Below, in pieces: positions 1 through 64,000 of a stretch of DNA of 64,000 nt. A program made the position numbers and the translations under genes. This DNA is from Litorihabitans aurantiacus (lineage in GTDB: Bacteria; Actinomycetota; Actinomycetes; Actinomycetales; Beutenbergiaceae), in NCBI RefSeq assembly GCF_030161595.1, contig NZ_BSUM01000001.1, forward strand, positions 2,294,001-2,358,000. Direction: 5' to 3'. The notes under the pieces are model-generated. The model saw only the letters and a list, made by a program, of their open reading frames with translations. It was not told the DNA's origin and made no database searches. Within the stretch, counting starts at the first letter, position 1; each line of letters opens with the position of its first letter.

Positions 1-1115
1 GTGAACGTCTCGGGCCCGCGGGCCATCGCCCCGCCGAGCGTCACGGCCGCGAGGGTCTCGACGCCGGGCGCGCCCGAGTGGTTGTCGAGGATGACCTCGT
101 GGTCCTTGAGCGCGGCCGGCCACGGGGCGTGGTCGCTCGAGATGACCGGCACCCGCCCCGCGGCGACGTGCCGCCACAGGCCCTCCCGGTCCGCGCCCTC
201 GCGCAGCGGCGGGTTGATCTTGAGCCGGCCGCGCCGCGTCGCGAGGTCGGCGCTCGTGAAGGTCAGGTAGTGGGGGCAGGTCTCGAACGTGACGTCGGCG
301 CCCTGCTCGCGGTACCAGAGGGCGAGGTCCACGCTGCGGGGCAGCGAGAGGTGGCACAGGTGCAGCGCGCTCCCGGTGGCGGCGGCGATCTCCATCGCGG
401 TCAGCGCGCCGAGCGTCTCCGCGACGGGCGGGCGGGTACGGGTGTGGGCCTGCACGTCCTCCGGGTCGCGGTTGGCCGCCTCCTCGGCGAGCAGGCCCTT
501 GACGACCTCGTTGTTCTCCACGTGGGCGCAGAGCGTGCGCCCCGTGCCGGCGACGGCGGCCGTGACGCTCAGGAGGTCGCGGTCGTCGATGCGCGGGAAC
601 CGGACGGGATCGGTGTCGAAGAGGCTGACCTTGAAGCCGCGCACCCCGTCGTCCGCGAGCGCCTCGGCCCGTCGCCAGCCGCCCCGCGGCTCGAGCGTCC
701 CCAGCAGCGCGACGTCGACGTGCGCCTGGTCCGAGACGAGGTCCTGCTTCGCCCGCAGCCGGTCGACGGTGTTGATCGGCCCGGTGGCGTCGAACGGCAT
801 CTCCACGATCGTCGTGACCCCGCCGGCGGCCGCGCTGCGCGTGGCGGCGCGCAGTCCCTCGTGCGTGTGACTCAGCGAGTGCACGTGGGCGTCCACGACG
901 CCGGGGATCACGCGGTCCTCACCCACGTCGATCCGGCGCGCACCCGTGCGGTCCTCGTGACGGGTCGCCGTGACGCGGCTGATGCGCTCACCCGAGATCC
1001 ACACCTCGCCGGGGCGCCAGGCACCGTCGAGCAGGAGCGTGCCCGCGACGACGAGGGTCGGGTCGGGCGAGGGCGCGGCGACGCCGGACGTCTGCTCGCT
1101 GGGGCCTGTCGGCAC
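1..1115 (-). CDS. Cyclic amidohydrolase (allantoinase/hydantoinase-like), cut by the left edge
   Basis: Metal-dependent hydrolase of the dihydroorotase/allantoinase/dihydropyrimidinase superfamily, which opens cyclic amide rings. 371 codons are visible and the C-terminus lies outside the window. The metal-binding HxH is in VVDAHVHS (H77, H79). GFKVSLF (K162) is where the bridging carboxylated lysine is expected. Further ligand motifs are CAHVENN (about 197), HLCHLS (about 252), ETCPHYLTF (about 278) and SSDHAPW (326-332), the last holding the catalytic aspartate. The GTG start at 1115 follows AGGAGAGG closely. The carboxylated lysine and the PHY motif favour allantoinase or hydantoinase over a PyrC dihydroorotase, but the substrate cannot be fixed. 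The next gene is divergent, so there is no operon context inside the window. Confidence 0.85.
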   Translation of the reverse strand, partial: MPTGPSEQTSGVAAPSPDPTLVVAGTLLLDGAWRPGEVWISGERISRVTATRHEDRTGARRIDVGEDRVIPGVVDAHVHSLSHTHEGLRAATRSAAAGGVTTIVEMPFDATGPINTVDRLRAKQDLVSDQAHVDVALLGTLEPRGGWRRAEALADDGVRGFKVSLFDTDPVRFPRIDDRDLLSVTAAVAGTGRTLCAHVENNEVVKGLLAEEAANRDPEDVQAHTRTRPPVAETLGALTAMEIAAATGSALHLCHLSLPRSVDLALWYREQGADVTFETCPHYLTFTSADLATRRGRLKINPPLREGADREGLWRHVAAGRVPVISSDHAPWPAALKDHEVILDNHSGAPGVETLAAVTLGGAMARGPETF

Positions 1116-1179
1116 GGTCTCACCTCTCCTCGCGCGCGGCTCACGACCCTACGGGGGCCGGGGCCGCACGCCTAGGGCC

Positions 1180-1209
1180 TTCCTGTCCCAGGGCCCCATT
1201 TGATACAAT
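1180..1209 (+). promoter_or_regulatory. Putative promoter of the membrane protein-gntR pair
   Basis: A good -10 box TACAAT (1204-1209) lies 18 bp after a weak -35 TTCCTG (1180-1185). It is 27 bp before the ATG at 1237, with GGGGAGG (1225-1231) as ribosome site. An imperfect inverted repeat, TTGATAC then 8 bp then GTACAA (1200-1220), overlaps the -10. It could be the operator of the GntR regulator encoded downstream. Confidence 0.45.
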
Positions 1210-1236
1210 CATCAGTACAAACCTGGGGAGGCTGAC

Positions 1237-2100
1237 ATGAGCTGGTGGTACTGGATCCCGGTCCTCTCGGTGTTCTGCCTGGCGCGGCTGTGGCGGGCGA
1301 GCGACACGCCCGTGATGTCGGACGTGCTGCGCACCTCCGAGCGCTGGCGGCTGCCGATGACGGCGGTCGCGCACGCCGACGCGGTGCGCCGCACCCGCCG
1401 CATCGCCGTGGGCGAGACGCTCGGCGCCGCCGTCGGCGTGCTGCTCGGAGGCGTGGGCCTCGCGCTCGCCGGTGGCGCTCCCGACTACCCCTACCCGATC
1501 CTGTTCGGGTTCGTCCTCGGGATGACGTTCGGCTCGACGCTGGGTGCGGCCGGCGCCGACCCCGCGCCTCCGGCCGACGCCCGGGTGGCCCACGCCAGGG
1601 ACGTCTCGGTCGACGACCTCCAGCCGCGGTGGCTGACCGCACTGGTCTGGCTGGTCCCGGCCGGCGCTGTGGTGGCCACCGGGGTCGTCACCGCGATCCG
1701 CCCCGACCCGTGGCAGGCGCCGGGCAGCGGGGTCGCCGCGGTGGTCGCCGCCTTCGCCACGGTCGCCGGGCTCGGCCTCTTCGCCATCGTCCGCCACCGG
1801 GCGCTGCGCACCCCGCGAACGGCCCGGACCGACCTGGAGCTCGCCTGGCAGGACGGGTTCGTCGCACGCTCGGTGACGCTGGCCTCCACCGCCGTGCTCG
1901 TCCCCGCCCTGGCGCTCCTCGCGATCGCGATCGTCCCGGACGCCGCGGACGGTGGGCTGCCCTTCGCGGTAGTGATGCTCATCGCGCTCGGGCCGATCCT
2001 CCTGGCCCGTCCGCAGCGGACCTTCCGCCGTCGGCTGTGGGACGATCGCTCGTTCCACCTGACCTCCGAGGACCTCTACCCCGCGCTCCGCGGGACGTGA
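1237..2100 (+). CDS. Polytopic membrane protein of unknown function, linked to a GntR regulator
   Basis: 287 residues with about seven hydrophobic segments: near residues 3-18, 60-80, 83-105, 135-155, 165-185, 212-233 and 240-256. A charged loop lies around 20-55 and a basic C-terminal tail after 257. There is no signal peptide, ATP-binding motif or recognisable catalytic motif. The ATG at 1237 has GGGGAGG six bases upstream. The small GntR regulator at 2129 follows on the same strand after 28 bp, so the two are probably co-transcribed. YtrA-type regulators normally sit beside transport or membrane-stress genes, so a role in the envelope is an inference. I do not recognise the family with confidence. 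Confidence 0.75.
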   Translation: MSWWYWIPVLSVFCLARLWRASDTPVMSDVLRTSERWRLPMTAVAHADAVRRTRRIAVGETLGAAVGVLLGGVGLALAGGAPDYPYPILFGFVLGMTFGSTLGAAGADPAPPADARVAHARDVSVDDLQPRWLTALVWLVPAGAVVATGVVTAIRPDPWQAPGSGVAAVVAAFATVAGLGLFAIVRHRALRTPRTARTDLELAWQDGFVARSVTLASTAVLVPALALLAIAIVPDAADGGLPFAVVMLIALGPILLARPQRTFRRRLWDDRSFHLTSEDLYPALRGT

Positions 2101-2128
2101 GCGACCTCGGCACGAGAGGCGCCTGCGC

Positions 2129-2493
2129 ATGACCGCCGCGATCCGGATCGCCCCCGGCTCCGCCGTCCCCCCGTACGAGCAGATCCGGGCGCAGTACGCC
2201 GCCGCCGTCGCCGACGGCGCGCTCTCCCCGGCACCCGCCTACCGACCGTGCGCCGCCTGGCGCAGGACCTCGGGCTCGCCGTCAACACCGTCGCTCGCGC
2301 CTACCGCGAGCTCGAGGCGGAGGGTCTCGTCGAGACGCGCGGGCGGGCCGGCACCGTGGTGGCGTCGGCGGCGAGCGAGGCCGCACGGGCGGAGCTGGCC
2401 GCGCACGCGATCACCTACCTCACCCACGCCCGCCGCCTCGGTCTCTCCCTCGACGAGGCGACGGCGCTGCTGCGGGACGTCGCCCGCCGCTGA
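2129..2493 (+). CDS. YtrA-type GntR transcriptional regulator, frame broken near 2231
   Basis: Short GntR-family repressor. The first frame gives [20 protein letters not shown], the typical N-terminus in which PPYEQI precedes the winged helix. The second frame gives [19 protein letters not shown] followed by [16 protein letters not shown], the GntR recognition helix and wing. Adding one base to the CCCCGG run at 2228-2233 joins them as [15 protein letters not shown] and gives 121 residues. That is the normal length for YtrA-like proteins, which lack a large ligand-binding domain. The break is probably an undercalled base and not a pseudogene, because both halves match the family closely. It probably autoregulates the membrane gene upstream. 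Confidence 0.8.
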
Positions 2494-2505
2494 GCAGGGG
2501 AGGGA

Positions 2506-2560
2506 CGAGAACGCCGGGTGCTGCTCGGGAGTGGTTCTCGAGCAGCACCCGGCGTTCTCG
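2506..2560. terminator. Bidirectional terminator between gntR and guaB
   Basis: A perfect 22-bp inverted repeat (2506-2527 with 2539-2560) and an 11-nt loop, between the converging ends of the gntR and guaB genes. There is no strong U-tract, as is common in very G+C-rich genomes. Confidence 0.8.
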
Positions 2561-2574
2561 CGGGCGCGCGGGCG

Positions 2575-5106
<2,532 letters not shown>

Positions 5107-5161
5107 TCACGTCGGATCAGTGCTCGCGCAGTCTGACACCGATCGATCTCCTGAGAAAAGA

Positions 5162-5175
5162 TGTGATCGATCACA
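5162..5175. promoter_or_regulatory. Perfect 14-bp palindrome TGTGATCGATCACA in the merR-whiB interval
   Basis: The interval 5095-5385 (291 bp) separates the divergent merR and whiB genes. This palindrome lies about 70 bp upstream of the merR start and about 150 bp upstream of the whiB promoter. Its half-sites TGTGA/TCACA resemble those of the CRP/FNR family, but the centre is 4 bp, not 6. A second GATCGATC occurs at 5141-5148. It is likely an operator for MerR or another dimeric regulator. Confidence 0.45.
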
Positions 5176-5294
5176 GTACAAGACCGTTCACGAAGTGGAC
5201 CTGAAGCGCTAGCGAGCCGCCAGCTCGGCCGCCCTCCAGCGCGGCGTCGCCCTCGCCTCGCGCGAGCACGAGTGCCTGATTCACGTTCGCCCAC

Positions 5295-5337
5295 CTTGTG
5301 AACTGTTCTTGAACCGCTTGTGACTCACTTGTAGTGT
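5295..5337 (+). promoter_or_regulatory. whiB promoter with repeated CTTG motifs
   Basis: -35 TTGAAC (5309-5314), a 17-bp spacer and -10 TAGTGT (5332-5337) make a strong housekeeping-sigma promoter 48 bp before the whiB ATG. CTTGTGA occurs at 5295-5301 and 5317-5323, CTTGAAC at 5308-5314 and CTTGTAG at 5328-5334. Three of the copies are spaced by 22 and 11 bp, about two and one helical turns. Confidence 0.65.
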
Positions 5338-5385
5338 GATCCGCAACACGATCACGGAAGTGCACTGCATCTCGAAGGGGCCGCG

Positions 5386-5676
5386 ATGGCTGAGATCTCC
5401 CGTTTGCCCGGCCCGGTCATGGACCACTGGGAGTGGCAGTACGAGGGAGCCTGTCGCGAGGTCGAGCCGTCCACGTTCTTCCACCCCGAGGGCGAACGCG
5501 GTTCTGCGCGGCGCCGTCGCAGCGAGACCGCCAAGGCCGTCTGCGCCGCCTGCCCCGTGCTCGCGCAGTGCCGCGCCCACGCCCTGGCCGTCAAGGAGCC
5601 GTACGGCGTCTGGGGCGGCCTGTCGGAGGAGGAGCGCACCGCCCTCCTCGGCCGCGTCTACAACCGCGCGGTCTGA
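5386..5676 (+). CDS. WhiB-family iron-sulfur transcription factor
   Basis: 96 residues. The four cysteines expected to hold a [4Fe-4S] cluster are C23, C53, C56 and C62, in the arrangement C...CxxC...C. They are followed by the family turn GVWGG (74-78) and a basic C-terminus. These redox-sensing proteins occur only in actinobacteria and their phages and usually act by binding the housekeeping sigma factor. The neighbourhood guaB / whiB / groES / tsaD matches the mycobacterial whiB3 region, but orthology to a named WhiB cannot be settled from sequence alone. ATG at 5386 follows GAAGGGG. It converges on groES. Confidence 0.92.
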   Translation: MAEISRLPGPVMDHWEWQYEGACREVEPSTFFHPEGERGSARRRRSETAKAVCAACPVLAQCRAHALAVKEPYGVWGGLSEEERTALLGRVYNRAV

Positions 5677-5725
5677 GCGCTCGGGCACGGCTGCCGCCCG
5701 GACGGCGGCCCCACCTCCCCGGACG

Positions 5726-5766
5726 CGCAGGAGCCCCGGTGCGACGTGCGCTCCGGGGCTCCTGCG
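5726..5766. terminator. Bidirectional terminator between whiB and groES
   Basis: A perfect 14-bp stem (5726-5739 with 5753-5766) with a 13-nt loop, between the convergent stops of whiB (5676) and groES (5793). Confidence 0.75.
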
Positions 5767-5792
5767 ACCGGCCGGCTCGTGCCGGCGGGCAG

Positions 5793-6089
5793 CTACTTCG
5801 TGACGACCGCGAGGACGTCGCGCGCGGAGAGGATCAGGTAGTCCTCGCCCGCGTACTTGACCTCGGTACCGCCGTACTTGCTGTAGATGACGACGTCGCC
5901 GACGGCGACGTCGACCGGGATCCGGTTGCCCGAGTCGTCGACGCGACCGGGGCCGACGGAGACGACCTTGCCCTCCTGGGGCTTCTCCTTGGCGCTGTCC
6001 GGCAGCACGAGGCCGAAGGACGTGGTCTGCTCGGCCTCGAGCGTCTGGATGACGATCCGGTCCTCGAGCGGCTTGATGGAGACCGACAC
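5793..6089 (-). CDS. groES: Co-chaperonin GroES (10 kDa)
   Basis: 98 residues from GTG at 6089, preceded by GGGAGG. It begins [14 protein letters not shown] and contains the GroEL-contacting mobile loop ([15 protein letters not shown]) and the conserved VSVGPGR and [20 protein letters not shown] segments. It caps GroEL in ATP-dependent protein folding in the cytoplasm. No groEL follows: the next gene downstream is the convergent whiB, so the chaperonin must be encoded elsewhere. The CIRCE element upstream indicates HrcA-controlled heat induction. Confidence 0.97.
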
Positions 6090-6217
6090 GTCGGACCTCC
6101 CCTTCCGTGGGTGAACGATGCGGTGGACGGCCCCTCCGGACGTCTCCGCCCGCCGTCGCGGGGGTCGAGCGGTGTGTCCGTCGTGACCGGCTCCGGGGCG
6201 TGCCCGGTGCTGCGACC

Positions 6218-6247
6218 ACTGTAGGAAGGCGATTAGCACTCGGTCAA
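6218..6247 (-). promoter_or_regulatory. groES promoter
   Basis: On the minus strand, -35 TTGACC (6242-6247), an 18-bp spacer and -10 TACAGT (6218-6223). The predicted start near 6211 leaves a leader of about 120 nt before the GTG. The -35 box is inside the CIRCE operator, so HrcA binding would block polymerase. Confidence 0.75.
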
Positions 6248-6259
6248 GGCGAGTGCCAG
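6233..6259. promoter_or_regulatory. CIRCE operator (HrcA-binding inverted repeat)
   Basis: TTAGCACTC (6233-6241), 9 bp, then GAGTGCCAG (6251-6259). It matches the consensus TTAGCACTC-N9-GAGTGCTAA at 16 of 18 positions. The left arm is perfect. Confidence 0.9.
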
Positions 6260-6333
6260 CGGGTGAGCGCCGCCCGGCGGCGCGAGCCACCAGGGGTGGC
6301 GGCCGCGGGGCCCTCGTCTGCGAGGATCGGCGC

Positions 6334-7553
6334 GTGGATCCCGCCAGCATCAGACCGCTCGTCGACCCGGCGGGGTGGGCGCTCCTGACCCAGCTCCCGC
6401 CCTACGACCCCGAGCAGGCGCTCGCCCTGGGCAGCGCCCTGCGCGGTACCGGGCTCGACGCCGACCTCGTCGCCGCAGCCCTGACGCAGTCCCGGCTGCG
6501 GGCCCGCGCCGTCGGCAAGTTCGGCGACCTGGCCGCGGACATGCTCTTCACCCCCGACGGGCTGGAGCAGGCGACGCGGCTGAGCGTCGCCGCGCGGCAC
6601 GCGCACCGCTTCCGCACCGCCGGCGCGACCCACGTCGCCGACCTCGGGTGCGGCATCGGGTCGGACGCCATGGCGCTGGCGGGCATGGGGATGCAGGTGC
6701 TCGCCGTCGAGCGGGACGAGGCGACGGCGATGGTCGCCGCGGTGAACCTGCGTCAGCTGCCCGAGGCGAGGGTCGTGACGGGGGACGCGCTCGCCGTCGA
6801 CCTGACCGGGGTCGACGGCGTGTGGGCCGACCCCGCCCGCCGGACCGGTGCCGGGCGCCGGCTGCACGCGCTCGCGGACTACTCCCCCGCCGTCGACCGC
6901 CTGCTCGCCCTGCGCGAGCGGATCCCGAGCCTCGGCCTCAAGCTCGGTCCCGGACTCGCGCACGCCGACATCCCGGGTGACGCGCACGCGCAGTGGCTGA
7001 GCGTCGCCGGCGACGTGCTCGAGGCCGACCTGTGGTTCGGACCGCTCGCGCCCGAGGGGCCCGGCCGCTCGGCGCTCGTGCTGGACGCGGCCGGGACCGG
7101 CCACGTCCTCGGCGAGGCCGGCGACCCGTCCGCGCCGGTCGAGCAGGCCGAGGCGGGGCGCTCGGCGCGCACCTCTACGAGCCGGACGGCGCCGTCATCC
7201 GCGCCGGCCTCGTGGCGCGGCTCGCGCGCGACCTCGGCGGCCACCTGCTCGACCCGAGCATCGCGTACGTGACCGCGCCGACGCTGACCGCGACCCCGTT
7301 CGCGACGCCGTTCCGCGTGCTCGACGACATGCCGTTCTCGCTCAAGCGCCTGCGCACCTACCTGCGGGAGCGCGACGTCGGCACGCTCGAGATCAAGAAG
7401 CGGGGGTCCGCGCTCGACCCGGCGCGGCTCCGCACCCAGCTCGCGCCGCGCGGCCGCGCGTCTGCCACGATCGTGCTGACGCGCATCGCCGGGGCGCCGC
7501 GCGTGCTCGTCGTCGAACGGCCGTCCCCGACCGCACCACCGAAGGAGTCCTGA
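6334..7553 (+). CDS. Class I SAM-dependent methyltransferase with THUMP-like C-terminal domain, frame broken near 7156
   Basis: The N-terminal part has the SAM-binding motif [17 protein letters not shown] (about 100-117), the acidic strand-2 end VLAVERDE, and a WADPARR motif at the catalytic position, as in RNA or small-molecule methyltransferases. The C-terminal part ([20 protein letters not shown], then [10 protein letters not shown] and [10 protein letters not shown]) is typical of the THUMP-like domain that follows this methyltransferase. The two parts lie in different frames. Adding one base to the G4 run at 7155-7158 joins them as [13 protein letters not shown], about 406 residues. GTG at 6334 was chosen because homology starts there. 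The stop overlaps the next ATG (TGATG), so it is co-translated with the ligase that follows. Substrate unknown. Confidence 0.82.
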
Positions 7554-8700
7554 TGGCGGCACCCCGCGAGATCCCGTTCGCGACGTCGCGTCGCGGCACG
7601 ATCGGGCTGGAGTGGGAGCTCGCGCTGGTCGACGTCGACTCCGGCGACCTGCGCCAGGTCGCCGAGGTGGTGCTCGACGCCGTGCGCCCGGCCGACGGCG
7701 GGGAGCACCCGCACATCAAGCAGGAGCTCCTGCTCAACACCATCGAGATCATCTCCGGCGTGGGCGAGAGCGTGGGCGACGCGGCCGCCGACCTCGAGCA
7801 CGCCATCGCCCAGGTCCGCACCGTGACGGATCCGCTGCGCGTGGAGCTCATGTGCGCGGGCACGCACCCGTTCGCCCGGTGGAACCAGCAGAAGGTCACC
7901 AACAAGCAGCGCTACGCCACCCTCATCGACCGCACGCAGTGGTGGGGCCGGCAGATGCTCATCTACGGCGTGCACGTGCACGTGGGCGTCGAGGACCGCG
8001 AGAAGGTCATGCCGATCGTCCGCGCGATGACGACGCTGCTGCCGCACCTGCAGTCGTTCTCGGCGTCGTCGCCGTTCTGGGGCGGGGAGGACACCGGCTA
8101 CGCCTCGAACCGGGCGCTGATGTTCCAGCAGCTTCCGACGGCGGGGCTGCCGTTCGACCTCGCGACCTGGCCGCAGCTCGAGCAGTACGCGGGCGACATG
8201 CTCCACACCGGCGTCATCGACGCCTTCGACGAGGTGCGCTGGGACATCCGGCCCGCTCCCCACCTCGGGACGATCGAGGTCCGGGTGAGCGACGGGACGC
8301 CGTCGATCCTCGAGCTGCGCGCGCTGGCCGCGTTCGTGCACTGCGCGATCGAGCACTTCTCCACGATGCTCGACGACGGGCGCGAGCTGCCGGTGATGCC
8401 GCCGTGGTTCCACCAGGAGAACAAGTGGCGCTCGGCGCGCTACGGCATGGACGCGATCATCATCCTGAACGCCGAGGGCGACGAGGAGCTGGTGACCGAC
8501 GCGGTCTCGCGGTGGATCGACGACCTCGCCCCCGTCGCCGACCGGATCGGGTGCCGGGCCGACCTGGAGAACCTGCGGGTCATCGCGCGCCGGGGTGCCT
8601 CCTACCAGCGTCAGCGCGCGGTGGCGCGGCGCTCGGGCGGGGCGCTGGACGCCGTCGTGAGCTCGCTCGTGCGGGAGATGCGCGCCGGCACCCCCTCTAG
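7553..8700 (+). CDS. Glutamate-cysteine ligase-like carboxylate-amine ligase (GCS2/YbdK family)
   Basis: The ATP-grasp-like GCS2 fold is shown by TIGLEWELALVD near the N-terminus, IKQELLLNTIEI, MCAGTHPFARW, YGVHVHVGVEDRE, WDIRPAPHLGTIEVR and the C-terminal RGASYQRQR. Members ligate glutamate to cysteine or another amine. Actinobacteria generally make mycothiol, so the physiological substrate is uncertain. The raw frame lacks a stop and runs on over the neighbouring tsaD antisense. Adding one base to the C5 run at 8691-8695 ends the protein at TAG 8698-8700 (382 residues), just before the converging tsaD stop at 8711. It overlaps the methyltransferase stop by one base. Confidence 0.88.
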
Positions 8701-8710
8701 CCCTCGCGGG

Positions 8711-9754
8711 TCAGACGGAGACGAGGGAGAGCGGCATCGAGGAGTCGACCGCCAGGTCGAGCGGCGACGGCGCGACCCCCGCCCGCACCACGGCCGAGCC
8801 GAGCGCGGCGATCATCGCGCCGTTGTCGGTGCAGTACCGGATCGGCGGGATGCGCACCTGCACCCCCGCCGCCGCGCAGCGCTCGGCCGCGAGCTCGCGC
8901 AGCCGCGAGTTGGCCGAGAAGCCCCCGCCGATCACGAGCGTCGACACGTCGTGCTCGGCGCACGCGCGCAGCGTCTTGGTGACCAGCACGTCGGCGACGG
9001 CCTCGGAGAACGACGCCGCGACGTCGGCGGGCGAGTACTCCTCCCCCGCGTCGGCGCGGCCCTCGAGATAGCGGGCCACCGCCGTCTTGAGGCCGGAGAA
9101 CGAGAAGTCGTACGGGTGCCGCGCGAGCTCGCGCCCCTTGGACAGCCCCCGCGGGAACGGGATCGCCGTCGGGTCGCCCTGCTTCGCGAGCCAGTCGACG
9201 TGCGGCCCGCCCGGGTAGGGCAGCCCAAGCAGGCGCCCCACCTTGTCGAACGCCTCGCCCGCGGCGTCGTCGAGCGTCTGGCCGAGCTCGGTGACGTCGG
9301 TCGCGATGTCGCCCACCAGCAGGAGCGAGGAGTGCCCGCCCGAGACCACCAGCGCGAGGAACCGCTCCGGGAACGCGCCGTGCACCAGCTCGTCGACGGC
9401 AGCGTGCCCGACCACGTGGTTGACGCCGTACAGCGGCACGCCCAGCCCGAGCGCGAGCGCCTTGGCGCCGGCGGTCCCCACGGTCAGCGACCCCACCAGC
9501 CCGGGCCCCGAGGCGACGGCGACGGCGTCGACGTCCGCCAGCGTCACCCCGGCCGCATCCAGCGCCGCACCGATCGTGGGACGCAGCGCCTCCAGGTGCG
9601 CGCGCGAGGCGACCTCCGGCACGATGCCGCCGTAGCGCGCGTGCTCGTCCATCGAGGACGCGGTCACGTCGGCCAGCAGCTCGCGGCCGCGCACGAGGGC
9701 GACACCGGTCTCGTCGCAGGTGGACTCGATGCCCAGCACCAGGGGTTCGCTCAC
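8711..9754 (-). CDS. tsaD: tRNA t6A37 threonylcarbamoyltransferase subunit TsaD
   Basis: 347 residues from GTG at 9754. It transfers threonylcarbamoyl from TC-AMP to A37 of ANN-decoding tRNAs, working with TsaB and TsaE, which are encoded at 11898-13174. Evidence: [15 protein letters not shown] at the N-terminus, the iron-binding [11 protein letters not shown] histidines, [29 protein letters not shown], and the C-terminal [12 protein letters not shown] and [10 protein letters not shown] of the ASKHA fold. A nitroreductase and the RimI-sulfurtransferase gene separate it from tsaB. The -10 box 8 nt upstream suggests a leaderless mRNA. Confidence 0.96.
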
Positions 9755-9762
9755 GGCGAGTC

Positions 9763-9768
9763 AGCCTA
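9763..9768 (-). promoter_or_regulatory. -10 box of a leaderless tsaD transcript
   Basis: TAGGCT on the minus strand ends 8 nt before the GTG at 9754, so transcription should start at or next to the start codon. No ribosome site is visible. Confidence 0.5.
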
Positions 9769-9833
9769 CTCGCCGCGCTCCCGCACCCCGGGTGCGTGAT
9801 CACGGTCACGCCGGGGAACGCCCACCCCTCGCG

Positions 9834-9849
9834 GGTTGTTGCGACAACC
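9834..9849. promoter_or_regulatory. Inverted repeat GGTTGT-TGCG-ACAACC abutting a start codon
   Basis: The 16-bp palindrome ends one base before the ATG at 9850 of the nitroreductase gene. It occupies the ribosome-binding position, so a bound repressor or an RNA hairpin could control the gene. GTGATCAC-GGTCAC occurs upstream at 9796-9809 in the short divergent interval shared with tsaD. Confidence 0.45.
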
Positions 9850-10464
9850 ATGACCACCACCACGCTCGCACCCGCCCTGGACGACGCCGCGCTCGACCTC
9901 CTCTTCCACGAGGCACGCTCGGTCCACACGTTCGCCGAGGGCGCGGTCGACCCCGCGGAGATCACCGCCGCCTACGAGACGCTGCGCTGGGCGCCGACGG
10001 CGATGAACATCTCCCCGCTGCGCCTCACCGTGGTCCCGGTTGGCGCGCCGCGCGAGCGCCTCGCCCGTCACATGGCCGAGGGCAACCGGGCCAAGACCCT
10101 CGCGGCTCCCCTGACGGTCGTGGCCGCGACCGACCCCGGCTTCCACACCCGGCTCGACACGCTCGCCCCCACGCGCACCGGGCTCGCCGAGCGGCTCGAG
10201 ACGCAGCCCGAGCAGCGCGCGGAGATGGCCCGCACCAACGGGCTCCTGCAGGTCGGGTACCTGCTGCTCGCGCTGCGTGCCCGCGGTCTCGCCGTCGGGC
10301 CGATGGGCGGGTTCGACGCCGACGCGCTCGACGCCGACCTGCACGCCGCGTCCGGCTGGCGCTCGCTCCTGGTCGTCAACGTCGGCCGCGCCGCCGCTCC
10401 GGACGGGACGCACCCGCGCGCGGGCCGTCTGAGCGCGGACGACGTCGTCGTCACGCTCGGCTGA
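9850..10464 (+). CDS. Nitroreductase-family protein (RutE-like, malonic semialdehyde reductase type)
   Basis: 204 residues from ATG at 9850. The FMN-binding nitroreductase pattern is visible: LDLLFHEARSVHTFAEG near the N-terminus, LRWAPTAMNISPLRLTVVP (the RxxPTxxNxxP-like segment of RutE proteins), then GLLQVGYLLLALRARGLAVG and PMGGFDADALDADLH. RutE reduces malonic semialdehyde in pyrimidine-ring degradation, but other members reduce nitro or quinone compounds, so the substrate is unproven. An in-frame GTG at 9796 would add 18 unsupported residues. The gene lies alone on the plus strand, divergent from tsaD and convergent with the sulfurtransferase. A palindrome overlaps its ribosome-binding region. 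Confidence 0.85.
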   Translation: MTTTTLAPALDDAALDLLFHEARSVHTFAEGAVDPAEITAAYETLRWAPTAMNISPLRLTVVPVGAPRERLARHMAEGNRAKTLAAPLTVVAATDPGFHTRLDTLAPTRTGLAERLETQPEQRAEMARTNGLLQVGYLLLALRARGLAVGPMGGFDADALDADLHAASGWRSLLVVNVGRAAAPDGTHPRAGRLSADDVVVTLG

Positions 10465-10467
10465 GCG

Positions 10468-11901
10468 CTACTCCCCCGTCGCGACCTCGCGGTCCGGGTC
10501 GCTGCTCCACTGCGAGAACGAGCCCGGGTACAGGGCCGCCGGGACACCGATCGAGGCCAGGACGGCGATCTGGTGCGCCGCGGTGACGCCCGAGCCGCAG
10601 TAGACGGCAACGTCCGGGGCGGCGCCGTCGGCGTCACCCCGGTCACCGCCCGCGGTCGGGACGCCCAGCCCGGCGAACCGCGCCCGCAGCTCCTCCGCCT
10701 CGAGCAGCCAGCCGTCAGGGGTGAGGTTCTCGCGCGTCGGCGCGCTGACCTCGCCCGGCACGTGCCCCGCACGCGGGTCGACCGGCTCGACCTCGCCCGT
10801 GAACCGGGCGTGGTCGCGGGCGTCGAGCACGACGCCGGGGTGGTCGGCCACCTCGTCCGCCGTCACGGTGGGCAGCCTCCCGGGCGCAAGCACGACGTCG
10901 CCCGGCCGGGGCCGCACGTCCCCGTCCTCGAGGTGGTGGCCCGCCGCGACCCAGGCGCGCAGCCCGCCGTCGACGATCCGGACGTCCGCCACCCCGGCCC
11001 AGCGCAGCAGCCACCAGGCGCGTGCGGCCGAGGTGCCGCCGGCGTCGTCGTACACCAGGACCGTCGAGTCCCCGCCGACGCCCCACCGGCGCGCGGCCGC
11101 CTGGAGGTCGGCGAGGTCGGGCAGCGGGTGGCGGCCGGCGCCGGTCGAGGGCGGCCCTGCCAGCTCCGTCTCGAGGTCGACGAACACCGCACCGGGCAGG
11201 TGGCCGCGCGTGTACTGCGCACGGCCGTCCCCGGCGCCGAGCGCCCAGCGCACGTCGAGGAGCACGGGCGCCTGAGCGCTCCACACGAGGTCGTGCACGA
11301 CGTCGACGTCGGCGAAGACCGCGTCCCGCAGCGGGTCGCGCGACGGCGGCGCCGCCGGTCCGGACTCCTGCGGCGTCCCGGCGTGCACCCCGATCGGGTC
11401 GACGCGGCCGAACGCCGCGCCCGTCGCCTCGGCCCCGACCGCGCCGACGCGCCGCCGCAGCCCCAGGCGCATCACGACGGCGTCGGCCCCCTCGGGCTGG
11501 TAGTACCGCTTGCGCAGGCCGATGCGCACGAAGCCGGCGTTGCGGTAGAGCTGCTGCGCCCCGCCGTCGTGCGCCCGCACCTCGAGGAAGAGCTCGGTGC
11601 CGCCCGCGTCCCGCGCCGTCTCGACAAGCGCGTCCACCAGGAGGGTGGCGACGCCGCGTCGGCGCGCCTGCGGGGCGACCCCGACGGTCATGACGGTCCA
11701 CTCCGGTTCGAGCGCCACACCCGCGTAGCCCATCAGGTCGCCGGAGTCGTCGACCGCGGCGAGGTAGACGCGGTCCTCGCGGTCGAGCTCGTCGACGTAG
11801 GTGCGCCGCGACCACGCGCCGACGCCGAACAGCTCGGGTTCGAGCTGCTCGACGCGGTCGAGGTCACCGGGTGTCAGCGGGCGGATCCGGGTGGCGGTCA
11901 T
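10468..11901 (-). CDS. RimI-type N-acetyltransferase joined to a rhodanese/3-mercaptopyruvate sulfurtransferase
   Basis: One 477-residue frame. Residues 1-150 form a GNAT domain like RimI, which acetylates the N-terminus of ribosomal protein S18: IRPLTPGDLDRVEQLEPELF, VGVAPQARRRGVATLLV for acetyl-CoA binding, LEVRAHDGGAQQLYRNAGF, RKRYYQPEGADAVVMRL. After a linker of about 45 Ala/Gly/Pro/Arg-rich residues comes a two-domain rhodanese: LLDVRWALG, YTRGHLPGAVFVDLE, STVLVYDDAGG, RAWWLLRWAG, and the active-site loop YCGSGVTA with C435 as sulfur carrier. CGSGVTA is the mercaptopyruvate-type loop. No stop occurs in any of the three minus frames across the linker, so a single indel cannot separate the domains. 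An internal start for a separate sulfurtransferase remains possible. ATG at 11901 overlaps the tsaB stop. Confidence 0.85.
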   Translation of the reverse strand: MTATRIRPLTPGDLDRVEQLEPELFGVGAWSRRTYVDELDREDRVYLAAVDDSGDLMGYAGVALEPEWTVMTVGVAPQARRRGVATLLVDALVETARDAGGTELFLEVRAHDGGAQQLYRNAGFVRIGLRKRYYQPEGADAVVMRLGLRRRVGAVGAEATGAAFGRVDPIGVHAGTPQESGPAAPPSRDPLRDAVFADVDVVHDLVWSAQAPVLLDVRWALGAGDGRAQYTRGHLPGAVFVDLETELAGPPSTGAGRHPLPDLADLQAAARRWGVGGDSTVLVYDDAGGTSAARAWWLLRWAGVADVRIVDGGLRAWVAAGHHLEDGDVRPRPGDVVLAPGRLPTVTADEVADHPGVVLDARDHARFTGEVEPVDPRAGHVPGEVSAPTRENLTPDGWLLEAEELRARFAGLGVPTAGGDRGDADGAAPDVAVYCGSGVTAAHQIAVLASIGVPAALYPGSFSQWSSDPDREVATGE

Positions 11902-12596
11902 CGGGGCTCCGGTGCGGTGGCTGCGGTGGCGGCAACGGCGGGTTCGAGCCCGCCGGGGGCGCCGTGGACGTCCGGCCGGCGCAGGTAGAGCGGCGTCAGC
12001 GGGACCGACAGGCCCGCCGCGACCCGCGCGGAACCGAGCGTCGCGAGGTGGTGCACCTCGAGATCGGCGCCGGGCTGCAGCGCCGGGTAGGCCTCGGGGT
12101 AGAGCACGGTCCCGCTCCCGACGGCGGCGGTCGGCTCCGCACTCGGGCGGTGCACCGCGAAGTCGCCGTCGCGCCGCAGCCCGCCGGCTGCTCCGGCATC
12201 ACGCACGTAGGTGGCCGTGTAGACCTCCCGACGGCGCGCGTCGGTCGCGACCACGACCTCCTCGAGCGCGGGGTCGGCCGCGAGGGCGCCGGCCGCCCAC
12301 GCGTCGAGGCTCGGCACGCCCCACGCGGGAACACCGAGGCTCAGCGACAGCATCTCCGCCGTCACGAGCCCGACGCGGAGCCCCGTGAAGGGGGCGGGTC
12401 CGGTGCCGACGGCGACCGCCGTCACGTCCGCGGGCCGCAGGCCCGCCTCCTCCAGCACCTCCTGCACGAGGGTGGTCGCGTGCTCGGCGTGCGCCCGCGC
12501 GTCGGCGTGCACGCGCGCCGAACGTACGACGCCGTCGCGCACCAGGGCGACGCGGGTTCCGCTCGAGGTGTCGAGCGCCAGGATGACCTCACTCAC
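11898..12596 (-). CDS. tsaB: tRNA t6A synthesis protein TsaB
   Basis: 232 residues from GTG at 12596: VILALDTSSGTRVALVRDG, then AEHATTLVQEVLEEAG, then VAVGTGPAPFTGLRVGL, the signature of the TsaB (YeaZ) ASKHA-like partner that dimerises with TsaD. It acts as a scaffold in t6A formation. It overlaps the rimI-type gene by 4 bp (ATGA). tsaE lies 47 bp upstream. A TACGCT box 6 nt before the GTG suggests an extra leaderless start inside the cluster. Confidence 0.94.
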   Translation of the reverse strand: MSEVILALDTSSGTRVALVRDGVVRSARVHADARAHAEHATTLVQEVLEEAGLRPADVTAVAVGTGPAPFTGLRVGLVTAEMLSLSLGVPAWGVPSLDAWAAGALAADPALEEVVVATDARRREVYTATYVRDAGAAGGLRRDGDFAVHRPSAEPTAAVGSGTVLYPEAYPALQPGADLEVHHLATLGSARVAAGLSVPLTPLYLRRPDVHGAPGGLEPAVAATAATAPEPR

Positions 12597-12602
12597 CGCT
12601 CC

Positions 12603-12608
12603 AGCGTA
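12603..12608 (-). promoter_or_regulatory. -10 box of a leaderless tsaB transcript
   Basis: TACGCT ends 6 nt before the GTG at 12596. No -35 box is convincing. Confidence 0.45.
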
Positions 12609-12643
12609 GGCGCTGCGTCCGACAGCGCCCGGCGGGGCGGCCG

Positions 12644-13174
12644 TCAGGGGCGAGCGACGGCGGCGGCGAGCGCCGCGCCGTCGAGATCCGCCCAGCGCGC
12701 CCCGACACCGCGCACGGTCACGTCGCGGCCGGTGTCGACGGCGTCGCCGCGCGCCCGGTCGATCGTGAGCTCGAGGCGGTCCTCGGCGAGCGCCTCGGTC
12801 AGGCCGGCGCCCCACTCCACGACCGTGACCGACTCCTCGAGGGTCGCGTCGAGATCGAGGGCGTCCAGCTCCGTCAGACCGCCGAGGCGGTAGGCGTCGA
12901 CGTGCACGAGGTCGGGGCCGTCCGTCGTCGAGCGGTGCTCGCGCGCGATCACGAACGTGGGCGAGGCGATGGTGCCCCGCACGCCCATGGCTCGGCCGAG
13001 CCCCTGCGTCAGCGTCGTCTTCCCGGCACCCAGGTCGCCGGAGAGGATCAGGAGGTCGCCGGCGCGCACGAGTGCGGCGAGGGCCGCGCCCAGCGCCGCC
13101 GTCGCCTCCGCGTCCGCGAGGTGGATCCGCGCCTGCGGCGCCTCGGGACCCTCGGGGACGGTCGCGCCGCTCAC
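12644..13174 (-). CDS. tsaE: tRNA t6A synthesis ATPase TsaE
   Basis: 176 residues from GTG at 13174, whose first bases overlap the alr stop (GTGA). Walker A is LSGDLGAGKTTLTQGLGRAM, followed by SPTFVIAREH, LVHVDAYRL and a Walker-B-like VTVVEWGAG, all standard for this P-loop ATPase. TsaE drives turnover of the TsaB-TsaD complex. The last 40 residues are an actinobacterial extension (ELTIDRARGDAVDTGRDVTV). Confidence 0.95.
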   Translation of the reverse strand: MSGATVPEGPEAPQARIHLADAEATAALGAALAALVRAGDLLILSGDLGAGKTTLTQGLGRAMGVRGTIASPTFVIAREHRSTTDGPDLVHVDAYRLGGLTELDALDLDATLEESVTVVEWGAGLTEALAEDRLELTIDRARGDAVDTGRDVTVRGVGARWADLDGAALAAAVARP

Positions 13175-14346
13175 CACGCCCGCTCCTGCTCCGCCAGCTC
13201 CTGCGCGGCGCGGCCGGCCGTGCCGACGTACACGCGCGGCACGCGGGAGCCGAGCCGCGTGACGATCTCGTAGGAGATGGTGCCGACGGCGTCGGCCCAG
13301 TCCTGCGCCGTCGGCTCGCCGTCGCCCCCGGGACCGAACAGGACGGCGACGTCGCCCGCCCGCTCGCGGGCGCCCCGCCCCAGGTCGAGCACGACCTGGT
13401 CCATGCAGACCCGGCCCGCGATGGTCAGGCGGCGGCCACCGACCTGGAAGGGCCCGACGCCGCTCGCGTGCCGCGGGATCCCGTCGGCATAGCCCAGGGG
13501 GATGTCCGCCAGCACCGTGTCCCGCGTGGTGGTGTAGGTGTGCCCGTAGCTGACGCCCTGGCCGGCCGGCGCGTCCTTGACCAGCATGATCTCCGCCTCC
13601 AGGCGCATGGCGGGCGTGAGCCCGAGGTCGGTCGGCGTGCGGCCGGGGACCGGGCTCAGCCCGAAGACGGCCAGGCCCGGGCGGACGAGGTCGAAGTGCA
13701 TCGCCGGGTTGACGAGGGTCGCGGCCGAGTTCGCGAGGTGGCGGACCTCGAGCCGCGCACCCGCCGCCTCCGCGCGCGCCACGGCCTCCGTGAACACCTC
13801 GAGCTGCGCCTGCGTGACGGGCGAGGTGACGTCCTCGGCGGAGGCGAGGTGCGACCAGACGCCCACGACCTCGATCAGCCCCTCGGCCTGCGCGACCATC
13901 GCCTCGGCGAGCACCTGCGTCCACTCGGTCAGGAACATCCCGCCGCGCGCCAGCCCGGTGTCGACCTTGAGGTGCACGCGCGCCGTGCGGTCGCTCGCCC
14001 GCGCCGCCGCGACGACCTCCTCCAGCGCCCAGCGCGCACCGACCGACAGGTCCAGGCCCGCGGCCAGCGCGCCCTCGAGCGGCGCGCCGGGCGCGTAGAT
14101 CCACGTGAGGATGCGGCCGGTGACGCCCTGCGCGCGCAGCGTCAGCGCCTCCGCGAGCTGCGCGACGCCGAGCCAGGTGGCGCCGCCGGCCTGCGCCGCG
14201 AGCGCGGAGGGCACCAGCCCGTGGCCGTACGCGTCGGCCTTGACCACGGCCATCACCTCGCTGCGCGGGGCGAGGGTGGCCAGGTGGGCGACGTTCCCGG
14301 CGATCGCGTCGAGATCGACGACGGCGCGGGCGGGGAAGGTGCTCAC
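13171..14346 (-). CDS. alr: Alanine racemase
   Basis: 391 residues from GTG at 14346. A PLP enzyme making D-alanine for peptidoglycan. K36 in AVVKADAYGHG is the PLP lysine. The VHLKVDTGLARGGM segment and the C-terminal catalytic tyrosine in GVSYGHTYTT are present, with RVCMDQVVLDLG in the C-terminal beta domain. A GAGACT box (14353-14358) 6 nt before the GTG may give a leaderless start inside the end of nnr. It leads a translationally coupled chain alr-tsaE-tsaB-rimI/sulfurtransferase. Confidence 0.96.
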   Translation of the reverse strand: MSTFPARAVVDLDAIAGNVAHLATLAPRSEVMAVVKADAYGHGLVPSALAAQAGGATWLGVAQLAEALTLRAQGVTGRILTWIYAPGAPLEGALAAGLDLSVGARWALEEVVAAARASDRTARVHLKVDTGLARGGMFLTEWTQVLAEAMVAQAEGLIEVVGVWSHLASAEDVTSPVTQAQLEVFTEAVARAEAAGARLEVRHLANSAATLVNPAMHFDLVRPGLAVFGLSPVPGRTPTDLGLTPAMRLEAEIMLVKDAPAGQGVSYGHTYTTTRDTVLADIPLGYADGIPRHASGVGPFQVGGRRLTIAGRVCMDQVVLDLGRGARERAGDVAVLFGPGGDGEPTAQDWADAVGTISYEIVTRLGSRVPRVYVGTAGRAAQELAEQERAW

Positions 14347-14350
14347 GACG

Positions 14351-15903
14351 TCAGTCTCGCAGAGTCGCGAGGAGCGCGCCCAGACTCCCGCCCACCGCAC
14401 CGGCGACGTCGCCCGCGACGACGGGGCCGCCCCTGCCGCCCCTCCCCGCCCGCCGCGCGGCCCACCCGTGCAGGAGCGCGGCGGCCGCGGCCAGGGGGGT
14501 CGCGAGCGCCGGCTGCGCGACGACGTCGTCGGACCGGCCCGCGAGGGCGGCGCCCAGGACCCCGGCGAGCACGTCGCCCGCACCCGCCGTCGCGAGCCAG
14601 TCCGTGCTCCCGTCCTGCGAGTGCACGGGCGTCCCGGGTCCCGCCACGAGCGTCACCGATCCCTTGAGCAGCACGGTCGCCCCCGTGAGGTCGACGGCGC
14701 GGCGCAGGTGGTGCGCCGGGCGCGCCTCGACCTCGCCGCGCTCGACCTGGTCGCCGCGCGCGGACAGGAGACGGGCCAGCTCACCCGCGTGGGGCGTCAG
14801 CACGATCTGCGCCCCCACGCGCTCGGGCAGCACGTCGAGCGCCCCGGCGTCGACGACGGCGGGCAGCCCGTCCGCGATCGCGCGCGCCAGGGTCTCGCGC
14901 GCCTCGGCCAGCCGCTCCTCGTCGTCGACCCCGACTCCGGGTCCGATCACCCACGCCTGCACGCGACCGGACCCGGCGACCACCTCGGGGTGCCGCGCGA
15001 GCACGGCGTGCGCCACCGGGTCCGGCCCCGGGTAGCGCACCATCCCGACCAGCGGCGCCGCCGCCGACGTCGCGAGCACAGCCGCCCCGGGGTAGCGGAC
15101 CGATCCCGCCAGCACGCCGAGCACGCCGCGCGAGTACTTGTGGTCGTGCGGGCCGGGGACGCGCCAGAGCGCGGCGGCGTCGCGGGGCGCGAGTCGGACG
15201 ACGGTAGGGGCGACTGCCGCGAGGTCCAGGCCCAGGTCGACGACCTCGACCCGTCCAGCCAGCAGCGCGGCCGGGGGAGCAGCAGGCCCGGCTTCGCGGT
15301 GCCCGTGGTGAGGGTGGCGTCGGCGGCCAGGACGGGGCCGTGGACCTCGCCGTCGTCGACACCGGCGCCGCTGGGCACGTCGACGGCGACGACGTGGGGA
15401 CGCGTCCCGCCCGCCGCGGTGCGCACCTCGATCGCCTCGATCAGGGCGACGACGGCGGTGCGCGCCCCGCCCCGCAGCGGACCGTGGGCGCCGATGCCGG
15501 TCACGCCGTCGAGCACGACGTCGGCCGCGGCGGCTCGCGCGGCCCAATCCGACCCGGGGTCGGCGTCGGCGTCGGCTTCGGGCGGCAGGGTGAGAGGGGT
15601 GATGCCGGCACGCCGCGCCGCGACCGCTGCGCCCTCGTGCACCCGGGATCCGACCAGCAACGCCGTGACCTCGACACCCCGCCCGGCGAGCTCGGCGGCG
15701 GACAGCAGCGCGTCCGCGCCGTTGTCCCCGCTCCCGACCAGCGCCACCACCCGGGCCCCGGCGACCCTCCCCCGCTCCTGCCGCAGGTGCCGGGCGACGG
15801 CGGTGCTCAGCGCTCGTACGGCCGTGGCCATGAGCGGACGCCCGGCGGCGAGCAGGGGCGCCTCGGCGGCGGTGACGTCGGTGGAGCGGTGAGCGGTCAG
15901 CAC
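14351..15903 (-). CDS. nnr: Bifunctional NAD(P)H-hydrate epimerase / ADP-dependent dehydratase, frame broken near 15275
   Basis: Repairs hydrated NAD(P)H. The N-terminal epimerase (YjeF_N) domain shows ARVVALVGSGDNGADALLSA and VLDGVTGIGAHGPLRG. The C-terminal dehydratase (carbohydrate-kinase-like) domain shows HKYSRGVLGVLAGS, ADGLPAVVDAGALDVL, VLTPHAGELARLL and the catalytic ATAGAGDVLAG. The two domains are in different frames. Adding one base to the G5 run at 15273-15277 reads GLLLPPAALLAGRVEVVDLG across the joint, for 517 residues. GTG at 15903 was chosen because the epimerase begins there. The frame stays open upstream through a 21-bp repeat array that I treat as non-coding. Confidence 0.88.
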
Positions 15904-15930
15904 CCGTCCATCCTCGCCGAGGACGACGCC

Positions 15931-16157
15931 GGTCGGGCGGTCGGGCCGCGTCCTCGGGCGGTCCGGCCTACCCGTCGGGCGGTCCGACGTCGCCGTCGGG
16001 CGGTCTGAACGCGAGCCCCGACCACGCCTCCACGCATCACCGCAGGTCACAGCGGTGCCACCCTGGGGCGGCCGTCGGTGAGACCACCCGACGGGTCGGT
16101 CGGACCGCCCGAAGGGCCCGCCAGACCGCCCGAAGGGCTCGCCAGACCGCCCGACGG
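15931..16157. repeat. Two inverted four-copy arrays of a 21-bp unit in the acpS-nnr interval
   Basis: CGGGCGGTC occurs at 15934, 15955, 15976 and 15997, exactly 21 bp apart. Its complement GACCGCCCG occurs at 16103, 16124 and 16145, with the variant GACCACCCG at 16082, again exactly 21 bp apart. About 76 bp of ordinary sequence lies between the arrays. Inner and outer parts pair; for example CCGTCGGGCGGTCTG (15993-16007) is the exact complement of 16143-16157. The arrays fill most of the 270-bp interval between acpS (ends 16174) and the nnr start (15903). They could be a protein-binding array (two helical turns per unit), a cruciform or mRNA hairpin, or a REP-like element. Confidence 0.85.
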
Positions 16158-16173
16158 TCCCACGCACCGACCG

Positions 16174-16539
16174 TCAGCGATCGCCGCCCGTCCGCTCGGC
16201 GATCGCGAAGGCGGAGGCGATCCCGGCGTCGTGCGACAGCGAGAGGTGCCAGCGGTCGACGCCGAGCTCCTGCGCGCGTGCCAGCACCGTCCCCGTGATC
16301 TGCACGACGGGTGCCGCCCCCGGCACCCGGGCCACGCTCGCGTCGTGCCACCGCATCCCCGCGGGCGCGCCGAGCGCCTTGGCGATGGCCTCCTTCGCGG
16401 CGAACCGCGCCGCGAGCGAGGCGGGCGCCAGGTCGCGCTCGACCGGCGTGAACAGGCGCTCCGCCAGCCGCGGCGTGCGCTCGAGCGTCGCGAGGAACCG
16501 GGCGACGTCGACGACGTCGATCCCCACCCCGACGATCAC
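16174..16539 (-). CDS. acpS: Holo-[acyl-carrier-protein] synthase
   Basis: 121 residues. Transfers the 4'-phosphopantetheine arm of CoA to acyl carrier protein. The magnesium-binding [12 protein letters not shown] at the N-terminus and [15 protein letters not shown] in the middle are the AcpS signatures, and [18 protein letters not shown] closes the fold. ATG at 16539 lies 7 bp after the glmS stop, so the two are co-transcribed. Confidence 0.95.
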
Positions 16540-16546
16540 GTCGCGC

Positions 16547-18394
16547 CTACTCGACCGTGACGGACTTGGCGAGGTTGCGCGGCTGGTCGACGTCGAGACC
16601 CTTGGCCTTGGCGAGCTCGCTCGCGAAGATCTGCAGCGGCACCACGGCCACGAGCGGGGACAGCAGCGTGGGCGTCTGCGGCACGCGGAAGACGATGTCG
16701 GCGTACGGCGCGACCGCCTCGTCTCCCTCCTCCGCGATCACGAGCGTGCGCGCTCCGCGCGCCCGGACCTCCTGGATGTTGGAGACGACCTTGTGGTGCA
16801 GCTGGTCGCGCCCGCGCGGCGAGGGCGCGATGACGAACACGGGCTGGCCCTCGTCGACCAGTGCGATCGGGCCGTGCTTGAGCTCGCCCGCCGCGAAGCC
16901 CTCGGCGTGGATGTAGGCGATCTCCTTGAGCTTGAGCGCTCCCTCCAGCGCGACCGGGTAGCCCACGTGCCGACCGAGGAACAGGAAGGACGGCTCGTCC
17001 TTCATCGCCTGCGCGACCTCGCGGACGGCGGCCTCGCCGTCGAGCACGTGCTGGATCTTGTCCGGCAGCGCCTGCAGCTCGTGCAGGATCTCGCGCAGCT
17101 CGTCGGCGAACTTCGTGCCGCGCAGCTGCGCGAGGTAGAGGCCGAGCAGGTAGCACGCGGTGATCTGCGCGAGGAAGGCCTTGGTGGAGGCGACGGCGAC
17201 CTCGGGGCCCGCGTGCGTGTACAGCACGGCGTCGGACTCGCGCGGGATGGTCGACCCGTTGGTGTTGACGATCGCGAGCACCGAGGCGCCCTGCTCGCGC
17301 GCGTGCCGGACCGCCATGAGCGTGTCCATCGTCTCGCCGGACTGCGAGATCGCCACGACCAGCGTCCGGGCGGTGAGGATCGGGTCGCGGTAGCGGAACT
17401 CGTGCGCCAGCTCGACCTCGACCGGGATGCGGCACCAGTGCTCGATCGCGTACTTGGCGACGTGCCCGGAGTAGGCGGCGGTGCCGCACGCGATGACGAT
17501 GATCTTGTCGATGCTGCGCAGCGTCGACTCGGGGATGCGCAGCTCGTCCAGCACGAGGGCGCCGGTGGCGTCGGTGCGGCCGAGCAGCGTGTCCGCGACG
17601 GCCTTGGGCTGGTCGTGGATCTCCTTGTCCATGAACGAGTCGAACCCGTCCTTGACCGCCGCGCTCGCGTCCCAGTCCACGGTGAACTCGCGCGGCGTCA
17701 CGCCCTCGCCCGCGAACGTCACGACGTCCACGCTCGTGGGCGTGATCGTCACGACCTGATCCTGGCCGAGCTCGAGCGCGCGCGAGGTCGAGGAGATGAA
17801 GGCGGCCACGTCGCTGCCCATGAAGTTCTCGCCGTCGCCGAGCCCGACGACCAGCGGGGAGTTGCGGCGCGCGCCCACCACCGTGTCGGGGACGTCCTCG
17901 TGCACGGCGAGCAGCGTGAAGGCGCCCTCCAGGCGGTTCACGACGGCGAGCATCGCCCGCGTGAGGTCGCCGTCCCACGCGGCGGCGAGCAGGTGGGCGA
18001 CGACCTCGGTGTCGGTCTCGGAGGCGAAGGTCGCGCCGTCGGCGGCGGCCTGCGCCCGCAGCTCGGCGAAGTTCTCGATGATGCCGTTGTGGATGACGGC
18101 GATCTTCCCCGCCCGGTGCGGGTGGGCGTTGGCGTCGGTGGGGCCGCCGTGCGTGGCCCAGCGCGTGTGCCCGATGGCCGCGGTGGCGTCCGGCACCGGC
18201 GAGGCCTCGAGCTCACCGAGCAGATTGGTCAGCTTGCCGGCGCGCTTGGCGGTGGCCAGCCCCGACGGGCTGACGAGCGCGACACCGGCGGAGTCGTACC
18301 CGCGGTACTCGAGCCGACCGAGACCGGCGAGCACCACCTCGAGCGGGCGGGCGGAGGGGACCTGGGGGCCGACGTAGCCGACGATTCCACACAT
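16547..18394 (-). CDS. glmS: Glutamine-fructose-6-phosphate aminotransferase (isomerizing)
   Basis: 615 residues. Makes glucosamine-6-phosphate for UDP-GlcNAc and the cell wall. C2 after the start (MCGIVGYVG) is the glutaminase nucleophile. [33 protein letters not shown] and HNGIIENF belong to the N-terminal domain. Two SIS domains follow ([38 protein letters not shown]) and the C-terminus ends LAKSVTVE. There is no glmS ribozyme, as expected outside Firmicutes. A TATCGT box 6 nt upstream predicts a leaderless mRNA. glmM lies nearby at 20318. Confidence 0.97.
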
Positions 18395-18400
18395 GCGGCC

Positions 18401-18428
18401 ACGATAACCCCCGCTCGTGCGTCAGACT
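18401..18428. promoter_or_regulatory. Divergent leaderless promoters of glmS and coaA
   Basis: Only 41 bp separate the two start codons. On the minus strand TATCGT (18401-18406) ends 6 nt before the glmS ATG. On the plus strand CAGACT (18423-18428) ends 7 nt before the coaA GTG. Neither gene has a ribosome site. Confidence 0.55.
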
Positions 18429-18435
18429 GGAGCAC

Positions 18436-19482
18436 GTGGACGACGCGACGCCGGGGCCGACCACCGCCACCTCCCCGCCTGACCTCGGGTGGCCCGATCC
18501 CGCAGCCGCCGGCACCTCCACCGCCCCCGCGACGGCCGCCGAGGAGAGCAACACCACACCGTTCGTCGAGCTGGACCGGCGGGACTGGAGCCGGCTGTCG
18601 GCCTCGACCCCGCTCCCGCTGACCGCGGACGACGTCGTGCGGCTGCGCGGCATGAGCGACCCGATCGACCTCGCCGAGGTGGACACCGTCTACCGCCCGC
18701 TCTCGCGCCTCCTCGGTCTCTACGTCGAGGGCGTCGAGCACGTGCACGCCGCGACCTCGACGTTCCTCGGCGAGCGCGCGACGCGGACCCCGTTCGTCAT
18801 CGGCGTGGCCGGCAGCGTCGCCGTCGGGAAGTCGACGACCGCGCGCGTGCTCGTGGAGATGCTGCGCCGGTGGCCGGAGACCCCGCGCGTCGAGCTCGTG
18901 ACCACGGACGGCTTCCTGCTCCCGAACGCCGAGCTGGAGCGCCGCGGCCTGATGACCCGCAAGGGGTTTCCCGAGTCCTACGACCGCCGCGCGCTCCTGC
19001 GGTTCCTCGCTCGGGTGAAGTCGGGGGCGAGCCACGTGACCGCGCCCGTGTACGACCACCTGACCTACGACGTCGTGCCGGACCGCACGGTCACCGTCTC
19101 GCGGCCGGACGTGCTGGTGGTCGAGGGGCTGAACGTGCTGCAGCCGGCACGCCCGAACCGCGAAGGCACCTCGGGCCTGGCGGTCTCGGACTTCTTCGAC
19201 TTCTCCATCTACGTCGACGCCCGTACGCGCGACATCGAGCGCTGGTACGTCGAGCGGTTCCTGCGCCTGCGCCGCACGGCGTTCGCGCAGCCCGGCTCCT
19301 ACTTCCGGCGCTACGCCGACCTGGACGACGCGCAGGCCCGCGCCACCGCCGCCGACATCTGGCGACGCATCAACGAGCCGAACCTGCGGGCCAACATCGT
19401 CCCGACGCGCTCGCGCGCGCACCTCGTGATGACGAAGGACGCCGACCACCGGATCCAGCGGGTGCTGCTGCGCAAGCTCTAG
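18436..19482 (+). CDS. coaA: Type I pantothenate kinase
   Basis: 348 residues from GTG at 18436. Phosphorylates pantothenate, the first step of CoA synthesis. P-loop [65 protein letters not shown]; and the [20 protein letters not shown] helix are all diagnostic of the CoaA family. The first 40 residues are a poorly conserved Pro/Ala/Thr-rich extension. Its stop overlaps that of the dedA-type gene by 4 bp in a convergent arrangement. Confidence 0.96.
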
Positions 19483-20231
19483 CCGCGGGGGCGGTCCTCG
19501 GCGTCCACAGCGCCCTCCACGCTCTCTGAGGCCCCCGTCTGCGCCTCGCCGCCCGTAGCCTCGGCCCCCGCCGGGAGCGCACCGTCCCTCGCCAGCGCCG
19601 CGCGGTCGCGCGGGCTCAGCTCCGCGGGCCCGAAGCCGAGCCGCGCCAGGAGCTTGTCCATCAGCAGGCCGATGAGCACACCCCCGGCCACGCCGACCGC
19701 GATCGACAGCAGCGGGTTGCCGTGGAAGAGCGCACCCGCCACGATCCCGATCGCCGAGCCGAAGCACGCCCACAGGATCGCGGCCACGGCGTCGAACGCC
19801 AGGAACCGCCGCAGCGGGAAGCCGACGGCGCCGGCCGTGATGTTCACCGCCACCCGCCCGACGGGTACGTACCGGGCCGCGAGGATGAAGACGCCGCCCC
19901 GCACGCGCAGCTGCTTCTCCGCCCACGCCAGGAGTGCGCGACCGCGTCGGGTGCGGAAGATCCGCAGGCGGTGGATCGGGATGCGGCGACCGATCGCGAA
20001 CGCGATCAGGTCGCCCGTCATCGCGCCGGCGGCCGCCACGGGGATCACCGCCCACAGGGGCAGCGCGTCACCGTGGATCGACAGCGTGGCGAGCGCGATC
20101 ACGATCGACTCGCTCGGCACCGGCGGGAAGAACCCGTCGATCGTGCAGAACACGTACAGGACGAGCAGCATCCAGGGTTGCTCGGCCGCCTGCAGGACGA
20201 GGTCCTGCATCGTCTGGAAGAACTCGGCCAT
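19479..20231 (-). CDS. DedA-family membrane protein
   Basis: 250 residues. The DedA/SNARE-associated pattern is seen in [31 protein letters not shown] (the conserved G-x3-Y/F-x3-GR segment), [16 protein letters not shown] with its essential arginine, and [20 protein letters not shown]. About five hydrophobic segments span residues 20-190, followed by an acidic Gly/Glu-rich cytoplasmic tail after 205. DedA proteins are proposed lipid-carrier scramblases or proton-coupled transporters. It is convergent with coaA. Confidence 0.9.
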
Positions 20232-20317
20232 GTCGTCCTCTGCGTGCGCCGTGCGTGAGGCTCCACCCTGTCACGGCGAGCGTGTCCCGGACCTCCACCC
20301 GCAGGGGGATCCGGCGG

Positions 20318-21686
20318 TCAGAGACTGAGTCGCTCCTCGACGACGGCGGCGAGCTCACCGGCCACGAGGGCGGCGCGCTCCTGCGTGTCGGCCTCGACCA
20401 TGACGCGCACCAGCGGTTCGGTCCCGGAGGGCGCAGCAGCACGCGGCCGTCCTCGCCGAGCGCGGCCTCGGCGGCCGCCACCGCCTCGAGGACCACGGTG
20501 TCGCGCGAGGCGCCCGCCCGGTCCACGCCCCCGACGTTCACGAGGATCTGCGGCAGCCGACGGATCGTGGCCGCCTGCCGGTCGAGCGGACCGTCCGTGG
20601 CGACCAGCGCCGCGAGCTGCAGTGCGGACAGCACGCCGTCGCCGGTGGTGGCGTGGTCGGACATGATGATGTGGCCGGACTGCTCGCCACCGAGGTTGAA
20701 CCCGCCCGAGCGCATGCGCTCGAGCACGTAGCGGTCGCCGACGGCGGTCTGCTCGACGGTGATCCCGGCGTCGCGCATCGCGTGCAGCAGTCCGAGGTTG
20801 CTCATGACCGTGACGACGAGCGTGTCGTGGGCGAGCGTGCCGGCACGCTGCATCGAGCGGGCGACGAGGCCCATGATCTGGTCGCCGTCCACGAGCGTCC
20901 CGGTGGCGTCCACCGCCAGGCAGCGGTCCGCGTCGCCGTCGAACGCGACGCCCATCGCCGCCCCCGAGGCCACCACGGTGGCCTGGAGCTGCTCGGGGTG
21001 CGTCGACCCGCACTTCTCGTTGATGTTGCGGCCGTCGGGCGAGGCGTTGATGACGACGACGTCCGCGCCGGCCTCGCGCAGCGCCTGCGGGCCGACCTCG
21101 CTGGCCGCGCCGTTGGCGCAGTCGACGGCGATCCGCAGTCCGCGCAGGTCGGTCGTGACCGTGGTGAGGAGGTGCTCGACGTACTGCTCGCCGGCGTGGC
21201 CCGTGTCGCGGCTCAGCCGACCGACGTCGGGCCCCGTGGGTCGGTCCCACTCCTGGCCCAGGAGGGCGGCGATCTCGTCCTCGAGGTCGTCGGGCAGCTT
21301 GTGGCCGCCGCGCGAGAGGAACTTGATGCCGTTGTCCGCCATCGGGTTGTGCGAGGCGGAGACGACGACGCCGATGTCCGCCTCCGTGGCGGCCGTCAGG
21401 TGCGCGATGGCCGGGGTCGGCAGGACCCCGAGGTCGACGACGTCGACCCCCGCCGAGGCGAGGCCCGCCGCCAGCGCGGCCGAGAGGAACTCCCCGACGC
21501 GCGGGGGTCGCGTCCGACGACCGCACGCGGACGACCGCCGTGCCGCGCCGGTGCGGGACGGTGGTGGTCGCCGGCGTGCGCCGCGAGCACACGCGCAGCC
21601 GCGACGCCCAGCCCGAGCGAGAGCTCGGGCGTGACGTCGCGGTTGGCGCGGCCACGGACCCCGTCGGTGCCGAAGATTCTCGACAC
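20318..21686 (-). CDS. glmM: Phosphoglucosamine mutase, frame broken at two places
   Basis: Converts glucosamine-6-phosphate to glucosamine-1-phosphate for peptidoglycan. GTG at 21686 begins [20 protein letters not shown]. The active-site serine loop [15 protein letters not shown], the metal loop [14 protein letters not shown], and the sugar-binding [17 protein letters not shown] are intact. The raw sequence breaks twice. One extra base in the C4 run at 21492-21495 restores [20 protein letters not shown]; one in the G3 run at 20429-20431 restores [17 protein letters not shown], which holds the phosphate-binding RPSGTEP loop. The corrected length is 456 residues. Two breaks in an essential gene strongly suggest sequencing error. 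It lies 15 bp after rpsI. Confidence 0.9.
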
Positions 21687-21700
21687 GGGTGCGGGATCGA

Positions 21701-22186
21701 TCAGCGCTTGGAGTACTGAGGCGCCTTGCGGGCCTTCTTGAGACCCGCCTTCTTGCGCTCGGTGACGCGGGCGTCGCGCGTGAGGAAGCCGGCCTTCTTG
21801 AGCGTGGCGCGGTTGGCCTCGACGTCGATGCCGTTGAGCGCCCGGGAGATGCCGAGACGCAGCGCGCCGGCCTGGCCCGAGATGCCGCCGCCGTCGATGC
21901 GCGCGATGACGTCGAAACGCCCCTCGAGCTCGAGCAGCGTGAACGGCGAGCTCACGAGCTGCTGGTGCAGCTTGTTCGGGAAGTAGTCCTCGAGCGTGCG
22001 GCCGTTGATGGTCCACTCACCGGTGCCGGGGACGAGGCGCACGCGGGCGACCGCCTCCTTGCGGCGACCCACGGCGGCGCCGGGGGCGGTGATGCTCTGC
22101 CCACGGTCGGCCACGGTCGCGGCGGTCTCGGTGGTGTAGCTGCTGGGCGCGTTCTCGTCCAGCTCGTCGGTCAGCGGCTGAGCCAC
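21701..22186 (-). CDS. rpsI: 30S ribosomal protein S9
   Basis: 161 residues from GTG at 22186, with AAGGAG upstream. [17 protein letters not shown] and the basic C-terminus [19 protein letters not shown] are S9 signatures; the C-terminal tail contacts P-site tRNA. An N-terminal extension of about 35 residues ([11 protein letters not shown] onward) is common in actinobacteria. It follows rplM after 55 bp in the classic rplM-rpsI pair. Confidence 0.97.
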
Positions 22187-22241
22187 GGTTCTCCTTGGGT
22201 GGTGTGGTGTGACACGGCCCGTGAGGGCCACGGTGCGCGTG

Positions 22242-22685
22242 TTACTGCGCGACCTGCGTCAGCTCGAAGGCCTGGGGCTGCTGGGCGGCGTGCGGGTGCT
22301 CGGCGCCGCGGTACACCTTGAGCTTGCGCATCTGCGCACGCCCGAGGCTGGTCTTGGGGATCATGCCGGCGATGGCCTTCTCGACGGCGCGCTCGGGCTT
22401 GGTGGCGAGCAGCTCGGTGTAGGAGGTGGCCTTGAGCCCACCCGGGTAGCCCGAGTGGTGGTAGGCCTTCTTCTGCTCCGCCTTGCTGCCGGTGAGGGCG
22501 ACCTTGTCGGCGTTCACGACGATGACGAAGTCACCGGTGTCGACGTGGGCCGCGTACGTCGCCTTGTGCTTGCCGCGCAGCAGGTTCGCCACGTGGCTCG
22601 CCAGGCGGCCGAGAACGACATCGGTCGCGTCCACGACGTACCAGGTGCGGTCGACGTCGGACGGCTTCGGGGTGAACGTGCGCAC
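22242..22685 (-). CDS. rplM: 50S ribosomal protein L13
   Basis: 147 residues, the standard length, from GTG at 22685. [19 protein letters not shown], then [46 protein letters not shown] and [20 protein letters not shown] identify it. L13 is an early 50S assembly protein. The transcript has a leader of about 210 nt from the promoter at 22901-22929. Confidence 0.97.
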
Positions 22686-22900
22686 AGTCGTAGCCTTCGT
22701 TTCGCTTGCGAGGGGCTCCGCAGCGGTCTCGGCCTGTCTGGCCCTGACCACCGGTGGAACCTGATGGTTGCGGTGTGTGCTGGACGACCGCGGAGCCTGC
22801 TCCGGCGACCTGCCCCGCTGCTGACGCCCCGTCCGGACCGACCGCGCTCGGCGGTGACGATGTCCTGGAGCGTTGGCGCGCGAACGCACAACGACGATCA

Positions 22901-22929
22901 AGCGTACTGCGGGCGGACCCGCCCGTCAA
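22901..22929 (-). promoter_or_regulatory. rplM-rpsI promoter
   Basis: On the minus strand, TTGACG (22924-22929), a 17-bp spacer and TACGCT (22901-22906). The start near 22895 leaves about 210 nt of leader before the rplM GTG. The leader contains GC-rich potential stems such as TTCCACCGGTGG. L13 leaders are known autoregulatory sites in some bacteria, but I cannot match a defined family. Confidence 0.75.
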
Positions 22930-23014
22930 AACTGGCAGCCGGGACAGGGGCGTGATCCGCGTCGCGTCGAGCACCTCCCTGGTCTCCGGCGCGCGGCGGT
23001 GCCACAGTGGAGCG

Positions 23015-23446
23015 ATGACGGAACACCTCGACCCCGAACAGGTCGCCGAGCCCGACGGCGACCAGCTGTCCGCCGGCGACACGCTCGACGACGCCCCGGT
23101 CGCGGACCCGCTCGACGAGAGCTACTCGCCGCCGGACCGCGACAGCCGCAGCCACTGGGGCGAGACCGCCCTCGAGGAGCAGACCGCCCAGCCGCTCGCG
23201 GACCGCCTCGCCCAGGAGGAGCCCGACCTGTGGGACGCCCCGGAGGCCGGTCGCGAGTCCGACCGTGCCGGTCGCCTGGAGGAGTCCGGGGACGCGGGCC
23301 GCGCGCAGGACGCCTGGGCGCGCGACGCGGGTGTCGCCGGTGGGGCGGCCGGGGCCGAGGAGGCAGCGGTGCACACCACGTCGCTCGAGGAGCTGCAGGC
23401 CGTCGAGGACCGTGAGTCCCGAGGCCTCGAGCCCGAGTACGACTGA
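23015..23446 (+). CDS. DUF5709-type acidic protein
   Basis: 143 residues, strongly acidic and without hydrophobic segments. EYSPPDRDSRSHWGETALEE-like residues (here SYSPPDRDSRSHWGETALEE), EQTAQPLADRLAQEEPD, GRLEESGDAGRAQDAWARD and the end HTTSLEELQAVEDRES match the actinobacterial DUF5709 family. Function is unknown and the protein is probably cytosolic. ATG at 23015 is 20-30 nt after TGCCACAGT, so a leaderless or short-leader transcript is possible. It converges on truA. Confidence 0.8.
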   Translation: MTEHLDPEQVAEPDGDQLSAGDTLDDAPVADPLDESYSPPDRDSRSHWGETALEEQTAQPLADRLAQEEPDLWDAPEAGRESDRAGRLEESGDAGRAQDAWARDAGVAGGAAGAEEAAVHTTSLEELQAVEDRESRGLEPEYD

Positions 23447-23449
23447 GGC

Positions 23450-24298
23450 TCAGCCGCCCAGCGTGCGCACCGCCCGCGCGGTGCGCGCACGCTCGGCGAG
23501 CTCCGCGTCGGGCGGGTACCCGACCTCCTCGAGCACCAGACCGGTCGGCGGTGCGACGGCGACGGCGCCGTCGCGTCGCACCGCGTCCAGCACCTCCCGC
23601 GGCCACGCCACCTCCCGCCGGCCCTCGCCGACGGCGAGCAGCGCCCCCACGAGCGAGCGCACCATCGAGTGGCAGAACGCGTCGGCGCGCACCGTGATCG
23701 CCACGACCCCCGCCTCGCGCCCCACCGCGGCCTCCTGCAGCGTCCGGATGGTCGTGGCACCCTCGCGCGGTCGGCAGTAGGCCAGGAAGTCGTGCTCGCC
23801 GAGCAGTCGACGGACGGCGTCGTGCATCGCCGGAGCGTCGAGCGCGCGGCGGTGGCGCAGCACCCAGGCCCGGGTCAGCGGGTCGGCGGCGGCGCCGTCG
23901 TCGATCCGGTAGGTGTAGCGGCGCCACAGGGCCGAGAACCGCGCGTCGAACGCGTCGGGGACGACGGCGGCGCGCCGGAGCACGACGTCGGCCGGCGCCA
24001 CGCCCGCGACGCGGGTCACGAGCACGTCGCCGGGAGCGCGGTCGCTGCGCCCGGGGACCGCCTCCCACGCCGCCCGGGGGACGTCGAGGTGGACGACCTG
24101 ACCGCGCGCGTGCACCCCGGCGTCGGTGCGTCCGGCGACGGTGAGCGTGACGGGTGTGCGCAGCACGGTGTCCAGCGCCCGGGTCAGCTCACCCTGCACC
24201 GTGCGGCGGCCCGGCTGGACGGCCCAGCCGGAGAAGTCGGTGCCGTCGTAGGCCACGTCGAGACGCAGTCGGACCACGTCGGGGGTGGAGGTGGGCAT
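23450..24298 (-). CDS. truA: tRNA pseudouridine(38-40) synthase
   Basis: 282 residues. [20 protein letters not shown] at the N-terminus, the catalytic aspartate in [31 protein letters not shown], and [14 protein letters not shown] near the end are TruA hallmarks. It modifies the anticodon arm of many tRNAs. In many actinobacteria truA follows rplQ; here rplQ is 1.6 kb away with a hydrolase and a kinase between. The -10 box TAACCT 6 nt before ATG predicts a leaderless message. Confidence 0.96.
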
Positions 24299-24304
24299 CC
24301 CGCG

Positions 24305-24321
24305 AGGTTATCGCCTAGGTT
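24305..24321. promoter_or_regulatory. Divergent leaderless promoters of truA and the ROK kinase
   Basis: The truA ATG (24298) and the kinase GTG (24330) are 31 bp apart. TAACCT on the minus strand (24305-24310) is 6 nt from the truA start. TAGGTT on the plus strand (24316-24321) is 8 nt from the kinase start. The boxes are so close that the two promoters should exclude each other. Confidence 0.55.
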
Positions 24322-24329
24322 CGGACCCC

Positions 24330-25077
24330 GTGGAGGCGACGCTGGCGGTGGACTGCGGGGGCGGCGGCATCAAGGCCTCGGTGCTCGATGCGGCGGGGAC
24401 GCTCCGTGCCCCCGCCGTCCGGCGGCCGACCCCTTATCCCCTCCCCCGGACCGTCTGCTGGCCGAGGTCGCCGCGCTCGCGGCGCAGCTCCCCCGGCCGA
24501 CCGCGTGACGATCGGGATGCCGGGGATGGTGCGCCACGGCGTCGTGGTCACGACGCCGCACTACATCACGCGCGGCGGCCCGCGCACTCGCGTGCTGCCG
24601 GAGCTCGTGGCGGCGTGGTCGGGGTTCGACGTCGAGCGAGAGGTCGCCGCCCTGCTCGGGGTCCCGGCGCTCGTGCTGAACGACGCCGAGGTCCACGGGT
24701 GCGGCGTGGTGGCCGGGACGGGGCTCGAGGTCGTCCTCACCCTCGGGACCGGGCTGGGCAACGCCGTGTTCGACGGCGGCCGCCTGGCCCCGCACCTCGA
24801 GCTGAGCCAGGCGCCCGTCCGGTGGGGCCTGACCTACGACGAGTACATCGGCGAGCACGAGCGGCTCCGGCTCGGGGACGCCCACTGGTCGCGGCGCGTG
24901 CGGCGCGTGGTCGAGGCCCTGGCCCCCGTGCTCGTCTGGGACCGCCTGTACCTGGGCGGCGGCAACGCGCGACGGGTGAGCGCGGCCACCGTGGAACGGC
25001 TGGGTGACGACGTCGTCGTGGTCCCGAACTCCGCCGGGATCGTCGGCGGCGTGCGCGCCTGGTCGATCAGCCGCTGA
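24330..25077 (+). CDS. ROK-family sugar kinase, polyphosphate-glucokinase-like, frame broken twice
   Basis: N-terminal phosphate-1 motif TLAVDCGGGGIKASVLDAAG, then in another frame VTIGMPGMVRHGVVVTTPHY, VPALVLNDAEVHGCGVV (with the catalytic aspartate in LNDAE), EVVLTLGTGLGNAVFDGG, LAPHLELSQAPVRWG and LYLGGGNARRVS. LGTGLGNAVFDGG and the LELSQAP region resemble polyphosphate/ATP glucokinases of actinobacteria. Adding one base to each of the C5 runs at 24443-24447 and 24490-24494 joins the frames (PLPPDRLLAEVAALAAQLPP then ADRVTIGMPG) for about 249 residues. Phosphate-donor preference cannot be read from sequence. Its last 11 bases overlap the convergent hydrolase gene. Confidence 0.8.
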
Positions 25078-25804
25078 CGGCCTCGAGCGCGTCCAGCAGG
25101 GCCCGGCCGTAGGCGCGCGGCCGGTGGAGGCTCACGAGGTGGTTCGCCCGGCGCACGAGGACCCAGGACGCCGACGGCGCGGCCGCGCGGAACGCTCGCT
25201 CGTCGAGGCGGAAGTGGTCCCACTCCCCGATGACGAAGCGCAGCGGGAGGCCCCGGTCCTCGAGCGCGGCGAGATCCGCGAGCGGGTTCGCGGCGAGCAC
25301 CGCGGTCAGCGTCGCCGCCTGGCCCGCGCTCGCGAGACCGCCCGCCCCGACGTCGACCGCGCCGCTCGCCCCGACGGCCAGCCGGGCGGCGATCCCGCTC
25401 AGGCGGTCCGCGCCGCCACCGCTCGCGCCGATCACCCGTGAGATCGCGATGAAGGCCCGGTGCACCGGGGTGCCGGGCAGCGCCGTGCACGAGGAGACGA
25501 CGACGCCGTCGCAGCGACCGCCGCGCGCCGCCCAGTGCAGCGTCACGTAGCCACCGAGCGAGAGCCCGACGACGACCACGCGCCCCGCCGCTCCCGCCAC
25601 CGCCTCGTCCAGGACCGCGCACGCACGGGCCAGGGTGAACGGTTCGTCGCGCCGTGTCCCGTGCCCCGGCAGGTCGACGGCGACAGCCTCGTACCCGTGC
25701 GTGGCCAGCGTCGCGACCTGCGCGCGCCACATCGTCGCCGAGGTGCGCACGCCGTGCACGAGCACGACGCGGGTGGGGGCTGCGGCACCGGTCATGCGCA
25801 CCAT
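25067..25804 (-). CDS. Alpha/beta hydrolase
   Basis: 245 residues. The fold is marked by VVLVHGVRTSATMWRAQVA (oxyanion loop), YEAVAVDLPGHGTR, the nucleophile elbow VVGLSLGGYVTLH with the catalytic serine, LRFVIGEWDHFRLDE for the acid, and RANHLVSLHRP for the histidine. The substrate is unknown; it may be an esterase or lipase-like enzyme. ATG at 25804 has GGGCGAGG upstream. An in-frame ATG at 25795 is an alternative. It lies downstream of rplQ past a strong terminator. Confidence 0.85.
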   Translation of the reverse strand: MVRMTGAAAPTRVVLVHGVRTSATMWRAQVATLATHGYEAVAVDLPGHGTRRDEPFTLARACAVLDEAVAGAAGRVVVVGLSLGGYVTLHWAARGGRCDGVVVSSCTALPGTPVHRAFIAISRVIGASGGGADRLSGIAARLAVGASGAVDVGAGGLASAGQAATLTAVLAANPLADLAALEDRGLPLRFVIGEWDHFRLDERAFRAAAPSASWVLVRRANHLVSLHRPRAYGRALLDALEAVSG

Positions 25805-25821
25805 CCTCGCCCGGGGTGCGA

Positions 25822-25855
25822 CGAGGCCCGGACCGCAGCTGCGGTCCGGGCCTCG
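25822..25855 (-). terminator. Terminator after rplQ (end of the ribosomal cluster)
   Basis: A perfect palindrome of 17+17 bp with no loop spacer, 7 bp past the rplQ stop at 25863. It ends the long ribosomal-protein transcription unit. Confidence 0.85.
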
Positions 25856-25862
25856 CCACGAC

Positions 25863-26381
25863 TCACTTGGCGTCGGCCTCGTCGGCCTTCTCCGCGGGAG
25901 CTTCGGCCGTCTCGTCGACGGGCGCGTCCTCGACCGGCGCGTCCTGCACCGGGGCGTCGCCCTTCTTCGAGGCTCGGCGCGTCGCGGCCGTCGCCTCGGC
26001 GACCGTGGCCTGCTTGGCGCTGAGCGGCTCGAGCACCAGCTCGATGACCGCCATGGGGGCGTTGTCGCCCTTGCGCGGGCCGACCTTGGTGATGCGGGTG
26101 TAGCCGCCGGGACGATCCGCGACGAGCGGGGCGATCTCCGTGAACAGGGCGTGCACGACGCCCTTGTCCTTGACGACCGTCATGACGCGACGGCGCGCGG
26201 CGAGGTCGCCGCGCTTCGCGAACGTGACCATCCGCTCGGCGAGCGGGCGCAGGCGCTTGGCCTTCGCCTCCGTCGTCGTGATGCGACGGTGCTCGAACAG
26301 CGACGTGGCCAGGTTCCCCAGCATGAGTCGCTCGTGTGCCGGTCCGCCTCCGAGGCGGGGGCCCTTGGTGGGCGTGGGCAT
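25863..26381 (-). CDS. rplQ: 50S ribosomal protein L17
   Basis: 172 residues. [40 protein letters not shown] and [20 protein letters not shown] are L17 signatures. The body ends near residue 120. The remaining 50 residues form an Ala/Glu/Asp-rich tail (for example [20 protein letters not shown]) often seen in actinobacteria. It is the last gene of the alpha operon, 49 bp after rpoA. Confidence 0.97.
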
Positions 26382-26430
26382 GGTGTCTCCTCGGGTCAGG
26401 TCACCTCAGGCGACCTCGAAATGGTGGTGG

Positions 26431-27441
26431 TCAGCTGAAGTTCTGGTCGAAGTCCGCGTCGTCGCCGTCGTAGGCGTCGGCCACGAGCGACGGGTCGAAG
26501 TCGGCCGGGCTGTCCTTGAGCGAGAGCCCCAGGCCGGCCAGCTTCTCCTTGACCTCCACGATCGACTTGGCGCCGAAGTTGCGGATGTCCAGGAGGTCGG
26601 CCTCGCTGCGGGCCACGAGCTCACCCACGGAGTGGATGCCCTCGCGCTTGAGGCAGTTGTACGAGCGGATCGTCAGGTCCAGGTCCTCGATCGGGAGGGC
26701 CAGGTCCTGCGCGAGCTCGACGTCGGTCGGCGAGGGGCCGATCTCGATGCCCTCGGCCGCGGTGTTCAGCTCGCGGGCGAGACCGAACAGCTCCACGAGC
26801 GTCTTGCCGGCGGACGCGACGGCGTCGCGCGGCGAGATCGCACGCTTCGTCTCGACGTCGACCACGAGACGGTCGAAGTCGGTGCGCTGCTCGACACGCG
26901 TGGCCTCGACCTTGTACGTGACCTTCAGGACCGGGGAGTAGATCGAGTCGACCGGGATGCGGCCGATCTCGCTGTCGTAGGCCTTGTTCTGCTGGGCCGA
27001 GACGTAGCCGCGGCCGCGCTCCACCGTCAGCTCGACCTCGAGCTTGCCCTTGCCGTTGACCGTGGCGATGTGGAGGTCCGGGTTGTGGATCTCCACGCCG
27101 GCCGGCGGGGTGATGTCGGCGGCGGTCACGACACCGGGACCCTGCTTGCGCAGGTACATCACGACCGGCTCGTCGTTCTCCGAGGAGACGACGACGTTCT
27201 TGATGTTGAGGATGATCTCGGTGACGTCCTCCTTCACCCCGTCCACGGTGGTGAACTCGTGCAGCACGCCGTCGATGCGGATGCTGGTGACGGCGGCACC
27301 GGGGATGGAGGACAGGAGGGTGCGACGCATCGAGTTGCCGAGCGTGTAGCCGAAGCCGGGCTCGAGGGGCTCGATGACGAACCGCGAACGGTTGTCGGCG
27401 ACGACCTCTTCGGTCAGGGTGGGGCGCTGTGCGATGAGCAC
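26431..27441 (-). CDS. rpoA: RNA polymerase alpha subunit
   Basis: 336 residues from GTG at 27441, preceded by AAGGAA. The N-terminal dimerisation domain includes [20 protein letters not shown] and [20 protein letters not shown]. The C-terminal UP-element/activator domain includes [20 protein letters not shown] and [20 protein letters not shown]. It nucleates polymerase assembly. rpsD, which precedes rpoA in many bacteria, is not present here. Confidence 0.98.
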
Positions 27442-27575
27442 GGTGGTTCCTTCCTTGGGACGTCCGCTATTTGACGTCCGTGCGAGGAGCCGGTGGCGGG
27501 GTGCCACCGGCGCGGCTGCGCCGGTGGGTGCGCGTGGCACCCACCGGCGAGCGGTGGATCAGCGGTGGGACGCGA

Positions 27576-27983
27576 TCAGACGCGACGGCGCTTGGGCGGA
27601 CGAACGCCGTTGTGCGCCTGGGGCGTCACGTCGGAGATCGAGCCGACCTCCAGGCCGGTGGCCTGGAGCGAGCGGATCGCGGTCTCGCGGCCCGAACCCG
27701 GGCCCTTCACGAAGACGTCGACCTTCTTCATGCCGTGCTCCTGGGCGCGGCGGGCGGCGGCCTCGGCGGCGAGCTGCGCCGCGAACGGGGTCGACTTGCG
27801 CGAACCCTTGAAGCCGACCTGGCCGGAGGAGGCCCAGGCGATCACGGCACCCGAGGGGTCCGTGATGGAGACGATCGTGTTGTTGAACGTCGACTTGATG
27901 TACGCGTGACCGTGGGAGACATTCTTCTTCTCCTTGCGGCGCGTCTTGCGGGCGCCGGAGGCGGCGCGGGTCTTGGGAGGCAT
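27576..27983 (-). CDS. rpsK: 30S ribosomal protein S11
   Basis: 135 residues. [59 protein letters not shown] and the C-terminus [18 protein letters not shown] identify S11, part of the 30S platform. It follows rpsM after 61 bp. Confidence 0.98.
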
Positions 27984-28044
27984 CTACTCGTCCTTCGTCG
28001 AGGTCGTCGGACCGCCGGCCGTCGCGGGGCGACGGCCAGAGCGG

Positions 28045-28425
28045 CTACTTGCGACCGGCCTTCTTCTTGCCGGCCACGGTCCGCTTCGGACCCTTGCGGG
28101 TACGCGCGTTGGTCTTCGTGCGCTGACCGCGCACCGGAAGGCCGCGGCGGTGCCGGAGGCCCTCGTACGAACCGATCTCGACCTTGCGGCGGATGTCGGC
28201 TGCGACCTCGCGGCGAAGGTCGCCCTCGGTCTTGTAGTTCGCCTCGATGTGGTCGCGCAGCGCGACGAGCTCGGCGTCGCCGAGCTCGCGCACCCGCAGG
28301 TCGGGGCTGATGCCCGTCGCGGCGAGGGTCTCGTCCGCACGGGTGCGGCCGATTCCGAAGATGTAGGTGAGCGCCACCTCGAGCCGCTTGTCGCGGGGGA
28401 GGTCGACGCCGACAAGACGTGCCAT
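28045..28425 (-). CDS. rpsM: 30S ribosomal protein S13
   Basis: 126 residues. [57 protein letters not shown] and the lysine-rich tail ([12 protein letters not shown]) identify it. S13 contacts S19 and the tRNAs at the 30S head. It starts the rpsM-rpsK-rpoA-rplQ group. Confidence 0.98.
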
Positions 28426-28580
28426 GCGGTGTCTCCGTCGTGCAACCGGAGGTCGGTCGCCTCGTCATCCCTCGGATCGAGGGCCCCGGCCTCCGGACCG
28501 GGGGTCGCCGCGCGGGTGCTCAGGGCACTCGCGCGGCGGTGACGACGCGCTGGTGGCGGTGGTGCCACCTGCCAGGGTGT

Positions 28581-28694
28581 TCAGCCCTGGCGCTGCTTGT
28601 GGCGCAGGTTCTCGCAGATCACCATGACGCGACCGTGCCGGCGGATCACCTTGCACTTGTCGCAGATCGGCTTGACGCTGGGCTTGACCTTCAT
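28581..28694 (-). CDS. rpmJ: 50S ribosomal protein L36 (zinc-ribbon form)
   Basis: 37 residues. [20 protein letters not shown] and [15 protein letters not shown] contain the C11, C14, C27, H32 zinc ligands, so this is the zinc-dependent paralogue type. It lies between infA and rpsM. Confidence 0.97.
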
Positions 28695-28750
28695 GATCGT
28701 TCCTTGCCGCCGCACGCCCTGCGGGCAGCGGCTTGCGTGAGTGGCGGGTG

Positions 28751-28972
28751 TTACTTGTAGCGGTAGACGATGCGGCCGCGGGACAGGTCGTAGGGCGTGA
28801 GCTCGACGACGACCCGGTCCTCGGGGAGGATCCGGATGTAGTTCTGCCGCATCTTCCCGGAGATCATGGCGAGCACCTTGTGACCGTTGCTCAGCTCCAC
28901 GCGGAACATCGCGTTCGGCAGCGCCTCGACCACGACACCCTCGATCTCGATGACGTTGTCCTTCTTCCCCAT
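28751..28972 (-). CDS. infA: Translation initiation factor IF-1
   Basis: 73 residues. [40 protein letters not shown] and [20 protein letters not shown] form the OB fold that binds the ribosomal A site. ATG at 28972 was chosen over an in-frame GTG three codons earlier because GTGGAGGAC is the ribosome site itself. The map gene that often lies between adk and infA is absent. Confidence 0.97.
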
Positions 28973-29108
28973 GTCCTCCACTAACTCCTCGGGGCGCCAC
29001 GCGGTCGTGGCACGGTGCGGCTCCCGGTGAGGGGTCCGCGGGTGGTGGCGGGTCTCCCGTCAGGGATCCGCCGGCGGGCGCTGCGCCTGAGCGCAGACCC
29101 AACGGGCA

Positions 29109-29138
29109 AGCATACGCGATCGCGCGCGGCCCGGCGAA
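29109..29138 (-). promoter_or_regulatory. Putative infA promoter
   Basis: TTCGCC (29133-29138), 18 bp, then TATGCT (29109-29114) on the minus strand, in the 236-bp interval between adk and infA. The leader would be about 130 nt. It suggests an internal transcription start for infA-rpmJ-rpsM-rpsK-rpoA-rplQ. Confidence 0.55.
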
Positions 29139-29208
29139 CGCGGTCGTGCGACGTCCACCGCTCCCCCGTCCCCGGGCGCCGACGGATCGCCGCCACCCGG
29201 GGCGGGCG

Positions 29209-29784
29209 TCAGTCGGTCAGCTGCCGGACCGCGTGGAGGACGGCGGCGGTGATCGCCTCGACCTCACCGGCACCGGCCACACGGGCGTGGATCCCGCGCG
29301 CGGCGTACGCGTCCGCCAGCGGCGCCGTCTGCTCGTGGTAGACCGCGAGCCTGCGGCGGATGGCGTCAGGGGTGTCGTCGGCCCGACCCTCGAGCTCGGC
29401 GCGCCGGGAGAGCCGCTCGAGCAGCTCGTCCTCGGCGACGTCGAGCTCGACGACGCCGTCGAGCGCGGTGCCGCTGCCCTCGAGGATCGCGTCGAGCTCG
29501 GCCACCTGGGCGGCGTTGCGGGGGTAGCCGTCGAGCAGGAACCCGCCCGTGGCGTCCTCCTGCGCGAGGCGGTCGCGCACCATGCTGTTGGTCACCTCGT
29601 CCGGGACGAGCTCGCCCCGGTCCGTGTAGGACCGCGCGAGACGCCCCAGCTCGGTGTCACCCTTGATGTTCGCCCGGAAGATGTCCCCGGTCGAGATCGC
29701 CGGGATCCCCAGCGCCTCGGCGACGCGGACCGCCTGGGTGCCCTTGCCCGAGCCCTGCGGGCCCATGATCACCAGACGCGTCAC
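29209..29784 (-). CDS. adk: Adenylate kinase
   Basis: 191 residues from GTG at 29784, overlapping the secY stop (GTGA). P-loop [20 protein letters not shown], the NMP-binding [20 protein letters not shown] and the [10 protein letters not shown] motif are present. It is the short form: the LID is reduced, without the zinc-finger insertion. It keeps AMP, ADP and ATP in equilibrium. Confidence 0.96.
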
Positions 29785-31091
29785 TTCAGGATCCCCTCGT
29801 AGTGCCGCTGCTGCAGCTGGCTGTCGATCTGCTTCACCGTCTCGAGGCCGACGCCCACGATGATCAGCAGCGACGTGCCACCGAACGGCACGCTCGCACT
29901 GATGCCGAGGGCCACGAACGCGATCGTCGGGATCAGCGCCACGATCAGCAGGTAGATCGACCCGGCCGACGTGATGCGGGTGACCACGTAGCGCAGGTAC
30001 TCCGCCGTCGGGCGGCCGGCACGGTAGCCCGGCACGAACCCGCCGTAGCGCTTCATGTTGTCCGCGGTCTCGTCCGGGTTGAACGTGATCGAGGTGTAGA
30101 AGAAGGCGAAGAACAGGATCATCACGGCGAAGATCGCCAGGTGCAGCGGCGCACCCGGGTCGGCGACGTTGACGAGGATCCACTGGACCCAGCCCTCGCT
30201 CTGGTCCCCGAACTGGGCCGCGAGCGTCGGCAGCGCCAGGATCGAGGACGCGAAGATCACCGGGATGACGCCGGACATGTTGATCTTGATCGGGATGTAG
30301 GTGCTGGTCCCGCCGTAGGTGCGGCGACCGACCATGCGCTTGGCGTACTGCACCGGGATGCGGCGCTGCGACTGCTCGACGAAGACGACGGCGACGATGA
30401 GCACCAGCGCCATCGCCATCACGATCGCGAACGTCGTCGCGCCACCGGGCGTCTGCGTCACGGACCAGAGCGCGGTCGGGAAGCTGGCGGCGATCGAGAT
30501 GAAGATCAGCAGCGACATGCCGTTGCCGACGCCGCGCTCGGTCACCAGCTCGGCGAGCCACATGACGAGGCCGGTGCCGGCGGTCATCGTCAGGATGACC
30601 AGCAGGATGGTGATGATGCTGTCGTCGGCGATGACGGGTGTGGCGTCGCCCGAGGCACCACAGCCCTGGAACAGCACACCGGTGCGCGCGGTGGTGACGA
30701 TGGTGGTGGCCTGGAGGATCGCCAGGAAGATCGTGAGGTAGCGGGTGTACTGCGTGAGCTTCGCGGTACCCGACTGGCCCTCCTTGTGCAGCGCCTCGAA
30801 CCGCGGGATGACCACACGGAGCAGCTGCACGATGATGCTGGCCGTGATGTACGGCATGATCCCGAGCGCGAACACCGACAGCTGCAGCAGTGCACCGCCG
30901 GAGAACAGGTTGATCAGGCCCAGGATGTCGTTGTCGCCGGACTGGCCGACGCAGATCTGGACGTTGGCGTAGTTCACCCCGGGGCTGGGGATGAACGACC
31001 CCAGGCGGAAGATCGCGATGATCCCCATCGTGAACAGCAGCTTGCGCCTCAGGTCGGGGGTCCGAAACGCTTGAGCGAATGCGCCTAGCAC
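29781..31091 (-). CDS. secY: Protein translocase channel subunit SecY
   Basis: 436 residues and about ten transmembrane segments. AFAQAFRTPDLRRKLLFTMG starts the protein; MPYITASIIVQLLRVVIPRF is the plug/TM2 signature; RMVGRRTYGGTSTYIPIKIN and RPTAEYLRYVVTRITSAGS are the conserved cytosolic loops that contact SecA and the ribosome. It forms the SecYEG channel with SecE (58739). A terminator-like hairpin separates it from rplO, so it may be partly uncoupled from the spc ribosomal genes. adk overlaps its end. Confidence 0.98.
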   Translation of the reverse strand: MLGAFAQAFRTPDLRRKLLFTMGIIAIFRLGSFIPSPGVNYANVQICVGQSGDNDILGLINLFSGGALLQLSVFALGIMPYITASIIVQLLRVVIPRFEALHKEGQSGTAKLTQYTRYLTIFLAILQATTIVTTARTGVLFQGCGASGDATPVIADDSIITILLVILTMTAGTGLVMWLAELVTERGVGNGMSLLIFISIAASFPTALWSVTQTPGGATTFAIVMAMALVLIVAVVFVEQSQRRIPVQYAKRMVGRRTYGGTSTYIPIKINMSGVIPVIFASSILALPTLAAQFGDQSEGWVQWILVNVADPGAPLHLAIFAVMILFFAFFYTSITFNPDETADNMKRYGGFVPGYRAGRPTAEYLRYVVTRITSAGSIYLLIVALIPTIAFVALGISASVPFGGTSLLIIVGVGLETVKQIDSQLQQRHYEGILK

Positions 31092-31151
31092 GCTTCCTCC
31101 AGGTCAGGTGGGGGTGGTCCCCCGCGCGGGGGCGCGGAGGGACGAGAGACG

Positions 31152-31195
31152 ACGACGGGTGGCGACGTAGAGAACCCTACGTCGCCACCCGTCGT
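31152..31195 (-). terminator. Strong hairpin between rplO and secY
   Basis: A perfect 19-bp stem (31152-31170 with 31177-31195) and a 6-nt loop, 2 bp after the rplO stop at 31198. No U-run follows. It would end or attenuate ribosomal transcription before secY. Confidence 0.8.
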
Positions 31196-31197
31196 GC

Positions 31198-31704
31198 TCA
31201 GGCCTGAGTGGCGCTGCCGCCGGCGGCGAGGATCTTGTCCCTCGCGCTGGCGGAGAACCGCTGTGCCGTGATGTCGAGCTTCACACCGCCGAGGTCGCCG
31301 GTGCCGAGCACCTTGACCGGACGGTTGGGGCGGACCGCCCCGGCCGCGGCCAGGTCGTCGACCGTGATCGTGCCGCCCTGGGGGAACAGCTCCGCGAGCC
31401 GGTCCAGGTTCACGACCTGGTACTCGGTGCGGAACGGGTTGGTGAACCCGCGCAGCTTCGGGAGGCGCATGTGCATCGGCATCTGCCCACCCTCGAAGCC
31501 GGCAGGCACCTGGTAGCGAGCCTTCGTACCCTTGGTACCGCGGCCGGCCGTCTTACCCTTCGAGCCCTCACCGCGACCCACGCGGGTCTTCGGGGTGTGG
31601 GCACCGGGGGCGGGACGCAGGTGGTGGACCCGCAGCGTCCGCGACGCCGGAGTCACCTCCTTCTCGTCGGCCTTCGCGGCCGCGCTCTTCTTCGACTCTG
31701 CCAT
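31198..31704 (-). CDS. rplO: 50S ribosomal protein L15
   Basis: 168 residues. [60 protein letters not shown] and [20 protein letters not shown] are L15 signatures. The first 18 residues are an Ala/Lys-rich extension. It overlaps rpmD by one base. Confidence 0.98.
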
Positions 31705-31886
31705 CAGTCGACCTCCTCGACCTTCACCAGGTGGTTGACCACCTGGATCATGCCGCGCACCTGGGCGTTGTCCTCACGGACCGTCACGCGGCCGATCTTG
31801 CCGAGGCCGAGCGTGCGCAGCGTGTTGCGCTGGTTCTGCTTCCCGCCGATGGCGGACTTGGTCTGCGTGACCTGGAGCTGTGCCAT
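31704..31886 (-). CDS. rpmD: 50S ribosomal protein L30
   Basis: 60 residues, the usual length. [40 protein letters not shown] and [18 protein letters not shown] identify it. It overlaps rpsE and rplO by single bases, indicating translational coupling. Confidence 0.98.
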
Positions 31887-32575
31887 CAGGACACCCCCGC
31901 CGAGATCTTCGCGGCGGCCTCGGCCCGACCGGCGGCCTGGGCGCGCAGGAGCGGGGCGGGCACGACGTGCTCGAGCGGGAGACCGCGGCGAGCCGCCACG
32001 GCCTCGGGCTGCTCGAGCGAGCGCAGGGCCTCCACCGTCGCGTGGACGATGTTGATCGCGTTCGACGAACCGAGCGACTTGCTCAGCACGTCGTGGATGC
32101 CGGCGCAGTCGAGGACCGCGCGGACGGGACCGCCCGCGATGACCCCGGTACCCGGCGAGGCGGGACGGAGGAAGACGACGCCCGCGGCGGCCTCACCCTG
32201 CACGACGTGCGGGATGGTGCTGCCGATGCGCGGGACGCGGAAGAAGTTCTTCTTCGCCTCCTCGACACCCTTGGCGATCGCGGAGGGGACCTCCTTGGCC
32301 TTGCCGTAGCCGACGCCGACCGTTCCGTCGCCGTCGCCCACGACCACGAGGGCCGTGAAGCTGAAGCGACGACCGCCCTTGACGACCTTGGCGACGCGGT
32401 TGATCGTGACGACGCGCTCGACGAACTGGCTGCGCTCGGCGTCGCGACCGCCGCGGTCACCACGACGGTCGCCGCCACCGCGACGCTCGCCGCGGCCGCC
32501 GGCGCGGTCGTTCTCGTTGCCGCCGGTCCCGGTGGTCGGTGCCCCGGCGGTCCTGGTGCGCTGCGGTGCAGCCAT
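31886..32575 (-). CDS. rpsE: 30S ribosomal protein S5
   Basis: 229 residues from ATG at 32575. An N-terminal Gly/Arg/Asp-rich extension of about 50 residues precedes [40 protein letters not shown] and [21 protein letters not shown]5 is a fidelity determinant at the mRNA entry channel. The raw frame is open upstream into rplR because of a missing base there. The true start is the ATG at 32575, after GAGAGGAAC. Confidence 0.97.
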
Positions 32576-32606
32576 CAGATGTTCCTCTCGTGCTTGCGGA
32601 AGGTCA

Positions 32607-32983
32607 TCACAGGGACAGGCCTCCTCGCGGGCGCCGTCGGCGACGGCGGCGACACGGCCGTGGTACGCGTTCCCGCCGCGGTCGAAGACCACGGTGGTCA
32701 CCCCGGCGGCGACGGCGCGCTTGGCGACGAGGCCGCCGACCGTCTTGGCCTTGTCGACCTTGACGTCGGAGCTCGCGCGGAGGTCGGCCTCGAGCGTGCT
32801 GGCCGAGGCGAGCGTCGTGCCCGTGGCGTCGTCCACGATCTGCGCCACGATGTGGCGCGCGGACCGGGTGACCACGAGGCGCGGACGCTCGGCGGTGCCG
32901 ACGAGGCGCTTGCGGATGCGGAGGTGGCGGCGCTTGCGGGCCTTCACCGTCGACTTGCCAGCCGACTTGATGGAGATCGCCAT
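32607..32983 (-). CDS. rplR: 50S ribosomal protein L18, frame broken near its end
   Basis: [60 protein letters not shown] and [20 protein letters not shown] identify L18, which binds 5S rRNA. Every L18 ends close after this point, yet the raw frame continues into S5. Adding one G within the GAGGAGG stretch near 32621-32626 gives ADGAREGGLSL and a TGA at 32607-32609, for 125 residues. The L18-S5 fusion is therefore an artefact. Confidence 0.94.
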
Positions 32984-32985
32984 GG

Positions 32986-33522
32986 CTACTTACCAGCCTT
33001 TCCGACCTTGCGGCGGACCTGCTCGCCCGCGTACCGCACGCCCTTGCCCTTGTAGGGCTCCGGCTTGCGGATCTTCCTGATGTTGGCGGCGACCTCGCCG
33101 ACCTGCTGCTTGTCGATGCCGGCCACCGAGAACTTCGTGGGCGACTCGACGGCGAAGGTGATGCCCGCGGGCGCCTTCACCGTGACGGGGTGGCTGAAAC
33201 CGAGCGCGAACTCGAGGTCGCTGCCCTTGGCCACCACGCGGTAACCGGTGCCGACGATCTCGAGCTTCTTCTCGTAGCCGTCGGTCACGCCGGTGATGAG
33301 GTTCGCCAGCAGCGTGCGCGTGAGGCCGTGCAGCGAGCGCGAGAGGCGCTCGTCGTTCGGACGCGTCACCACGAGCGTGCCGTCGGTGTGCGACACCTCG
33401 ATCGGGTTCGGGACCGTGTGCGTCAGCGTGCCCTTCGGGCCCTTGACCGTCACGACGCGCTCGGCGAGCGAGACGTCGACGGCTGCGGGGACCACGACCG
33501 GGATCTTCCCAATGCGGGACAT
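32986..33522 (-). CDS. rplF: 50S ribosomal protein L6
   Basis: 178 residues. [52 protein letters not shown] and the C-terminal [20 protein letters not shown] are L6 signatures. L6 lies near the factor-binding site. It is 2 bp before rplR. Confidence 0.98.
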
Positions 33523-33535
33523 TGTCGTTCCTCCC

Positions 33536-33934
33536 TTACCAGACGTAGGCGAGGACTTCCCCACCCACGCCCTTCTTCGCAGCCTGACGGTCGGTGAGCA
33601 GACCGGAGGACGTGGACAGGATCGCCACGCCCAGGCCGCCGAGCACCTGGGGCAGGTTGGTGGACTTGGCGTACACGCGCAGGCCGGGCTTCGACACGCG
33701 GCGCACACCGGCGAGCGAGCGCTCGCGCTGGGGGCCGAACTTGAGGTTCAGCACGAGGGTCTTGCCGACCTCGGCCTCCTCCTCGCTCCATCCCGCGATG
33801 TAACCCTCCGCCTGGAGGATCTCGGCGATGTGCGACTTGAGCTTCGAGTACGGCATCTTGACCGTCTCGTGGTACGCGGAGTTCGCGTTGCGCAGACGCG
33901 TGAGCATGTCTGCGATGGGGTCTGTCATCGTCAT
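33536..33934 (-). CDS. rpsH: 30S ribosomal protein S8
   Basis: 132 residues. [40 protein letters not shown] and the C-terminal [20 protein letters not shown] then [15 protein letters not shown] identify S8, the usual translational repressor of the spc operon. ATG at 33934 was chosen over an ATG two codons later by alignment to family length. Confidence 0.98.
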
Positions 33935-34001
33935 CGGGCTCGTGCCCTTCCTCGCCGTGGTTTCCCCCACCTGAAACAGGTGGGGACCTGCGGCGTAGTT
34001 G

Positions 34002-34187
34002 TTACCAGCTGCTCTTGGTGATGCCGGGGAGCTGACCCGCGAGGGCCATCTCCCGCAGGCAGATGCGGCACAGGCCGAACTTGCGGTACACCGAGCGGGG
34101 ACGCCCGCAGCGGTTGCAGCGCGTGTAGCCCCGCACGGCGAACTTCTGCTTGCCGGCGGCCTTGCGCACCAGGGCGGTCTTCGCCAT
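34002..34187 (-). CDS. rpsN: 30S ribosomal protein S14, zinc-binding type Z
   Basis: 61 residues. [20 protein letters not shown] and [20 protein letters not shown] hold two CxxC pairs for a zinc ion, so this is the short zinc-dependent (type Z) form. Many actinobacteria carry a second zinc-free S14 elsewhere under Zur control; none is in this window. Confidence 0.98.
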
Positions 34188-34188
34188 G

Positions 34189-34785
34189 TCAGTTCTCCTT
34201 GAACGGGAAGCCGAGGTGGCGCAGGAGCGACCGGCCCTCGTCGTCGGACGTTGCGGTGGTCACGACCGTGATGTCCATGCCGCGCACGCGGTCGATGGAG
34301 TCCTGGTCGATCTCGTGGAACATCGACTGCTCGGTCAGACCGAACGTGTAGTTGCCCCGACCGTCGAACTGCTTCGGCGAGAGACCACGGAAGTCGCGGA
34401 TGCGCGGGAGGGCGATCGAAACCAGACGGTCGACGAACTCCCACATGCGGTCGCCGCGCAGCGTGGTGTGCGCACCGATCGGCTGGCCCTCGCGGAGCTT
34501 GAACTGCGCGATGGACTTGCGGGCCTTGGTGACCTGCGGCTTCTGACCCGTGATCAGCGAGAGGTCGCGGATCGCGCCCTCGATGAGCTTGGAGTCGCGC
34601 GCCGCGTCGCCCACACCCATGTTCACGACGACCTTCGCGAGGCCGGGAACCTGGTTGACGTTCGGGAAGGCGAACTCCTCGCGCAGCGCTGGGACGATCT
34701 CCGCGCGGTAGCGGGTCTTGAGGCGGGGAGCCACCTTGGTGGCGCCCTCGACCTGCTCGGTGGTGTCGATGGTCTCGGTCATCAC
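34189..34785 (-). CDS. rplE: 50S ribosomal protein L5
   Basis: 198 residues. [60 protein letters not shown] and the C-terminal [20 protein letters not shown] identify L5, which binds 5S rRNA and contacts P-site tRNA. Its ATG overlaps the rplX stop (ATGA). Confidence 0.98.
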
Positions 34786-35129
34786 ACGTCCTTACCGGAG
34801 CGCTTGGCGATGCGGACCCTGACGGTGCGCTTGCGGCCGTCGCGCTCGACTTCCTCGGTGCGGTAGCCGATCCGGGTGCCCTTCTTGGACTCCGGGTCGA
34901 CGAGCATCACGTTGCTGATGTGGATCGGGGCCTCGACGGTCTCGATGCCACCCGTGCGGCTGCCGCGCTGCGACTGCGACACCTTGGTGTGCTTCGTGAC
35001 GCGCTTGATGCCCTCGACCACCACGCGGTTGGTCTCGGTGAACACCTCGAGGACACGGCCCTGCTTGCCGCGGTCGGCGCGGCTGCCGGAGATCACGACG
35101 ACGAGGTCGCCCTTCTTGATCTTCGCCAT
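34782..35129 (-). CDS. rplX: 50S ribosomal protein L24
   Basis: 115 residues. [20 protein letters not shown] then [20 protein letters not shown] (KOW motif) and [20 protein letters not shown] identify L24, an assembly initiator of 50S. It is 3 bp after rplN. Confidence 0.98.
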
Positions 35130-35132
35130 AAC

Positions 35133-35501
35133 TCAGATCACCTCCGGGGCGAGCGAGACGATGCGCATGAACTTCTTGTCACGCAGCTCGCGCCCGACCG
35201 GGCCGAAGATGCGCGTGCCACGGGGCTCGCCGTCCTGCTTGAGGATGACGGCCGCGTTCTCGTCGAAACGGATGTAGGAACCGTCGGGACGGCGGCGCTC
35301 CTTGCGGGTGCGCACCACGACCGCCTTGACGACGTCGCCCTTCTTGACGTTGCCACCGGGGATGGCGTCCTTGACGGTGGCGACGATGGTGTCGCCGATG
35401 CCGGCGTAGCGACGGCCTGAGCCACCGAGAACGCGGATGCAGAGGATCTCCTTGGCACCCGTGTTGTCGGCGACCTTCAGTCGCGACTCCTGCTGGATCA
35501 T
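35133..35501 (-). CDS. rplN: 50S ribosomal protein L14
   Basis: 122 residues, the invariant family length. [40 protein letters not shown] and [20 protein letters not shown] identify it. L14 forms part of intersubunit bridges and binds the silencing factor RsfS. Confidence 0.99.
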
Positions 35502-35571
35502 GAACCTGCTCCTGTCGTCGTGCCGGTTCTCGGCATGTGCCGGGCCTGGCCGAACGGATAATTACTGGTGG

Positions 35572-35874
35572 TCAGCGAGCCTTCTCGATGACCTCGACCA
35601 CGCGCCACCGCTTGGTGGCGGAGAGCGGCCGCGTCTCCATGATGAGGACGAGGTCGCCGATGCCGGCGGTCTCGACCTCGTCGTGCGCCTTGACCTTGGT
35701 CGTGCGACGGATGACCTTGCCGTAGAGCGGGTGCTTGACCCGGTCCTCGAGCTCGACCACGACGGTCTTGTCCATCTTGTCGCTGACCACGTAGCCCTGG
35801 CGCGTCTTGCGGTAGGGCCGCGTCTCGTCGGTGACGTCCTGCGTCACAGCGTCGTTCGTCATTGCTTCGCTCAC
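35572..35874 (-). CDS. rpsQ: 30S ribosomal protein S17
   Basis: 100 residues from GTG at 35874, overlapping the rpmC stop by 4 bp. [40 protein letters not shown] and [20 protein letters not shown] are S17 signatures. The first 17 residues are an acidic extension. An in-frame ATG at 35862 is an alternative start. Confidence 0.97.
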
Positions 35875-36110
35875 TTCACGCTCGTCGGGGCGGTACGGAT
35901 CCCGAGCTCGCGCTCACGCAGGACCGTGTAGATCCGCGCGATGTCGCGCTTGACCTCCTTGAGGCGCCCGTGGCTCTCCAGCTGGCCGGTCGCCGAGGCG
36001 AACCGGAGGTGGAACAGCTCGTCCTTGGCCTTGCGCAGCTCGGCGACGAGACGCTCGTCGTCCATGCCGTCCAGCTCGGACGTCTGCAGGTCCTTCGAAC
36101 CCACTGCCAT
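35871..36110 (-). CDS. rpmC: 50S ribosomal protein L29
   Basis: 79 residues. [40 protein letters not shown] and [20 protein letters not shown] form the helical hairpin of L29 at the peptide exit. It starts within the last base of rplP. Confidence 0.98.
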
Positions 36111-36529
36111 CAGAGGTCACCACCCTCGCGCCGCAAGAAGCGGGTCTTCATCGGGAGCTTGTGCTGCGCGCGGCGCATGGCCTCGCGCGCCAGGGGCTCG
36201 GGGACGCCGGCCAGCTCGAAGAGCACGCGACCGGGCTTGATGTTGGCGATCCACCACTCGACCGAACCCTTACCGGAACCCATGCGGGTCTCGGCCGGCT
36301 TCTTGGTCAGCGGACGGTCGGGGTAGATGTTGATCCACACCTTTCCACCACGCTTGATGTGACGGGTCATGGCGATACGTGCCGACTCGATCTGACGGTT
36401 GGTGAGGTAACCACCCTCGACCGCCTGGATGCCGAACTCGCCGAACGAGATCGCGGTACCGCCGGTGGCGGCGCCGCGACGCTTCGGGTGGTGCTGCTTG
36501 CGGTGCTTGGTCCGCCTGGGGATAAGCAT
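36110..36529 (-). CDS. rplP: 50S ribosomal protein L16
   Basis: 139 residues from ATG at 36529. [31 protein letters not shown]-like residues (here [20 protein letters not shown]), [20 protein letters not shown] and [20 protein letters not shown] identify L16, which positions A-site tRNA. It is 5 bp after rpsC. Confidence 0.98.
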
Positions 36530-36534
36530 CGGTG

Positions 36535-37329
36535 TCAGGCCTCCGTTCCGGTGGCGGCCGGAGCCGCCTCGGTGGGCGCAGCGGCGGGGGCGGTGCCCTC
36601 GTCGCGACGGCCGCGGGGGCGGTCGCCACGGTCGGGACGCGGGCCACGGCCGCGGGCCGGCGCGCCGGCCTGCTCGGCCGCGTACTCGCGCTCGGTCATG
36701 TCGCCCTTGTAGATCCAGACCTTCACGCCGATGCGACCGAAGGTGGTGCGCGCCTCGAAGAAGCCGTAGTCGATGTTCGCGCGGAGCGTGTGCAGGGGCA
36801 CGCGGCCCTCGCGGTAGAACTCCTTGCGGCTCATCTCGGCGCCGCCCAGGCGGCCCGAGCACTGCACCCGGATGCCCTTGGCCCCCGCGCGCTGCGCGGA
36901 CTGCATGCCCTTGCGCATGGCGCGACGGAAAGCGACGCGGCTGGCGAGCTGCTCCGCGATGCCCTGCGCCACGAGCTGGGCGTCCAGCTCGGGGTTCTTG
37001 ACCTCGTGGATGTTCAGGGTGACCTGCTTGCCCGTGAGCTTCTCGAGCTCGCCGCGCAGGCGGTCGGCCTCGGCGCCGCGGCGACCGATGACGATGCCCG
37101 GACGCGCGGTGTGCAGCGTGACGTGCACGCGGTCACGGGTGCGCTCGATCTGCACCTTCGACACGCCGGCGCGCTCGAGGCCCGCCGACATCAGACGGCG
37201 GATCTGCACGTCCTCGCGGACGTAGTCGCGGTAGCGCTGACCCGGCTTGGTCGAGTCGGCGAACCACTTCGAACGGTGCTCGGTCGTGATGCCGAGCCGG
37301 AACCCGAGCGGGTTGACCTTCTGGCCCAT
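36535..37329 (-). CDS. rpsC: 30S ribosomal protein S3
   Basis: 264 residues. [20 protein letters not shown], a KH domain with [20 protein letters not shown], and [20 protein letters not shown] identify S3 of the mRNA entry helicase. The last 45 residues are an Arg/Asp-rich then Ala/Pro/Thr-rich tail typical of actinobacteria. The ATG overlaps the rplV stop (TGATG). Confidence 0.98.
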
Positions 37330-37686
37330 CAGCGAGCCCCTTCCTTCGGCGCCACGATCACCGTGATGTGGCTGGTGCGCTTGAGGACGCGCGCGGCGCG
37401 CCCTGGGCACGCGGACGGATCCGCTTGAGCGTCGGGCCCTCGTCCACGAACGCCTCCGCGATGACGAGCTCGCTCGGGTCGAACCGGACGCTCGCGGCGT
37501 CGGCCTTCACCCGGGCGTTGGCGATCGCGCTGCTGACGAGCTTGCGCACGTCGACGGCGGCGGCCTGGGGGCGAACCCCAGCAGTGCCACCGCCTCCTCG
37601 GCCCGCTTGCCACGGATGGTGTCCACGACGCGGCGAGCCTTCTGGGGCGTGACGCGGAGGTACCGCACCTGCGCCTTGGCTTCCAT
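37329..37686 (-). CDS. rplV: 50S ribosomal protein L22, frame broken at two places
   Basis: Reassembled reading: [99 protein letters not shown]. That is a complete L22 of 119 residues lining the exit tunnel. The raw sequence lacks one base in the G5 run at 37567-37571 and one in the C3 run at 37401-37403. Because L22 is essential, both are probably sequencing errors. Confidence 0.94.
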
Positions 37687-37727
37687 GTGTCTGTCCTTTT
37701 CTACGACCGTCAGGTTCCGTCCCCGCG

Positions 37728-38009
37728 TCAGCGGCGACGGGCCTTGCGGTCGTCCTTGTCGTGGCCACGGTAGGTGCGGGTCGGGGCGAACTCTCCGAGC
37801 TTGTGCCCGACCATCGACTCGGTGACGAACACCGGGACGTGCTTGCGGCCGTCGTGCACCGCGAACGTGTGACCGAGGAAATCAGGCGTGATCATCGACC
37901 GGCGCGACCACGTCTTGATGACGTTCTTCGTGCCCTTCTCGTTCTGCACGTCCACCTTCTTCTGGAGGTGGCCGTCGACGAAGGGGCCCTTCTTCAGGCT
38001 GCGAGGCAT
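37728..38009 (-). CDS. rpsS: 30S ribosomal protein S19
   Basis: 93 residues. [40 protein letters not shown] and [20 protein letters not shown] identify S19, the partner of S13 in the 30S head. It lies 15 bp after rplB. Confidence 0.99.
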
Positions 38010-38024
38010 GCTTCGTACTCCCTA

Positions 38025-38861
<837 letters not shown>

Positions 38862-38890
38862 GATCTAGGTCCTCATCCCATCGACGCCGG

Positions 38891-39193
38891 TCAGGAGACC
38901 GGACCGCCGAAGATGTCGATCGAGCCCTCGCGCAGCGTGACGATCGCGCGCTTGGTGTCCTTGCGCTTGCCGATGCCGACGCGCGTGCGGCGGGACTTGC
39001 CCGGCCGGTTGAGCGTGTTGACGTCGGCAACCTTGACCCCGAACACCTGCTCGACCGCGATCTTGATCTCGGTCTTGTTGGCGCGGGGGTCGACGAGGAA
39101 GGTGTACTTGCCCGCGTCGAGCAGGCTGTAGCTCTTCTCGGAGACGACCGGCGCGATCAGGATGTCGCGCGGGTCCTTGCCGATGGCGCTCAC
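38891..39193 (-). CDS. rplW: 50S ribosomal protein L23
   Basis: 100 residues from GTG at 39193. [40 protein letters not shown] and [20 protein letters not shown] identify L23, docking site for SRP and trigger factor at the exit tunnel. It overlaps rplD by 4 bp. Confidence 0.98.
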
Positions 39194-39855
39194 TTGGCGT
39201 CCTCCTCGGTGGTCGGCACGGGCACCACGACGGCGCCGGCCAGGAAGGCCTCGAGCGCGGCCGAGGTGAACACGACGTCGTCGTTGACGAGGACGTCGTA
39301 GGTGTTCAGCTGGTCGGGGCTCACGAGGTGGACCTCGACGACGTTGCGCAGGCTGAGCCACGCCACGTCCTCGTCGCGTCCGACGACGGCGAGCACGCGG
39401 TTCGCCGAGGTGGCGGCGCGCAGCGCCGTGAGGGCGGCCTTCGTCGACGGCGTCTCGACCGCGAGGTCGGAGACGACGTGCACGCGGCCGGCGCGCGCCC
39501 GGTCGGACAGGGCGCCGCGGAGGGCGGCGGCCTTCATCTTCTTGGGCGTGCGCTGGCTGTAGTCGCGCGGCGTCGGGCCGTGGACCACACCACCGCCGGC
39601 GAACTGCGGCGCGCGGGTCGAACCCTGACGGGCACGACCGGTGCCCTTCTGCTTGTACGGCTTCTTGCCGCCACCACGGACCTCGGCCCGCGTCTTGGTC
39701 TTGTGCGTGCCCTGGCGGGCCGCGGCGAGCTGCGCCACCACGACCTGGTGGATCAGCGGCACGTTGGTGGTCACGTCGAAGACCTCGGCGGGGAGGTCGG
39801 CCTGGCCGGCCTTCGCGCCCGTGGCGTCGATGACGTCGATGGAGGTCATGGTCAC
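39190..39855 (-). CDS. rplD: 50S ribosomal protein L4
   Basis: 221 residues. [20 protein letters not shown] then [20 protein letters not shown] is the tunnel loop where macrolide-resistance changes occur; it looks wild type. [20 protein letters not shown] and [20 protein letters not shown] follow. L4 autoregulates the S10 operon in E. coli; that is unproven in actinobacteria. Confidence 0.98.
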
Positions 39856-40508
39856 GCCCCCTTCACGGCGGTGCGGACGACGACGAGCGAGCCCTTGGCG
39901 CCGGGCACGGGGCCCGCGACCAGGAGGAGCCCGGCGGCGACGTCGACCGAGTGGATCGTCAGGTTCTGGATCGTCTTGCGGGCGTTACCCATGCGACCGG
40001 CCATGCGCATGCCCTTGAAGACGCGCGACGGCGTCGAGGCGCCACCGATCGAGCCGGGCTTGCGGTGGTTGCGGTGCGCACCGTGGGAGGCGCCGACGCC
40101 GGAGAAGCCGTGACGCTTCATGACACCGGCGGTGCCCTTGCCCTTGGTGGTGCCGATGACGTCGACCTTCGCGCCGGCCTCGAAGGCCTCGGCGGTGATC
40201 TCGGTCCCGGGGGTCACACCCGCGGACGCGGTGCGGATCTCGACGACGTGGCGGCGCGGCGTGACGCCGGCCGCGGCGAAGTGGCCCTTGAGGGGCTGGC
40301 TCACCTTGCGCGGGTCGATCTGACCGAACGCGAGCTGCACGGCCTCGTAGCCGTCCGTCTCCTGCGTGCGGACGGCCGAGACCACGTTGGTACCGACGCG
40401 GACGACCGTCACCGGGACGAGCTTGCCGGCGTCGTCCCAGACCTGGGTCATGCCGAGCTTCGTCCCGAGCAGCGCCGTCACGGCGGGGCTGGTGGTTGTG
40501 GAAGTCAT
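39852..40508 (-). CDS. rplC: 50S ribosomal protein L3
   Basis: 218 residues from ATG at 40508. [60 protein letters not shown] and [20 protein letters not shown] identify L3. It overlaps rplD by 4 bp. Confidence 0.99.
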
Positions 40509-40518
40509 GGTCGGATCC

Positions 40519-40827
40519 TCAGAGCTTGATCTCGATGTTGACGTCCGCCGGGAGGTCGAGACGCATGAGCGAGTCGACGGCCTTCGGCGTCGGGTCGATG
40601 ATGTCGATGAGGCGCTTGTGGGTGCGCATCTCGAAGTGGTCGCGGCTGTCCTTGTACTTGTGCGGAGAACGGATGACGCAGTACACGTTCTTCTCCGTCG
40701 GCAGCGGCACGGGGCCGACCACCGTTGCACCGGCACGGGTCACCGTGTCGACGATCTTGCGCGCCGAGCTGTCGATGACCTCGTGGTCGTAGGACTTCAG
40801 CCGGATGCGGATCTTCTGTCCCGCCAT
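40519..40827 (-). CDS. rpsJ: 30S ribosomal protein S10
   Basis: 102 residues. [60 protein letters not shown] and [17 protein letters not shown] identify S10 (NusE), also a transcription antitermination factor. It is the first gene of the long ribosomal run, with a leader of about 290 nt. Confidence 0.99.
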
Positions 40828-41121
40828 AGCTGTCTGACTCTCTCTCGTCGTTACCGCTCGTGAACTGCTGACCGACCCCCGCGCTCGGGCGTGTCGCGCA
40901 TGCGACCTACCCGGGCGGCGCACTCGCGTGCTGCGAGCCGGTACTCGAGTCGGGGTCTGTGCGCCCGGCCGGTGACGGCTGGGCGGCGATGGCTGCCGGG
41001 ATCGAGACCCGAGCGCGACCCGCAGAGGGCAGAAAGCAGCGCCCGGATCTGGTCCGGTCCGCTCGCCGTCTGCACGCCCTGCGCGCACGCACGAGTCTCG
41101 TTCCCACGAGGCAACCGTGAC

Positions 41122-41151
41122 AGTCTGCCACAGGAGCTGCGCCCTGGCCAA
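41122..41151 (-). promoter_or_regulatory. Putative S10 operon promoter and leader
   Basis: TTGGCC (41146-41151), an 18-bp spacer and CAGACT (41122-41127) on the minus strand, in the 481-bp gap between tuf and rpsJ. The transcript would start near 41115, leaving about 290 nt of untranslated leader to 40828. I see no convincing reading frame in that leader. Its function as a control region is inferred. Confidence 0.5.
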
Positions 41152-41234
41152 TCCGCGGCGGATGTGCATCCGCTCACGTCTCCGCGTCGCCGCTACCCGT
41201 CGCCGGCGCGCGGTCCGCACACAGCCGCCGGACG

Positions 41235-41272
41235 CACGAGAGCCCGGGAGCAGCAGCTCCCGGGCTCTCGTG
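41235..41272 (-). terminator. Terminator after tuf
   Basis: A perfect 17-bp stem (41235-41251 with 41256-41272) and an AGCA loop, 36 bp past the tuf stop at 41309. It separates the str operon from the S10 operon. Confidence 0.85.
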
Positions 41273-41308
41273 GATCAGCTCTCCGTCACCCGCTCGCGCG
41301 GGCAGGGA

Positions 41309-42499
<1,191 letters not shown>

Positions 42500-42604
42500 T
42501 GTGGTTCCTCCTGGAACTCGGTAGTCGTTCGCCGGTCAGGGCGTTCCCTGGGGCGGTGTCCTACGGTCTGATGGGTCTTGTACTGCTGGGGTCGACCAGT
42601 GGGA

Positions 42605-44707
42605 CTACTCGCCCCGGGTCTTCTTGATGATCTCCTCGGCGACGTTCCGAGGAACCTCGGCGTAGTTGCTGAACTGCATCGAGTACACGGCACGACCCTG
42701 GGTCTTGGACCGCAGGTCACCGATGTAGCCGAACAGCTCCGACAACGGAACCAGTGCGCGGACAACCTTAACCCCGCTGGCGTCCTCCATCGACTGGATC
42801 ATGCCACGGCGGGAGTTGAGGTCGCCGATCACGTCGCCCATGTACTCCTCGGGCGTGCGCACCTCGACGTCCATGACCGGCTCGAGGATGACGGGGTCCG
42901 CCTTGCGGAAGCCCTCCTTCGCCACCATGGAGCCGGCGATCTTGAACGCCATCTCCGAGGAGTCGACGTCGTGGGCCGCGCCGTCGATGAGCGAGGCCTT
43001 GACCCCGACCATCGGGAAGCCCGCCAGCACGCCGGAGCTCAGGGCGTCCTGGATGCCGGCGTCGACGCTCGGGATGTACTCGCGCGGCACGCGACCACCG
43101 GTGACGGCGTTGACGAACTCGTACAGCTCGCCCTCCTCCGACTCCAGCGGCTCGAACGTGACCTGCACCTTCGCGAACTGGCCGGACCCACCCGTCTGCT
43201 TCTTGTGGGTGTAGTCGACCTTCTCCACCTTGCGGCGGATGGTCTCGCGGTAGGCGACCTGCGGCTTGCCGACGTTGGCCTCGACGTTGAACTCGCGACG
43301 CATGCGGTCCACGAGGATGTCGAGGTGCAGCTCGCCCATGCCCTTGATGACCGTCTGACCGGTCTCCTGGTCGAGCATGACCTGGAAGGTGGGGTCCTCC
43401 TCGGCGAGCTTCTGGATGGCGACGCCGAGCTTCTCCTGGTCGCCCTTCGTCTTCGGCTCGATCGCGACCTCGATGACCGGGTCCGGGAACGTCATGGACT
43501 CGAGCACGATCGGGTTCTGGAGGTCGCACAGGGTCTCCCCCGTGGTCACCTCCTTGAGCCCGATGAAGGCGTAGATGTGCCCGGCGGTGGCCTCCTCGAC
43601 CGGCATCTCCTTGTTGGCGTGCATCTGGAAGAGCTTCCCGATGCGCTCCTTCTTACCCTTCGTGGCGTTGAGCACCTGGGCACCGGGCGTGATGCGGCCC
43701 GAGTAGATGCGCACGAAGGTGAGCTTGCCGAAGAAGGGGTGCGAGGCGACCTTGAACGCGAGCGCGGAGAACGGCGCCTCGAGGTCGGCCGGACGCGACA
43801 GCGCCTTCTCCTCGTCGCGCACGTCGTGACCCGTGACGTCGGGCACGTCGAGCGGCGAGGGGAGGTAGTCGATCACGGCGTCGAGCATGGGCTGGACGCC
43901 CTTGTTCTTGAACGCCGAACCGCACAGGACCGGGTAGGCCTGCGAGCTGATCGTCAGCTGGCGGATGCCGGCCTTGATCTCCGCCGTGGTGAGCTCCTCG
44001 CCGCCGAGGAACTTCTCGAGCAGCTCGTCGGAGGTCTCGGCGACGGCCTCGAGGAGCTCGCCGCGGTACTTCTCGGCGGCGTCCGCCAGGTCGGCCGGGA
44101 TCTCCTCGACCGTGTAGTTCGCACCCATGGCGGTCTCACCGCGCCAGAGCAGCGCACGCATCTCGACCAGGTCGACGACGCCCTCGAACTCGTTCTCGGC
44201 GCCGATCGGCAGCTGGATGACCAGCGGCTTGGCACCGAGGCGGGAGACGATGGTGTCGACCGTGAAGTAGAAGTCGGCGCCGAGCTTGTCCATCTTGTTG
44301 ACGAAGCAGATGCGCGGCACGTCGTACTTGTCGGCCTGGCGCCACACCGTCTCGGACTGCGGCTCCACACCCTCCTTGCCGTCGAAGACCGCGACGGCGC
44401 CGTCGAGCACGCGCAGCGAACGCTCGACCTCGACCGTGAAGTCCACGTGACCGGGGGTGTCGATGATGTTGATCTGGTTCTTGTTCCAGAAGCAGGTCAC
44501 GGCGGCCGACGTGATCGTGATGCCGCGCTCCTTCTCCTGTTCCATCCAGTCGGTCGTCGAGGCGCCGTCGTGCGTCTCGCCGATCTTGTAGTTGACGCCG
44601 GTGTAGAACAGGATCCGCTCGGTCGTCGTGGTCTTGCCGGCGTCGATGTGCGCCATGATGCCGATGTTGCGGACCTTATTGAGGTCAGTCAGCACGTCCT
44701 GTGCCAC
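42605..44707 (-). CDS. fusA: Elongation factor G
   Basis: 700 residues from GTG at 44707. G1 [21 protein letters not shown]2 [15 protein letters not shown]3 [19 protein letters not shown]4 [13 protein letters not shown], and the domain IV-V regions [20 protein letters not shown] and [20 protein letters not shown] identify the translocase. Confidence 0.99.
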
Positions 44708-44777
44708 AGGTGCTCATTTCTTCTCGGGTTGAGCAGGGAGAGGGTCACGCGTGCGCGCGACCGAGGGGGTGCGGGGG

Positions 44778-44799
44778 CCGGTCCGCCGGGGCGGACCGG
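44778..44799 (-). terminator. Hairpin in the rpsG-fusA interval
   Basis: A 10-bp stem (44778-44787 with 44790-44799) with a very tight loop, inside the 104-bp gap. It may be an attenuator or an RNA-processing site and not a full terminator, as the operon continues. Confidence 0.35.
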
Positions 44800-44811
44800 C
44801 CGGCCCCGTGA

Positions 44812-45282
44812 TCACCAGCGGTAGTGCGCGAACGCCCGGTTGGACTCGGCCATCTTGTGGACGTCCTCGCGACGCTTCACCGCGGCACCGAGGCCGTTGG
44901 AGGCGTCGAGGATCTCGTTCATGAGGCGCTCGGTCATGGTCTTCTCGCGACGCTGGCGCGAGTAGTCCACGAGCCACCGCATCGCCAGCGCCGTGGCGCG
45001 GGCCGGGCGGACCTCGATCGGGACCTGGTAGGTGGTACCACCGACGCGGCGGGACTTGACCTCGAGCGCGGGGCGCACGTTGTCGAGCGCGCGCTTGAGC
45101 ACGGCGGCGGGGTCGCCCTGGGTCTTCTCGCGGACGCCCTCGAGCGCCTCGTAGACGATCCGCTCGGCGACGGACTTCTTGCCGTCCAGCAGCACGCGGT
45201 TGACGAGCTGGGTGACCGTGGGCGAGCCGTAGACCGGGTCGACGACGATCGGGCGCTTGGGTGCGGGGCCCTTACGAGGCAT
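44812..45282 (-). CDS. rpsG: 30S ribosomal protein S7
   Basis: 156 residues. [60 protein letters not shown] and [18 protein letters not shown] identify S7, the primary 16S-binding protein of the 30S head. It overlaps the rpsL stop by one base. Confidence 0.99.
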
Positions 45283-45656
45283 TACTTCTTCTCCTTCTTG
45301 GCGCCGTAGCGGCTGCGGGCCTGCTGACGGCCGCGGACACCCTGGGTGTCGAGCGCGCCGCGCACGATCTTGTAGCGGACACCGGGAAGGTCCTTCACAC
45401 GGCCACCGCGCACGAGCACGATCGAGTGCTCCTGCAGGTTGTGACCGACGCCGGGGATGTAGGCCGTGACCTCCATCTGGCTGGACAGCTTCACGCGCGC
45501 GACCTTGCGGAGAGCCGAGTTCGGCTTCTTCGGGGTGGTCGTGTAGACGCGGGTGCAGACGCCGCGGCGCTGGGGCGAACCCTTGAGCGCGGGGGTCTTG
45601 GACTTGCTCGTCTTGGGCGAGCGGCCCTTGCGGACCAGCTGCTGAATCGTTGGCAC
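45282..45656 (-). CDS. rpsL: 30S ribosomal protein S12
   Basis: 124 residues. [20 protein letters not shown], the decoding-centre [20 protein letters not shown] and [20 protein letters not shown] identify S12. The lysines at which streptomycin resistance arises (in TPKKPNS and GRVKDLPG) are wild type. It is first in rpsL-rpsG-fusA-tuf. Confidence 0.99.
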
Positions 45657-45892
45657 TGCTTCTCCGTCTCGAGATGAGTGGTGTGGTACGGCGTCACTTC
45701 CTGCCCCGACACCGTGCCCCTACGCTGGAGACGGCCACCGGCAGCACCCTGGCACCTGGCCGGGCGGGACGCCGGTGGCTCGCAGCCACTCAGTGGCACC
45801 GGACTCCGGCTCGACGGGGTTGGCCCGGCGAGATCCGTGGTGGGTCGGTGACACGCGCACGTAGGAGCCCGCGCGTGCGGGCACCGCAGGAG

Positions 45893-45921
45893 ACGGTACC
45901 GGAGCGGACCCGACACGTCAA
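45893..45921 (-). promoter_or_regulatory. str operon (rpsL) promoter
   Basis: TTGACG (45916-45921), a 17-bp spacer and TACCGT (45893-45898) on the minus strand, with a leader of about 230 nt to the rpsL ATG at 45656. The remaining 345-bp rpsL-rpoC gap holds only this promoter and the rpoC terminator. Confidence 0.75.
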
Positions 45922-45931
45922 CGCAGCGAGA

Positions 45932-45977
45932 ACGACGGCGGCCCGTCACCTCCGCAGAGGTGACGGGCCGCCGTCGT
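45932..45977 (-). terminator. rpoBC terminator
   Basis: A perfect 21-bp stem (45932-45952 with 45957-45977) and a 4-nt loop, 24 bp after the rpoC stop. Confidence 0.88.
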
Positions 45978-46001
45978 GGTGCCGGTCCGGTGCAGCCGGA
46001 C

Positions 46002-49889
<3,888 letters not shown>

Positions 49890-49995
49890 GGTGTCCTACT
49901 TCCTTCGGTGTGTCACCGGTAAGTCGATATCTGTGGATCTCGCCGCCCGCGCCCGGCGGGGTGCGCGCTCTCGCGCACCCCGCCGGGCCGGCGGA

Positions 49996-53507
<3,512 letters not shown>

Positions 53508-53664
53508 GAGGGATCCTTCCCTACGAAAAGGGTGTTCTCAGACGTCGTTCTGCTTACCCCAGGTTCGCCAGGCGAGGACCGGTTCGTGAGCCATGTGGGC
53601 TCGCGTCCGAGGGCATCACCGAGCACGCAGCGAGGGTTGGGGGCACAGGACAGCGCAAAGCGCG

Positions 53665-53693
53665 AGCATACCCACGGATCCGGGCGCGGTCAA
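53665..53693 (-). promoter_or_regulatory. rpoBC promoter
   Basis: TTGACC (53688-53693), a 17-bp spacer and TATGCT (53665-53670) on the minus strand: close to consensus. The leader is about 150 nt. Together with the hairpin after rplL it shows rpoBC transcription need not depend on rplJL. Confidence 0.8.
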
Positions 53694-53869
53694 CCCCACC
53701 CCTCGGGACCCGTGATCGGCCTCCCCGTCGAGACCGGTCTGGCGTCCGCCGCACGTCGTCGTGCGACAGGCAGTCTGCCCCACCCGGGTGGGATCCGTCG
53801 AGTCGTGCGCCCGGCGTGGCGCACGACGCTCGTCGTCCATCGCCTCGCCCGGCACGGGCCGGGGACGCC

Positions 53870-53903
53870 GCAGGGCCCGTACCGCGTGCGGTACGGGCCC
53901 TGC
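53870..53903 (-). terminator. Hairpin after rplL
   Basis: A 16-bp stem (53870-53885 with 53888-53903) closed by a minimal loop, 51 bp after the rplL stop. It is probably the partial terminator known between rplL and rpoB in other bacteria. The rest of the 447-bp gap has only the rpoBC promoter. Confidence 0.75.
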
Positions 53904-53954
53904 AGGTGGTGCGTCGCGGCCGTGGCCGCGGAGAGATCGCGAGGGGCGATCAGA

Positions 53955-54341
53955 TCACTTGACGGTGACCGTGGCGCCGGCGCCCTCGAGCTGCTCCTTG
54001 GCCTTGTCCGCGGCCTCCTTGTTCGCGCCCTCGAGGACGGGCTTGGGAGCGCCGTCCACCAGGTCCTTGGCCTCCTTCAGACCGAGACCCGTGATGGCGC
54101 GCACCTCCTTGATGACCGCGATCTTCTGCGAACCGACGGACTCGAGGACGACGTCGAACTCCGTCTTCTCCTCGACCTCCTCGGCGGCGGCGCCACCGGC
54201 GGGGGCGGCGACGGCGACGGCGGCCGGAGCGGCGGCCGTGACCTCGAAGACCTCTTCGAACTGCTTCACGAACTCGTTGAGCTCGATGAGCGTGAGCTCC
54301 TTGAAAGCGTCAATGAGCTCGTCGGTGGTGAGCTTCGCCAT
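53955..54341 (-). CDS. rplL: 50S ribosomal protein L7/L12
   Basis: 128 residues. N-terminal dimerisation helix [20 protein letters not shown], an Ala/Gly/Pro hinge, and the factor-binding domain [20 protein letters not shown] then [20 protein letters not shown]. It forms the flexible stalk with L10. 84 bp after rplJ. Confidence 0.99.
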
Positions 54342-54425
54342 GATCGGCGTTCCTTCCTGTCTGTGTTCCCAGCGCGTGCTGCGCGAGACCTGGTGTGGGG
54401 TGGGTGACGTCGCAGGACCCGAGGG

Positions 54426-54947
54426 TCAGGCGGCGTCCGCCTGCTTCTCGCGCAGGGCGTCGATGGTGCGGACCGCCTGCGACGCGGGAGCGGTGAAGAG
54501 GTACGCAGCCTGGTAGAGCTTCGCCTTCATCGCACCGGCCGCCTTGGCCAGCAGCACCTCGCGGGACTCGAGGTCCGCGAGGGCGGTGATCTCGGCAGGA
54601 GTGATCTCCTTGCCGTCGAGCACACCGGTCTTGACGACCAGTGCGGGGTTCGCCTTGGCGAAGTCGCGCAGACCCTTGGCCGCGGTCACCGGGTCACCGG
54701 TGATGAACGCGATGGCCGAGGGCCCGGAGAGCTGCTGTGCGAAGCTCTCCAGCCCGACCTCGCGCGCCGCGATCGCGGTCAGCGTGTTCTTCGCCACGGC
54801 GTAGTGCGCCTCCGACCCGAGGGCCTTGCGCAGCGCCTTGAGCTGGGCGACCGTGAGGCCGCGGTACTCGGTGAGCACCGCCGCGCCCGAGTCGCGGAAG
54901 AGCTGAGTCAGCTCGGCGACCGCTGCCGCCTTGTCCGGCCTCGCCAT
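54426..54947 (-). CDS. rplJ: 50S ribosomal protein L10
   Basis: 173 residues from ATG at 54947 after [49 protein letters not shown] and [20 protein letters not shown] identify the L10 stalk base. Confidence 0.98.
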
Positions 54948-54991
54948 GGCATTCCTTTCCGATGGTGACCACCGGCCTCGAGAACGAAGAA

Positions 54992-55017
54992 GAGCCCCGT
55001 GCACAGGCACGGGGCTC
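54992..55017 (-). promoter_or_regulatory. L10 leader hairpin and upstream promoter region
   Basis: A perfect 11-bp stem (54992-55002 with 55007-55017) and 4-nt loop, followed on the minus strand by a pyrimidine-rich TTCTTCGTTCTC, 45 nt before rplJ. The shape suits the autoregulatory L10 leader or an attenuator. A -10-like TACAGT lies at 55136-55141, giving a leader of about 180 nt. The 399-bp interval 54948-55346 holds nothing else I can name. Confidence 0.55.
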
Positions 55018-55346
55018 GGATCGGCGCCGGGGCGCCCTCTCGTTGCTCGAACCTGCGCAGGCTTCCCTGAGGAACTTCGCTCCGGACGAGCGCTCGCGCG
55101 CACGACCGAGGACCGGCGGTCTGGGGTACGGGACGACTGTACACGATGCGGACGGGTGCCCCCTCCCCGACGCGCGACGGGGCGACGCCGAGGAACGCCT
55201 CGACCAGAAACACGCCGGCCGATCGGCGCGCCCACCGGTGCGTTCACGATTCGGCCACCCATCCTGAACCTTGTGCGCACCGAACCCTGGGTGCCACGGT
55301 GCAGTACGTCACGCCGGAACAGTCCGGCACGAACAAGGAGCAGACC

Positions 55347-55754
55347 ATGACTTCCAGCCCGAACCGTCTCATCGCCGCCATCTTCGGCGCCGTCTACCTG
55401 CTCGTCGGCCTCGCGGGCTTCGCCGTGACCTCCGGCGCGCAGTTCGCGGGCACCGAGGGCGGAACCCTGATCATCTTCGAGGTCAACCCGCTGCACAACA
55501 TCGTGCACCTCCTCATCGGCATCGCGCTGCTCGTCGGCTCGCGCACAGTCCCGTCCGCCAAGGGTGTCAACACCACCATCGGCGCGGTGTACCTGCTGGT
55601 CGGTGTGGTCGGCCTCTTCCTGCTGGAGTCCTCGGCCAACATCCTCGCGCTGAACGGTGCGGACAACGTCCTGCACCTCGCCAGCGCCGTGCTGCTGCTC
55701 GGTGTCGGCCTGACGCAGGACCGCGCCGCCGCCACCTCCACGCGGGCCGCGTGA
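55347..55754 (+). CDS. DUF4383 membrane protein
   Basis: 135 residues with four hydrophobic segments: [20 protein letters not shown] (about 7-28), [16 protein letters not shown] (about 50-66), [17 protein letters not shown] (about 76-93) and [16 protein letters not shown] (about 106-123). The pattern [15 protein letters not shown] and NGADNVLHL is that of the actinobacterial DUF4383 family of unknown function. ATG at 55347 follows AAGGAG. It begins a two-gene plus-strand island between the L10 and L1/L11 operons. Confidence 0.88.
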
Positions 55755-55761
55755 GCTCACG

Positions 55762-56442
55762 ATGACCCCCACGGCCCCGTCCGACCGCACCGGCGCACCC
55801 CGGTCCGGCACCCCCAGCGGCGTCGTCGTGACGGCGCTGCTGGGGCTCGGGGCCGCCATGCTGCTGCTCGCCGCCGTCCCGGGCGTCGCCCGGGACGGCG
55901 AGGGCACGGCAGCCTCCCGCGTCCTCCTCGTCGCCGTGCTCCTGGCGGGCTTGGCGGCGACCGCCTGGTCGCTCGCGTCCCTGCGGGTCGGGCGCCTCGT
56001 CCTGCCCCGCACGACCGTCGCGGCCGCCTTCGGCACGACGGCGGTCGGGGCTCTCGGCTACACGGCGCTGCAGCCGCTGCTGCTCGCCGCACTGCCCGGC
56101 GTCCGCATCCCCGGCGCGGACGACTACACGACCGCCGCGCTGCTCGTGCTGACGGCGTTCGGCGTCGTCGTCGTGACGCGAGCTCGCGCCGTGCCGGAGT
56201 ACGCTCCGGCCGCCGGGGCCGGACGTCGGCTGCTCGCGCTGGCCGCGGGTGCCGCCGTCGTCGGAGCGCTCGTGACGCCCGGCCTCGCGGCCTCCGCAGC
56301 CGGGGACTACGCCGTCCCGCACGGCGAGCACGGCTCCACCGCGGCGGCCGTCCCCGAGGTCGACGCTGCGCCCGCGCCGGCGGAGTACCTGGACCCCGCA
56401 CGGTCGGGACGTCCCGTCCCGTCGCCGCACACCGGGCACTGA
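55762..56442 (+). CDS. Membrane protein of unknown function
   Basis: 226 residues. Hydrophobic segments near 20-43, 55-77, 86-110, 124-142 and 160-180. The C-terminal 45 residues after [16 protein letters not shown] are Pro/Ala-rich and probably extracytoplasmic. No known domain is recognised. It begins 8 bp after the DUF4383 gene, so the two are an operon. A strong palindrome follows. Confidence 0.7.
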
Positions 56443-56479
56443 CCCGGTCCCGTTCCTGGGCTCGGCACAGCACTGCACG

Positions 56480-56531
56480 ACGAACGGCGCGAGCCCCGTC
56501 CCCTCGAGGGGACGGGGCTCGCGCCGTTCGT
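56480..56531. terminator. 26+26 bp perfect palindrome, bidirectional terminator
   Basis: The halves 56480-56505 and 56506-56531 are exact complements with no spacer. The element lies between the convergent membrane gene (ends 56442) and rplA (ends 56549). It is the longest perfect palindrome I found here. Confidence 0.85.
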
Positions 56532-56548
56532 GCGTCAGGTGCCGGTGC

Positions 56549-57265
56549 TCAGCTGGCGTCCTCCGACGCGACGTTGCGCGTCTTGGTGACGTCCAGGGGC
56601 ACACCCGGGCCCATCGTGGTGGAGGTGACGCCCTTGATGATGTAGCGGCCCTTGGAGGAGGACGGCTTGAGGCGCAGCACCTCCTCGAGCACGGCGGCGT
56701 AGTTCTCGGCGAGCTGGGTGTCGGAGAAGGACACCTTGCCCACGATGACGTGGAGGTTGGAGTGCTTGTCCACGCGGAACTCGATGCGGCCGCCCTTGAT
56801 CTCGGTCACGGCCTTGGTGACGTCCATCGTGACGGTGCCCGTGCGCGGGTTCGGCATGAGCCCGCGCGGGCCGAGCACGCGGCCGAGGCGGCCGACCTTG
56901 CCCATGAGGTCCGGCGTCGCGATCGCGGCGTCGAAGTCGGTGTACCCGGCGGCGACCTTCTCGATGAGCTCGTCGCCACCGACCTCGTCGGCGCCGGCGT
57001 CGATCGCCTGCTGGGCGCGGTCGCCGACGGCGAACACGAGGACGCGGGCCGTCTTGCCCGTGCCGTGCGGCAGGTTCACGGTGCCGCGCACCATCTGGTC
57101 GGCCTTGCGGGGGTCGACGCCGAGGCGGAACGCGACCTCGACGGTCGAGTCGAACTTGGTCGACGCCGTCTCCTTGGCCAGACGCAGGGCCGCGAGGGGC
57201 GCGTAGGTCTGGGTGCGGTCGATGCGGCTCGCCGCCTTGCTGTAGGTCTTGCCGTGCGTGGCCAT
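56549..57265 (-). CDS. rplA: 50S ribosomal protein L1
   Basis: 238 residues. [60 protein letters not shown], and the signature [20 protein letters not shown] identify L1 of the L1 stalk, a translational repressor of its own operon in many bacteria. Confidence 0.98.
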
Positions 57266-57360
57266 GCTTCTGCTCCTGTGTCGGTTCGTGCAGTCGTGGT
57301 CGACGGGTCCACGCGGACCCTGCCACTGCCCGCACCCCGGTCGGGGGCGGGAGGTGTGCG

Positions 57361-57389
57361 GACCCGGGCCGCACGAGGCGGCCCGGGTC
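57361..57389 (-). terminator. Hairpin between rplK and rplA
   Basis: A 12-bp stem (57361-57372 with 57378-57389) and 5-nt loop starting 4 bp after the rplK stop. It is likely an attenuator or an L1-type control structure, since rplA continues the operon. Confidence 0.5.
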
Positions 57390-57393
57390 GGTC

Positions 57394-57825
57394 TCACTCG
57401 GAGACGGTGATGCCCATCGAGCGGGCGGTGCCCGCGATGATCTTCTCGGCGGCGTCGAGGTCGTTCGCGTTGAGGTCCTCGAGCTTGGTGCTCGCGATCT
57501 CGCGGACCTGGTCGCGCGAGATCGAGGCGACCTTGACGGTGTGCGGGGTCGCGGACCCCTTGGCCACACCGGCGGCCTTCTTGATGAGCTCCGCGGCCGG
57601 CGGAGTCTTCAGGACGAACGTGAAGGAGCGGTCCTCGTAGACCGTGATCTCGACCGGGATGACATTGCCGCGCTGGGCCTCGGTCGCCGCGTTGTACGCC
57701 TTGCAGAACTCCATGATGTTCACGCCGTGCTGACCGAGCGCGGGGCCGATCGGCGGGGCGGGGTTGGCCGCACCGGCATTGATCTGGAGCTTGATGAGGC
57801 CGGTGACCTTCTTCTTGGGGGGCAT
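57394..57825 (-). CDS. rplK: 50S ribosomal protein L11
   Basis: 143 residues. [40 protein letters not shown], and the C-terminal [29 protein letters not shown] identify L11, needed for stringent-response activation and the thiostrepton target. Confidence 0.99.
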
Positions 57826-57909
57826 AGCAGTTCCTCACTGGTGCGTGGGCCGACGCCGTGGGCGATGACCCGGTTGCAGAGCGACCGCCGATCGGCGGCC
57901 GCGGGACGG

Positions 57910-58665
57910 TCAGATCTTGGCGACCTGGCCGAAGGCGAGCTCGACCGGGGTGTCCCGACCGAAGATGGAGACGAGGACCTTGAGCTTGCCGGACTCCGGC
58001 TGGATCTCGGAGATCGAGGCGGGCATGCCCTCGAACGGGCCGTCGATGACGGTGATGGACTCGCCCACGGTGAAGTCGACCTCGACGGGGCGGGCGGCGG
58101 TGGCACCGGAGCCAGAGCCCGGAGACGCCGGGGCGCCGGGCGCGGGCTCGAACGTCGGCGCGAGCATCGAGATGACCTCGGAGGTCGTCAGCGGCACCGG
58201 GGAGTGGGTGTGACCGACGAACCCGGTGACGCCCGGGGTGTGACGCACCGCGCCCCACGACTCGTCGGTCAGGTCCATGCGCACCAGCACGTAGCCGGGG
58301 ATCCGGACGCGCTTGACGACCTTCTTCTGCGCGTTCGCCTTGACCTCGACGACCTCCTCCATCGGCACCTCGATCTGGAAGATGTGCTCCTCCATGTTGA
58401 GGCTGCTGATGCGGGTCTCGAGGTTGGACTTCACGCGGTTCTCGTAGCCCGCGTAGGAGTGGATGACGTACCAGTCACCGGGGAGCACGATCAGCTCGCG
58501 GCGGAACGCCTCGAGGGGGTCGACCTCCTCGGTGGGCGCCTCGTCCTGCGCGTCGGGCGTGTCCAGGGCGTCCAGCGCCTCGGCGTCGATCGTCTCGACG
58601 GTCTCGGGCTTCGTCTCGTCCGTCAGTGCGGGGGTCTCGGCGTCGGTCGAGGTGGGCTCGGACAC
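57910..58665 (-). CDS. nusG: Transcription elongation/termination factor NusG
   Basis: 251 residues from GTG at 58665 after CAGGAG. An acidic extension of about 60 residues precedes the NGN domain [60 protein letters not shown], and the KOW domain [21 protein letters not shown] Gly/Ala/Pro linker of about 30 residues joins them. NusG binds polymerase and S10 to couple transcription and translation. Confidence 0.97.
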
Positions 58666-58738
58666 GTGCTCCTGCTTTCTGTCTGGGGTGCTGGTGCGCA
58701 CCGCACCCGGCCGCGCGGACCGGGGCGTGCGACGGCGG

Positions 58739-58996
58739 TCAGGAGCTGGGGGAACCCAGCAGCCACAGGACCGCGCGACCGATCCCGAAGTCGAGCACGA
58801 ACACGAAGGCCATGCAGACCAGGATGAAGACCAGCACCACGAGCGTGTAGTTGACGAGCTCGGGCCGGGTCGGGGTGACGACCTTGCGCAGCTCGGCCAC
58901 GACCTGGCGGACGAAGAGGATGATCCGACCGAAGAGTCCGAGCTCCTTCGAGCCCTTGTCCGGCTTGCCGGCAGCGGTCGTGCTCGACTCGCTCAT
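58739..58996 (-). CDS. secE: Preprotein translocase subunit SecE
   Basis: 85 residues from ATG at 58996. The amphipathic helix [20 protein letters not shown], the [10 protein letters not shown] motif and one transmembrane segment ([20 protein letters not shown]) are standard for the short SecE. It clamps SecY. Confidence 0.97.
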
Positions 58997-59077
58997 GACC
59001 CCTCCGTCTCCCTGCTCGTGCGGACGCCCGCCGGGCGTCGCGCTGGTGGACCAGCGACGCCGACGGCGCCGCGTGTG

Positions 59078-59150
59078 CAGGGCAGGCGGGACTCGAACCC
59101 ACAACCGCCGGTTTTGGAGACCGGTGCGCTACCAATTGCGCCACTGCCCT
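59078..59150 (-). tRNA. trnW: tRNA-Trp (anticodon CCA)
   Basis: 73 nt. Acceptor stem AGGGCAG/CTGCCCT, D loop AATTGGTA, anticodon loop CTCCAAA between CCGGT and ACCGG, T arm GTGGG-TTCGAGT-CCCGC and discriminator G. CCA is not encoded. The order tRNA-Trp, secE, nusG, rplK, rplA is conserved in actinobacteria. Confidence 0.98.
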
Positions 59151-59268
59151 TCGCTCGGCGGTCCGCCTCCCCGCTCCGGCACCGGAGCACGACGGCGGGG
59201 TCCCGAGGGACTCGCGATCGCCTCGAGGGGCACAACCGAGCAGGGCGGTCCTTGACCACCGGGGGACC

Positions 59269-59298
59269 ACTGTACGCGAGGATGCGGGACTGGTCGAA
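59269..59298 (-). promoter_or_regulatory. Putative tRNA-Trp/secE promoter
   Basis: TTCGAC (59293-59298), an 18-bp spacer and TACAGT (59269-59274) on the minus strand, about 110 bp before the tRNA 5' end. Confidence 0.6.
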
Positions 59299-59399
59299 CG
59301 CACCCGGGGCCGGGGTGACCCCGGGCGCCGCGACGGCGGGTGCGCACCGGGCGGTGGACCGCCCCGACGGGCGGCACCGGTGCGTGCCACGATAGGCGG

Positions 59400-60653
59400 G
59401 TGAGCCCCTCCGACGCCGTCGCACCCGCCACCTCCTCCCCCGCCGCCGGCGCGCCCACGCGCGTCTCGCAGCGATTCGCCGGCATCGCGGAGTCCGCGAC
59501 GCTCGCCGTCGACGCGAAGGCGAAGGCACTCAAGGCCCAGGGGCGGCCGGTCATCGGGTTCGGCGCGGGTGAGCCGGACTTCCCGACACCGCCGGCGATC
59601 GTCGCCGCCGCCGTCGCCGCGGCGCAGGACCCCGCGAACCACCGCTACAGCCCGGCCGGCGGCCTGCCGGTCCTGCGCGAGGCGATCGCCGCGGCGACGC
59701 TGCGCGACAGCGGGTACGAGATCTCCCCCGCCAGCGTGCTCGTGACCAACGGCGGCAAGCAGGCCGTCTTCCAGGCGTTCGGCGCCGTCGTCGACCCGGG
59801 CGACGAGGTGCTCCTGCCCGCGCCGTACTGGACCACCTACCCCGAGGCCATCCGGCTCGCGGGCGGTGTGCCGGTGGAGGTCTTCGCCGGGGCGGACGCG
59901 GGGTACCTCGTCACGGTGGAGCAGCTCGAGGCGGCCCGCACCCCGGCCACGAAGGCGCTGCTGCTGTGCTCGCCGTCCAACCCCACGGGTGCCGTCTACC
60001 CGCCCGAGGCGATCGAGGCCATCGGCCGGTGGGCGCTGGAGCACGGCATCTGGGTGATCACGGACGAGATCTACCAGCACCTGGTCTACGACGACGCGGT
60101 CTTCACCCCGGTCCTGCGCGCGGTGCCCGAGCTCGCCGACACCACGATCGTCGTCAACGGCGTCGCGAAGACCTACGCCATGACGGGGTGGCGCGTCGGG
60201 TGGCTCCAGGGCCCCGCCGACGTCGTGAAGGCAGCCACGAACTTCCAGTCCCACCTCACGTCCAACGTGAGCAACGTGTCGCAGCGCGCCGCCGTCGCCG
60301 CCCTGACGGGCGACCTGGGGGCGGTCGCGCAGATGCGCGAGGCGTTCGACCGGCGTCGTCGCGCCATGGTCGCCGCCCTGAGCGCGATCGACGGCGTCGA
60401 CTGCCCGACGCCGACCGGCGCGTTCTACGCCTACCCGAGCGTCGAGGGGGTCCTGGGTCGCGAGATCCGCGGTCGTGTCCCGACGACGTCGGCCGAGCTC
60501 GCCGAGATCGTCCTCACCGAGGCCGAGGTCGCCGTGGTGCCCGGGGAGGCCTTCGGCCCGAGCGGGTACCTGCGGCTGTCCTACGCCCTGGGCGACGCCG
60601 ACCTCGCCGAGGGCGTCGGCCGTCTCGCGGCCCTGCTGTCCGAGGCCCGCTGA
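59400..60653 (+). CDS. PLP-dependent aminotransferase, aspartate aminotransferase type
   Basis: 417 residues from GTG at 59400. Class I fold: [81 protein letters not shown], the PLP lysine in [16 protein letters not shown], and the C-terminal arginine in SGYLRLSYA. It most resembles subfamily Ib aspartate (or prephenate) aminotransferases often found beside secE. A CACGAT box 6 nt upstream suggests a leaderless transcript. Confidence 0.93.
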
Positions 60654-60695
60654 CCTCTCATCCCCGTCTCATCCTGGTGGGACACACTGGCGCGC

Positions 60696-61141
60696 ATGAC
60701 CCCGGACGGACAGCGTGCGAGCAGGCTGCGCACCGTCGTGGCCGTCGTCGCGACGGGTGTGCTGCTCGCCCTGCTCACCTTCGGCGTCGGCAACGCGCTC
60801 GTGGGGGCCACCGGCAGTCGTGAGGTGCCGGCGGGCGAGCGGCTGACGGTGCCGGCGGGTCCGACGGCGGACCCGCCCTCGGACGACCAGCCGGGCGAGC
60901 CGGGGACGACACCCGAGCCCGAGCCCGCACCGGCACCCGAACCCCCTGCGCCCACCGAGGCTCCCCCGCGCCCGCTCCGCCGGCGCCGGCTCCCCCGGCA
61001 CCTGCACCCGCCCCGGCACCCGTCCCCGTCGCGCCCGCCCCGGTGGTGGGGGATCCCGACGACGACGATGACGACGACGGCGACCCCGATGACGACGACA
61101 ACGACGGGGATGACGATGACGACGACGACGATGACGACTGA
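60696..61141 (+). CDS. Secreted or anchored Pro-rich protein with an Asp-rich tail, frame broken near 60964
   Basis: Signal anchor RLRTVVAVVATGVLLALLTF near residues 10-35, then a Thr/Pro/Glu-rich stretch, then PAP repeats, then a tail that is almost all Asp. Adding one base to the C5 run at 60962-60966 turns an Arg/His/Thr-rich frame into this PAPAPP...DDDD frame. It ends at TGA 61139-61141, about 148 residues, overlapping the kinase start by 11 bp. Part of the tail is a GAC/GAT triplet run (61068-61137). The tail could bind divalent cations. No known family is recognised. Coupling to the kinase suggests the two-component system senses or controls it. Confidence 0.6.
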
Positions 61142-62687
61142 GCTCCCCGCCGTCGACGCGCCGTCGTCACCGCCACGGCCCGCCCCGCCGTCGCGGCTCG
61201 TCCGGCTCGCTCGGCGGCGCCCCGTCGGGCCCGGTCGCCCCCGGCGCCGGTGGCGCGTGTCGCTGCGCACCCGGATCCTCGCCGCGCTCGTGGGCCTGAC
61301 CGCGGTCACGCTCGCGGCCGCCGGGACCACGCTCTACGGCATCGAGCGGGACCGCGTCGAGCAGCGCATGGACGCCTCCCTGGCACGAACCGTCGCCGAG
61401 GTCCGCACCATCGCGGAGAACGACGTCGACCCCGCCACGGGCCAGCCGTTCGCGAGCGCCGAGGACCTCCTGCTGTTCGCGCTGCAGCGCTACGTGCCGA
61501 GCGAGAACGAGGCGGCCTTCTCGCTCGGGGCCGAGGGCGTGCTGCAGTACTCCGAGCTGAACCAGCTCCGACCCGATCTCGACGACGAGCTGGTGGCCTC
61601 CCTCGCCGACGCCCCCGACCGCACCGCGGCGACGATCGCGCGCGAACGCACCGCCACCGCCGACTACCGCTACGTCGCGCTGCCCATCCAGGTCGGCGAC
61701 GCGCCGCCGGCCGCGCTCGTCGTCGTGTTCGACCGCGGGGCGGAGATCGCCGACCTCGTGCCGACCTTCCGGCTCTACGCGCTCATCGCCGTCGTGGCCC
61801 TGGTGGGGATCGCGGGAGCGGGGTGGCTCGTGGCCGAGCGGATCCTGCAGCCGGTGCGCGTCCTGCGCCGCACCGCCCAGGAGATCGGCTCGAGCGACCT
61901 GGGGCGGCGCATCCCCGTCGTCGGCCACGACGACCTCGCCGACCTCACCGGCACGATGAACGCCATGCTGGCGCGGCTCGAGGGCGCGTTCACGGCCCAG
62001 CAGCAGCTCCTGGACGACGTCGGGCACGAGCTGCGCACCCCGCTGACCGTCGTGCGGGGTCACCTCGAGCTGATGGACCCCGCCGACGTCGAGGACGCGG
62101 GCGCGACGCGCGACCTCGCGCTGGACGAGCTCGACCGGATGTACCGGCTCGTGGACGACCTCATGACGATCGCCCGGTCCGAGCGCCCGGACTTCGTCGC
62201 GCCGCGGCCGTGCGACGTCGCCGGGCTGACCGACGACGTCCTGTCGAAGGCACGCAGCCTCGGGGAGCGGCGGTGGCGGCTCGACGCGCTCGCGGAGGGC
62301 GAGGCGTCGATCGACCCGCAGCGCGTCACGCAGGCCCTGCTGCAGCTCGCGTCGAACGCCGTGCGCTACTCGGCGGCCCACACGACCATCGGCATCGGTT
62401 CGGCGTGGACCGGCGACGACCTCGAGCTCTGGGTGCGCGACGAGGGGACCGGCATCCCGGACGAGGAGCAGGAGCTCGTCTTCCGGCGGTTCGAGCGCGG
62501 CAGCACCGCGACCGCCGACTCCACGGGCCTCGGGCTCTCGATCGTCGCCTCGATCGCCCGCGCGCACGGCGGGGAGGCCCGGATGGCCAGCGCCCCCGGC
62601 CGCGGGACGACCGTGACGATCGTGCTCCCCGACGTGCGCGGCGGGACGACCGAGATCCCCGTCGTCGGACGGGAGGGCACCGCATGA
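61131..62687 (+). CDS. Two-component sensor histidine kinase
   Basis: 518 residues from ATG at 61131 (several starts are possible because of the triplet repeats upstream). A basic region is followed by TM1 (LRTRILAALVGLTAVTLAAA, about 43-65), an extracytoplasmic domain of about 155 residues, TM2 (LYALIAVVALVGIAGAGWLV, about 215-235), HAMP, the phospho-acceptor histidine in DDVGHELRTPLTVVRGHLEL, the N box LLQLASNAVRYS, and the ATP lid regions VRDEGTGIP and STGLGLSIVASIARAHGG. Orthodox HPK1-type enzyme. The stimulus is unknown. It overlaps the regulator gene by 4 bp (ATGA). Confidence 0.93.
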   Translation: MTTELPAVDAPSSPPRPAPPSRLVRLARRRPVGPGRPRRRWRVSLRTRILAALVGLTAVTLAAAGTTLYGIERDRVEQRMDASLARTVAEVRTIAENDVDPATGQPFASAEDLLLFALQRYVPSENEAAFSLGAEGVLQYSELNQLRPDLDDELVASLADAPDRTAATIARERTATADYRYVALPIQVGDAPPAALVVVFDRGAEIADLVPTFRLYALIAVVALVGIAGAGWLVAERILQPVRVLRRTAQEIGSSDLGRRIPVVGHDDLADLTGTMNAMLARLEGAFTAQQQLLDDVGHELRTPLTVVRGHLELMDPADVEDAGATRDLALDELDRMYRLVDDLMTIARSERPDFVAPRPCDVAGLTDDVLSKARSLGERRWRLDALAEGEASIDPQRVTQALLQLASNAVRYSAAHTTIGIGSAWTGDDLELWVRDEGTGIPDEEQELVFRRFERGSTATADSTGLGLSIVASIARAHGGEARMASAPGRGTTVTIVLPDVRGGTTEIPVVGREGTA

Positions 62688-63352
62688 GCCAGATTCTCGT
62701 CGTGGAGGACTCCGAGCGCATCGCGTCGTTCGTCGCCAAGGGCCTGCGGGCCGCGGGGCACACCCCGACCATCGTGGGCACGGCGCGCGCCGCGCTCGAC
62801 GCCGCGCTCACCGGTGCCTACGACCTCATGGTGCTCGACCTCGGGCTGCCCGACGGCGACGGCATGGACGTCGCGGCCGCCGTCCGCGCCCAGGGCTCGG
62901 GCATGGCGATCATCATCCTGACGGCGCGCGACTCCGTCACCGACACGGTCGCCGGCCTCGAGGGCGGCGCCGACGACTACATGGCGAAACCGTTCCGGTT
63001 CGAGGAGCTGCTGGCGCGCGTGCGCCTGCGGCTGCGCGACGCCGGCGAGGCCGACGACGGCGCCTCCTCCACCGTCCTGCGGCACGGGGACGTCAGCCTC
63101 GACCTGCGCTCCCGACGGGCCCGCGTGCGCGAGGTCGAGGTCGAGCTGTCCGCGCGCGAGTTCGCGCTCGCCGAGACGTTCCTGCGCCACCCGGGGCAGG
63201 TCCTCAGCCGCGAGCAGCTGCTCTCGCGGGTGTGGGGCTACGACTTCGACCCCGGGTCGAACGTGGTCGACGTCTACGTGCGCTACCTGCGGCGCAAGCT
63301 GGGCACCGAGACCGTCACGACCGTGCGCGGCATGGGGTACCGCTTCGGTTGA
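62684..63352 (+). CDS. OmpR/PhoB-type response regulator
   Basis: 222 residues. Receiver domain with ILVVEDSERIASFVAKGLRA, phospho-acceptor aspartate in LMVLDLGLPDGDG, IIILTARD, and lysine in DDYMAKPFRFEELLARV. The winged-helix output domain contains LSAREFALAETFLRHPGQVL, SREQLLSRVWGYDFDPGSNV and VRYLRRKLG...GMGYRFG. It is cognate to the kinase upstream by translational overlap. Confidence 0.96.
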   Translation: MSQILVVEDSERIASFVAKGLRAAGHTPTIVGTARAALDAALTGAYDLMVLDLGLPDGDGMDVAAAVRAQGSGMAIIILTARDSVTDTVAGLEGGADDYMAKPFRFEELLARVRLRLRDAGEADDGASSTVLRHGDVSLDLRSRRARVREVEVELSAREFALAETFLRHPGQVLSREQLLSRVWGYDFDPGSNVVDVYVRYLRRKLGTETVTTVRGMGYRFG

Positions 63353-63396
63353 GCGGTCCGGGTCGCTCCGGGGCGGGTCGGGTCGGGCGGGCTGCC

Positions 63397-63402
63397 TAGA
63401 CT
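63397..63402 (+). promoter_or_regulatory. -10 box of a leaderless adenosine deaminase-like transcript
   Basis: TAGACT ends 7 nt before the ATG at 63410. There is no ribosome site. Confidence 0.5.
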
Positions 63403-63409
63403 CGAGCGG

Positions 63410-64000
63410 ATGCGTGACCTCGCGGCGCTCCCCAAGGCGCACCTGCACCTGCACTTCACGGGCTCGATGCGCCCGGCCACGCTCGCCGAGCTCGCCGAGG
63501 CGCAGGGCGTCCGGGTGCCTGCGGCCCTGCTCGACGGCGTCCCCGACGTCCCGGCGGACGTGCGCGGCTGGTTCCGGTTCCAGCGCCTGTACGAGGCGGC
63601 CCGCGCCGTCGTGCGCACCGAGGGCGCGATGCGGCGGGTGCTGCGCGAGGCGGTCGAGGACGACGCCGCGGAGGGGTCCCGGCGCCTGGAGATCCAGGTC
63701 GACCCGACGTCCTACGCCCCGCACGTGGGCGGGCTCGTCCCGGCGCTGGAGATCGTGCTCGACGAGGCGCGCGCCGCCCAGGATGCGACGGGCGTGTCGG
63801 TGGGCGTCGTCGTCGCCGCCTCGCGCATGCGCCACCCGATGGAGGCCCGCACGCTCGCGCGGCTGGCCGCCCGGTACGCGGGGGACGGACCGGGGCGGGT
63901 GGTCGGCTTCGGGCTGTCCAACGACGAGCGGCGCGGTGACACGGAGCAGTTCGCCCCGGCGTTCGCGATCGCGGCACGTGCCGGGCTGCCCGGCGTCCCG
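63410..64000 (+). CDS. Adenosine deaminase-like amidohydrolase, cut by the right edge
   Basis: 197 codons visible, 3' end outside the window. ALPKAHLHLHFTGSMRPATL carries the metal-binding HxH. The usual ELHxHLxG is here HLHLHFTGS, the form seen in many actinobacterial adenosine deaminase-like proteins. RGWFRFQRLYEAARAVV, VEDDAAEGSRRLEIQVDPTS and GRVVGFGLSNDERRGDTEQF follow. Whether it acts on adenosine, aminodeoxyfutalosine or another purine cannot be told from this part. Confidence 0.82.
   Translation, partial: MRDLAALPKAHLHLHFTGSMRPATLAELAEAQGVRVPAALLDGVPDVPADVRGWFRFQRLYEAARAVVRTEGAMRRVLREAVEDDAAEGSRRLEIQVDPTSYAPHVGGLVPALEIVLDEARAAQDATGVSVGVVVAASRMRHPMEARTLARLAARYAGDGPGRVVGFGLSNDERRGDTEQFAPAFAIAARAGLPGVP

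Follow-up and report, generated by a model that had tools for sequence, protein, structure and literature searches.

Between the acpS and nnr genes of Litorihabitans aurantiacus stand two short arrays of a repeated unit that face one another, raising the question as to whether they are the arms of an element acting at the DNA level, the stem of a transcript, the coding repeat of a protein, or simply mobile or drifting sequence. The window, by which we mean the whole stretch of 64,000 nucleotides analysed, contains nine exact copies of the 9-mer CGGGCGGTC, seven of them in these arrays. Exact units on the plus strand start at 15934, 15955, 15976 and 15997, and exact complementary units on the minus strand at 16103, 16124 and 16145; the inverted copy at 16082 reads CGGGTGGTC and departs from CGGGCGGTC by one mismatch. 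The left units thus span 15934-16005 and the complementary units 16082-16153, with a step of exactly 21 bp in each arm and 76 bp between the arms. A preliminary description had given these steps and this gap correctly; its four complementary copies are three exact ones and one near match. It had missed a conserved central site, at 16035-16058 between the arms, and the arms are mirror images about an axis at 16043.5, with sites at distances of 43.5, 64.5, 85.5 and 106.5 bp to either side:

15933..15941, plus strand: left arm site 4 (TCGGGCGGT), centre at -106.5 from the axis
15954..15962, plus strand: left arm site 3, centre at -85.5
15975..15983, plus strand: left arm site 2, centre at -64.5
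15996..16004, plus strand: left arm site 1, centre at -43.5
16035..16058, plus strand: central site of the first type (CATCACCGCAGGTCACAGCGGTGC, one mismatch to CATCGCYGCAGGTCASRG), axis at 16043.5
16083..16091, minus strand: right arm site 1 (one mismatch), centre at +43.5
16104..16112, minus strand: right arm site 2, centre at +64.5
16125..16133, minus strand: right arm site 3, centre at +85.5
16146..16154, minus strand: right arm site 4, centre at +106.5
16174..16539, minus strand: acpS (holo-ACP synthase), flanking gene (PF01648, 50.9 bits, cut-off 25)
14351..15903, minus strand: nnr (NAD(P)HX epimerase/dehydratase), the other flank (PF03853 and PF01256; start placed from relatives)

No terminator-like or promoter-like site was found at this element, and an Rfam scan gave no match in the gap, its sole match in the window being a tRNA elsewhere. 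The nnr gene itself consists of two reading frames that meet near 15285, with YjeF_N in one and Carb_kinase in the other, and looks frame-shifted through either assembly error or decay.

The arrangement is not peculiar to this gap. A search of the genome for the unit, as the preliminary description had proposed, yields 16 matches to CGGGCGGTC-N12-CGGGCGGTC against none for the backward pattern, and it is whole arrays, rather than single copies lacking array structure, that are dispersed; searched singly in a 12-base form, the unit gives 35 matches (control 3), some of them lone copies. Altogether the source genome (3.85 Mb in five contigs) carries about 45 elements of the same design, a count that comes from pattern and profile searches, read in part, of an assembly about 95% complete, and that is made up of 37 elements with one type of centre and nine with a second, with 539092 and 1145004 as further candidates. 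Around the first centre the arms are of type A (TCGGGCGGT), B2 (CTCGCT-N3-AGCGGC), B (CTCGCNNACGACGG) or C (CCGTCGTGAGGT), and relatives have other arm sequences. The B2 site is palindromic and operator-like, and occurs at 78 places as compared with none for the reversed pattern. The two centres carry the same arms, several arm types share one centre, and an arm contains from one to many sites. As judged by sequence comparison, the arm sequences are lineage-specific and the centres are common to several genera. A three-unit type A array is present in no related genome of a named collection from which near relatives may be left out; the 15 stretches matching there all belong, by record title, to other phyla or classes.

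What the loci have in common between their arms is the first centre, CATCGCYGCAGGTCASRG followed by a weaker tail. A 16-base form of it, allowing two mismatches, is found at 20 places in the source genome against three for a backward control; exact matches are present in 19 of 59 genomes (the source included), and a search of 296 genomes of the class for an 18-base form found it in 23, the control giving 0 in both cases. We examined the mirror symmetry in 24 elements, selected by eye in five genomes that represent four genera. Each axis up to 30 bp away was scored for how well the left flank complements the right. The highest-scoring sum offset, which is double the shift of the axis, deviates in all 24 by no more than 2 bp from 0 modulo half the 21-bp period, with the point between CATCGCYGC and AGGTCASRG of the first centre as reference. 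Because these elements had been chosen by eye, a sequence profile was built from their centres and used to search the source genome, where it matches 71 places at a cut-off of E <= 10. Arms that are mirrored by a shuffle test (p <= 0.025) accompany 26 of the 30 best places, and 10 of the 14 among these 30 that lie outside the profile, with offsets of 0, -1, -20, -21 or 10; this denominator includes L324, L326 and L342, known earlier as armless, which with L335 make up the four armless places (L324 is beside the RNase P RNA and L335 beside an integrase gene). Beyond this genome most first-type centres stand without mirrored arms. We tested 124 first-centre loci, drawn from relatives, from the class and from viral contigs, with a floor of p 0.024; 12 are mirrored at p < 0.03 (offsets 0 to -2 or 9 to 10) and 112 lack mirrored arms. 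Eleven of the 12 are from the source genome's family, three of them from the source genome itself and several also belonging to the set picked by eye, and the other is from Gordonia phage Daredevil (L185). Of the eight family loci outside the source genome, two, L078 and L085, look like a single duplicated one.

The distances between sites and axis fall into discrete classes. The innermost site of an arm stands about 36, 45 or 55 bp from the axis, positions that differ by one helical turn, and later sites follow every 20-21 bp; across genomes and centres the distances cluster near 36, 45-47 and 55-57. Type A sites stand at 42.5-44.5 (or 53.5) + 21n, mostly at 43.5, 64.5, 85.5, 106.5 and onward; in three of the eight elements one side begins at 53.5, and there are two departures of a single base. 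First B2 sites are at 44.5-46.5 (or 55.5-56.5), with 45.5 and 65.5 the usual positions, in a census that took in sites 40-76 bp from a centre with at most five mismatches (27 rows, one with a mis-set axis); C sites are at 43-45 and 64-66. The inner spacing of the 37 first-centre elements (8 A, 26 B2 and 3 C) is 87-91 bp in 28 and 96-102 bp in nine, with none at 92-95 bp. A Rayleigh (circular) test does not single out 10.5 bp, R being 0.55-0.64 for periods from 10 to 13 bp; it is the discrete distance classes, including the third class and those of other genomes, that carry the helical argument.

Four B2-armed places without the first centre share a palindrome, GGCGTGTC-N6-GACACGCC, which constitutes the second centre. 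With at most one mismatch it occurs at 13 sites in the source genome, four in G006, five in G007 and four in G011, and in 17 of 59 genomes overall; the backward control has a single site in G007 and is absent from the source genome, G006 and G011; 10 of the 59 genomes contain it once or twice. Mirrored arms at p <= 0.03 are present at 18 of 24 sites examined (9 of 13 in the source genome, all four in G006, all four in G011, and one of three in G007, where three of the five sites were included). The nine two-armed elements of the source genome have their first sites 34-36 bp away on one side and 45-47 bp on the other, giving inner spacings of 79-83 bp; loose matches within 16 bp, which overlap the centre, are omitted from these distances. 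In G011 the sites are at exactly 47.0 bp on both sides in four of four elements, in G006 the distances are 47/47, 47/37, 36/47 and 36/47, and in G007 one element has 34.5/44.5 and the other is of a looser pattern. First-centre elements in these and other genomes conform to the same classes, with 57/57 and 47/57 in G011, 47/57 in G006 and 45/45 twice in the congener G001; G007 has one at 56/76 and another that the typed motif does not resolve. A search of viral contigs for the second centre returned 24 stretches against five for the control. The proposal in the preliminary description that the cores lie on one face of the DNA, in a mirrored design suited to a looped complex, is supported in its geometry, which recurs in the roughly 45 elements of the source genome and is found also in a congener and three other genera.

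The anatomy of a typical element emerges from 20 B2 elements aligned on the axis, with the threshold for conservation set at 99.9% of the null. Columns above this threshold number 34 of 38 in one arm, 24 of 36 in the other and 17 of 18 in the centre, on which the elements had been selected; the spacers are nearly unconserved (6 of 26 and 3 of 26 columns), and outside the arms none of 44 columns on either side (0 of 88 in total) is conserved. These elements have sharp ends, CCCTCGCT...AGCGAGGG, with terminal inverted repeats. Spacer identities of 0.37 and 0.39 are slightly in excess of the shuffled values of 0.32 and 0.33, such that distant copying is conceivable. Target-site duplications of 5-9 bp or 2 bp were not found, and for 3 and 4 bp the observed value was reached by 1 and 2 of 60 permutations, uncorrected. 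According to crude gene calls, which contain errors (the acpS-nnr element is called convergent, yet both genes are on the minus strand), 19 of 36 elements lie between co-directional, 11 between convergent and two between divergent genes, as compared with 179, 55 and 48 of 282 background pairs; the remaining four lie inside gene calls, for which we assume wrong starts.

Several neighbouring structures deserve mention in their own right. Three elements are clustered within about 500 bp at 3512350, 3512562 and 3512808 (L294), and a similar cluster lies at 538880-539401 (L281). Two B2 elements flank a gene for a 331-residue protein with similarity to DUF559/MTES_1575 endonucleases (L385, G000:C1:2784448-2785687; gene L385:4138-5133), but a link with this family was rejected, as the seven other matches in the genome adjoin none of the listed elements; one of these (457154) is above the family cut-off, and one is about 1 kb from a weak, armless match to a centre. 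Direct arrays of 21-bp period and GTACCTCGCGG type (L298, 1645801-1645905; L287, 2053341-2053509), whose units drift along the array, adjoin second-centre and first-centre elements. At L296 (G000:C1:870943-871331) an array of 22-bp period has two inverted arms around a palindrome, GGCAAGGTGGTT-N9-AACCACCTTGCC, with similar units at 3217081 and 822878; we do not count it as the same design, since its arms are not mirrored about the axis of the palindrome.

Comparison with relatives shows that the occupied gaps differ between genomes. The acpS-nnr gap lacks the element in both congeners, consisting of one base in G002 and about 70 bp in G001. In a survey of 27 acpS loci including the source, the stretch after acpS was viewed for 21, and by eye no such arrays follow acpS in the 20 relatives, in some of which the next gene is not nnr. 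A second gap, between mpa and dop (proteasomal ATPase and Pup ligase by Pfam on G001), holds in the source genome an A-armed element and a C-armed place (1145004, p = 0.04). It is plain in G001 and by eye contains arrays of other sequence in G002 and G007; those upstream of dop are tandem, with a period of about 31 bp in G002 (L438) and about 20-21 bp in G007 (L440). From these other arrays in the same gap it seems that such arrays have been acquired there repeatedly. The source dop, at G000:C1:1145522, stops early in frame (154 aa).

How, then, are the repeats to be explained? The preliminary description raised the possibility that they encode an N-terminal extension of the epimerase, and the minus frame is indeed open from 16167, as it had stated. 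In both congeners, however, nnr follows acpS either immediately or after about 70 bp and starts at a position corresponding to 15903 of the window, and the gap between them is empty, so that the idea of a coding repeat fails, and we give it almost no credence. It had also suggested an mRNA hairpin or cruciform, and the RNA can fold strongly (z -7.2), as is expected of any inverted repeat; the rarity of elements between divergent genes (2 of 36 elements, as compared with 48 of the 282 background pairs, from the crude calls) likewise agrees with a long transcript hairpin serving as terminator, mRNA stabiliser or attenuator. Such a stem should leave compensatory base changes between the arms, and these were not found: in 47 mirrored pairs of B2 sites the free triplets match at 1.57 of three positions against 1.53 when shuffled (41% of shuffles reach the observed value), and the type A linkers of mirrored units match at 5.37 of 11 positions against 4.81 for all opposite-arm pairs (P = 0.12). 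Mirrored sites without base-by-base co-variation beyond the site consensus argue against either an RNA stem or a cruciform, the helical-turn distance classes are needless for a stem-loop, and neither a terminator-like site nor an Rfam match is present at the acpS-nnr copy. An RNA element is accordingly improbable, and this part of the earlier interpretation is weakened even though the capacity to fold stands. Functionless drift, by replication slippage and inverted duplication, finds some encouragement in neighbouring arrays that resemble drifting tandem repeats (2053341-2053509), but it does not account for the constancy of the geometry about a conserved centre, seen at about 45 loci here and again in other genera, nor for sites that stay constant while linkers vary, and we regard it as very unlikely.

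Non-autonomous mobile DNA, either MITE-like or consisting of docking sites for a recombinase, has more to commend it: the specificity of a transposase or recombinase shifting by lineage would produce changing arms, and the first centre would be the recombinase site. The acpS-nnr and mpa-dop elements are absent from congeners (with the qualification that the G002 mpa-dop gap has another array), the B2 elements have sharp ends with unconserved surroundings, as well as the slight excess of spacer identity, and the first centre adjoins tyrosine integrase genes (L075, L101, L335), RNase P RNA (L043, L075) and tRNA genes. As in a MITE or transposon there are terminal inverted repeats in the 20 B2 elements, but the copies are not similar over their whole length, the spacers being near random, apart from that excess, while arms and centre are conserved. 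Moreover, centres and arms interchange, arms have anything from one to many sites, target-site duplications of 5-9 bp were not found, and neither was a Y1 (RAYT) transposase, PF01797 giving no matches at E <= 1 in the source genome (about 95% complete, such that a miss is possible) in a search that found matches in 10 of 14 control genomes. While we consider mobile DNA unlikely, it is far from negligible.

The distribution of the first centre in phages bears on what might bind it. The exact 16-mer occurs in at least 120 stretches of viral contigs, some of them inside long open frames, against 15 for the backward pattern, and a 30-base consensus finds 320 phage records at E <= 10, led by Mycobacterium, Streptomyces and Gordonia phages; the same search includes 39 Escherichia and 28 Pseudomonas records, which we take for chance matches. 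The best 60 of these 320 rows include 26 matches no more than 1 kb from a record end; related phages are counted separately, and a single Gordonia group at E = 8 accounts for 12 of the 26. Daredevil and Mycobacterium phage Sheen have the match past their final annotated gene. The end of L185, which is identical to Daredevil (NC_048021.1), also carries twelve GCAGGTCA octamers in both orientations in the last approximately 1.1 kb, copies that represent the core octamer with one more base. Nine small phage proteins searched against Pfam gave one HNH, two small terminase and one endonuclease VII match, the last just under the cut-off, and five without a match; HNH labels for L117, L133, L155 and L172 are our own reading.

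In bacteria a tyrosine integrase gene abuts the first centre at all three loci put to Pfam (L075, L101 and L335), and the centre lies 20-30 bp beyond the RNase P RNA at L043 and L075 and beside tRNA genes in other genomes. In G099 (L092, L111) a tRNA-Arg 3' end is repeated together with the first centre, as at the ends of an integrated element, and in the 8.5-Mb genome G301 (L106) the first centre stands among many copies of the short repeat AGTACCCGC, with a non-significant mirror offset of 9 (p = 0.07). Since integrase genes adjoin it, the first centre may be the site of an integrase and not of a host protein, and this is the main rival for its identity. We have not chosen it as the principal reading because many phage sites are near genome ends or beside terminase genes. 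Sites for IHF occur in both the cos and attP regions of lambda. The first centre, too, is present in actinophages, often close to genome ends, and next to integrase genes, and the analogy lends appeal to a host architectural protein; the sequence of the centre differs from the IHF sites. The mycobacterial protein named IHF is reported to bind without sequence specificity (PMC10028186).

Other known systems offer partial parallels. Like REP, REPIN and BIME sequences, the elements are extragenic (by the crude gene calls), multi-copy and oppositely oriented, and like E. coli BIME-1/REP they are intergenic and dispersed, with two opposed repeats around a central sequence. Published accounts describe BIME-1 as dispersed inverted repeats around a centre that interacts with IHF (PMC2817692) and REP units as palindromes of 20-40 bp tagged with GTAG or CGTC (PMC3733652). 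Compared by eye, the units here are 9-15 bp sites at 20-21 bp steps without such a tag (units of types A, B and C do contain CGTC, though it does not flank a long stem as a tag would), and their arm-to-axis distances are fixed in helical-turn classes. We therefore do not place them in the REP/BIME family, from which they are separated by the lack of the tag and of the transposase. In sequence geometry the elements, with sites paired on either side of a central one and kept in helical register, also resemble the GalR-HU repressosome, in which, according to PMC4693257, operators flank an architectural-protein site at the apex of a 113-bp loop and the helical arrangement of the operators matters; a device of this kind is thus known to work. 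The differences are that there are about 45 copies here, with up to several arm sites per side and several arm sequences, and that no promoter-like match was found at the acpS-nnr copy.

Taking these observations together, we lean towards the view that the acpS-nnr repeats are the arms of a candidate binding platform or DNA-protein loop element, one of about 45, and the arms themselves are probably mirror-image sets of protein-binding sites held at fixed helical distances around a conserved centre. A conserved protein would bind and bend or clamp the centre, and a fast-evolving dimeric protein, or several paralogues, would bind the arm sites on one face of the helix, separated by whole helical turns; the bend would set the arms side by side, where the dimers on them could bridge, and a small DNA loop or folded hairpin would form in the gaps between genes. 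Thus the earlier interpretation is supported in part, the one-face looped design faring better than the hairpin and the coding extension falling away. As to purpose, we can only guess at local chromosome folding, insulation of supercoiling or transcription, as considered for BIMEs, or service to a mobile element.

Literature searches found no published description of such elements among the papers listed, and those made by sequence letters led to unrelated work such as primer tables and nuclear-receptor studies. We tentatively propose, with rather less confidence than in the loop element itself, that they represent an undescribed class of modular nucleoprotein element in one actinobacterial family, with interchangeable centres, one of them shared with actinophages, and fast-evolving, lineage-specific arrays of dimer sites at helical-turn distances, through which dozens of intergenic positions would fold into the same small loop. 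The specificity of the arms shifts between congeners while the geometry is constant, as would result if they co-evolve with a DNA-binding protein. The sharing of a centre suggests a sequence-specific factor common to actinobacterial hosts and their phages, in contrast to mycobacterial IHF, for which PMC10028186 reports no sequence specificity, and the elements could be used as bait for both the centre and arm proteins. If this proposal is correct, an actinobacterial family has its own analogue of the BIME, the rules of which (a constant centre, exchangeable arms and helical-turn distances) are legible from sequence.
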